The notes: generated from the sequence alone by a model not told the origin. DNA of 40,866 nucleotides from Candidatus Poribacteria bacterium (GCA_003635305.1 PYJE01000112.1:7614-48479); one strand, 5' to 3'; shown: positions 1-40,866, counted from the first letter of the stretch. Numbers and translations are program-made.

Positions 1-15
1 TGCGTCACTAGTTAG

Positions 16-133
16 GGCGAGGGCCTGTCCTTCGCCGTGTTCAAAATGTTCTGCGTCACCGTAGGGCGAGGGCCTGTCCTTCGCCGTGCTCAAAATGTTC
101 CGCGCACTGTAGGGCGAGGGCCTGTCCCTCGCC
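16..133 (-). repeat. Three family-A palindromes, ~49-nt period
   Basis: Three near-identical imperfect palindromes sit at 16-36, 65-85 and 113-133. They match the reverse complement of the family core GCGAGGGACAGGCCCTCGC found at 27216-27428. They are separated by related spacers reading roughly 'gtgttcaaaatgttctgcg'. They lie just before folA and translate as GRGPV(L/P)RR, so the 204-residue ORF in the track has a spurious N-terminus. Function unknown; REP-like elements are the nearest known analogy. Confidence 0.85.
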
Positions 134-156
134 GTGTTACGCTTAGGGAAAAAACC

Positions 157-651
157 GTGCTCATCTCACTCATCGCTGCAATGGACGAAAACCGCCTTAT
201 CGGTAACGGACCGGAGATTCCGTGGCGGCTCCCGGCAGACCGGCGGCACTTTCGGGACATGACGGTGGGCAAACCGGTAGTCATGGGAAGAAAGACGTTT
301 GAGACGCTGAAGCGGCCTCTCGGCAAGCGGCTTAACATTATTTTAACGCGCAACGTGAAGTATGAGGTGCCGTCCGGCTGTCTCGTCGCGCATTCGGTAG
401 ACGATGTGTTGGCAATTGCTGCCGATGCAGAAGAGCTCATGATTTGCGGCGGCGCGCCGATTTATCAAGCATTTTTGCCGCACGCGCATCGACTCTACCT
501 GACTCGAGTGCATGCAACGTTTGAGGGGAACGTCTACTTCCCCGCGTTTGATGTGACAGAGTGGCGCGAGGCGAAGCGCGTCGATTGCGAACCAGATAAG
601 AAAAATCCGTATGCGTATAGTTTCCTCTTTTTAGAACGGAGAACCGGCTGA
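157..651 (+). CDS. folA: Dihydrofolate reductase
   Basis: Reduces dihydrofolate to tetrahydrofolate with NADPH in the cytoplasm, supplying one-carbon carriers for thymidylate and purine synthesis. From the GTG at 157 the protein has 164 residues, the usual bacterial length. Visible DHFR signatures are the N-terminal strand MLISLIAAMDENRLIG, then PW..PAD with the catalytic acid at about D28, the cofactor motif VVMGRKTFET near residue 42, and GG..IYQ near residue 98. The longer ORF start at 37 is rejected because its extra residues are translated palindromic repeats. An AGGGA lies about 8 bases before the GTG. The stop is 6 bases before the nagA-like gene, so co-transcription is likely, although the two functions are unrelated. 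Confidence 0.93.
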   Translation: MLISLIAAMDENRLIGNGPEIPWRLPADRRHFRDMTVGKPVVMGRKTFETLKRPLGKRLNIILTRNVKYEVPSGCLVAHSVDDVLAIAADAEELMICGGAPIYQAFLPHAHRLYLTRVHATFEGNVYFPAFDVTEWREAKRVDCEPDKKNPYAYSFLFLERRTG

Positions 652-657
652 ACCCTA

Positions 658-1875
658 ATGGAAACGCTGACTATCGCCAACGGCGACATCTATACCCCGA
701 AATCTGTCGGGCGCGGCACTGTCATCATTCAGGGTGACATTATCTCAGAGGTGACGACGAACGGCGCGCCGCAAAACGCGTCTAACGTTATTGACGCGAC
801 TGGGTGCATCGTCATTCCGGGCCTCATTGACGGCCTCGTTCACGGCGGCGGTGGGTGCGATACGATGACGGGAGAGGTTGAAGACGTTCAGCGAATTGCC
901 CGCGCGCATGCGGCGGCAGGTGTCACCACGCTTGTCTTGGGTATCTCCTCCGGTAGCATGGAGGTAATCAACGCCTCGCTAGCAGCGATAGCGCGCGTTG
1001 CTGATTATCCGATTGAAGACGGTGCACGCGTTTTAGGCTCTTATGTGGAGGGGAAATTCGGCAGTCTCGCGAAGAATGGCGCGCAGGACGCGCGGTTTAT
1101 CACACCACCGAACTTTGAAGAGTTCCACTCTATGTGGGCGGCCTCCGATGGAACGCTGAAGGTTATCTCGATTGCGCCGGAGAGGGACGAAGACTTTCGG
1201 TTTATCAAACACCTCGCCGAATTCCGGAAAGATGCCTATAACGACATCGTCATTGCGATGGGGCACACGGATGCCACGTATCCGGTGGCGATGGCGGCGA
1301 TTGACGCGGGCATCACGCGCGCCACGCATACCTTTAACGGTATGAGCGGCATGCACCACCGCGAACTGGGTGCCGCTGAAGCAGTGTTAGCGCATGAAGG
1401 CATTCATGCGGAGTTAATCGTTGATGAACGGCACGTTTCTCCCTTTTGGGGTGACGCGCTCATCCGACGAAAGGGGATTGACGGAGTCGGGTTGATTACG
1501 GACTGCACGGAGCTCGCCGGTGTGCCTACCGACGAGTGGCAAGCGCAGGCGGTGTATGTGCCAGAGTTGGAAGCGTATCGGTTGGAGACGGCAAAATACG
1601 TGAAAGATGGCGCGATGTATCTTGATGTCGGCGAGCCAACAGAACGGCTCGCTGGCGCGAACATTACGCTGATGGAAGGCCTCCGGAACGTCATCAACTG
1701 GGGTTATTCGCTTGAGGCCGCGCTGACGATGGCAACGTTAACGCCTGCGCGGAATTTCGGCATCGCCGGTCGGATAGGCACCATTGCGCGCGGTAACGCG
1801 GCGGATATCGTCATTCTTGACGAAAATATGAATGTCCGCGATGTCATTTTGCGCGGAAAATTGCAAAAAAAGTAA
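658..1875 (+). CDS. nagA: N-acetylglucosamine-6-phosphate deacetylase-like amidohydrolase
   Basis: Probable TIM-barrel amidohydrolase that removes acetate from GlcNAc-6-phosphate in amino-sugar or cell-wall recycling. It has 405 residues, slightly longer than typical NagA. Visible landmarks are PGLIDGLVHGGGGCD at 54-68, the metal-ligand Glu in YVEGKF (E131), GHTDATY (H203), THTFNGM (H224), DERHV (H259) and the general-base Asp in ITDCTEL (D282). Two features depart from textbook NagA: the first metal motif HxH reads LxH, and HLEGPF reads YVEGKF. The E. coli enzyme also lacks HxH, so activity is still likely, but a related N-acyl sugar substrate is possible. No sugar transporter, nagB or regulator is adjacent. 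A weak AT-only hairpin (1872-1880 with 1897-1905) follows. Confidence 0.82.
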   Translation: METLTIANGDIYTPKSVGRGTVIIQGDIISEVTTNGAPQNASNVIDATGCIVIPGLIDGLVHGGGGCDTMTGEVEDVQRIARAHAAAGVTTLVLGISSGSMEVINASLAAIARVADYPIEDGARVLGSYVEGKFGSLAKNGAQDARFITPPNFEEFHSMWAASDGTLKVISIAPERDEDFRFIKHLAEFRKDAYNDIVIAMGHTDATYPVAMAAIDAGITRATHTFNGMSGMHHRELGAAEAVLAHEGIHAELIVDERHVSPFWGDALIRRKGIDGVGLITDCTELAGVPTDEWQAQAVYVPELEAYRLETAKYVKDGAMYLDVGEPTERLAGANITLMEGLRNVINWGYSLEAALTMATLTPARNFGIAGRIGTIARGNAADIVILDENMNVRDVILRGKLQKK

Positions 1876-1923
1876 AAAAAATCGTAAAATTCCAACTTTT
1901 TTTACAAAAAAAGCAAAAAAAAT

Positions 1924-1952
1924 TTGACAAACGGGATTTTTTGTGGTATAAT
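1924..1952 (+). promoter_or_regulatory. Strong sigma70-type promoter of the ribosomal superoperon
   Basis: TTGACA at 1924-1929 and TATAAT at 1947-1952 are separated by exactly 17 bases, with an extended -10 TG at 1944-1945. A-tracts from about 1906 to 1922 lie directly upstream, like an UP element. Expected transcription start is near 1959. This is the only consensus promoter I noticed on the plus strand between 1 and 21 kb. Confidence 0.88.
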
Positions 1953-1959
1953 TATACTT

Positions 1960-2206
1960 TTGGAAACCCTCACCGGGTCTTTTTTAGTCTTTTGGACAAG
2001 AAAAGGGGCAAATTATTCGGAAACATTCTAACGTTGATTCTCCCTCTCACGTTAATTTGTTCAGAATTTGCAATCTGAGGTTGAGGTAGCGCGCGTTGCG
2101 CTGCCTGGTGCCTCGTTTTGCATGGCCCCGCGAGGGGCTTTTTTCATGGAGAGCGGTTTGCTTAAGCGCGGTTTTCGTCCGCGCTGAACCTAAAGGACAG
2201 TTAAAA
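1960..2206 (+). promoter_or_regulatory. Structured rpsL leader RNA
   Basis: About 247 bases of untranslated leader lie between the promoter and rpsL. A 9-bp hairpin (AGGTAGCGC at 2084-2092 with GCGCTGCCT at 2098-2106, one G-U pair) precedes the terminator-like hairpin at 2125-2144. CCTCG at 2111-2115 could instead pair with CGAGG at 2131-2135, which would break the terminator's 3' arm. A weak ACCC/GGGT stem followed by six T's lies near 1966-1985. In E. coli the str operon is controlled by S7 binding inside the operon. This arrangement looks instead like transcription attenuation, which is inference. Confidence 0.6.
2125..2144 (+). terminator. Candidate attenuator hairpin in the rpsL leader
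   Basis: GCCCC (2125-2129), loop GCGA, GGGGC (2134-2138), then six T's. This is the classic intrinsic-terminator shape, placed between the promoter and the first ribosomal gene. If active it must be conditional. It could also partly derive from the family-A palindromes, which share the GCGAGGGG string. Confidence 0.6.
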
Positions 2207-2578
2207 ATGCCGACAATTAACCAGTTAATCAAAAAACCGCGCAAGCGTTCCCGGAAGAAGACGAAGTCACCGGTGTTGCAGCAGTGTCCGCAGCGTCGTG
2301 GCATCTGTTTGCAGGTGAAGACGATTACGCCAAACAAGCCGAATTCGGCTTTGCGCAAGGTGGCCCGTGTGCGGTTTACCTCCGGGTATGAGGCAACCTG
2401 CTATATTCCCGGGATCGACCACAATTTGCAAGAGCACTCTGTCGTGTTGGTGCGTGGTGGGGCCGTGAAGGACCTATCCAATGTCCGTTACCACATCGTT
2501 CGTGGTAAATTGGACACCGCTGGTGTAGAGAACCGGCGGCAGGGCCGCTCGAAGTACGGTGCGAGAAAACCGGCTTAA
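2207..2578 (+). CDS. rpsL: 30S ribosomal protein S12 (uS12)
   Basis: Decoding-centre protein of the small subunit, 123 residues from ATG 2207 (AAAGGAC is the binding site). The upstream part of the 160-residue ORF is leader. The conserved PNSALRK and VRYH..RG..D..GV blocks are present. The residue equivalent to E. coli mature K42 is Asn (TPNKPNSA; codon AAC), and the equivalent of P90 is Ser ([10 protein letters not shown]). K87 and the Asp that RimO methylthiolates are conserved. Substitutions at K42 and P90 are known streptomycin-resistance or -dependence sites in model bacteria, so natural streptomycin insensitivity is plausible. Confidence 0.97.
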
Positions 2579-2598
2579 CAAGAATCGGAGGAACCCCC

Positions 2599-3069
2599 AT
2601 GCCGAGACGTGGCAACGTCGCCAAACGCGATGTGAACGCGGATGCTGTTCATAACAGCAAAGTCGTGTCAAAATTTATCAACAGCCTCATGCTGGATGGG
2701 AAGAAAAGCACTGCGCAACGTATCCTCTATGAGAGTTTTGAGATTATCGAGTCACGCATGAAGGAAGATGGCTTCGCGGTGTTTCGCCAAGCGATTAATA
2801 ACGTCAAGCCGGTTTTGGAGATTCGTCCGCGGCGTGTCGGTAGCCAAACCTATCAGGTGCCGATTGACGTAAAAGCGGAGCGGAAGACGCGTCTGGCGTT
2901 CAGTTGGCTTATCCAATCGGCGCGTGGGCGTGGTGAGAAACGGATGGCTGAGCGCCTCGCTGGCGAGTTGATGGATGCGGCGCGCAACGAAGGCGGCGCA
3001 ATCCGCCGAAAACAGGAACAACATCGAATGGCTGAGGCGAACCGCGCCTTCGCACATTACCGATGGTAG
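2599..3069 (+). CDS. rpsG: 30S ribosomal protein S7 (uS7)
   Basis: Primary 16S rRNA-binding protein that nucleates the 30S head; 156 residues, the usual length. The N-terminal MPRRGNVAKRDVNAD and the central GSQTYQVPIDV motif are typical, and the C-terminal EANRAFAHYRW is canonical. The GGAGGA site is 7 bases before the ATG. It lies 20 bases after rpsL. In enterobacteria S7 represses its own operon; no specific binding element was identified here. Confidence 0.97.
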   Translation: MPRRGNVAKRDVNADAVHNSKVVSKFINSLMLDGKKSTAQRILYESFEIIESRMKEDGFAVFRQAINNVKPVLEIRPRRVGSQTYQVPIDVKAERKTRLAFSWLIQSARGRGEKRMAERLAGELMDAARNEGGAIRRKQEQHRMAEANRAFAHYRW

Positions 3070-3099
3070 GCGCGTGAAACGCCGCCGAGAAGGACAAAA

Positions 3100-5214
3100 A
3101 TGGCTGATAAGAAGGACAACCCCCAACAACGCTTGGAGCTGCCGCACGTGCGAAACATCGGCATCATGGCGCATATTGATGCCGGCAAAACGACGGTGAC
3201 CGAACGGATTTTATACTACACCGGCCGCGTCTACCGTATCGGTGATGTTGACGATGGCACGACGGCGATGGACTGGATGGTGCAGGAGCAGGAGCGCGGC
3301 ATTACGATTACCGCCGCCGCTACTACCTGCCACTGGAAAAAGCACCACATCAACATCATTGACACACCGGGGCACATCGATTTTACCGTTGAGGTAGAAC
3401 GCTCACTGCGCGTCCTTGACGGTGCCGTCGCTGTCTTCTGTGCTGTCGGCGGTGTTGAACCGCAATCCGAGACAGTCTGGCGACAGGCGGATAAATACGA
3501 CATCCCGCGCATCGCGTTCGTCAATAAGATGGACAGAACCGGCGCAGACTTCTTCCGCACCGTAGAAATGATGGAAGAACGCCTCGGCGCGATGGCGATT
3601 CCGGTGCAACTCCCTATCGGCTCCGCTGAAGGGTTTAGCGGCATCGTCGATCTCATCGCCATGAAGGCGCAGTTGTGGGATACCACAACCGGGGATGGCT
3701 CTGTCATCCATGAGACAGACATCCCCACCGAGATGGAAGCGATGGCGAACGAGTATCGTGAACGGATGCTTGACGCTGTTGCCGAATCGGATGACGAACT
3801 CTTAGAAAGGTATCTTGACGGCATTGAATTGTCGCCAGCCGAGATTAAATCCGGCTTGAGAAAGGCTGTGCTGCACGGCAAAACCGTGCCGGTCTTGTGC
3901 GGAACCGCTTTGAAGAACAAGGGTGTCCAGCCGTTGTTGGATGGCATTGTCTCCTATTTGCCGGCCCCGACAGATGTGCCGCCGATTGTGGGTGTGAACC
4001 CGCGGACAGAGGCGGAGGAGATTCGGCAGGCAAGCGACAAGGAACCGTTCTGCGCGCTGGCATTCAAAATCATGACAGACTCGCACGTCGGCAAACTCAC
4101 CTACGTCCGTGTCTACTCCGGTGTGCTGAAGAAAGGCGATACCGTCTACAACAGCAAACGCGGCAGGCACGAACGCATCGGCCGCTTGATGCAGATGCAC
4201 GCCAACAAGCGCGAGGAGCATCAAGTTGTCTACGCAGGCGACATCGCCGCTGTCATCGGATTAAAGGATATTGCGACAGGCGAGACGCTCTGCGATGTGA
4301 AGCAGCACATCACGCTGGAGACGATGGATTTCCCTATGCCTGTCATGGCTATTGCCATTGAACCGCGCACGCAATCGGATATTGACAAACTCAACCTCGC
4401 GCTATCAAAACTAGCGGAGGAGGATCCGACGTTTAAAGTGCATCAGGATGCAGACACGGGACAGACGCTGCTCTCTGGCATGGGTGAGCTGCACCTTGAG
4501 ATTATCGTAGACCGGCTGGTTCGCGAATTCAACGTCTCGGCGAACGTCGGGAATCCGGAAGTGGCATATCGGGAGACGCTCCTTGAACCTGTCAAATCGG
4601 TAGGACGCTTCGTGCGGCAATCCGGTGGCAGGGGACAATTTGGACACGTCGTGATTGAGGTTGAACCGCTTGAGAAAGGCGGCGGCTTTGTGTTCACCGA
4701 CGAAACGAAAAGCGGTGTCGTCCCTCAGGAATACATCCCTGCGGTGCAGAAAGGCATTGAGAATGCGATGAATACCGGCGTGTTGGCAGGCTACCCTGTC
4801 GTGGACGTATCGGTGCGGCTGGTAGACGGTTCACACCATCCGGTGGATTCCTCGGAAATAGCGTTCGGCATCGCTGCTTCTATGGCATTTAAAGATGCGA
4901 TGAGGCGCGCGAACCCGACGCTCCTGGAACCGATGATGGACGTTGAAGTCATCGTCCCGGACGAATACCTTGGGAAAGTCATCGGCGATCTGAATTCCCG
5001 ACGTGCGCAGATTCGTGAAACGGTTCAGCACGATGCCGGGCGACAGATAAAATCGCGTATCCAGCATATTCTCGTTGACGTGCCGCTGTCAGAAATGTTC
5101 GGCTATGTCAAGACGCTGCGCTCTCTGACACAGGGACGGGCGAACTACTCGATGGAATTCTCGCACTACAGCGAGGTGCCGCCGAGTATGATGGAAGACT
5201 TAATTGGTAAGTAG
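3100..5214 (+). CDS. fusA: Elongation factor G
   Basis: Translocation and recycling GTPase, 704 residues, full length. G1 AHIDAGKT is at 24-31, the switch region with EQERGITIT at 63-71, G3 DTPGH at 88-92, and G4 NKMD at 142-145. Domains II-V follow, including [13 protein letters not shown] (domain II), GMGELHLEI (domain III) and GRGQFGHV (domain IV). It lies 30 bases after rpsG in the usual str order, with AAGGAC before the ATG. Nothing suggests a specialised paralogue. Confidence 0.97.
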
Positions 5215-5239
5215 GCGTAAAATGGGCATGAACCCGTAG

Positions 5240-5259
5240 CGCGAGGAAGCTTCCTCGCG
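5240..5259. repeat. 20-bp perfect palindrome between fusA and tuf
   Basis: CGCGAGGAAGCTTCCTCGCG is a perfect 20-base palindrome in the 78-base fusA-tuf spacer, preceded by 'gta'. Its arms (CGCGAGG/CCTCGCG) and flanks match the family-A palindromes, so it is probably a diverged copy. No T-tract follows, so it is not an intrinsic terminator. Confidence 0.8.
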
Positions 5260-5292
5260 AACGCCGAGTTCAACTAGCAAAGGATAAAAAGA

Positions 5293-6492
5293 ATGGCTAA
5301 GGAAACTTTTGAAAGGACTAAGCCACACGTCAATATTGGCACAATCGGCCACGTCGACCACGGTAAGACGACGCTCACGGCGGCGATTACTATGGTGCTT
5401 TCCAATCTCGCCAGCAAAGACTACGTCATGACGTATGACGAAATTGACAAGGCACCCGAGGAGAAAGAGCGTGGCATTACAATCAACACGGCACACGTTG
5501 AATACGAAACCGAGAATCGGCACTACGCGCACGTGGACTGCCCCGGACACGCGGACTACATCAAAAACATGATTACTGGTGCCGCGCAGATGGACGGCGC
5601 AATCCTCGTCGTCTCTGCTGCAGACGGACCGATGCCGCAGACGCGCGAACACGTGCTCCTCGCACGCCAGGTCAACGTTCCCTCTCTCGTTGTCTTCCTC
5701 AATAAGGCAGACATGGTGGATGACGACGAGCTGCTGGAGCTCGTGGAATTGGAAGTCCGCGAACTCCTCACGGAATACGAATTCCCCGGCGACGATGTCC
5801 CTATCATCGCAGGCTCCGCGCTGGAAGCAATGGAAGCCGCTGGCAGCCCGGATAGCGACGCGTGTAAACCTATCCGCGAACTGATGGAAGCCGTTGACGA
5901 ATACATCCCGGAACCTGTCCGCGATACTGACAGGCCGTTCCTGATGCCGATTGAAGATATCTTCACCATCAGTGGACGTGGCACGGTTGTCACTGGACGC
6001 GTTGAGCGCGGTGTCATTCACACCGGCGATACTGTCGAAATTGTCGGACTCCGAGAGACGCAGGACACCGTCGTCACCGGTGTAGAGATGTTCCGCAAAC
6101 TCCTTGACCAGGGGCAAGCGGGTGACAACATCGGCGCGCTGATTCGTGGCATCGACCGGGATGAAGTGGAGCGCGGACAAGTCCTCTCGATTCCAGGAAC
6201 AGTCACACCGCATACGAGGTTTGAAGCGGAAGCCTATATCCTCACGAAGGAAGAAGGCGGACGCTGGAACCCCTTCTTTAGCGGATACCGGCCGCAGTTC
6301 TACTTCCGGACGACAGACGTTACTGGGAAAATGGATTTGCCGGAAGGCATTGAGATGATTATGCCGGGCGACAATGCGCAGATTACGGTAGAGCTCTCCA
6401 AACCGATTGCGATGGAGGAACAACTCCGATTCGCTATCCGCGAAGGTGGGCATACCATCGGTGCCGGTGTTGTCTCCAAAATCCTTGAATAA
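5293..6492 (+). CDS. tuf: Elongation factor Tu
   Basis: Delivers aminoacyl-tRNA to the ribosome; 399 residues, full length. GHVDHGKT is at 19-26, [10 protein letters not shown] in switch I, DCPGH at 82-86 with the catalytic His at about 85, and NKAD at 137-140. Domains II and III follow ([24 protein letters not shown]) and the C-terminus is [17 protein letters not shown], where His replaces the common Arg. AAAGGAT precedes the ATG. It closes the str block; rpsJ follows 66 bases later without a terminator. Confidence 0.98.
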
Positions 6493-6558
6493 TGCTGCTG
6501 TCTGGCCCCAGAGCGGCCCCGCAACGCCGCTTTGGGGTTATCTGTAAAGGATGCAAAC

Positions 6559-6870
6559 ATGGACAACCAAAAGATTCGCATTCGGCTCAAAGCTTTTGAC
6601 TACCGGCTGTTGGACCTGTCGTCAAAACAGATAGCGGATACCGCCAAACGCACAGGCGCAGCTGTCTCCGGACCGATTCCGTTGCCGACGAAGAAGCATA
6701 TCTATACTGTCCAGCGTTCGACTTTCAAAGACAAGAAGTCGCGGGAACAATTTGAGATGCGGATTCACAAGCGGTTGTTGGATATCCTCGAAACGACACC
6801 GAAGACCGTGGATGCTTTGATGCGCTTGGACCTGCCCGCTGGGGTGGATGTGAAAATCATCTTGTTGTAA
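6559..6870 (+). CDS. rpsJ: 30S ribosomal protein S10 (uS10)
   Basis: Part of the 30S head and, in other bacteria, a NusB/NusG partner in antitermination. From ATG 6559 the protein has 103 residues ([19 protein letters not shown]), the standard length. The ORF-track start at 6532 adds nine atypical residues and is rejected. AAAGG at 6546-6550 precedes the ATG. Motifs GPIPLPTK and [16 protein letters not shown] are clear. It is the first gene of the S10-type block, here fused to the str block. Confidence 0.96.
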
Positions 6871-6908
6871 GCGTTCGCGCTTGGCTGGATGTGCAGAGGA
6901 GAAGGAAA

Positions 6909-7553
6909 ATGGTGAACGGAATCATCGGACGAAAAGTCGGCATGACCCAGGTTTTCGAGGAATCCGGGAAAGTGGTGCCTGTTACCGTCATTGAAGCGGG
7001 CCCCTGTCCGATCGTCCAATTGAAAACGCAAGAGAGAGATGGGTATGAGGCTGTCCAGTTGGGGTTCGGCGAGCGGAAAGCGAGCCGGACGAACCGGCCG
7101 CGGCAGGGACATTTTGCGAAGGCGCAAGTTGAACCGACTTGGGTGCTCCGCGAGTTCCGTGTGAAAAGTCTCGCCGAGGTAACCGTGGGCAGTGTTGTTG
7201 ATGCCGGTCTCTTTTCGGAAGGCGAGCTCGTTGACGTGAGCGGCACCTCGAAAGGGCACGGCTTCACCGGTGTTGTCAAACGGTGGGGTTTCGCGGGCGG
7301 CAAGAAGAGCCACGGTGGTGAGCAGGACTTGCGTCGTCCTGGTTCTATAGGTGCGAGCGCGACTCCATCACGGGTTTTCAAAGGCAAACGGATGGCGGGC
7401 CGCTATGGTGCGAAACGGCATACCGTCCAAAATTTACCGGTTATCCAAGCGGATGCCGAACGGAATTTGCTTGTGGTGAAGGGAGCGGTTCCGGGCCCGC
7501 CGAATGGGCTCCTGCTCATCTGGAAGGCTTCCAAATCGGCACCGGAAGCATAA
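6909..7553 (+). CDS. rplC: 50S ribosomal protein L3 (uL3)
   Basis: Early-assembling 23S rRNA-binding protein; 214 residues from ATG 6909, after a purine-rich AGAGGAGAAGGA. N-terminal [13 protein letters not shown] and the extended-loop motif [23 protein letters not shown] are diagnostic. The Gln methylated by PrmB in E. coli is replaced (GASAT versus GQNQT), so that modification is not expected. It ends 12 bases before rplD. Confidence 0.96.
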
Positions 7554-7565
7554 GGAGAAGAAGTG

Positions 7566-8210
7566 ATGTCAACGCTAGCGGTTCACGCTCGCACAGGTGC
7601 TGTGCTTCATGAGAAGGAGCTCTCCGAGGCGTTTACACACGCTGAGGTGAACGGGCCTGTTATCCACCAATGCGTTGTCGCGTATCTCGCGAATCAGCGG
7701 CGCGGCACGGCATCCACGAAAACGCGCAGCGAAGTGAAAGGCAGCGGCAGGAAATTATACCGCCAGAAGGGAACAGGCAGGGCCCGCGTTGGGCATGCGA
7801 AATCGCCGATTCGGGTGCATGGCGGTGTCGCCTTCGGTCCGAAACCGCGGAGTTATCGGCAGCACACCCCGAAACAGGTGCGCCGTTTGGGGCTCCACAG
7901 CGCGCTCGCAGACCGGTTCCAAAATGAGCAGTGCATTCTCGTCGAAGATTTCACGTTAGAAAAGCCTCGCACGAAGGACATGCTCAGCCTCCTTAAGGCA
8001 GTGAACGCGGAAGGGAAGGTGCTTGTGGTGCTGAACGAACATAGCCCCAATATCTACCTCTCCGTGCGGAATATTCCGCAAGTCAACTGCTGCACCTGGG
8101 ATATGCTGAACATTTACCAGGTGATGTGGCACGACACGTTGGTAATCACGGAGAAGGCGGCGGAGCAGCTTCAGGCGAAGTTTGTCGCCCCGGATGTTGA
8201 GGGAGGATAA
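7566..8210 (+). CDS. rplD: 50S ribosomal protein L4 (uL4)
   Basis: Exit-tunnel protein, and in E. coli the autogenous regulator of the S10 operon. It has 214 residues from ATG 7566; the adjacent GTG 7563 is an alternative, but AAGGAG at 7552-7557 is better spaced for the ATG. The tunnel-loop signature KTRSEVKGSGRKLYRQKGTG, followed by RARVGHAKSPIRVHGG, is conserved. It ends 3 bases before rplW. Confidence 0.95.
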   Translation: MSTLAVHARTGAVLHEKELSEAFTHAEVNGPVIHQCVVAYLANQRRGTASTKTRSEVKGSGRKLYRQKGTGRARVGHAKSPIRVHGGVAFGPKPRSYRQHTPKQVRRLGLHSALADRFQNEQCILVEDFTLEKPRTKDMLSLLKAVNAEGKVLVVLNEHSPNIYLSVRNIPQVNCCTWDMLNIYQVMWHDTLVITEKAAEQLQAKFVAPDVEGG

Positions 8211-8213
8211 AAG

Positions 8214-8513
8214 ATGAACGACGTATATCAGGTGATCTTACACCCGCAGATTACGGAGAAAAGCACCGTCCTCCGCGAAGAGAACAAGTACGCCTTCGTC
8301 GTCAATCGCAATGCGACGAAAGTCCAAATCCGCCGTGCCGCCGAGGAGCTGTTCGACCTCAAAGGGGATATCGTCAGTGTTCATACGATGCAGGTGCGCG
8401 GGAAACCGAAAGGGAAGATGCACCGCTACAAGCGTGGCCGCAGACCGCATTGGAAGAAGGCGATTATCACGCTGAGGGAAGGCGCGACGATCCAGGCGTT
8501 TGAATCGATATAG
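8214..8513 (+). CDS. rplW: 50S ribosomal protein L23 (uL23)
   Basis: Lies at the exit of the peptide tunnel and docks trigger factor and SRP. It has 99 residues with GGAGG before the ATG. HPQITEKST at the N-terminus, KYAFVV..NATK, and the loop RGKPKGKMHRYKRGRRPHWKKAIITL are standard. A 129-base spacer with a palindrome follows before rplB, unusually long for this operon position. Confidence 0.96.
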   Translation: MNDVYQVILHPQITEKSTVLREENKYAFVVNRNATKVQIRRAAEELFDLKGDIVSVHTMQVRGKPKGKMHRYKRGRRPHWKKAIITLREGATIQAFESI

Positions 8514-8586
8514 GATTCACGCCACATCGTAGCGTGTTGCGGGATGCACTCGCAACCTACGGTGACAAGGTTAAGACTTGTTTCGG

Positions 8587-8621
8587 GTAGGCGCGCGGGC
8601 GCGGTTGCAAACCGCACCTAC
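8587..8621. repeat. Family-B palindrome between rplW and rplB
   Basis: GTAGG...CCTAC ends enclose the perfect inner inverted repeat GCGGTT-GCA-AACCGC (8601-8615). The same theme recurs at 22699-22723. It lies about 20 bases upstream of the rplB start, inside the operon, so it is transcribed with it. No T-tract follows. Confidence 0.7.
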
Positions 8622-8642
8622 CGAACTGAGGAGGAATTGAGA

Positions 8643-9461
8643 GTGCCTAAGACATATTCACCGGTAACCCCAAGCCGCCGATTTATGACCGGCTATACCT
8701 TTGAGGAGATTACGCGGAGCAAACCGGAAAAATCTCTCGTCAAAGGCAGCAAGAAAACCGCTGGGCGCAATGCAAGCGGTCGGATGACGGTGAGACGGCG
8801 CGGCGGGGGACACAAACGCCGCTATCGGGTTATCGATTTCAAGCGCGACAAATTTGGCGTGCCTGCCAAAGTCGCCTCTATTGAGTATGATCCGAACCGG
8901 TCTGCGCATATCGCGCTGCTCCACTATGTTGATGGCGAGAAGCGTTATATTATCGCCCCGGTCGGCGTTCAAGTGGGCGACATGTTGAATTCAGGTGCGG
9001 ATGCGGAAATCCGGGTAGGGAACGCCTTGCCGCTTGAAAAGATTCCGCTGGGTTCATCTATCCATAACATTGAAATGCGCCCTGGGAAAGGTGGGCAGTT
9101 AGTCCGCAGTGCCGGTGGTGCTGCGCAGCTCGTCGATCGTGAGGGGAAATATGCCCGTGTCCGCTTACCGTCGGGTGAGATTCGGCTGATTCCGGTGCAA
9201 GCGATGGCTACACTGGGGCAGGTTGGCAATGTCAGCAAGATTGTCATCGGTAAGGCGGGACGTTCGCGATGGTTGGGCAAACGTCCGAAGGTGAGAGGTG
9301 TCGCGATGAACCCGATCGATCATCCGCATGGTGGTGGTGAAGGGAAGAGCTCCGGCGGCCGGCATCCGGTTACGCCGTGGGGTGTTCCCACGAAAGGGTA
9401 TAAGACGCGAAACCCGAAGAAGAAATCGAGCCGCTACATCGTTGGAAAGCGGAAGAAGTAG
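8643..9461 (+). CDS. rplB: 50S ribosomal protein L2 (uL2)
   Basis: Largest 50S protein, needed for subunit association and the peptidyl-transferase environment. GTG 8643 gives 272 residues, the usual length, and has GAGGAGG upstream. The longer ORF start at 8544 runs through the family-B palindrome and is rejected. Landmarks are [19 protein letters not shown] and the C-terminal [12 protein letters not shown], including the conserved His. Confidence 0.96.
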
Positions 9462-9473
9462 AGGAGGGACGCT

Positions 9474-9743
9474 ATGCCGCGTTCTATCAAGAAGGGCCCT
9501 TACATCGATGCCAAACTGGCGAGGAAAATCGCGGTGATGGAGCAATCCGGCACGAAGCGGGTTATTCGCACCTGGTCGCGCCGTTCCACGGTGACACCGG
9601 AGTTGGTAGGACATACGCTCGCGATTTACAACGGGAAGAAGTTTTTTCCGGTGTATATTACGGAGAACATGGTAGGGCATAAGCTCGGGGAGTTCTCGCC
9701 GACGCGGACCTTCCGTTCTCACGCGGGTGGTTCAAGAAGGTAA
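9474..9743 (+). CDS. rpsS: 30S ribosomal protein S19 (uS19)
   Basis: Head protein contacting S13 and the A-site region; 89 residues. [15 protein letters not shown], then [16 protein letters not shown] and the C-terminal [15 protein letters not shown], are canonical. It starts 12 bases after rplB with AGGAGGGA upstream. A 78-base spacer to rplV follows. Confidence 0.97.
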
Positions 9744-9821
9744 CATTCGTCGATGCTCAGTCGTCTTTGTTTGTGGGAGGCTGAGTGTGTATCAACAATC
9801 GCTTTTGTTGGGAGAATACTG

Positions 9822-10175
9822 ATGGAAGCCAGAGCTAGGATTCGGAATGCGGCGGTTGCACCGCGGAAGGCCCGCCTCGTTGCCGCTCTTGTCCGCAATC
9901 AATACGTTGAGGATGCGTTAAGCCAGTTGCGGTTTACGCATAAGGCCGCGTCGCCTGTGATTTACCAGCTGATTCAATCGGCTTCTGCGAATGCGCAGTA
10001 CAAAGACCCGAGCGTGGATATATCCGATTTGTATGTCAAGGAGATTCGCGTTGATGAGGGTGTGACGCGGAAATGGATACGTCCCCGGGCACGGGGGATG
10101 GCGAACCGGATTTTGAAACGGCATAGCCATATCACCGTCGTTGTGGATGAGGAGAGTGAGGATGATGGTGAGTAA
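9822..10175 (+). CDS. rplV: 50S ribosomal protein L22 (uL22)
   Basis: Its beta-hairpin lines the exit tunnel near the macrolide site. From ATG 9822 the protein has 117 residues (MEARARIRNAAVAPRKARLV). The 140-residue ORF reaches back into spacer and is rejected; GGGAGAA precedes the ATG. The hairpin region KEIRVDEGVTRKWIRPRARGMANRI is intact, followed by HITVVV and a short acidic end. Confidence 0.95.
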   Translation: MEARARIRNAAVAPRKARLVAALVRNQYVEDALSQLRFTHKAASPVIYQLIQSASANAQYKDPSVDISDLYVKEIRVDEGVTRKWIRPRARGMANRILKRHSHITVVVDEESEDDGE

Positions 10176-10269
10176 CACGGTGCGCAGCCATCGCTACCGG
10201 CTGAGCCAAGACTCCCCTGCCTCTAACAGTGACAGCCGCAAACGGGACGCAGTCTGACAGGAGGTTTGC

Positions 10270-11127
10270 GTGGGACAAAAAACTCACCCGCGTGGATTAC
10301 GCTTAGGAATCATTGAGACGTGGGATTCAAAGTGGTATAGCGAACGCGACTATGCGCGATGGCTCCATGAAGATTTTCAGATTCAGGAGTTCGTCAAAAA
10401 GGAATTGGCGCGTGCAGGCATTTCACGCGTCGAAGTTGAACGTGTCGCAGACCGGTGTAGCATCAACATCCATACAGCCCGCCCCGGCATTGTCATCGGC
10501 CGCCGCGGTGTTGAGGCTGAGAAACTACAGGCCCTGTTGGAGAAACACATCGGGCGCCCGGTCCGGATTAACGTCTCTGAGATTAAACAACCGGATTTGG
10601 ATGCCCAACTTGTCTCCGAAGCAGTGGCGACACAACTGGAACGCCGCGCCCGGTTTAAACAGGTAATGCGCCGGAACATTCAGGTTTCGATGCAGGAAGG
10701 TGCCTTGGGCGTTAAAATCATGGTGAGTGGGCGGTTGGATGGCAACGAAATCGCCCGTTCCGAATCAAGCATTGAGGGACGCGTGCCACTGCACACCCTC
10801 CGCGCGAATGTGGACTACGGCTTTGCCGAGGCGAATACCACTTACGGCAAACTCGGTGTCAAGACGTGGATTTTCAAAGGCGAGATTATCGGGGTGCCGG
10901 ACAAGCTGAAAGGCGAGATTCCGACGCGTCGTGCAGGCCAGCGTGAGGACACCGGCGCACGCCGCCCCTCCCCGCGCTCCTCTCAGCCACCGCGTTCCCG
11001 GCGGGAATCGCGTTCCCGACAGCAAGGCGAACGTGGCCGCGGAAGAGGCGGCGGCGGACGCAGACGTTCACGCCGCGGCAGGGGCCAAGGGCAAGGACAG
11101 GGACACGGCCAGGGTGGGCGCAGTTAG
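10270..11127 (+). CDS. rpsC: 30S ribosomal protein S3 (uS3) with Arg/Gly-rich tail
   Basis: mRNA-entry-channel protein with helicase role. The GTG start follows AGGAGG. The first ~218 residues are standard: [14 protein letters not shown], a KH domain with IVIGRRG at 74-80, and the C-terminal domain motif [14 protein letters not shown]. Residues ~220-285 form an unusual low-complexity extension rich in Arg, Ser, Gly and Gln ([20 protein letters not shown], then GQ repeats). Many S3 proteins are 210-240 residues long, so about 50 are extra. The tail is probably disordered and RNA-binding, at the mRNA entry side; its role is unknown. Confidence 0.95.
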
Positions 11128-11161
11128 CCGCCCAGTTGTGAGCGAAAAGGAGTGATTCAAC

Positions 11162-11575
11162 ATGTTAATGCCGAAACGCGTGATGCACCGAAACGTGCAC
11201 CGCGGCAAACGCCGTGGCAAACCCCTGCGGGGTTCAAGCATTAGCTTCGGCGAGTACGGCTTGCAAGCGATGGAAGCTGGCTGGATAACGAGCAACCAGA
11301 TCGAATCTGCACGGATTGCGATTACCCGGTATGTTCGGCGTGGTGGTAAAGTTTGGATTAAAATTTTCCCGCACAAGCCGGTCAGCAAGAAACCTGCTGA
11401 AACGCGCATGGGCAGCGGTAAGAAGGGCCCACCCGAGTACTGGGTGGCTGTCGTCAAACCGGGCAGAATTCTGTATGAATTGAGCGGCGTTTCGCTTGAA
11501 GATGCAAAAGGGGCGATGAAACGTGCCGCCCACAAATTGCCAATCAAGACTAAGTTCGTTGCGCGCGATGCGTAG
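11162..11575 (+). CDS. rplP: 50S ribosomal protein L16 (uL16)
   Basis: Late-assembling protein near the A-site tRNA and 5S rRNA; 137 residues. [19 protein letters not shown], then [19 protein letters not shown] and [21 protein letters not shown], are conserved. Start ATG 11162 follows AAAGGAG. Standard position after rpsC. Confidence 0.97.
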
Positions 11576-11630
11576 GCGAGGTTTGCGTTGTCCGAACGGG
11601 CCGCCGGGCTTGTTCGTTTTGGAGGAAGAG

Positions 11631-11840
11631 ATGAAAGCGGCTGAACTACGAAACAAGACGACTGAGGAATTGCAGTCGGAGCTGCAGTCTCTCAAGGAGA
11701 ATCTGTTTAACCAGCGATTCCGCAGTATCTTGGGACAGCTTGAGGACACAACGCGCATCGGTAAAATCCGAAAGGATATCGCGCGGGTTCAAACTGTCCT
11801 GCGGGCACGTGCTTCGGGGCTTGAGGGGCAGGGAGGATAG
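11631..11840 (+). CDS. rpmC: 50S ribosomal protein L29 (uL29)
   Basis: Small two-helix protein at the tunnel exit; 69 residues from ATG 11631 ([19 protein letters not shown]), after GGAGGAAGAG. The ORF-track start at 11523 overlaps rplP and is rejected. [30 protein letters not shown] is typical. Its stop overlaps the rpsQ start by one base. Confidence 0.93.
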
Positions 11841-12118
11841 TGTTGAACGAGGAAAGGCGTAGACATCGCAAGATGCGCACGGGCCGTGTCACTAGCAACA
11901 AGATGGATAAGACGGTTGCAGTGGCTCTGGTTCGGCGTTATCAACATCCCCTTTACAAAAAGGTGGTGCGGAAGACGAAGAAGATTCTGGCTCACGATGA
12001 GCGGAATAGTTGTAACGTCGGTGATGTGGTGCAGGTTATTGAAACGCGCCCGCTGAGTCGGCAGAAACGGTGGCGGGTTCAGGCGGTAGTAAGCGCAGTG
12101 CAACCCGCAAACGACTAA
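11840..12118 (+). CDS. rpsQ: 30S ribosomal protein S17 (uS17)
   Basis: Early 16S rRNA binder with an OB fold; up to 92 residues. The start is GTG 11840, overlapping the rpmC stop, or TTG 11843. GGAGG at 11832-11836 is better spaced for the TTG, so the true N-terminus may be one residue shorter. GRVTSNKMDKTVAVALVRR and HDE...VGDVVQVIETRPLS are diagnostic. Confidence 0.94.
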   Translation: MLNEERRRHRKMRTGRVTSNKMDKTVAVALVRRYQHPLYKKVVRKTKKILAHDERNSCNVGDVVQVIETRPLSRQKRWRVQAVVSAVQPAND

Positions 12119-12159
12119 TTGCGAAGAAAGGGTTTTCGTTCTGTCACCGGTGAGGTGCT

Positions 12160-12546
12160 GTGACGAAAAATACGGAGATGGTTCAATCACACACTCGATT
12201 AACCTGCGCGGATAACACCGGTGCGCGGAAACTGATGTGCATTAGCGTGCTCGGCGGCACACGTCGGCGTTATGCACGTGTCGGTGACGTTATCGTGGCG
12301 AGCATCAAGGAAGCAACACCGAATACGCAGGTGAAGGCGGGCGAAGTCGTCCGGGCTGTTGTCGTGCGCACCGCCAAAGAATATCGCCGTGCCGACGGTT
12401 CCTACATCAAATTCGATCAGAACGCGGCGGTGCTCATCGACCCGCAGAATCAGCCGCGCGGCACTCGCATTTTCGGGCCCGTCGCGCGCGAGTTGAGAGA
12501 GAAAGCGTTCACCCGAATCGTCTCGCTCGCGCCCGAAGTGATTTAG
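12160..12546 (+). CDS. rplN: 50S ribosomal protein L14 (uL14)
   Basis: Contacts 16S rRNA in an intersubunit bridge. The family normally has 122 residues beginning M(I/V)Q, which matches ATG 12178 ([17 protein letters not shown]). That ATG has no spaced binding site, whereas GTG 12160 has GAGG about 4 bases upstream and would add six residues. The GTG is annotated here; either is possible. [27 protein letters not shown] and [14 protein letters not shown] are conserved. Confidence 0.93.
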
Positions 12547-12556
12547 GAGGACAATT

Positions 12557-12790
12557 GTGGCACAGAGAAAACTGCATATCAAAAAAGATGATATGGTGCT
12601 CGTCCTCAGCGGCAAAAATAGAGGCGAGCGCGGCGTGGTTTTGGAAGTGTTTCCAGAGAAAAACCGGGCCATCGTTGAGGGCATCCACATGATTAAACGG
12701 CATCTCCGTCCCAGCCAGATGGGGCAGGGTGGCGTTGTGGAACGCGAAGGCACCATTCATGTTTCTAACCTCAAGAAGGTTGAAAGTTAG
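12557..12790 (+). CDS. rplX: 50S ribosomal protein L24 (uL24), short form
   Basis: Assembly-initiating 23S rRNA binder with a KOW motif (LVLSGKNRGERGVVLEVFPEKNRAIVEG). It starts with GTG after AGGAGGACAATT. The protein ends after VSNLKKVES at 77 residues, whereas most bacterial L24 have about 100-105. The C-terminal part that usually continues after the VSN motif is missing. I saw no convincing continuation in another frame across the 86-base spacer, so this looks like a natural short form. Confidence 0.92.
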   Translation: MAQRKLHIKKDDMVLVLSGKNRGERGVVLEVFPEKNRAIVEGIHMIKRHLRPSQMGQGGVVEREGTIHVSNLKKVES

Positions 12791-12876
12791 GGGCTTTCGG
12801 CGGCGCGGCATCGGACGCATCTCGGCGGAGATGCACCGCTTCAACCCGATAATGGAAACGTAGAGGATAAAGGCTG

Positions 12877-13416
12877 ATGAGCCCATTTAAAGCATTTTAT
12901 CAGACGGAAGTCGTCCCGGCATTGCAAAAGCATTTTGGCTACGCAAACGTGATGCAGATTCCGAAACTGGACAAAATCGCGCTGAACATCGGTGTCGGCG
13001 AGGCAATTCAGAACCCGAAGGCATTGGAAGATGCTGTCGAAGAATTGACGCTGATTGCCGGACAGCGCGCCATCATCACGCATGCCAAAAAGTCTGTCTC
13101 TGCCTTTAAAGTCAGAACAGGCATGGCAATCGGCTGCAAAGTTACCTTAAGACAGCAGCGGATGTATGAGTTTTTCAACCGGCTGGTGAACGTTGTTCTG
13201 CCGCAGATTCGGGACTTCCGCGGTGTCTCGCCGGACGCTTTTGATGGCCGGGGGAACTACTCCCTGGGCCTTACGGAACAACTCATCTTCCCGGAAATTG
13301 ACTATGACCGGGTGAATGATATCCGCGGCTTGAATGTAACCGTTGTTACCACCGCTGCTACCGACGAAGAGGGGCGCGAGTTGCTAAGGTTACTAGGCAT
13401 GCCGTTCCGACGCTAA
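12877..13416 (+). CDS. rplE: 50S ribosomal protein L5 (uL5)
   Basis: 5S rRNA-binding protein of the central protuberance; 179 residues. [56 protein letters not shown] and [15 protein letters not shown] are all canonical. AGAGGATAAAGG precedes the ATG. It starts 86 bases after rplX. Confidence 0.97.
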
Positions 13417-13435
13417 CTGAAAAGGAGAATCTGAA

Positions 13436-13621
13436 TTGGCAAGCAAATCTTGGATTGCCAGGCAGCAGAGAACACCGCGGTTTAGCACGCGCGCCTACAG
13501 CCGCTGCAAGAGTTGCGGCAGGGCCCGCGGTTACCTGCGGAAGTTTGAGATGTGTCGTATCTGTTTCCGCCTGAACGCCCGCGCCGGCAAAATCCCCGGT
13601 GTCCGAAAGGCGAGTTGGTAG
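13436..13621 (+). CDS. rpsN: 30S ribosomal protein S14, zinc-binding type (uS14)
   Basis: Head protein, short zinc-ribbon (C+) form of 61 residues. Two CxxC pairs (CKSC and CRIC) are separated by 12 residues. The start is TTG 13436, with AAAGGAG about 8 bases upstream. S4 and L36 in this operon are also zinc-binding forms, so the ribosome here uses the C+ set. Confidence 0.95.
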
Positions 13622-13633
13622 AAACGCGCGACA

Positions 13634-13674
13634 GCGCAGCCGCTACCGATGCGACACTACCTATCGGGCTGCGC
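13634..13674 (+). promoter_or_regulatory. Hairpin in the rpsN-rpsH spacer
   Basis: GCGCAGCC (13634-13641) pairs perfectly with GGCTGCGC (13667-13674). An inner CCGAT/ATCGG pair offers an extension or competing stem. It lies about 30 bases upstream of rpsH with no T-run, so it is not a terminator. In enterobacteria S8 regulates the spc operon by binding an rplE-proximal hairpin; a comparable role is speculative. Confidence 0.45.
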
Positions 13675-13703
13675 GTGTATCCACGAAATAAGGAGAATCT
13701 TTC

Positions 13704-14105
13704 ATGTCGATGACCGATCCGATTGCAGATATGTTAACCCGTATCCGCAATGCCAACATGGCGGGACATGAACGCGTTGAAATCCCTTCCTCCAAAGTCA
13801 AGGCGGAAATTGCCCGCATCTTGTCTGAAGAAGGGTTTGTCAACAATTACCGTTTAATTGATGATGGCAAACAGGGGATTTTAAGAATCTACTTGAAATA
13901 CGGTAACACGAAAAAGGAGAAGGTTATCACGAACCTCAAGCGGATTAGCAAACCGGGCCGGCGTGTCTACGTCAAGTCCGATAATTTGCCGCGGGTTTAC
14001 GGTGACCTCGGCGTGGCTATCTTATCAACGTCACAGGGGTTGAAAACGTCACCGCAGTGCCGAAGTGCCAAGATCGGCGGTGAAGTCCTCTGCTATGTCT
14101 GGTAG
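13704..14105 (+). CDS. rpsH: 30S ribosomal protein S8 (uS8)
   Basis: Central-domain 16S rRNA binder; 133 residues. [27 protein letters not shown] and the C-terminal GGEVLCYVW are diagnostic. AAGGAGAATCTTTC precedes the ATG. It is in the standard spc order. Confidence 0.97.
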
Positions 14106-14174
14106 GACGAGTCGCGTGCTGGGTTCCGCGAGCGAACGAGAATTCGGCTAGCGGATTGAATTGGGAGAAAACGC

Positions 14175-14741
14175 ATGTCACGCATTGGACAAAAACCGAT
14201 TCCGATTCCGAATAAAGTGCAGGTAGTTTTAAACAAAAACGACGTGCACGTTGAAGGGCCGAAAGGGCACCTTGATTGGAGGCTGCCGCTCGGAATCGAT
14301 GTGACGCTTGAGGAAAACGTCATAACCGTCCAAAGGACGAGTGATCAGAAACAACACAGGGCACTGCATGGATTGGCCCGAAGCCTTATCGCCAATATGG
14401 TGACAGGGGTTTCCGAGGGCTTTGAGAAGAAGCTCCGGGTAGTCGGCACGGGTTATCGGGCTGAAGTCAACCGGCAGAAAGTTTTGGTGCTGGATGTCGG
14501 GTATTCGCATTCCGTGTCTTATTCGCCGCCTGCGGGGATAACGCTCAGTGTTGAGGCTACAGAGACGGTGGATGGGCAGACGCACACGCCGATTCTGGTG
14601 AGTGGCATTGATAAGCAACTCGTCGGACAGGTAGCGGCTTCTATCCGCCAGATTAAGAAGCCTGAAATCTACAAACCGTGTAAAGGCATTCGCTACGATG
14701 GCGAACGCGTTCGGGATAAAGAAGGGAAGGCTGCGACGTAA
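14175..14741 (+). CDS. rplF: 50S ribosomal protein L6 (uL6)
   Basis: Two-repeat protein near the sarcin-ricin loop; 188 residues, a few longer than average at the C-terminus. [29 protein letters not shown] and the C-terminal [17 protein letters not shown] are canonical. GGGAGAA precedes the ATG. The stop is 1 base before the rplR start. Confidence 0.97.
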
Positions 14742-14742
14742 T

Positions 14743-15120
14743 ATGGAAGCGACGAAAAAGAAGCGCGCAAGTCATGCCAGGCGCCGAAGACGCATCCGCC
14801 GGAAGGTCAGCGGCAGCGGCCAACGACCGAGGCTCTCTGTGTTTCGGAGCCTGAAACATATCTATGCGCAGATTATTAACGATGAACTCGGTGAGACGCT
14901 AGTAGAAGCCTCCAGTTTGTCGCCGGAGTTGAAGACGACGCTCGGTGGTAGTGGTGGCGGCGGCAATGTGGCGGCGGCGCGGCAGGTAGGCGCGCTCATC
15001 GCGCAGAAAGCCAAGCAGCACAATATTGACGTAGTTGTCTTTGACCGGGGCGGCCATCTCTACCATGGGCGCGTGAAGGCACTCGCCGAAGCCGCCAAAG
15101 AGGGTGGACTCAAGTTCTAG
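14743..15120 (+). CDS. rplR: 50S ribosomal protein L18 (uL18)
   Basis: 5S rRNA-binding protein; 125 residues from ATG 14743. The track start at 14698 overlaps rplF and is rejected. A basic N-terminus ([14 protein letters not shown]) leads into [20 protein letters not shown] and [27 protein letters not shown] small Gly-rich insert ([10 protein letters not shown]) sits where most homologues have a short turn. No strong binding site is seen, so translation may be coupled to rplF. Confidence 0.95.
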
Positions 15121-15162
15121 CCGCCCCACAGTTGCGCAACGCGCAGTGGCAAGGAGAATTTT

Positions 15163-15675
15163 TTGCTGAGAGATAAAATTAACCCTGATGAATTTGAATT
15201 TGAGGAGCGCGCCATCGCAATCAACCGCGTTATGCGTGTCGGCAAAGGGCGACGGACCCCGAGTTTTAACACGCTTTCGGTTGTCGGCAATCGTGATGGC
15301 ATCGTCGGTATCGGGTTTGGCAGCGCGAGTGAGGTGGCAGGGGCTATTCAGAAAAGCCTCGCCGATGCGCGGAAAAACCTGATTCGGGTGCCGCTCGTTG
15401 AAGGCACGCTCCCACACGAAATCATCAGCGAATTCAAATCCGCCAAAGTTTTGCTGAAACCGGCTAGCCCCGGCACCGGCATTATCGCCGGACACGCTAC
15501 GCGCGCTATCTTGGAATTTGCAGGTGTCCGAGACGCGCTGACGAAGTGTCTTTCCTCGCGGAACGTGAAAAACATCGCCGAAGCCACCATGCTGGGGTTG
15601 AAAAACCTCAAAGATGTGAACGAAGTGGCACGGCTCCGTGGCAAGACCGTGGAGGAATTGCTGCACAAAAAGTAG
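15163..15675 (+). CDS. rpsE: 30S ribosomal protein S5 (uS5)
   Basis: mRNA-entry and fidelity protein; 170 residues with a TTG start after AAGGAG (7-base spacing). The S5 motif is INRVMRVGKGRRTPSFNTLSVVGN; where E. coli has [24 protein letters not shown], the loop reads GKGRRTPSF. GHATRAILEFAGV..ALTK and NVKNIAEATMLGLKNL follow. rpmD (L30) normally comes next but is missing. Confidence 0.95.
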   Translation: MLRDKINPDEFEFEERAIAINRVMRVGKGRRTPSFNTLSVVGNRDGIVGIGFGSASEVAGAIQKSLADARKNLIRVPLVEGTLPHEIISEFKSAKVLLKPASPGTGIIAGHATRAILEFAGVRDALTKCLSSRNVKNIAEATMLGLKNLKDVNEVARLRGKTVEELLHKK

Positions 15676-15813
15676 CCTGTCTCTGCACGGCGATGTTTCG
15701 GCGGTTACGTGATGCCCCTCGGCCAGCGCGGGGCGATTCACGCACAGATTCAGAAGCCCTCTAACCGTAATTTATTCAGACACAGGCGTTTTACGTCTAT
15801 GGAGTGAATCTTG
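15676..15813 (+). other. Spacer where rpmD (L30) is usually found
   Basis: This 138-base gap between rpsE and rplO contains no L30-like reading frame in any plus-strand frame that I could see. A short CCCC...GGGG inverted repeat (about 15716-15735) is the only structure. L30 is also absent from some other bacterial lineages. Confidence 0.6.
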
Positions 15814-16260
15814 ATGAAATTGAATGAACTCAAGCCCGCGCCCGGAGCGAGGCGTGCCCGAAAGCGAGTCGGCCGAGGCAATGCATCCGGCCGGGGCGGC
15901 ACCTGCGGCCGCGGGCATAAGGGGCAAAAATCCCGTTCCGGTGGTTCTATCCCGGCATGGTTTGAAGGGGGACAGATGCCGCTAGTGCGGCGGCTCCCCA
16001 AGCGCGGGCCGCGAAGAACCGCCCACAAACGATTGGCATACGATGTCGTCAACGTTGAAACCCTTAACCGATTTGAGGCGGAAGACGTTGTGAATCCTGC
16101 CACGCTGCGGCAGAAGGGCATCGTCAAACGAAAAAACGCGCTAATAAAGATACTGGGAGAGGGTGAGCTCGAAAAACGGCTGAACGTCCAAGCCCATCGC
16201 TTCTCAAAAACGGCTATTGAGAAGATCGAGTCACAAGGCGGCACGGCTGAGGTGATTTAA
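15814..16260 (+). CDS. rplO: 50S ribosomal protein L15 (uL15)
   Basis: Late-assembly 50S protein; 148 residues from ATG 15814. The preceding TTG 15811 is an alternative; GGAG at 15801-15804 fits the ATG. The Gly/Arg-rich N-terminus (KRVGRGNASGRGGTCGRGHKGQKSRSGG) and the GGQMPLVRRLPKRG motif are typical. The stop directly abuts the secY GTG. Confidence 0.96.
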   Translation: MKLNELKPAPGARRARKRVGRGNASGRGGTCGRGHKGQKSRSGGSIPAWFEGGQMPLVRRLPKRGPRRTAHKRLAYDVVNVETLNRFEAEDVVNPATLRQKGIVKRKNALIKILGEGELEKRLNVQAHRFSKTAIEKIESQGGTAEVI

Positions 16261-17592
16261 GTGATTAAGGCATTTCAAAACGCTCTCAAAATCCCGGAAT
16301 TGCGGCAGCGCATCATTTTTACGGCGTTGTTTTTGATTGTGTATCGCCTCGGTGCCCACATCACACTCCCCGGTATTGATGACCAGGCGTTGGAAGCATT
16401 TTTCCGGCAGCTTATGGAACGCGGCGGAAACGTCATCGGCTTCATTGACTTGTTCTCCGGCGGTGCTTTCAGCCAAATGACGATTTTCGCGCTCGGCATC
16501 CAGCCGTATATCAGTGCCTCAATCATCATGCAGCTCCTCGCTGTCATCGTGCCGTCCTTGGAGAAACTCTCTAAGGAGCCCGATGGCAGGAAGAAGATTA
16601 CGCAGTACACCCGCTACGGCACAGTCATCCTGAGTCTCATTCAGGGGATAACGATTAGCATCGTTTTGCGGAATCCGGGGCAAATCACTGGACAGGCAGA
16701 ACAGGTGGTGACGAACCCAGACCTCTGGTGGCACTTTTTGGTAGTCCTCACCTTGACGGCTGGCACCTCTTTTGTGATGTGGCTCGGCGAACAGATTACG
16801 GAGCGCGGCATCGGCAACGGCATCTCGCTGATTATTACCGTCGGTATCATCGCCGGATTGCCGGGGGGCATCACGACTGTCTTCAACAATCTGTTCTCCA
16901 ATCCGAGTTTCGGGATTCCACAGCTTGTGCTCCTGACAGGACTTGTCATTGTCGCAGTGATGGGGACTGTCTTTATCACGCTCTCTGTCCGCAGGATTCC
17001 GGTGCAATATGGACGGCAGATTCGTGGCAGGAGAGTGTTCGGTGGACAGACGACGCATCTCCCACTCCGTGTGAACGCCGCGGGCATGATTCCGATTATT
17101 TTCGCCGTGACGTTAATTCAGTTTCCGACGACTGTCCTCAACTTTTTGCCGCGTGATTGGGGATGGGTAGTCGGTGCGAGCGCGCTTTTTAGTCCTGGCT
17201 CGCCGTTATATCTGATTGTTTACGCGCTGCTGATTGTTGGGTTCACCTATTTCTACACGGCGGTGCAAATCAACCCGGTTCAGATGGCGGAGGATTTGCA
17301 GAAATATGGGGGCTTTATTCCCGGCATTCGTCCGGGCAGGCAGACGGCGGATTACATCAACACGACGCTGACGCGCATCACGCTTCCGGGCGCGCTATTC
17401 CTCGCGGCTATCGCCGTGATTCCGATTATCATCACGAGCCGTTTGGGTATCGGCAACATGGTGGAAGGTGCCTCCGTTTTGATTGTTGTCGGTGTGGTGT
17501 TGGATACGATGTCGCAGATTGAATCCTATTTGACGACGCGCCACTACGAAGGGTTCCTCAAGGATCGGAAGCTCCGGAACCGGCGGCGATAA
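16261..17592 (+). CDS. secY: Protein translocase subunit SecY
   Basis: Pore-forming subunit of the SecYEG channel in the inner membrane; 443 residues and ten predicted membrane helices. The N-terminus ([27 protein letters not shown]) and [29 protein letters not shown] are hallmark segments. The cytosolic loop [17 protein letters not shown] follows, and [19 protein letters not shown] lies near the C-terminus. It starts with GTG immediately after the rplO stop, implying translational coupling. adk, map and infA, which often follow secY, are not here. Confidence 0.97.
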
Positions 17593-17605
17593 ATGGAGAA
17601 GAGAC

Positions 17606-17722
17606 ATGAAAGTCAGACCATCTGTTAAGAAGATGTGTAACCGATGTAAGGTTATTAAGCGCAAAGGGGTTATCCGCGTGATTTGTCCTGCTAACCCGAA
17701 GCACAAACAGCGGCAGGGTTAA
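17606..17722 (+). CDS. rpmJ: 50S ribosomal protein L36 (bL36), zinc form
   Basis: 38-residue protein too short for the ORF track. It begins [11 protein letters not shown] and shows the zinc ligands C11, C14, C27 and H33 (CNRC...CPANPKH). GGAGAAGAGAC precedes the ATG. It lies 13 bases after secY and 27 before rpsM. It binds 23S rRNA near the base of the L7/L12 stalk in the mature 50S. Confidence 0.95.
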
Positions 17723-17749
17723 TCCCGCTGCGCGAGGAGGAGGAAAACC

Positions 17750-18145
17750 ATGGCAAGGATTGCAGGCGTAGATCTGCCGCGGAACAAACGGGTAGATATC
17801 GCACTTACGGCGATTTACGGCATTGGCCGTTATACTGCATCGCAGATTGTCAACGATTTGGAGATCGATCCGGCGACGAAGGTGGATAGCCTTGCGGAGA
17901 ACGAGGTGAACCAGATTCGGACGAAGATCACCCGGGATTACAAGGTTGAGGGTGACTTGCGCCGCGAGGTAGATCAGAACATTAAGCGGCTGATGGATGT
18001 GAACAGTTATCGTGGTTTGCGTCACCGCCGGCAGTTGCCGGTTCGCGGCCAGCGCACCAATACGAACGCTCGGACGCGTAAAGGCAAGGCGCGCACGATT
18101 TCCGTCGGCAGGAAGGCGAAAGAGGCGGCACGCAAGGGCGGCTAA
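17750..18145 (+). CDS. rpsM: 30S ribosomal protein S13 (uS13)
   Basis: Head protein forming an intersubunit bridge with L5; 131 residues. [26 protein letters not shown], then [26 protein letters not shown], are canonical. GAGGAGGAGG precedes the ATG. Confidence 0.97.
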
Positions 18146-18157
18146 TTTTGCGCGGCT

Positions 18158-18245
18158 GTGTGGCTCGATTGCATGTCCATTTGGGCCACGCGGCATATCT
18201 GGTACCGAATTCATTTCTGTGGTTTGGAGTCGCCTGATTCCAAAC
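18158..18245 (+). promoter_or_regulatory. Structured rpsM-rpsK spacer with two hairpins
   Basis: The 192-base spacer is unusually long for the alpha block. GTGTGGC (18158-18164) pairs with GCCACGC (18185-18191). GTTTGGAGTC (18222-18231) pairs with GATTCCAAAC (18236-18245) around a GCCT loop; each stem has one G-U pair. No T-tract follows. In other bacteria S4 represses its operon by binding a structured leader, so this is a candidate regulatory RNA, by inference only. Confidence 0.5.
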
Positions 18246-18337
18246 GGGACAAGAGCGTTTGGAGGATGGACAGGTTTGTAGGATTCAGATGCTCTGGTTT
18301 CGCTACAGACACGATTGGTATTAAAGGAGAAACGGTT

Positions 18338-18709
18338 TTGCGTGGAAGAAGAAGAGAACGCAAGAACGTGCCTGAGGGTATCGCCCATATCCAGGCTACC
18401 TTCAATAACACGATTATCACGATTACGGATTTAAACGGGAACACCGTCGCTTGGGCGAATGCGGGGATGACGTTCACGGGTTCGCGGAAGTCTACGCCGT
18501 TTGCGGCGCAGCAGACTGCGGAGTCTTGCGCGCGTCGAGCGATGGACCACGGTATGAAGCGCGTTGAAGTGCGAGTCAAAGGGCCGGGTTCTGGCCGTGA
18601 GTCCTCTATCCGCGCGCTCGCGCAATCGGGGTTGCAGATTACGGCGATGAAGGACGTGACACCTATCCCACACAACGGCTGTCGTCCCCCGAAGAGACGG
18701 CGCGTTTAA
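18338..18709 (+). CDS. rpsK: 30S ribosomal protein S11 (uS11)
   Basis: Platform protein near the E-site mRNA; 123 residues from TTG 18338, with AAGGAG 8 bases upstream. The 183-residue ORF runs back into the structured spacer and is rejected. [41 protein letters not shown] and the C-terminal [13 protein letters not shown] are diagnostic. Confidence 0.95.
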
Positions 18710-18786
18710 GTTTCGGGACGGACGCAAATGCCATCATTCGCCGTTCGTTCTGTGGAAGTCCTAACCTTGTTGATAGCGAGGGAGCA

Positions 18787-19419
18787 ATGAGTAGATATTT
18801 AGATTCAGTCTGTAAATTATGTCGGCGGGAGGGTGAGAAGCTCTTTCTGAAGGGGCACCGTTGCAACGGGCCGAAGTGCGCTTTTGAGCGTCGCAGTTAC
18901 CCGCCGGGGGAGCACGGCCAAAAGCCCCCGAGTCGCGTTCGGGGTGATTTTCGGCGGCAATTGCGGGCGAAGCAGAAAGCGAAGCGCACTTACGGTGTGT
19001 TCGAGAAGCAGTTCCGCAACTATTACTTCAAAGCCTCGCGTCAAACCGGTATCACGGGCGAGAATTTGATTAGCCTTCTGGAACGCCGCTTGGATAATGT
19101 TGTCTATCGGCTTGGGTTTGCAACCTCCCGCAACCAGGCACGTCAACTCGTGAAGCACAACCACTTCCTGATCAACGGCAGGCGGGTGAATATTCCCTCC
19201 TATACGGTGCAGGTTGGGGATGTGATTACGCCGCGTGAGCGGAGCCGGCACCTTGCCGTCATTCAGGAGGCGTTGGATTACGCGAAGCAGCGCGGTGCCC
19301 CCGAATGGCTGGATATTGACACCGATAAGGCGGAAGGCCGCGTGCAAGGTGCCCCCGTGGTGGAGCAGATTGCAATGGAGCTTGAAACACAGCTCATCAT
19401 TGAGCTTTACTCCAGATAA
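18787..19419 (+). CDS. rpsD: 30S ribosomal protein S4, zinc-binding type (uS4)
   Basis: Primary 16S 5'-domain binder and, in many bacteria, translational repressor of the alpha operon. It has 210 residues. The N-terminal zinc cluster is C9-x2-C12, C26 and C31. The S4 RNA-binding domain is visible as LERRLDNVVYRLGFATSRNQARQLVKHNHFLINGRRVN. GCGAGGGAGCA precedes the ATG. Two structured spacers flank it (upstream of rpsK and of rpoA), possible targets for autoregulation. Confidence 0.97.
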   Translation: MSRYLDSVCKLCRREGEKLFLKGHRCNGPKCAFERRSYPPGEHGQKPPSRVRGDFRRQLRAKQKAKRTYGVFEKQFRNYYFKASRQTGITGENLISLLERRLDNVVYRLGFATSRNQARQLVKHNHFLINGRRVNIPSYTVQVGDVITPRERSRHLAVIQEALDYAKQRGAPEWLDIDTDKAEGRVQGAPVVEQIAMELETQLIIELYSR

Positions 19420-19424
19420 TTCTT

Positions 19425-19493
19425 TTGTGTGGTTCAAAGGGAGCCCTGGCGCGCCCGATTCGCGCAATCGCAAACTCCCTTCGGGCCACACAA
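19425..19493 (+). promoter_or_regulatory. Long nested hairpin upstream of rpoA
   Basis: Three nested inverted repeats fill the rpsD-rpoA spacer: TTGTGTGG (19425-19432) with CCACACAA (19486-19493), AAGGGAG (19437-19443) with CTCCCTT (19475-19481), and GCGCG (19449-19453) with CGCGC (19461-19465). The arms are perfect. It ends about 15 bases before the AGGAGG of rpoA and has no T-tract, so a translational control element or an RNA-processing site is likelier than a terminator. Confidence 0.6.
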
Positions 19494-19520
19494 CGCCCCC
19501 ACTTCTATAGGAGGAAATTG

Positions 19521-20633
19521 ATGATAAGGTCCGAGCTATCGATACCGGAACGGCTGATAACGGACACCGCGTCCTTACGGCCGAATTATGCCAAGTATAC
19601 GGCTGAACCTTTTGAGCGCGGCTATGGAACGACCCTCGGCAACTCGCTCCGCCGCGTCCTCCTTTCTTCAATTAAAGGAGCCGCCATCACGGCTGTCCAG
19701 ATCGACCAGGTGCAGCATGAATATTCGACTATTCCGGGTGTCAAGGAAGATGTCGTCCAGATTCTCCTCAATCTCAAGGAGATTCGGTTTCGGATAGAGA
19801 CAGACGAACCGATGACGCTGTGGCTGAACGCCGTTGGTTCCGGCCAGTTAACTGCCGCGGATATCAAGCCGAACGCGTTCGTTGAGATTATCAATCCAGA
19901 CCTGCATGTTGCCACGCTTGACAAATGCGATGGTTTGGATATGGAGATTCATGTCCGAACCGGGCGCGGCTACTCACTCGCTGAAGAACACAGACCTGCC
20001 AGACACACCATTGGGTTGATTCCCGTTGACGCGAAGTTCTCGCCGGTCGAAAAAGTCAATTTCTGGGTAGAGGAAACCCGCGTTGGCGATATGACGAACT
20101 TTGACAAACTCAACTTGGAAGTCTGGACAGATGCGAGCATCACACCGAAAGAGGCAGTAACGCGCGCCGCTGAAATCTTGACAGACCAGCTCAGCCGGTT
20201 TATGGACATTGACGAGTCCTATGTAGAGAAACCGTTGGAAATCGACGAACGGCGGCAGCGGCAAGACAGATACCTCTCCAAACCGGTTTCGGAACTCGAT
20301 CTTTCTGTCCGTGCCGCGAACTGCCTGAAAACCGCCGGCATCCAAACTATCCGCGAGTTAGTTTCCAAAGAGGAGAAGGAGATGCTGGAATATAAGAATT
20401 TCGGCAAAACCTCCCTTAAGGAAATCACCGATCAGCTTGACAGCATGGGACTCTATTTGGGCATGCCGGTTGCCGATGAGCTGGAGGCAGAGGAAGCCGA
20501 GGTGGAAGAGGAAACACCTGAAACGAACGAGGAGGCGCGAACGGAACCGGCCGAAGAAGCCGAAGGAGAGGATACGGCTGAAGATGCGCCGCCGGCCGAC
20601 GATACGCACACGGAGGAAGAAGATGCGTCATAG
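19521..20633 (+). CDS. rpoA: RNA polymerase alpha subunit with acidic C-terminal tail
   Basis: Scaffold of RNA polymerase; 370 residues from ATG 19521 after AGGAGG. The N-terminal dimerisation domain ([20 protein letters not shown] at 31-50) is standard. The alphaCTD at about 258-315 carries [12 protein letters not shown] with the DNA-contact Arg (R264) and [11 protein letters not shown]. Residues 319-370 form an extra tail very rich in Glu, Asp and Thr, absent from E. coli and Bacillus alpha (about 315-330 residues). Its last 11 bases overlap rplQ. The tail may be disordered and could mimic nucleic acid or bind basic partners; that is inference. Confidence 0.96.
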
Positions 20634-21024
20634 AAAACAGGGGCGGAAACTTGGACGGACGAGCAGCCATCGCAAGGCACTCTTCCGGAACCAGGCAACC
20701 GCGCTTTTCGAGCATGAACAAATCCGCACTACCTTGCCGAAATGCAAGGAGTTGCGGCGCGTCGCGGAAAAACTGATCACCCTTGCGAAACGGGGAGATC
20801 TGCACGCACGCCGCCAAGCGGCAAAAATGCTTTACGGCCGCGACTTGCACTATACACCACGTCGCGGGGAGAGCGGCGCAATCGACAAACACGATATCCT
20901 ACAGAAACTGTTTGACGAAATCGGGCCGCGGTATCAAGACCGGAGCGGTGGATACACGCGGATTATCCGCGGCGAACTTCGCAAAGGCGATGGCGCGCAG
21001 ATGGCTTATATCCAGTTGGTTTAA
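20623..21024 (+). CDS. rplQ: 50S ribosomal protein L17 (bL17)
   Basis: 50S protein at the tunnel exit; 133 residues from ATG 20623 ([28 protein letters not shown]). The longer ORF in this frame is the rpoA tail read out of frame. GGAGGA at 20612-20617 lies inside rpoA and the starts overlap by 11 bases, so translation is probably coupled. The C-terminal [28 protein letters not shown] is typical. Last gene of the superoperon. Confidence 0.95.
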
Positions 21025-21050
21025 GCGAAACCGCCGCCAATTTCCGTAAC

Positions 21051-21069
21051 GCGCGGGACAGGCCCGCGC
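21051..21069. repeat. Family-A palindrome variant after rplQ
   Basis: GCGCGGGACAGGCCCGCGC is a near-perfect palindrome with the same ACAG-containing centre as the family core and altered arms with compensating changes. It lies between the rplQ stop and the terminator. Confidence 0.8.
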
Positions 21070-21088
21070 AATCTCTCAACCGAACCGA

Positions 21089-21127
21089 AAACCGTCCACT
21101 GCCAACGGGCTGTGGACGGTTTTTTTT
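21089..21127 (+). terminator. Intrinsic terminator of the ribosomal superoperon
   Basis: ACCGTCCAC (21091-21099) pairs with GTGGACGGT (21112-21120) around a 12-base loop, with an A/T extension, and is followed by eight T's (21120-21127). On the other strand four T's follow the hairpin, so it may also end transcription of the convergent porV-like gene. Confidence 0.9.
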
Positions 21128-21144
21128 GCGCGTCGCGGGAGTTG

Positions 21145-22500
21145 TTAGAACCGATACGCCGCCGATACAAAAACTCGATGTGTGACGCGTTCGGTTGTTA
21201 ACGCATTATTGCTGCGCTGCCAATTGCCTAACATATACGCCAAATCCACCTTCAGCATATTCTCAAAAACCTTGCCGACACCCATCGTCAAGAAATCGCG
21301 CTCGTTCTCAACGTCAGTTTCCGTGAACGGAAGGGTATCGCGAAAATAGCCGAGCCGGACGTGCGTATCAATCACCGGGATGCGATATTCTGCGCCGAGC
21401 CGCGCTTGAAGCGTGGTAGCGTAGAATTTCTCAAAATTGTTCTGCGAGATGTTGTCTGCAGGCACCGGATCATAGCGGGTTTGCGTCCAGTCGGTGAGTT
21501 GGACATCGCCTGCGAAGGTGAGGCGTTTGTCCAGCAGTTTGATGGCGATGCCTGTTCCGATTTCAAACGGCCTCTCAATATCAAACGCCTGCGCGCCGCT
21601 CTCCGAATCCGATATCTGCTCTCCATCGTCATAATAGGCGACGGTGCCTTGATACCAATGTTCGTTGACACTGAGTTCAATCGGCGAGACGAGGGTGATG
21701 CCGAGACTGATAGCGTCTGTCAGGTGTGCGAGCAAACCTATCCTTCCGCCGATGCCTGAATATTCCCGGTCGGTTTCGTCATCATATCTGAAGCGCGCCA
21801 GTTCGCTGTCGATGTTGACGATGTCGGTGGCGGTGGTGTCAAGTTCGTTGAGGCTATGTCCTTGCCAGAAATCGATTGAGCCGCCGATGAGGATGCGCTT
21901 GGTGAGCGACATGCTTGCACCGAAGCTCCAAATTCCGATGCCGCCGGTGTTGACGTTGGTTTCATCAACGGCGAGCCCGCTGAACTCTGTCCCTGAGCCC
22001 GGGTCGATGCCCTGAATAGCGGTTTGGGTATCAAAGTTTTGCGCGCGGTTGTATCCGAAGGCAATGGCGAGTCCGCCTTCTCTACGCGGGAACGGATAAA
22101 CCATCCCGATGGCATTCGGTCTCACCTGCGAGCGGCTCGTGCCAGTTGTCTCCGCGCCTGCAAACGTTGTATCCGCGGTTGCGGTGTTATGCGAGAAGCT
22201 GGTGAAGAGCTCAAACTGACGGATTTGGGCTAAGCCTGCGGGGTTCCAATAAAGCGCGGTGTAATCGTCGGCGAGTCCGAGGGATGCGCCGCCCATGCCC
22301 ATCTCCCGCGCGCCAACGCCGAACGTGTTGCCGATGGCCATTTCTTCCACTTGCGCTGCGCCAACAGATGCAAAGAAACCGATGGCGAGTAGGCAGAATA
22401 AGAGGCGATAGCCTTTCCTTCGCTTGTCCCGTGGCGCGCGGGTTTCCTGTCCCCCGCTATGCCCCGGTCTGCCTCGGTGTTTGTCCGTAATTCGTTTCAT
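21145..22500 (-). CDS. PorV/FadL-type outer-membrane beta-barrel protein
   Basis: 451 residues from the ATG at 22500 (MKRITDK), which follows GGAGG; the ATG at 22515 lies at that site and is rejected. A charged N-terminus precedes a hydrophobic signal segment (LLFCLLAIGFFASVGAAQ). The mature start contains GVGAREMGMGGASLGLADDYTALYWNPAGLA, the hallmark of PorV/UPF0164 and related FadL-like barrels. Alternating strands follow and the protein ends in VSAAYRF, a terminal Phe as used for barrel insertion. Probably a transport or surface-attachment barrel; no type IX secretion genes are seen here. It converges on rplQ. Confidence 0.8.
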   Translation of the reverse strand: MKRITDKHRGRPGHSGGQETRAPRDKRRKGYRLLFCLLAIGFFASVGAAQVEEMAIGNTFGVGAREMGMGGASLGLADDYTALYWNPAGLAQIRQFELFTSFSHNTATADTTFAGAETTGTSRSQVRPNAIGMVYPFPRREGGLAIAFGYNRAQNFDTQTAIQGIDPGSGTEFSGLAVDETNVNTGGIGIWSFGASMSLTKRILIGGSIDFWQGHSLNELDTTATDIVNIDSELARFRYDDETDREYSGIGGRIGLLAHLTDAISLGITLVSPIELSVNEHWYQGTVAYYDDGEQISDSESGAQAFDIERPFEIGTGIAIKLLDKRLTFAGDVQLTDWTQTRYDPVPADNISQNNFEKFYATTLQARLGAEYRIPVIDTHVRLGYFRDTLPFTETDVENERDFLTMGVGKVFENMLKVDLAYMLGNWQRSNNALTTERVTHRVFVSAAYRF

Positions 22501-22542
22501 TTTTCTTTCCTCCATTGTTCGTCTCCCTCAATTATGAACACT

Positions 22543-22571
22543 ATTTTAACGGATTTTGCTCAGGATGTCAA
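22543..22571 (-). promoter_or_regulatory. Promoter of the PorV-like gene
   Basis: On the minus strand TTGACA (plus-strand 22566-22571) and TAAAAT (22543-22548) are separated by 17 bases. The position, about 45 bases upstream of the ATG, suits a short leader. Confidence 0.75.
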
Positions 22572-22698
22572 GATTTTCGTTTTTTTCGGAGAGGCCGATT
22601 TATCCGCCTGCCGCGCCCTTTTCATTCTGGTTCGGCAATCTCTTCTGCGCGGGCTAGTGCGGGTTGCGACATGCGAATCACCTCAAGGTTCAATCTGG

Positions 22699-22723
22699 TA
22701 GGCGCGGTTTGCAACCGCGCCTA
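22699..22723. repeat. Family-B palindrome
   Basis: An 11-bp perfect stem TAGGCGCGGTT / AACCGCGCCTA with loop TGC. A partial, diverged copy (gcgcgatgacaacgcgcgcctac) follows at about 22730-22755. Both lie between the methyltransferase stop and the porV-like promoter. The rest of the 22516-22789 spacer shows nothing else I can support. Confidence 0.8.
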
Positions 22724-22789
22724 TCCGAAAAGCGCGATGACAACGCGCGCCTACTGGGTTCGTTTAGTGCGAGTCTGTTTGAGTTCTTC

Positions 22790-23725
22790 CTAACCCGCTT
22801 CAAACAGACGCGTTTGCGACGAATACTCCTCAATCCTTTCGTTAGCGAGCGCGATATACTTTTCCTCAACGTCATAACCGATATAGTGCCGCCCGGCTTT
22901 CAACGCGCTCAAGCAGGTTGTCCCACTGCCACAAAACGGATCCAACACGACATCGCCTTCAAACGTATACAACTGAATCAGGCGGTGCGGCAACTCTTCC
23001 GGAAACGGCGCGGGATGCCCGATGCTTCTCGCCGAGGCTGCAGAGAAAGTCCAGACACTTTTCGTCCATTCCAAAAAATCCTCTTTGCGGATGGAGTTCG
23101 GTTTGCCGTTGCGTTTCCGCGAGAACGTATCCTTAGAAAAGACGAGGATGTATTCGTGGATATCCCGCAGCACCGGATTCGCCGCTGACATCCAACTCCC
23201 CCATGCCGTTGATGAGCCCGCGCTTGAACCTTTGTCCCAGATGAGCTCCCCGCGCATATAGTAGCCAATCTCCAGCATATCTTCGATGATATAGTTGTGC
23301 AACGGAATGTAGGGTTTCCTTCCTAAATTCGCGATATTAATGCAGGCTCTGCCGCCTGTCACCAATGTCCGATACGTCTCGGCGAAGACGGCCCTAAGCA
23401 GCTCCCGATACTCCGCCAGCGATAAATCGTCGTCGTATTCCTTCTTCGCGTTATAGGGAGGCGAGGTTACCATCAGATGGACGCTTCCGTCGGGAATTTC
23501 GGTCATCTGCTCGCTGGTTTTGCAATAGAGGCGGTTTAGCGTTTCTGCCGGAATCGGGTTTTCTATCCAGGTGTCGGGTTCTGTCAGTTGCTGTCCTGCG
23601 TAAAGTTGGCTATTGTAAAACGCGCTGGAATCGTGCGCGACTTTTTTCGGCATTCCGAACGCGCTGGTTTGGGTGCCGCGCTGTTTTGAGTTTGGATTGG
23701 GGTTGTTCATAGTTTTCTGAGTCAT
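22790..23725 (-). CDS. Beta-class site-specific DNA methyltransferase
   Basis: Transfers a methyl group from S-adenosylmethionine to adenine-N6 or cytosine-N4 in a short DNA site. With the start at 23725 it has 311 residues; 23710 is an alternative and neither has a clear binding site. The ORF start at 23800 runs through a family-A palindrome (GGGQAPAL) and is rejected. Catalytic motif IV TSPPYN is at about 87-92 and the AdoMet motif DPFCGSGTT at about 262-270. This order, catalytic first and AdoMet-binding last, defines the beta class. No restriction endonuclease is adjacent, so it looks solitary, perhaps epigenetic or anti-restriction. Base type and target cannot be read from sequence. Confidence 0.88.
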   Translation of the reverse strand: MTQKTMNNPNPNSKQRGTQTSAFGMPKKVAHDSSAFYNSQLYAGQQLTEPDTWIENPIPAETLNRLYCKTSEQMTEIPDGSVHLMVTSPPYNAKKEYDDDLSLAEYRELLRAVFAETYRTLVTGGRACINIANLGRKPYIPLHNYIIEDMLEIGYYMRGELIWDKGSSAGSSTAWGSWMSAANPVLRDIHEYILVFSKDTFSRKRNGKPNSIRKEDFLEWTKSVWTFSAASARSIGHPAPFPEELPHRLIQLYTFEGDVVLDPFCGSGTTCLSALKAGRHYIGYDVEEKYIALANERIEEYSSQTRLFEAG

Positions 23726-23761
23726 CTCATTGAGCCGTGCGGTACCACCCTTGGAACGTAG

Positions 23762-23831
23762 GGCGGGGGCCTGTCCTCCGCCATGCTGCGGTTTGTTCAT
23801 GAATCAACGCTTGCGAGGGACAGGCCCTCGC
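23762..23831. repeat. Two family-A palindromes in opposite orientation
   Basis: One copy at 23762-23782 (GCGGGGGCCTGTCCTCCGC core) and one at 23813-23831 (GCGAGGGACAGGCCCTCGC) face each other across about 30 bases. They lie between the VWA gene and the methyltransferase. Confidence 0.8.
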
Positions 23832-23862
23832 GCTGCGGGAGGAAAACGTTATCCAGTTTGCA

Positions 23863-24831
23863 TTACCTATCCACCAGCCAGAGCTCTCCTTCGCTAACGT
23901 TGGCGAGCTGCTTCAACATCACCGCGCCCGGGAAATTCGGTGCCATCCCGATGCTCATGGCGAAAATCCGGCCATTGCCAGTTGCGTGTCGCCCAACTAA
24001 CCCCAGGTCTGGGCTCTCAAGCGTCGTTGGAATGCCGTCGCTAAAAAGGACGACGATGGTCGGCGCGGTCCCGGCGATTGCTGTCAACGCCGTTAACATA
24101 TCCTGGTCGGTGCCTTTTGCGCGCAGCTGTGCTCTGATGTCCGCCAAATATGCCGCCCCTGCACTCACCGTATCCTCTGTCACTGGGACAAAGTTGCCCT
24201 GATAAACGACAAGTTCCGCGCTAAATGCCATGATGTTAAAACTATCATGTGCCTCAAGGAAGGTTAACGAATCGCGCATGAGGTTAACGATTTTTCGCAG
24301 TTTCGCTTCGGGGAGGTTCTGCATGCTGGTGGAGAGATCGATGCAGTAGACGATGCGTTGCGCTCCCTCCTGTGCCTCAATGAACTTCACCAACCGACTT
24401 TTGGGGCGCGTCTCCGTTTTCGGTTTCTTGACAAAGGGCCGTTCGATACTCTTCTGGACGCGCGGCGCGCCCTCAAATTCAACGGTAGTCGTCGCCGGTC
24501 CGACGGTATCGCCGACGTTGAGTTCTCCGAACGGCTGGAACGGTGCCGGTTCTGCGGCAGAAACTACGCCTCGGTGGCTAGGAGGCGCGTTGCTCGTGAG
24601 GATTTTTAGGCGTGGTTCACTCACCGTCCGCGTCGTCGGCTGTTGGACTTGCGGACGTTTCGGCGGCGTGATGCGTCGCACCTTCGGCTTCTCTTCCGAG
24701 ATAAGCACCGCGTTGATGCCGGTGACATCCCGCATAGGATTGGTGCTAAACCAGAAGAAGAACCCGATTACGCCAACGATGGCATGCAGAGCGATGGAGA
24801 TGAATAAGGATTTACTGGATTTTGATTTCAT
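23863..24831 (-). CDS. TonB-like membrane-anchored VWA-domain protein
   Basis: 322 residues from the ATG at 24831 (MKSKSSKSLF); the upstream part of the ORF is AT-rich spacer. One N-terminal membrane helix (SLFISIALHAIVGVIGFFFWF, about 8-28) carries the Ser-x3-His arrangement seen in TonB-family anchors. A Pro/Lys-rich periplasmic linker follows to about 150. The rest is a von Willebrand A domain with MIDAS motif DLSTS (165-169) and SDGIP. VWA domains bind divalent metal and protein ligands. Probably an envelope protein; its partner is unknown. Confidence 0.78.
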   Translation of the reverse strand: MKSKSSKSLFISIALHAIVGVIGFFFWFSTNPMRDVTGINAVLISEEKPKVRRITPPKRPQVQQPTTRTVSEPRLKILTSNAPPSHRGVVSAAEPAPFQPFGELNVGDTVGPATTTVEFEGAPRVQKSIERPFVKKPKTETRPKSRLVKFIEAQEGAQRIVYCIDLSTSMQNLPEAKLRKIVNLMRDSLTFLEAHDSFNIMAFSAELVVYQGNFVPVTEDTVSAGAAYLADIRAQLRAKGTDQDMLTALTAIAGTAPTIVVLFSDGIPTTLESPDLGLVGRHATGNGRIFAMSIGMAPNFPGAVMLKQLANVSEGELWLVDR

Positions 24832-24952
24832 GATTTTATGAATTTTCCGATTATAGGTTGCTGGAATTTTAGCATAATTTGGGGAAGATTTCAAGAAAAA
24901 AAACGCGCTGTGCGGCAGTTTTCAGAATAGCGGACTGACAGGATTCGTGGGG

Positions 24953-25450
24953 TTACCGTCTCTTTTTTTGGAAAAGAATGCCCGCGAGATTCCGCTCCCT
25001 ACCGCACCGGTCTGTCTGAACCGTCAACCCTCCACCAAAGGACACTTTGAGGCCTTGTTTTTTCTTCCTCGGGTTTGTCCACTTAATACCTCTGCCATGG
25101 AAAAGAATTGGAACGTAGATGGGTTTTGACCGTGGCAAGGTCGAAACAATTTGGCGGGCGAAATTCAGACTATTTTCTGTCTTTTCAATTACGTCCGATT
25201 CGGGAGCTTTGCCGCTCTTGAGTTCAATGGTTGCCACAAAGAGGAAACTCTGATCCCTAAAGAAGAGTAGCCGGTCGCACCGTTTCTCAGTCTTTTTGCG
25301 CGAATCAAACTCCGTTTCCAGATTGACGACAACTAGCTCTCTTGGCAAGCCATCCATGTCAACCTTGCAACCCTCTCCGCCACACGAAGTGACAAGACTC
25401 TCTTTGTTAAATTGCGCGCTGATGTCCTCAAGCGCTTTACGCTCATTCAT
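24953..25450 (-). CDS. Small PD-(D/E)xK-like nuclease partner of the ATPase, copy 1
   Basis: 165 residues from ATG 25450, which overlaps the ATPase stop by 8 bases, so the two are translationally coupled. No named family is recognised. Visible features are GCKVDM at 27-32, CDRLLFF with D59, the strand FVATIELKSG giving E76-x-K78, ILFHGRG at 115-121, and a basic C-terminus with RCGRERNLAG (148-157). D59 plus ExK about 17 residues later, on successive strands, is the usual layout of PD-(D/E)xK nucleases; a nuclease role is inference. The paralogue at 38953-39462 conserves all these motifs. Possibly a defence effector; a non-catalytic adaptor cannot be excluded. Confidence 0.7.
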   Translation of the reverse strand: MNERKALEDISAQFNKESLVTSCGGEGCKVDMDGLPRELVVVNLETEFDSRKKTEKRCDRLLFFRDQSFLFVATIELKSGKAPESDVIEKTENSLNFARQIVSTLPRSKPIYVPILFHGRGIKWTNPRKKKQGLKVSFGGGLTVQTDRCGRERNLAGILFQKKRR

Positions 25451-26951
25451 GCGACTGATTATCCTCCGTTTGAACAAGCCAGTTTTGGAGGCGTGCCGAA
25501 CGATTGTAGAGGTCTGACGCTACGTCAATGTATTCCTCCGGATCTACGCCATCAACGCGATTGTATTCAATCTCCGTGACGATTCCATCGGGTTGAAAAC
25601 GCCAGACACCGACCTCTTCTTTTTCAAGCGTTACCGGTGATTCGCCGTAAGGTTTGCCTAACTTTTCATCCAACTCTCCCTCACGAATGAGGTTTCCGAT
25701 TTCTTCAAGGAAGCCGCCGCTGTGCGTTGTGACTACCACGCGCACCCCGGCTTTCACGAGGCGCGCGAGTGCTACCGCTACTTCGGGCTGCGCACCGGGA
25801 TGCAAATGCGATTCCGGTTCCTCAATGATGAGCGTATCGCCGGGGCTGATGATACCGCGGATAAATAGGACCAGCGGCGCGAGTTCGGATACCATAGAGG
25901 AGGCGTTGCTCAGGCGAATCTCCTCTTCCATTCCTCGTGGACGATAGAGGAATTGCGGATATCCACTCGGTGAAGGTTTCATGATTACCTCCCCTGCAAG
26001 CACATCATTTTCCAAAGCCTCGGCAATAGCAACCATGTCATTAGCCGGTTCTTTATGTGGACTATAGAGTATGAGGTTTTGCAGGAAGTCTGCAACCCCG
26101 GTTGAAAATGTTGGAACTTCAGGTAAGCGTTCAAACCCCGCGCGAGTGGAACGTGCCACAAGCGAACTTGCGATGACTGCTTGACCTTGTAGGATTCCAC
26201 TGCGATTAGCGGGTAGGTAAAACGGCTCTCCTGAATCTATGATAGGACTACCGAGAGGATTGCGTCTGATAGGACTATCGTGACGGTAACTACGCGATTC
26301 AAAGTGTGGAGTCTTGTCCAACCCCGGCGCATACTCAGAGCGAAGGGGGGCATCTCCGTTGATGGCTCCATGGACAGTGACATCTGATTCGGCAATCTGC
26401 ATGTTAAAGTTCCAGTGAAGTAAATCTTCCTCGCTTACTTCCACTTTGATGGCAGTGTCATGGCGATGCCCTTTGACTGAGTGTCTCATCTGCGAAACAG
26501 ACTCAAGATCGAAGCAGGTTTCAAATTCCTCCCTGAATCTTTGGGGAATGTTGAAATTTGATTCAATCTCCGCGCGGAGTTCCTGTGGTAGATGTGAGAA
26601 CTTTAACGGCTTCTCCGCCGTTTTTAGTTTTTCAAATACGGCGTAAAGCTTCTCGTCGCGACTATTGCCTCGCAAAAAATGGTTGGAATCTAATAATGCT
26701 CCCCGCCTAACGCGAGATTGCCAAGGAGAGAAAACCTCAATCTGTGGGAAAGGAATAGGTGGAAAACCAACAAAACTCCGGTGCAACGTATAAAGCAGCG
26801 TGGCGAAATAGGTTTTCCCAGTGTTACTCGGACCGACAAACACTGTCAGTGGACGCAAGTCAACGGTGCCTTCCACAATCGGACCGAAATTCCGCACGGC
26901 GATTTTGACGTTCGGATGTTTGGGGGCATCGATGGTTCTTATCTTTTTCAT
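25443..26951 (-). CDS. OLD/AAA15-21-type ATPase of a two-gene module, copy 1
   Basis: 502-residue ABC-type P-loop ATPase of the RecF/OLD-like class. Walker A is GPSNTGKT (40-47), the signature-like segment SSMVSELAPL (351-360), Walker B LIIEEPESHLHP (374-385), and the switch His TTHSGGFLEEIGN (H410). The region between Walker A and the conserved YLPANRSGI block (245-253) is variable relative to copy 2 and could be the sensor or partner-binding insert. It lacks a Toprim domain; the nuclease function is probably supplied by the small downstream protein, whose gene overlaps it. A consensus promoter lies about 190 bases upstream. Confidence 0.85.
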   Translation of the reverse strand: MKKIRTIDAPKHPNVKIAVRNFGPIVEGTVDLRPLTVFVGPSNTGKTYFATLLYTLHRSFVGFPPIPFPQIEVFSPWQSRVRRGALLDSNHFLRGNSRDEKLYAVFEKLKTAEKPLKFSHLPQELRAEIESNFNIPQRFREEFETCFDLESVSQMRHSVKGHRHDTAIKVEVSEEDLLHWNFNMQIAESDVTVHGAINGDAPLRSEYAPGLDKTPHFESRSYRHDSPIRRNPLGSPIIDSGEPFYLPANRSGILQGQAVIASSLVARSTRAGFERLPEVPTFSTGVADFLQNLILYSPHKEPANDMVAIAEALENDVLAGEVIMKPSPSGYPQFLYRPRGMEEEIRLSNASSMVSELAPLVLFIRGIISPGDTLIIEEPESHLHPGAQPEVAVALARLVKAGVRVVVTTHSGGFLEEIGNLIREGELDEKLGKPYGESPVTLEKEEVGVWRFQPDGIVTEIEYNRVDGVDPEEYIDVASDLYNRSARLQNWLVQTEDNQSHE

Positions 26952-27136
26952 TTCGTGTGTTGTCCTTACTATTAGGTTTCGCTTGGGAAAGTTCCTGAAA
27001 TAAGCGAACCGTAAGCAGTTACGTTATTTTATCGTCGCGCTAAGGGAAATAAGGGCATGCCTCTGGCGGATGAGACATCAAGCCCATTATGCGCCACATG
27101 CATTCGGTTGGTGCCGCCACTGTCATTATACTAAAA

Positions 27137-27165
27137 ATTATAGCATAACTAAGGAGAAAAGTCAA
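27137..27165 (-). promoter_or_regulatory. Promoter of ATPase-nuclease module 1
   Basis: On the minus strand TTGACT (plus 27160-27165) and TATAAT (27137-27142) are separated by 17 bases, with TG before the -10. The leader to the ATPase ATG at 26951 is about 180 bases. I see no gene or strong hairpin in the remainder of the 26952-27215 spacer. Confidence 0.72.
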
Positions 27166-27215
27166 GCCAAAATTCACTTTTAGGAGATTCATGTTCTCCT
27201 CATTAGGTTGAGTGT

Positions 27216-27428
27216 GGCGAGGGACAGGCCCTCGCCCTACAGGTGCGCGGGATGCAGGTGGCTTGGCGAGGGACAGGCCCTCGCCATACGGATTAGCGAA
27301 AGTTGATGCTTGGCGAGGGACAGGCCCTCGCCCTACGGGTGCGTGGGATGCAGGTGGCATGGCGAGGGACAGGCCCTCGCCCTACGAATTAGCGAAAGTT
27401 GATGCTTGGCGAGGGACAGGCCCTCGCC
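27216..27428 (+). repeat. Tandem array of five family-A palindromes with alternating spacers
   Basis: Five identical palindromes (core GCGAGGGACAGGCCCTCGC) start at 27216, 27265, 27312, 27361 and 27408. Steps alternate 49, 47, 49, 47, so the true unit is a 96-base pair of repeats. Odd spacers read about 'gggatgcaggtgg', even spacers 'ttagcgaaagttgatgctt'. Because the spacers repeat, this is not CRISPR. It sits between the BNR lipoprotein 3' end and the promoter of ATPase module 1. Confidence 0.92.
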
Positions 27429-27452
27429 CTACGGAACCAAGACGTTATTCCC

Positions 27453-30400
27453 CTAACGCATTGTCACGCGCGCTTGTTTTTCTAACTTCCGGCGGAGGAC
27501 GATACCCCACTGCCCTACTACCCACAGCGCGCTCCCGTCTTTCGCACGCGTGATGACGTAGAGGGCATTGTCAATATCGGTATGCTCCTGCTCCCACGTC
27601 TCACCGCTATCGGTTGAATGGAGAATTAGCCCCTTTTCGCCGACGACATAGAGCTCGTTTTCGGAAAGTGCCAAAATGCCGTGCAGCGTTTTGGTAGTCC
27701 CGCTTGATTTCGCTGTCCACGTAAACCCACCATCGGTGGTTTTCAGGACGATGCCGTGTAGTCCTACCGCCCATCCCTTGCGCTTGGCAATAAAGGAAAC
27801 CGCGTTCAGATCATAGCCAGTCTGCGTTTCGTGGAATCGCCAATATTCGCCGCCGTTGATGGTGCGTTGGATGATGCCGCTATGTCCCACCGCCCAACCG
27901 AGGGGAGCGAACTTCATGTCAATATGCATCAGGTCTTTGCCTGTAGTGGTGCGTTGCGGTGTCCACGTCGGGCCTCCATCTTTATTATGGATGATTTGCC
28001 CATCGCTGCCGGCCGCCCATCCTTCGGAGAATTTGCCGAAGTCAATGGCGTTCATCGCAAAACTGCGAGGCGGATCCCCCTCTATAAACGGCGGTCTTTC
28101 CGGTGTATCACCCGCTGTCCACGCCTGTCCATCAGTGGTATACAGCACCGTTCCATCGCGTTGCATTGCCCATCCCCACTTCGGTTCGAGGCTGGTAAAG
28201 TGCACCCCGACGAGGCGTTGGCGCGTTTGGCTCCGCAGCGATTTCCAGTTTTCGCCGCCATCTTGCGTTTCCAGAAGCACGCCGCTATCACCGGCGATCC
28301 AACCGTGCTGTTCATCGTAGAAGAGGACATCACGGAAGTTATCCACCTGCGCTTCGCCGAGTTGACGTTCCCAGGTCTGCCCGCTATCTGCGGTGTGGTA
28401 AATCTTCCCTGCACTACCGACTGCCCACGCGTGTTCAGCGTCTAAGAAATAGACGCTGGCAATGTCCTGTCCGCCGCGTCGCCGCCTTTGCGGTTCAGGA
28501 GGAGGGGCTCCCATGTCTCGATTTTCGGTAGGAGAGACTTCCGCTTGCGCCTTGTCAGGTGGAAGTTCCCCTTCCGGCGCGAAGCGTCCGGGACGTTGCG
28601 TTTGGGAACGGAGTTGCCTTTGGATTGCATCTGCCGGTGCTTCGTCGTATTGAAGGGTGGGGCCTTCTGGTTCCTCGTCTGCAGCATCGCGAGGGACAGG
28701 CCCTCGCGCTACATCACCGAAGGCACCATTGGCATCGCGAGGGACAGACTCTCGCGATACGTTATCGGGGGTGTCTTCGGGTTGTCCCATCGCGAGCATT
28801 TCGCTGGGGATGGAGACAGGGATTGCCCTCCAACTTTCACCTTGATTTTCGGTGATGTAGGCGGTGCCGCCCGCGCCGAATGCCCATGCATTTGTATGTG
28901 AACGGAACGTCACGCGTCGGATACCGCGCGCGCCCGGTTTCGCCGTGCGCAACTTCCACGTCTCACCGCCATCGGTTGTCAACAGCGAATTGCCATCCCC
29001 CAAAACTACCCAGCCGTTCATCGCATCCGCGAAATGGACAGCGGCACCGACATGGTTCGTCTTCGCCTGAATTTTCCAATAGTCGCCGCCATCGACGGTG
29101 TGGAGGATAAAGCCGCCATCTCGCCGTTGCGGCGTGACTGCCCAGCCTTCCTGACTGTTGATGAAGTGGATATCCGAGATGGGTTGCATCGTCGTGCCGG
29201 TTTTCTGGAGTTTCCATGTCTTGCCGCCATCGGTGGTGTGCAAGGTTTGCCCGATGTCCGCACCGAGCCAGCCTTCTTGTGGATTGAGGAATTGCACCGT
29301 GCTGATGCCGCGCAGGTTTTGCACCGTCTTTCGGATAACTTGCCACGTCTCCCCGGCGTTTTCTGTGCGGAGCAAAATACCGGGACCGAAAATCCAGCCG
29401 TGTTTCTCGTCAATGAATTCGACATGGCGCAGATTTTCATTGATGCCGCTATGCTGCGGCAGCCACGTTTTTCCGCCATCGGTGGTATGCGCGATGACAC
29501 CGCTTGAACCGACTGCCCAACCGTTCTGTGCATCGACGAAATGCGTATCGGAGAAATTCGTCTGCCACGTGGCTTGACGGATGATATCCCAATGATAGAC
29601 GACCGGGGTGAGCGGTTCCTCTTCCGCCGCTGCTTCCGCCACTTCCTCTGCGACAGGCGGCAGTTTCGCCGGGAGTTCTGCCTCTTCTACAGAATACCGC
29701 ATCGCAATGCCGCCCTTGCCTACCGCGACAACTCCCTGCGGAGAGAGTGCCAATCCGTAGAGATCGTTGTCGGTGCCGCTCTCTTGCAGTTCCCACTTCG
29801 CGCCGCCATTCGTCGTGGTGAGCATCACGCCGTTATCACCGACAATCAGGCCGTGCTGCGTATCGGCAAAATAGAGTTTATTTAGGTTTTCTTGCGTGCC
29901 ACTTCGTTGGAAGTTCCACTTCTCCCCACCGTTTTTGGTGAACAGAATCTCGCCGAATTGCCCGACAATCCAACCGGTGTTTTCATCGGCAAAATAGACA
30001 GCGTAGAGCTCGTTGTAGGTGCCGGTGGTTTGATGCCGCCAAGTGAGTCCACCGTCGCGCGTAGTGAGGCAGATGCCGGGCCATCCGATTGCCCAGCCTC
30101 GCTTCTCGTTAAGAAAGTAGACACCTTTGAGCATGTGGAATTCGCCGGGGGATTGTTGCACCCACGTTTCGCCGCTATCTGCGGTGTGCAGAATCGTGCT
30201 GAGGTCTCCGACAATCCATCCTTTTTGCGGGCTAATAAAATGGACAGAACGGAGGGTATAGCCGCCGCCGCCAGACTGACGTTCCCAGTTCGCGCCGCCA
30301 TCGTTGGTATGCACGATGAGCCCGCGTTCGCCGACGGCCCACCCGTGTTTATCGGTGGCAAAATAGATGTTCCAGATGCCGTCCCAGATATCGGTATCAA

Positions 30401-31520
30401 GTTCGTTCCACGTTTGTCCGCCGTCGTTACTCATCGCCATTGTGCCCCGCTTACCGACAGCAATTGCACGGTTCGCATCGGTAAATTGGACATTCTGCAG
30501 GTCATTCGCTGTTGTGCCACTACTCATCGTCCATGTCGCGCCTGCATCTTCGGTGTGCAAAATCGTGCCATACCAACCGACTGCCCATGCTTCTTTGCGG
30601 GAAGTCCACTGCACTGCGGTGAGATTATTTTCAGTGCCGCTATCAATTAGCTGCCAATTATCGCCGCCATCTTCGGTGCGCGTGATAAACCCGACATCCG
30701 CAACGCCGATGCCGTAATTCTCATCGGTGAAGTGGATGCTGTTGACGGTATCGCGGACATGTCCGTTGATGAGTGGTATTCGGCTGTCTTGCCGTTCCCA
30801 GGTTGCGCCGCCGGTAGTCGTGTGGAAAATCGAACCGTCGCTCCCGGCAATCCAACCTTCATTGTCGCTAATGAAGAAGATTTTCTTGTTATCGTTTATC
30901 AGCCGGTCGCGTTCGCCATCAAAGCGGTTGCTCTGTTCGCGCCATGCTTTGCCTGCAGTTTCGGTATAAAAAATCCGGTCATATTCGCCGACAACCCAGC
31001 CTCGCGAATCGTTAACGAACCAGATGCCGTTGAGGGGGAATTCGCTGACGTATTCGTATCGGTACCACTGTTTTCCGCCGTTTTCGGTATAAAGGACATC
31101 GGCATCTTCACCGACAATCCAACCTTCTTTAGAATTGGCGAAGAAGACATCTCGGAGCATGGCATACGTGCCGCTCCGCTGCAGCGTCCAGTGTCTGCCA
31201 CCATCATCTGTCGTAGCGATGAGGCCTTCGTCGCCGACGGCCCATCCATACTGCGCGTTGGTAAAGTAGACTGCCTTGAAATCGCCGGTGATGTCGGTTT
31301 CCTGTTGCTGCCACGTTTTTCCGCCGTCTTTTGTGTGGATGATGAGTCCTTCCAAACCGACAATCCATCCCAGTTTTGCGTTGACGAAGTGGATGTCGGT
31401 AAAGTGCGTTTCCCAGTCTGCCTTTCGCGTCGCTTCTCTCCGGACGCATCCGTTGAGCACGGTGAGTGCGCATAGCAGGAGCGCGATGGCGATTGGCGTT
31501 GCATAGTTTTTAGGTTTCAT
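27453..31520 (-). CDS. Giant BNR/Ycf48-type repeat lipoprotein
   Basis: 1355 residues from ATG 31520, after GGGAGGG; the ORF start at 31622 overlaps the upstream gene and is rejected. The signal peptide ends in a lipobox (LTVLNGC), so the protein is probably lipid-anchored. The body is about 28 repeats of the form GWAVG..G.ILHT.DGG.TW....SGT, in blocks of roughly 14, 6 and 8, separated by an Ala/Glu/Pro-rich linker (~residue 600) and a second linker (~900-1000). Such repeats fold into beta-propellers; 28 would fit four seven-bladed ones. The second linker contains two in-frame palindromic repeats (28688-28756). Ycf48 aids photosystem II assembly in phototrophs, but nothing here is photosynthetic, so a scaffold or binding role is likelier. 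Many antisense ORFs are shadows of the repeats. Confidence 0.85.
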   Translation of the reverse strand: MKPKNYATPIAIALLLCALTVLNGCVRREATRKADWETHFTDIHFVNAKLGWIVGLEGLIIHTKDGGKTWQQQETDITGDFKAVYFTNAQYGWAVGDEGLIATTDDGGRHWTLQRSGTYAMLRDVFFANSKEGWIVGEDADVLYTENGGKQWYRYEYVSEFPLNGIWFVNDSRGWVVGEYDRIFYTETAGKAWREQSNRFDGERDRLINDNKKIFFISDNEGWIAGSDGSIFHTTTGGATWERQDSRIPLINGHVRDTVNSIHFTDENYGIGVADVGFITRTEDGGDNWQLIDSGTENNLTAVQWTSRKEAWAVGWYGTILHTEDAGATWTMSSGTTANDLQNVQFTDANRAIAVGKRGTMAMSNDGGQTWNELDTDIWDGIWNIYFATDKHGWAVGERGLIVHTNDGGANWERQSGGGGYTLRSVHFISPQKGWIVGDLSTILHTADSGETWVQQSPGEFHMLKGVYFLNEKRGWAIGWPGICLTTRDGGLTWRHQTTGTYNELYAVYFADENTGWIVGQFGEILFTKNGGEKWNFQRSGTQENLNKLYFADTQHGLIVGDNGVMLTTTNGGAKWELQESGTDNDLYGLALSPQGVVAVGKGGIAMRYSVEEAELPAKLPPVAEEVAEAAAEEEPLTPVVYHWDIIRQATWQTNFSDTHFVDAQNGWAVGSSGVIAHTTDGGKTWLPQHSGINENLRHVEFIDEKHGWIFGPGILLRTENAGETWQVIRKTVQNLRGISTVQFLNPQEGWLGADIGQTLHTTDGGKTWKLQKTGTTMQPISDIHFINSQEGWAVTPQRRDGGFILHTVDGGDYWKIQAKTNHVGAAVHFADAMNGWVVLGDGNSLLTTDGGETWKLRTAKPGARGIRRVTFRSHTNAWAFGAGGTAYITENQGESWRAIPVSIPSEMLAMGQPEDTPDNVSRESVPRDANGAFGDVARGPVPRDAADEEPEGPTLQYDEAPADAIQRQLRSQTQRPGRFAPEGELPPDKAQAEVSPTENRDMGAPPPEPQRRRRGGQDIASVYFLDAEHAWAVGSAGKIYHTADSGQTWERQLGEAQVDNFRDVLFYDEQHGWIAGDSGVLLETQDGGENWKSLRSQTRQRLVGVHFTSLEPKWGWAMQRDGTVLYTTDGQAWTAGDTPERPPFIEGDPPRSFAMNAIDFGKFSEGWAAGSDGQIIHNKDGGPTWTPQRTTTGKDLMHIDMKFAPLGWAVGHSGIIQRTINGGEYWRFHETQTGYDLNAVSFIAKRKGWAVGLHGIVLKTTDGGFTWTAKSSGTTKTLHGILALSENELYVVGEKGLILHSTDSGETWEQEHTDIDNALYVITRAKDGSALWVVGQWGIVLRRKLEKQARVTMR
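28688..28756. repeat. Two family-A palindromes inside the BNR gene
   Basis: CGCGAGGGACAGGCCCTCGC begins at 28688 and a diverged copy with an ACAGACT centre lies at 28736-28756, 48 bases apart as in the arrays. Both are in frame, encoding ARGPVPRDA and SRESVPRDA in a linker between propeller blocks. Confidence 0.88.
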
Positions 31521-31581
31521 TGGTTCCCTCCCTGTTGTTAAATAATTCAATTCCATAACCAGAGAACGGCCTGTCTCTGAT

Positions 31582-32439
31582 TCAATACCCGCTGTTACTC
31601 CCAAAAAGTCCTGAGAATGCAACCGCGGTGCCCATTGCGACGATGACTGGCAGTGCGATGCATGCTATCTGGATGGGGGCAGATTTTCCTCTGCCTACCC
31701 ACGCCATCGCCGGTGCAACGGCTAACAGAACCGCGCTCGCCGCTGGGACTTCCGCATAGAAATAGCCGTTTAACCACAACCCGACGAGTAGGTATGCGAC
31801 AGCTGGCATAAAAGAATCGGGCAAGGCGGCAGCGGTGCCGAAAAATCGCGGTAAGAGAAGCATCGCTATCCAAATGGCGGCGAGGATTGCGACTAAAACG
31901 GCGGCGTGTTGTGCGAGTCGCATGCTTCCCGAAAGTGCGAGGATGAGCGCGCTTCCACCGGCTATGCCGAAAAAGACAAACGGTTGCGCTGCACCAGTCG
32001 GTAAGAGCGTCGTGCCTTTCTCCACCGATGTAAAGAAAAAGAAAATCGCCGCGGCGAGGCATGCCCACCAAATCAGTTCTTCAAGAGTGCCCCATGTATA
32101 CTTAAACTTCGCGTTGAGAATGAGGCGTGGGATAACGACAGCAAGCGCGAGACGCGCGAACAGACGGAGCTGGGCCGGTAAAAACAGCACTCCTTCCATA
32201 ACGAATGCGGCGATGGCAAGGTAGAAAAGCCACTGCGTCCCTTCCCGCGGTGGCAGCTGCAGTCTGCCTTCTATGCCAAGATACCCGATGATATATCCAC
32301 TGGCCAAAGCGAATGCGGCGAGGCGCGCCCGGGACTTTGTGCTGATGGATTGCGGCAACAAGGACGCAGCTGCGAAATTGCTTCCACAGACGATGGCTGG
32401 CAAAATCAGTCCGAAGAAGATGGCCTTGAGAGATAGCAT
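31582..32439 (-). CDS. Polytopic inner-membrane protein of unknown function
   Basis: 285 residues from ATG 32439 (MLSLKAIFFGLILPAIVC), after GAGGA; the earlier ORF start runs through a palindrome-containing spacer. About eight to nine hydrophobic segments are visible, joined by short basic loops, with no recognisable catalytic motif. I do not recognise the family. It ends 61 bases before the BNR lipoprotein on the same strand, so the two may be co-expressed. A membrane anchor or transporter partner for that protein is one possibility. Confidence 0.75.
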   Translation of the reverse strand: MLSLKAIFFGLILPAIVCGSNFAAASLLPQSISTKSRARLAAFALASGYIIGYLGIEGRLQLPPREGTQWLFYLAIAAFVMEGVLFLPAQLRLFARLALAVVIPRLILNAKFKYTWGTLEELIWWACLAAAIFFFFTSVEKGTTLLPTGAAQPFVFFGIAGGSALILALSGSMRLAQHAAVLVAILAAIWIAMLLLPRFFGTAAALPDSFMPAVAYLLVGLWLNGYFYAEVPAASAVLLAVAPAMAWVGRGKSAPIQIACIALPVIVAMGTAVAFSGLFGSNSGY

Positions 32440-32478
32440 TGCTCGCTGTCCTCTAATGCGAAAAAGGGTTGAGAACCG

Positions 32479-32511
32479 CCGGTGGGCGCGATGTGAGGCC
32501 GCGCCCACCGG
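32479..32511. repeat. 12-bp perfect palindrome downstream of yceI-like gene
   Basis: CCGGTGGGCGCG (32479-32490) pairs perfectly with CGCGCCCACCGG (32500-32511). On the minus strand five T's follow about 10 bases beyond the stem (plus 32461-32465), so it could act as a weak terminator for the yceI-like gene. It may also be another interspersed palindrome type. Confidence 0.7.
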
Positions 32512-32528
32512 GTTCAGTCGCGTCAGTG

Positions 32529-33104
32529 TTATTTTTTCATTCCCTCAACACTCACGGTAATGCGAACTTCGTCACTGACGGCACCGATGCCGTAGTTCAT
32601 GCCGAATTCGCTTCGCTTAATGGTGAAGATGGTTTCAAAACCGATGAGAGCAGTTCCCTGTTGGTTCTTGCCTTTTCCGGTCATTTCCACCTCAACTGTC
32701 ACGGATTTCTTCACGCCGTGGAGCTCGAAGTCGCCCGTTACCTTCAGGGTATCCTCGTCTACCTTCTCGACTTTCGTGCTTTTGAAGGTAATCACGGGGA
32801 ATTGTTTCGCGTTGAAAAAGTCGGGGCTTCTGAGGTGCTGGTCCCGCTTTTCATTGCCGGTATCCACACTCTCCGCTTTGACTTCGAGTTCTATCGCGCT
32901 ATTCGCCGCGTCTGCCTCATCAACGGTGAGCATTCCCGAAAATTGGTTGAATCTTCCGTAGTTGTTGCTCACGCCCATGTGTTTGGCGCGGAAGATAATC
33001 ATCGAATGCGCAGCATCAACTTCATACGTATCCGCCGCGTCTGCCAGTTGTAACATGCCTGCCATGCCGATGAGCATGAGTAGGCACACCCATTTGATTT
33101 TCAT
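32529..33104 (-). CDS. YceI-family periplasmic protein
   Basis: 191 residues from ATG 33104 with AAGGAG 8 bases upstream. The signal peptide (WVCLLMLIGMAGMLQLADAA) is followed by the YceI lipocalin-like fold: YEVDAAHSMIIFRAKHMGVS, NYGRFNQFSGMLTVDE, DQHLRSPDFFNAKQFPVITFKST and the C-terminal RSEFGMNYG. Family members bind amphiphilic or isoprenoid molecules in the periplasm; the ligand here is unknown. Its own promoter is seen upstream. Confidence 0.92.
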   Translation of the reverse strand: MKIKWVCLLMLIGMAGMLQLADAADTYEVDAAHSMIIFRAKHMGVSNNYGRFNQFSGMLTVDEADAANSAIELEVKAESVDTGNEKRDQHLRSPDFFNAKQFPVITFKSTKVEKVDEDTLKVTGDFELHGVKKSVTVEVEMTGKGKNQQGTALIGFETIFTIKRSEFGMNYGIGAVSDEVRITVSVEGMKK

Positions 33105-33135
33105 AGTAAGTCTCCTTTTTAGAGTGATTACAAAC

Positions 33136-33164
33136 ATGATACCTTATTTTCGCTGCGATGTCAA
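33136..33164 (-). promoter_or_regulatory. Promoter of the yceI-like gene
   Basis: On the minus strand TTGACA (plus 33159-33164) and TATCAT (33136-33141) are separated by 17 bases, about 32 bases before the ATG. The rest of the 33165-33357 spacer holds only a degenerate family-B-like segment (about 33300-33322). Confidence 0.78.
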
Positions 33165-33357
33165 GAAAAATTGTCAGAGTGGATTTCCATGGTTTCCACG
33201 AGCGTCGGGCAGTTATAGAAATCTGGCCCATCGGAAAGATGATTGCCAATGCGAGGTTCCACGGGTAGTTGCGGTTTTCACCTGCGCCTGTGTGAGATTA
33301 CGCGATTTGAAAGCGCGCCTACGGGGTTCGTGCTGCATAAGTCCTATGGCTCGGAAA

Positions 33358-34707
33358 TTAAACCAGCCAAAACACCAGCGCGCCAAATATCGGCAGCAGC
33401 ACAACCAAAAGTTTCGCCTCTAATAGATAACGCTTATAGCGAAGGATGGAGGCACTCCCGGCTATGACTCTGTCGACGAAATCGATGCGCCGGAAGATGG
33501 ATGGGTGCGTGTTGAAGAGTTCAAAGAACCGTCGGATTGATGCCGGTAGCGCGTTCAGCACGGCCAGTTTCAGCAACGCTTCTTTGAACGCCTCTGCCTT
33601 CCCGGTAAGTTCTACTGCGTACAGATCTGCCTGATGTTCAAATCGTCGAGAGAGATACCGAAAGATAAAGACGAAATAGAGGATGAAAAATACCAGCCAG
33701 CATAAGGTGATGAGCATCGGTACATCGTCTAGATACGGTGCGAGCGGTGCCTCAACGAACCGGTAAAAAAGCCCGGAACTCAACATATAGATGACAGAAA
33801 AGAGGAGATAGGTTGGAATGTGCCGATAGCGGAGATGTCCGAGTTCGTGGGCGACAACCGTTTCGATTTCGTCATCGGAAAAATAGTAGAGGAGCGCGTC
33901 AGTCAAAAAGATGCGGCGGTTCCACAGCGCGGTGCCAGCGACAGCGGCGTTTGCGATGGAGAGCGAGCCCGTTTGCCAGACGACTATCTCCTTGTAGTTC
34001 ACGCCGCTGCGTTGTGTCAACGTTTCCAGTTTCCGTTTCAGTTCGCCTTCTGGCAGTGGTTGCGTGCGCCACAGAAATTGCACGAAATAGGGTGCGAACA
34101 GATAGACAAACGCCAGTGCGGGCAACAGCAGCACACCGATTAAAATCCATTCATACGTCACGAGGAAATACTTCGCCCGATAGGGAAGTTCTAAAAGCAC
34201 ATCGCGGGTGAAGAAATAGATAAACATCGGGACTATCGGGAAGAGCAGCAGTTTAAGCTGAAGACTGAGCAGTTCCCTGTAATCCACTTGTTCATTCCGA
34301 TTCACCTGATAGAAAGCGAATCGAATCGAGACTAACCCGATGACAAGCGGAACGAGTGCCACTGCATACTGCAATGTCCGCGTTGGGAAGACGGTAATAT
34401 ATCGTTCGATGAGCCCGGGCAGATTCAGCAGATAGAGGTTGCCCAAGTACGCCACTAAGCTCAGGCATTCAAACCCAATCACGAAGCGTTTGAGAGTGTG
34501 GAGTTTGGGGAGGTTATCTTCGGTGTCTGCGGGTAGGACGCGGTTGGCAAACACGGTGACGCAGTATGCGAGAAAGGCGGGTGCCACCGTGAGCGCCAGC
34601 GTCCAGAGCAGCCGTTGCGCGGTACCGAGCGCGATGTCTGTCTCCGGCTGTTCAAAATTTAAAAGGAAGAGCATTCCGGCGAGTAAAATAATGCTTATCT
34701 GTCCCAT
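33358..34707 (-). CDS. M48-family membrane zinc metalloprotease
   Basis: 449 residues with about eight membrane segments. The zinc-binding HELGH is at 287-291 and the third ligand Glu in FEHQADLYAVEL at about 357, as in Ste24/HtpX-type (M48) peptidases. The N-terminal half has four to six membrane helices, and a central loop precedes the catalytic part. It probably cleaves misfolded or modified membrane proteins with its active site at the cytoplasmic face. It lies alone between divergent promoters. Substrate unknown. Confidence 0.87.
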   Translation of the reverse strand: MGQISIILLAGMLFLLNFEQPETDIALGTAQRLLWTLALTVAPAFLAYCVTVFANRVLPADTEDNLPKLHTLKRFVIGFECLSLVAYLGNLYLLNLPGLIERYITVFPTRTLQYAVALVPLVIGLVSIRFAFYQVNRNEQVDYRELLSLQLKLLLFPIVPMFIYFFTRDVLLELPYRAKYFLVTYEWILIGVLLLPALAFVYLFAPYFVQFLWRTQPLPEGELKRKLETLTQRSGVNYKEIVVWQTGSLSIANAAVAGTALWNRRIFLTDALLYYFSDDEIETVVAHELGHLRYRHIPTYLLFSVIYMLSSGLFYRFVEAPLAPYLDDVPMLITLCWLVFFILYFVFIFRYLSRRFEHQADLYAVELTGKAEAFKEALLKLAVLNALPASIRRFFELFNTHPSIFRRIDFVDRVIAGSASILRYKRYLLEAKLLVVLLPIFGALVFWLV

Positions 34708-34756
34708 GCAGTCCTCGTTTTCAGTGTTTTCAGTAGCGGATATCTATCATATTTTT

Positions 34757-34785
34757 ATTTTACCCTATCCCTCTCTAAAAATCAA
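34757..34785 (-). promoter_or_regulatory. Probable promoter of the M48 protease
   Basis: On the minus strand TTGATT (plus 34780-34785) and TAAAAT (34757-34762) are 17 bases apart, about 50 bases before the start codon. Weaker than the other promoters listed. Confidence 0.5.
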
Positions 34786-34809
34786 GACAATTTCGTTTTG
34801 AAAAAAAGT

Positions 34810-34839
34810 TTGACAAATTTTAGCAAAACGTGGTATAAT
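34810..34839 (+). promoter_or_regulatory. Promoter of the OmpA-family lipoprotein
   Basis: TTGACA (34810-34815) and TATAAT (34834-34839) are separated by 18 bases, with an extended -10 TG and an A-tract upstream. The strings TTTGACAAA and GTGGTATAAT are shared with the ribosomal promoter at 1924-1952. The leader of about 195 bases before the ATG at 35043 contains no gene I can support; a GGAGGA at about 34878 sits next to a five-codon frame (MFIF, stop) that is probably chance. Confidence 0.87.
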
Positions 34840-35042
34840 ATATAGCAAAATCGCTTATCATTGTCCGCGAGTTTGTAGGAGGAGTGTTTATCTTTTGACG
34901 TGCCGCCTTTTCCGATGCGCGGCGACAGAGGATAACGTTCATCATTCGTTCCTACGCAGCGGGATGCGCATAGATAATTTTGCATATAGAAAAGTCAATT
35001 TTTCGTCCCGATTTGGAATCCGGGGCAAAACAGGAGGAATCC

Positions 35043-35921
35043 ATGAAAACTAGAACCGCTTTCACGCTGATAGCTTTCTTCGGTGTCGTCGCACTGGCCA
35101 TTACCGGCTGCGGCAAGTTGGACCAGGGGGAGTTTGAAATGTGGAAGAACGAGCATGTCTCACAGGTGGAGGCAACCAAGGCCGAGATGTCCAACAAGAT
35201 GACGATGTTAGACACCAAAGTCGATGGGCAGAAGACTGCATTGATGGAGGCAATTTCCGAGGCGAAGGATGAGTCAATTGCCGCCGCCCAGCAGGGGGAT
35301 GCCGATACCATCGCCGCCGCCATGCAAAACGCGAAGGAATTGGACGCGAAGCTTCGCGCCGATCTGACAGAGACAGCCGAAATGCAGGCCGAAAAAGCTA
35401 TGAAGGCCGCTAAAGATGGCGATGCTGAACTGCAGAAGCAGCTTCACGCGGAAGCCAAAGCGAATAAAGCGCAGGCTGACGAGCTCAAAATGCTCAACGC
35501 GAAGGTGATGGCGTTGGAAGAGCAGGTTGAGGAGGTGGAGATGGAAGTCGCCGCCAAGCCGATAGTGCTCACCACCGTCCACTTCGCCAGTGGGCAGACG
35601 GGGCTTTCCAGCAAGGCAAAAGCGATGCTTGATGAGATTGTTGAGCAGCTGATGTCTGAATCAGATGCGAAGATCATCGTTGAGGGGCATGCTGATGGCG
35701 CGCCGGTGCTGCGGGGCACGTATCGCAGCAACTGGGATTTATCCCAGGCGCGTGCGAATTCCGCCGCGAAATACCTGAAATCGAAAGGTATTGATGCTAG
35801 CCGCATTGATGCAGTCGGCAGAGCGCACAACGATCCGGTTGCACCGCAGAACACGTCTGCAGGCAGAGCGATGAATCGGCGTGTGGAAGTCATCCTGCTC
35901 CCGATGGGCGCGATGATGTAG
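35043..35921 (+). CDS. OmpA-family peptidoglycan-binding lipoprotein
   Basis: 292 residues from ATG 35043 after AGGAGG. The signal peptide ends in a lipobox (LAITGC), so the mature N-terminus is a lipidated Cys. Residues of about 30-180 are Ala/Glu/Lys-rich and look like a long coiled coil. The C-terminal OmpA/MotB domain shows HFASGQTGLSSKA, IVEGHADGAP, SNWDLSQARANSAAKYL and NRRVEVI, including the Asp and Arg expected to bind diaminopimelate. It probably tethers the outer membrane to the wall. A strong promoter suggests abundance. Confidence 0.9.
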   Translation: MKTRTAFTLIAFFGVVALAITGCGKLDQGEFEMWKNEHVSQVEATKAEMSNKMTMLDTKVDGQKTALMEAISEAKDESIAAAQQGDADTIAAAMQNAKELDAKLRADLTETAEMQAEKAMKAAKDGDAELQKQLHAEAKANKAQADELKMLNAKVMALEEQVEEVEMEVAAKPIVLTTVHFASGQTGLSSKAKAMLDEIVEQLMSESDAKIIVEGHADGAPVLRGTYRSNWDLSQARANSAAKYLKSKGIDASRIDAVGRAHNDPVAPQNTSAGRAMNRRVEVILLPMGAMM

Positions 35922-35933
35922 CCGTGCGTGGAT

Positions 35934-36068
35934 GGCGAGGGAAAACCTATCCCTCGTGAGAGTTGGGTATCGCGAGCGCGTGCGGGGGACAGGCCCCCGC
36001 ACTACAATGCCTCAGAACACCCGCCTCTACTGTATGGCGAGGGAACTTTCCTGCGTCTGTCCCTCGCC
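35934..36068. repeat. Three family-A-type palindromes
   Basis: An imperfect copy lies at 35934-35957, a perfect variant at 35981-36001 (GCGGGGGACAGGCCCCCGC core) and a long-looped copy with GGCGAGGGA at 36036-36044 and TCCCTCGCC at 36060-36068. Arm changes in the middle copy are compensatory. They lie between the OmpA-like and barrel genes; the rest of this spacer is unremarkable. Confidence 0.75.
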
Positions 36069-36141
36069 ATGCCTCATCCTGTCAGGGTGGATATCTCTAT
36101 CCGTCCGTGCGTTTCGTTTCATTATTCAGGAGAACGCAATC

Positions 36142-36828
36142 ATGCGCTTTATATTCGCCGGGTGCTTGCTACTGCTAGTCTTTTCCGGCTCGTTACTTGC
36201 GGCACCCACCGATACTGCTGCAGTCCGGCAGTCACCTATCTTACGGACGTTTTTCACGCAGCACGTCCGGTCTTCGTCTGTGCAAGCCTCCCTCTTTTCC
36301 TATAAACCGGCGCTCGGCGGTTTAACCGATGTCCTGCAAAGCGTTGGGGTATCCCAGGTTCCTGCGGTTTTGATGCCGATGGTATCTGTCGTTTTTGAGC
36401 ACACGGATGCGTTAGATTCGCGGTTGGAAATCGGCTATTGGCAGCTGGATCTTGACATTCCGCCGCCTACATCAGCGACGCTGACAACGACGCTGGTGCC
36501 TATCTCGTATCAACTCATCTACCGGCCTGTGCTGCTGTCAGCGTTTTTGCCGATTTATTTCGGCGGCGGCATCGGATTTTTAGGCGCGAGTTTCGGCGGC
36601 AGCGCGATACCCCTGGTTGAACAACAGGGCATCTCTTTCGATGGGAGTTCTTCGGGGTTGACAGGTTACGTTAGCGTCGGTGCTGAACTGCTTCGGTGGG
36701 AAGATAATTTAGCACTCTATTTAGAATTAAAGCGCGTGCTCAAGACAGTAGAAACGACTGGGGAACTGCCTCTGAATGTCGTATTAGATGGGACTGCTAT
36801 TGGACTTGGGGTTAGAATGTGGTTTTGA
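36142..36828 (+). CDS. Small outer-membrane beta-barrel protein, family unknown
   Basis: 228 residues from ATG 36142 after AGGAGA; the 298-residue ORF begins in palindromic repeats and is rejected. It has a clear signal peptide (FIFAGCLLLLVFSGSLLAAP). The mature protein has alternating hydrophobic strands, Gly/aromatic turns (IYFGGGIGFLGASFGGSA) and ends LGVRMWF, a terminal Phe typical of outer-membrane barrels. No family is recognised. It lies between the OmpA-like lipoprotein and the Uma2 gene. Confidence 0.72.
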   Translation: MRFIFAGCLLLLVFSGSLLAAPTDTAAVRQSPILRTFFTQHVRSSSVQASLFSYKPALGGLTDVLQSVGVSQVPAVLMPMVSVVFEHTDALDSRLEIGYWQLDLDIPPPTSATLTTTLVPISYQLIYRPVLLSAFLPIYFGGGIGFLGASFGGSAIPLVEQQGISFDGSSSGLTGYVSVGAELLRWEDNLALYLELKRVLKTVETTGELPLNVVLDGTAIGLGVRMWF

Positions 36829-36855
36829 AAGCACCGATGAGTATTGGAGGCGATT

Positions 36856-37461
36856 ATGGCAACCGCTGCTGCTTATGCTTACATCACGCCTGAAGAATAT
36901 CTGGACTTGGAGCGCGAGGGCACGACGAGAAACGAATACCGCGATGGGGATATCTTCGCGATGGCGGGTGCGAGCCGAGCACACATTCTTATCACGGCGA
37001 ACATCGCGGGGGAACTCCGTTCCCGGTTGAAAGGCAGAACTTGTGAAGTCTACCCGATTGATATGCGGGTGCGTGTGAGACAGACAACGCTATTCACTTA
37101 TCCGGATGTTGTTGTCGTATGTGGTGAACCGCGCTTTGAGGATGACGTATTTGACACGCTTCTCAATCCAACGCTTATTGTAGAGGTGCTGTCGCCTTCG
37201 ACGGAGGCTTATGACAGGGGTGAGAAATTTGCGCGCTTTCGGCAACTCGCATCGCTGCGGGAATACGTTCTCGTCGCGCAAAAAGAGGTGCATGTAGAAC
37301 GTTATCTGCGGCAAGGCACACAGTGGCTACCGAGCGAATTTCGTTCTCTTGACGATGTGCTGCGGCTTCTTTCCATCAATTGCGAGTTGCCGCTACGTGA
37401 GATTTATGAGCGCGTCACATTTCCTAACAGCGGCGCGCAACCAAGATTGGATATCCTCTGA
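36856..37461 (+). CDS. Uma2-family (DUF820) PD-(D/E)xK nuclease-like protein
   Basis: 201 residues from ATG 36856 after TTGGAGG; the TTG at 36844 is the track start. MATAAAYAYITPEEYLDLER and EYRDGDIFAMAGAS..H..I..NI are the usual Uma2 N-terminal features. The nuclease core shows YPDVVVVCG with D84, LIVEVLSPST with E110, and a Lys at about 124 (DRGEKFARF) in the migrated position. The family is abundant in cyanobacteria and some other phyla; its biological role is poorly defined. It ends 26 bases before ATPase copy 2 and may belong to that operon. Confidence 0.88.
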   Translation: MATAAAYAYITPEEYLDLEREGTTRNEYRDGDIFAMAGASRAHILITANIAGELRSRLKGRTCEVYPIDMRVRVRQTTLFTYPDVVVVCGEPRFEDDVFDTLLNPTLIVEVLSPSTEAYDRGEKFARFRQLASLREYVLVAQKEVHVERYLRQGTQWLPSEFRSLDDVLRLLSINCELPLREIYERVTFPNSGAQPRLDIL

Positions 37462-37487
37462 TGGGGTTTGGGTAAGAGGGGAGAGAA

Positions 37488-38966
37488 ATGACGAGCAAAA
37501 TCAGCGACATTCAGCAGCATCCGAACGTCGAAATATCGGTGAAGAATTTCGGACCGATTGCCGAAGGCACTGTTGACTTACGTCCGTTGACAGTATTCGT
37601 CGGGCCGAGCAACACCGGCAAGTCCTATTTTTCGACGTTGGTGTATGCGTTGCAGGGTGTGTTCAAAAGTTTTTCTAGTTTTGTGTTTTTCGCGGCATTG
37701 ATAAAGGAGTTACGGTACCGGCTTTTTTCGGCTGCTTCAAGTCCTGAAAAGGAAAAAATGGAGCGTCTGTTGAAAAAGTTAATCACTGCAGAGGGCCCGT
37801 TCAAATTGTCAGAGCTGCCGAGTGACACGCGCGCCCTTTTACAAAATATTGTTAAGCATTCGGAGACGTTCGGGGACGAATTCCGGGGCACGCTCCTAGC
37901 AGAGTTGAAAAACTGTTTTGATGTAAAGTCCGTCTCAACCTTAGTCCGGTTGAATGAGGAACGGATTGCTAATGAACTGATGGTTTCTCTGAAAGTGAGG
38001 GAGGAACATCAAACGCTTTGGAACATCAGAATGGCTGTTTCCGATTCCGATGTTATTTTCGACTGGGGTGTCCCTGACCGGATGACTCTCACCTCGGTGG
38101 GGCGAGTTGAGTTGATGGATGCCGGTTTCGCGAAGATCGAACGGTGGACAGAGCCAGTGGGTAGGCGGTATTATCTCCCCGCTGTGCGGAGCGGCATCAT
38201 GCAGAGTCATCGAGTTATGGCAAGTTCGCTTGTAAAGCGCGCTACCCGGGACGGTTTAGAGTGTTATCCAGAGGTTCCTACCTTTTCAAGTGTCATAGCC
38301 GAGTTGATGGAGAAAATCATCCGCTACGAGGAAGACGCGAACGCTGATGGTGATATGAGACACCTTGCAGAAACATTGGAATCTGATGTGCTTTCTGGCG
38401 AGATACGCTTGAAGCCATCCGCGAGTGGGTATCCCGATTTCCGCTACCGGCCACAAGGGACAAAAGCGGATATGCAGATCGGACAGGCCTCGTCCATGGT
38501 ATCTGAGCTCGCGCCGTTAGTGCTGTTACTCCGCAGCGGCATCAAACCGGGTGATACGCTCATTATTGAGGAACCAGAAGCACACCTGCATCCCGGTGCC
38601 CAAACCGATATAGCGATTACCCTAGCGCGCTTAGTCCGTGCCGGTGTGAGAGTCATCGTGACAACGCACAGCGATTGGCTCCTTGAACAGATAGGTAATC
38701 TCATCCTTGAAGGCGAGTTGGAGAAGCAGGTTGGAGAAACCAATGCGCCGCCGGTTTTTCTTCACAAAGAGCAGGTTGGATGCTGGCACTTCCAGAAAAA
38801 CGGAAAAATCGAAGAGATTGCGTACGACCGGATGGATGGCGTAGAGCCACAGGAATACGCGGACATCGCAGAAAGCCTCTATAACCGTTCAGCGGAACTC
38901 CACAACCGCCTTGAGGAATTGCGGTTGAATACGGAGACAGTTCAGGGAATTGATGGAAAGAAGTGA
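37488..38966 (+). CDS. OLD/AAA15-21-type ATPase of a two-gene module, copy 2
   Basis: 492 residues, paralogous to the protein at 25443-26951. Walker A is GPSNTGKS (39-46), the signature-like segment SSMVSELAPL (335-344), Walker B LIIEEPEAHLHP (358-369), and the switch His is in VTTHSDWLLEQIGN (H394). The first ~55 residues and the last ~270 align closely with copy 1. The segment of about 55-225 differs in sequence and in length, apart from short matches such as the CFD(L/V) motif. GAGGGGAG precedes the ATG. Its 3' end overlaps the small nuclease-like gene. It probably senses or is triggered by a cue and licenses the small protein; that is inference from layout. Confidence 0.85.
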   Translation: MTSKISDIQQHPNVEISVKNFGPIAEGTVDLRPLTVFVGPSNTGKSYFSTLVYALQGVFKSFSSFVFFAALIKELRYRLFSAASSPEKEKMERLLKKLITAEGPFKLSELPSDTRALLQNIVKHSETFGDEFRGTLLAELKNCFDVKSVSTLVRLNEERIANELMVSLKVREEHQTLWNIRMAVSDSDVIFDWGVPDRMTLTSVGRVELMDAGFAKIERWTEPVGRRYYLPAVRSGIMQSHRVMASSLVKRATRDGLECYPEVPTFSSVIAELMEKIIRYEEDANADGDMRHLAETLESDVLSGEIRLKPSASGYPDFRYRPQGTKADMQIGQASSMVSELAPLVLLLRSGIKPGDTLIIEEPEAHLHPGAQTDIAITLARLVRAGVRVIVTTHSDWLLEQIGNLILEGELEKQVGETNAPPVFLHKEQVGCWHFQKNGKIEEIAYDRMDGVEPQEYADIAESLYNRSAELHNRLEELRLNTETVQGIDGKK

Positions 38967-39462
38967 AATGCTTGAACACATTAGGAAGGCGATAGGTTCA
39001 GAAAACCTGACTCCGCTGCGGAGCCGAGCTGGATGCCGTGTAGATATGACAGGTGCGCCTTCTCCGCGAGTTGTAGTCGACGTAGATGTGGCGTTCCCCG
39101 CGCATGGAGTCGCCGGGCAGAAATGTGACTATATTCTCTTTTATGTTGATGCGGCGCAAAATCTTGTCGTCGTTCCGATAGAACTCAAGCGCGGCAGTGT
39201 TAACATATCCCAAGCATTGAGCCAGTTACAAGGCGGCGCAGATTTCGCGGCGCGCTTCGTCCCGGCGCGGCGGAATTGTCATATTATCTGCCGCCCGCTG
39301 CTCTTCCACGGCGGCCGTGTTCATCACCTGAAGCAGAAGCGGAAACGGAGAAACGAACGGAGCCGCGCCACCGTTCGCTTCCGTGGCGGCGACTTTCACA
39401 TTAAAACGGCGCGCTGCGGCAGAACGCGCAATTTAGCCAATGGGTTGTTCGCGGAAAGTTAA
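38953..39462 (+). CDS. Small PD-(D/E)xK-like nuclease partner of the ATPase, copy 2
   Basis: 169 residues from ATG 38953, overlapping the ATPase stop by 14 bases. This start makes the offset to GCRVDM (27-32) identical to copy 1, which supports it over ATG 38968. Conserved features are KCDYILFY with D59, VVVPIELKRG with E77-x-K79, PLLFHGGR at 115-122 and RCGRTRNLA at 154-162, with a strongly basic stretch (KQKRKRRNERSR) before it. The spacing of D59 and ExK matches copy 1. Function as a metal-dependent nuclease is inferred from the motif only. A ligase-like gene starts 2 bases downstream but is probably unrelated. Confidence 0.7.
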   Translation: MERSEMLEHIRKAIGSENLTPLRSRAGCRVDMTGAPSPRVVVDVDVAFPAHGVAGQKCDYILFYVDAAQNLVVVPIELKRGSVNISQALSQLQGGADFAARFVPARRNCHIICRPLLFHGGRVHHLKQKRKRRNERSRATVRFRGGDFHIKTARCGRTRNLANGLFAES

Positions 39463-39464
39463 CC

Positions 39465-40866
39465 TTGAAACATGCTAAGCACATTCTCCCCATCCTCCTT
39501 TGTCTCGGGCTCGGCGTAATTATTGGGCACTACGCTGGCACACCCCTCCCACTTCTCTGCATGCTTGCCGTGATAGGAGCCTTTGTTTTTATTGACATGG
39601 AGCTCGCTGTCTATGTGCTGTTAATCGCGCTCCCGTTCTCGTTCCGTTACATCCTGCCAGGCCGCTTTGAAATTCAGACACCGACGGAGCCGCTGTTAGG
39701 CATGCTCGTCGCGGTTTATTGGGTGAAAAAGAGCGTCGCGTTCTCGCAAGGAAAGCGTGCCTCTAACGCGCACACCGCTGTAAAAGAGACGTTTCCATTC
39801 CTCGCACCGCTCTGCTGCTATATCTTTATCACGTTCCTATCTGCAGTCAATACGCCAGTTCTCTTCGGCACTCTCAAAGGCGCGACGCGCGCGACTGTCT
39901 ACATAATGTTCAGTTTGGTGGTGTATGCAGTGTTCAGGCCTCGGGGCATCGGGCTGTTGCGGAACAGGCCCACGGCCGACGACGCGGGAAGCGTGTTGAG
40001 GGATAGAGCTTCACGCTACGATGAAAGGTGCTTGTTCGTCGGTGGGAGACAGTTGAGGCGGCTTTTTATCGCCACCTTCCCTACCGCTGCCATCGCTGTC
40101 ATTTGGACGCTCTTCGTGCTTATCTACCACATTGACGAATGGCAGTGGACGAGCGCGTATCGGCATGCGCCGTTTACTAACTACTCCGTTTACGGTTCTT
40201 TCACCGCCATCTTTTTTCTCATCTGCCTGAGCCGCCTGCTTTTCGATACCACGCCTTACGACAAGGTGCTATGGATAGGGTGGTTTGCCTGCTTCGGGCT
40301 TGGGCTCATGATGTGCTTTTCGCGCGGCGTTTGGCTTTCGGTTCTCATCGCTGTCGTGTTTATGTTGTTGCAAGTCGGTAATCGGAACAAGCCAGCAGCG
40401 CGGGCAAGTGGCGTGACGCGTAAAAAGATTCTCTTCATCGGTGCCGCCGGCCTGATTTTATTAGTATGCCTTAACTTGCCGGGCGTTTACGGCATCGTCA
40501 TGGAGCGGATTGCCACCACCGTGGACATCAGTTATGCCTCCAACCGGGCGCGGCTCCTCCGATGGGCACAGGCGATGACAATGTTCCTTGAAAATCCTGT
40601 TTTAGGAAAAGGTTACGGTGCCTTCGCCATGCTTTACGAAGAAGATGTCGCGCTTGTCGGGACATACACAGCACAGTTCCAACTCGGCGCGCACAGCGAA
40701 TATCTGCAGGTGCTGGCAGAATTAGGCATTGTCGGCTTCATCGCATGGTTATGGCTCAACCTTGCATTCCTCCGTTACGGGTTTCGCTCTCTCAAACGGA
40801 TGAACAGCCCATCAGACAGTTTTTACCGCGCCATCGTCATCGGACTCATGGCATCCGAACTCTCGC
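39465..40866 (+). CDS. O-antigen ligase/polymerase-family membrane protein (3' end outside window)
   Basis: Open frame from TTG 39465 to the window edge, about 467 codons, not in the ORF track because it has no stop here. It has many membrane segments. Near the end are SNRARLLRWAQAMTMFLENPVLGKGYGAF and GAHSEYLQVLAELGIVGFIAWLWL, the His-containing periplasmic loop and following helix typical of Wzy/WaaL proteins. Such proteins polymerise O-antigen or ligate it to lipid A-core. A hydrophilic loop (about residues 165-200, RNRPTADDAG...RDRASRYDER) is encoded partly by a diverged family-A palindrome at about 39991-40016. GGAAAG lies about 8 bases before the TTG; the start is uncertain. Confidence 0.8.
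   Translation, partial: MKHAKHILPILLCLGLGVIIGHYAGTPLPLLCMLAVIGAFVFIDMELAVYVLLIALPFSFRYILPGRFEIQTPTEPLLGMLVAVYWVKKSVAFSQGKRASNAHTAVKETFPFLAPLCCYIFITFLSAVNTPVLFGTLKGATRATVYIMFSLVVYAVFRPRGIGLLRNRPTADDAGSVLRDRASRYDERCLFVGGRQLRRLFIATFPTAAIAVIWTLFVLIYHIDEWQWTSAYRHAPFTNYSVYGSFTAIFFLICLSRLLFDTTPYDKVLWIGWFACFGLGLMMCFSRGVWLSVLIAVVFMLLQVGNRNKPAARASGVTRKKILFIGAAGLILLVCLNLPGVYGIVMERIATTVDISYASNRARLLRWAQAMTMFLENPVLGKGYGAFAMLYEEDVALVGTYTAQFQLGAHSEYLQVLAELGIVGFIAWLWLNLAFLRYGFRSLKRMNSPSDSFYRAIVIGLMASELS

Follow-up and report, generated by a model that had tools for sequence, protein, structure and literature searches.

The stretch of DNA analysed here (the window, 40,866 nucleotides, with positions counted from its first letter) raises the question of whether two adjacent genes that recur on one contig in diverged form work and evolve as a single unit, or whether their parts have had separate histories. 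The window belongs to a Candidatus Poribacteria MAG of 4.35 Mb (213 contigs, 87% complete), and thus to a phylum best known from marine sponges. Each of the two pairs, referred to as copies A and B, combines an ATPase gene with a small gene:

37488..38966, + strand: copy B ATPase, OLD/ABC-type P-loop, 492 aa, ATG start (ORF and BLAST to copy A)
38950..39462, + strand: copy B small protein, predicted PD-(D/E)xK nuclease, 170 aa (TTG)
25443..26951, - strand: copy A ATPase, 502 aa
24953..25477, - strand: copy A small protein, predicted PD-(D/E)xK nuclease, 174 aa (TTG)

The initial annotation had proposed a second, diverged copy of the module on the opposite strand, which is confirmed (24953-26951 versus 37488-39462). 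The ATPases share 46% identity over 494 columns (E=1e-140) and the small proteins 33% over 168 columns (E=1e-26), so that the likeness is not due to chance; the ATPase starts face each other at a distance of ~10.5 kb. An identical overlap had also been claimed, and indeed both copies overlap in the same relative frame, whereas the lengths differ: 14 nt in copy B and 8 nt in copy A when counted from the alternative ATG starts of the small ORFs (at 38953, giving 169 aa, and internally at 25450, giving 165 aa, respectively), and 17 and 35 nt when counted from the upstream TTGs. As anticipated, the nucleotide-binding motifs are intact in A and B (Walker A GPSNTGK, the YLPAxRSGI block, the signature-like SSMVSEL motif, Walker B LIIEEPEAHLHP, and TTHS), and so are the conserved residues C29, C59, D60, E78, K80, G82, and C156 of the small proteins (copy B numbering, from the TTG). 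Inactivating changes, which would speak against two working modules, were looked for and seen in neither copy; the gene pair is real and intact. The picture of two copies holds for the window but falls short for the genome, which carries six complete pairs, two on the window contig and one each on contigs C193, C40, C119, and C7. That the copies do not stem from a recent duplication is borne out by copy A, whose every segment lies closer to a homologue from the same genus (G027_L115) than to copy B. Since the middle parts of the two ATPases are only ~10-40% identical over residues 60-220, the suggestion that A and B respond to different triggers or act on different targets stays plausible.

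The following features of copy B are needed for the further argument:

37602..37625, + strand: Walker A GPSNTGKS, residues 39-46, within a conserved N-terminal block (~14-57)
37659..38507, + strand: exchangeable middle cassette, ~residues 58-340, putative sensor/insert region (in-place replacements; site 1 identity profile)
38490..38672, + strand: conserved segment with SSMVSEL (335-341), Walker B TLIIEEPE (357-364), and H-loop TTHS (392-395)
38685..39462, + strand: effector cassette, i. e., ATPase tail (from ~residue 400) plus nuclease gene, usually co-inherited
39127..39189, + strand: predicted catalytic residues D60, E78, and K80 (small-protein alignment)

Both ATPases match AAA_15 and AAA_21 in Pfam (copy B, AAA_15, E=1.3e-20) as well as the PADLOC profiles PD-T4-4_A (copy A, E=1.2e-29; copy B, E=2.2e-32) and PDC-M47A (E=1.6e-23 and 2.5e-27, respectively). 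Residues G39, N42, T43, G44, and K45 are invariant in 36 aligned ATPases; over the larger set, the Walker A lysine is present in all 129 sequences with a letter at this position, E362 in 132/132, and H394 in 131/132, and the signature reads SSMVSEL, not LSGGQ. A structural model built on 36 relatives, with a mean pLDDT of only 71 and thus of moderate confidence, has Septu PtuA and retron Ec78/Eco7 PtuA as its nearest solved structures (E 7e-10 to 1e-7), followed further down by OLD nuclease, SMC heads, and GajA. A fused Toprim nuclease domain is absent, as Pfam finds AAA domains only and both ATPases end shortly after the ATPase core. None of the four window proteins carries an AbiEii nucleotidyltransferase signature; there is only the generic AAA_21 match, a Pfam entry whose label reads 'putative AbiEii toxin'.

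The small protein has a near-invariant D...ExK motif. Among 30 aligned relatives, C29, E78, K80, and C156 are invariant and C59, D60, and G82 nearly so, and in 118 small-protein sequences D/E60 is found in all, E78 in 117, and K80 in 116, with C29 and C156 near-invariant; C59 is likewise near-invariant and a CGxxxNLA motif marks the C-terminus. Pfam returned no family above threshold, HNH gave no match in Pfam or PADLOC, and a PDB sequence search yielded nothing meaningful. Weak HSDR_N matches occurred in 3/30 members (best E=0.0024), and Foldseek with the AlphaFold model (pLDDT 91) placed mostly restriction endonucleases among its top, non-significant matches (best E=0.07). Taken together with the D...ExK pattern, these similarities make a PD-(D/E)xK nuclease the best reading of the predicted protein. 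Among defence-system profiles, PD-T4-4_B matches the copy A protein weakly (E=0.0018) and copy B not at all, PDC-M47B matches copy B weakly (E=0.0073), and AriB matches neither; across the 30 members, PDC-M47B finds up to 19 (best E=1.2e-7), and the best PD-T4-4_B match has E=1.1e-4. The three conserved cysteines may possibly bind a metal.

Pairing of the two genes is the rule throughout the phylum, in which 62/85 genomes carry at least one ATPase copy (E<=1e-40; 0-6 per genome), with six each in the window genome and its single congener. The loci analysed comprise 135 stretches around the copies of the phylum together with the other copies of the window genome, and a further 80 loci from an independent collection, mostly Poribacteria but also some Caldilineaceae, Nitrospirales, Spirochaetia, cyanobacteria, and others. 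A small gene lies directly 3' of the ATPase in 131 of 142 Poribacteria ATPase loci and overlaps it in 114 of these 131, in support of the earlier proposal that the two genes work as a unit. Two of the unpaired ATPases lie at contig ends and several are followed by degraded nuclease remnants; the nuclease is, for example, cut by the contig end at L137, and truncated or internally deleted at L145, L158, and L173. Different effector genes were considered for the nuclease-less loci, and inspection revealed nuclease remnants at some of them and no recognisable new effector. The ATPases themselves come in two size classes: four of the six in the window genome, those of L009, L010, L011, and L012 (398-416 aa), have a much shorter middle than the window ATPases (492-502 aa), and in other genomes both classes are found at one chromosomal site. 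More distant OLD-like ATPases (E 1e-7 to 1e-4) were also observed in the window genome, on contig C33 at ~18.4-22.5 kb (L016; three within ~4 kb), on C106 (L015), and elsewhere.

Co-evolution of cognate pairs as whole proteins, which the initial annotation had expected to surface as congruent trees, did not hold up. The check was run on 72 complete pairs (FastTree for the ATPase alignment), and the trees are incongruent: of the 39 ATPase splits with good support, 24 are contradicted by a nuclease split that is also well supported. The two distance matrices are nevertheless correlated (Mantel r=0.53; permutation maximum 0.21), and a sliding window locates the shared signal in the C-terminal part of the ATPase, which from ~residue 400 onward does track the nuclease, whereas the rest does not. 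Residues 443-482 correlate with the nuclease at r=0.73 (0.61 as a partial correlation that controls for the remaining ATPase), as compared to partial correlations of -0.26 to 0.12 for windows within residues 1-362; within the nuclease, no decay of correlation with distance from the ATPase was found.

The cause of this conflict is mosaic exchange, which can be read directly from the DNA. L030 and L039 represent one chromosomal locus in two species, with ~85% identical DNA from 3739 to 7242, apart from one ~320 bp break before the ATPase; the ATPase tail and the entire nuclease are then unalignable, and the 85% identity resumes 18 bp past the nuclease stop. The same replacement of tail plus nuclease is seen in L062/L072, L097/L100, L035/L040, and L044/L045. 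The reverse case is provided by L084/L094 and L066/L080, in which the middle is replaced and the flanks, part of the N-terminus, the tail, and the nuclease are kept. Across each switch, the flanking DNA is alignable at ~77-91% identity, and the single-contig genomes G046, G083, and G084 carry different cassette combinations, which argues against assembly errors as the origin of the switch points. Given the conservation of the flanks on both sides, alleles of the same site in other cells are favoured as donors over paralogues located elsewhere. A mosaic pattern was also noted beyond Poribacteria in the Caldilineaceae loci L083, L085, and L089; L085 and L089 have cores of 52%, tails of 93%, and nucleases of 90% identity.

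Clustering the loci by their flanking DNA reduced them to few chromosomal sites, the two largest being site 0 (40 loci in 35 genomes) and site 1 (35 loci in 35 genomes). Cassette types were assigned at set identity thresholds, namely 45% for both middle and nuclease and 60% for the tail, and on this basis the 29 complete pairs of site 1 fall into six middle types and two effector types (19:10). Middle and nuclease type are independent of each other (mutual information 0.072, permutation mean 0.114, p=0.91), with every middle type seen more than once pairing with both nucleases, and tail type equals nuclease type in 29/29. The border is sharp: for pairs of loci with the same middle, identity in residues 381-400 is 0.89 irrespective of whether the nucleases are of different or the same type, but in residues 401-420 it is 0.49 for different and 0.78 for same nucleases; more generally, identity over residues 361-400 is the same whatever middle or nuclease type is present. 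Each of the trees for middle, nuclease, and either flank is rejected by the data of the others, by roughly 1500-2500 log units, as compared to a loss of 333 log units for the nuclease data on the tail tree and of 271-448 that the two flanks cost each other (the AU p-values were computed with 5000 replicates, below the program's advice, and the log-likelihood gaps are relied on here). Nuclease type requires at least 8-9 changes on the flank trees, no fewer than in shuffles, and changes once on the nuclease tree; one locus (G048_L122) with a long branch in the upstream-flank tree probably has a misplaced flank, and the downstream-flank tree gives the same result. At site 0, the identity switch comes later, at ~residue 440, and here too the end of the ATPase follows the nuclease (tail versus nuclease, p=0.0008; middle versus nuclease, p=0.12). 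The co-inheritance of tail and nuclease could in part reflect physical linkage.

The sites are also found empty, and cleanly so. The upstream neighbour gene of site 1 is present in 56 of 58 genomes of the family, and in 8 of 12 unoccupied genomes examined the site 1 flanks abut with a junction of 21-123 bp; occupied sites contain ~2.4 kb, made up of a leader of ~430 bp followed by the ATPase and nuclease genes, and this segment runs to 18 bp past the nuclease stop. The neighbours at shared sites are ordinary, unrelated genes (at site 1, judged by eye only, nucleotidyltransferase-like, oxidoreductase-like, and large transporter-like genes). Carriage of the Poribacteria family by prophages or mobile elements was considered and rejected, as viral contigs hold only distant kin (<=35% identity over long matches), and phage and plasmid records likewise returned only distant relatives. 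In the window's own genus, the flanks of L012/L116 and L011/L118, shared by the window genome and its congener, are 84-90% identical; tails and nucleases are far more diverged than the ATPase core and belong to different effector types. At a third shared site (L009/L117), nuclease and tail are 85-87% identical and the middle 67%. As no syntenic orthologues of copies A and B were found, the evidence for exchange comes from these other sites and not from the two window copies. The middle of copy B clusters loosely with those of loci bearing other types of nuclease, which would fit an exchange, at identities too low for proof.

The window is a housekeeping neighbourhood (SecY, S4, RpoA) rather than a defence island, and it contains no RNA families or tRNAs. 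Three genes close to the copies deserve mention:

36844-37461, + strand: Uma2-family endonuclease-like gene (Pfam E=2e-33; PADLOC candidate PDC-S03 E=1.7e-27)
22790-23800, - strand: lone N4/N6 DNA methyltransferase (PADLOC MTase_II E=7e-127), close to copy A
39465-40865, + strand: O-antigen ligase-like gene (Wzy_C)

The Uma2-like gene stops 26 bp short of the copy B ATPase on the same strand and is possibly co-transcribed with copy B, and the first possible start of the Wzy_C gene lies 2 bp past the copy B nuclease stop. The genes checked on either side of the methyltransferase encode a VWA protein and a FadL-like porin, neither of them a restriction enzyme. An array of REP-like hairpin repeats (TGGCGAGGGACAGGCCCTCGCCCTACG, ~48 bp spacing) occupies 27215-27434, just upstream of copy A, and one further REP-like block is located at the left end of the window (13-133); a 124-bp piece has 72 matches in the genome.

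In view of these observations, we consider it probable that the copies are abortive-infection-type ATPase-nuclease modules with a sensor middle and a docking tail, whose cassettes are exchanged separately. An OLD/ABC-type ATPase dimer would hold the small PD-(D/E)xK nuclease on its C-terminal tail, and when a cue from the phage acts on the part that separates Walker A from the signature (~residues 58-340), the state of the ATPase would change and the nuclease would in turn be switched on. The nuclease would then cut nucleic acid, possibly RNA by analogy with the WonAB system (see below), and the cell would be stopped. Sitting at fixed chromosomal sites between ordinary genes, the modules would be subject to homologous exchange that replaces the ATPase middle and the unit of tail plus nuclease separately, the switch points lying within the conserved ATP-binding segments and shortly after the stop codon of the nuclease; trigger and effector, both diversified by recombination, would be joined by a common ATP-binding engine. 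It is the kinship with WonAB that suggests a role in phage defence.

Other readings have to be weighed against this one. That whole cognate pairs are inherited together and co-evolve over their full length, with the tree conflict being noise from short proteins, could draw on the nearly universal pairing (131/142) and the positive matrix correlation far above the permutation maximum, but is scarcely tenable in light of the strongly supported conflicting splits, the in-place DNA replacement between intact flanks, the likelihood tests, and the sharp identity step at residue 400; at sites 0 and 1, it is refuted by trees, likelihood tests, and DNA breakpoints. Only slightly more credit can be given to a DNA-repair or housekeeping complex of the SbcCD/SMC type, for although the ATPase model also resembles SMC heads, the patchy occurrence (0-6 copies per genome, 62/85 genomes), the clean empty sites, and an exchange pattern unlike that of housekeeping genes make such a role most improbable.

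Two further explanations concern the mode of action of the nuclease. An addictive toxin-antitoxin pair, in which the ATPase neutralises a nuclease toxin, would be in line with two overlapping genes, one of them a likely nuclease, and with loci that combine an intact ATPase with a degraded nuclease; we regard it as improbable, as the toxicity of WonB needs WonA and its ATPase motifs, so that WonA is no simple antitoxin (PMC12137116), and as the AbiEii nucleotidyltransferase signature is missing from the four window proteins. A DNA restriction enzyme that is steered by the ATPase and acts on incoming DNA without killing the cell deserves somewhat more weight, yet still appears unlikely: the D...ExK stretch weakly resembles N-terminal domains of HsdR (best E=0.0024, 30 members), restriction endonucleases are among the top (non-significant) fold neighbours, and a lone methyltransferase gene lies near copy A, but no methyltransferase is conserved with the pair, the neighbours at shared sites are unrelated, and WonB leaves chromosomal DNA intact (PMC12137116).

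Beyond the abortive-infection reading, we give even chances to the idea that the sites are combinatorial immune loci, at which sensor-middle and effector/tail alleles, shared across species, reassort freely at fixed positions under balancing selection. If so, what is seen at site 1, where two deep alleles of the effector (19:10) are dispersed across the flank tree and six middle types vary independently of them, would reflect how phages have driven the diversification of a bacterial immune receptor made of two parts. ATPase-nuclease systems of the WonAB/PD-T4-4 type are known to act as pairs. As to what senses the phage and what links the sensor to the nuclease, one orthologous site in dozens of species offers a natural domain-swap experiment, in which the exchange borders mark where the ATPase can be divided into trigger and effector, in agreement with the surface on which the nuclease is modelled to dock in WonAB; modularity of sensor and effector thereby becomes directly testable. 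The site also shows, for an uncultivated phylum, a defence-like locus that recombines and is polymorphic across species. Earlier work has dealt with an enrichment of sponge symbionts in other defence genes (PMC5099237), and defence genes in such organisms are thus unsurprising as such. An OLD-type ATPase with a PD-(D/E)xK nuclease is likewise a known kind of pair; for the expansion and the mosaic evolution, no description was found in the literature searched.

Kin of the pair are WonAB, PD-T4-4, and PDC-M47, all of them known or candidate systems of phage defence. WonAB, from the WASA-1 prophage of Vibrio cholerae, is a two-gene operon of an OLD-type ABC ATPase and a small PD-(D/E)xK-variant protein that acts by abortive infection and requires both proteins, including the ATPase motifs and the nuclease lysine (PMC12137116). 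WonB is toxic only with active WonA, translation is stopped while chromosomal DNA stays intact, and WonB has been modelled on the dimerised C-terminal extensions of WonA; variation among relatives affects Inserts 1 and 2 and the C-terminal extension of the ATPase and, in some cases, the nuclease as well (PMC12137116). Compared by description, the Poribacteria pair shares the two-gene layout of an OLD-type ATPase with intact motifs and a partner with PD-(D/E)xK-type catalytic residues, and the segments that vary among WonAB relatives are those exchanged in Poribacteria. The exchange borders coincide with the division of WonAB into an insert-bearing middle and a C-terminal extension plus nuclease. 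What sets the Poribacteria pair apart from WonAB are C29, C59, and C156 of the small protein, all near-invariant, its C-terminal CGxxxNLA motif, and its presence in multiple chromosomal copies rather than in a prophage.

With the E. coli system PD-T4-4, which protects against phage T4 (PMC9519451), and with PDC-M47, the pair has in common the gene order, the ATPase profile matches (2e-32 and 2.5e-27, respectively), and the PDC-M47B/PD-T4-4_B profiles that match part of the small-protein family; it differs from PD-T4-4 in that the small-protein match is weak and copy B goes unmatched by PD-T4-4_B. In distant relatives from plasmids and phages, D-x-K (LDLKS, FDQKS, GDLKS) mostly takes the place of the E-L-K of Poribacteria. 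Septu PtuAB and retron Ec78/Eco7 PtuAB resemble the pair in combining an ATPase, the best structural neighbour, with a separate nuclease effector. PtuB is an HNH nuclease, in contrast to the D...ExK partner found in Poribacteria, where a retron was not seen either. Unlike classical OLD nucleases and Gabija GajA, the ATPases have no fused Toprim domain (AAA only in Pfam); unlike PARIS (AriA-AriB), the pair shows no match to the Toprim-type AriB and has a D...ExK partner; and in comparison with AbiEii type IV toxin-antitoxin systems, the nucleotidyltransferase signature is lacking and only generic AAA_21 is matched. As to the mode of evolution, domain shuffling is familiar from hsdS of type I restriction systems. 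Polymorphic toxins combine a conserved framework with variable cassettes exchanged by recombination (PMC3482391). The Poribacteria modules resemble both in this framework-and-cassette principle, but what they swap is either the middle of an ATPase or its tail plus nuclease, within a two-gene module that sits at a fixed locus.
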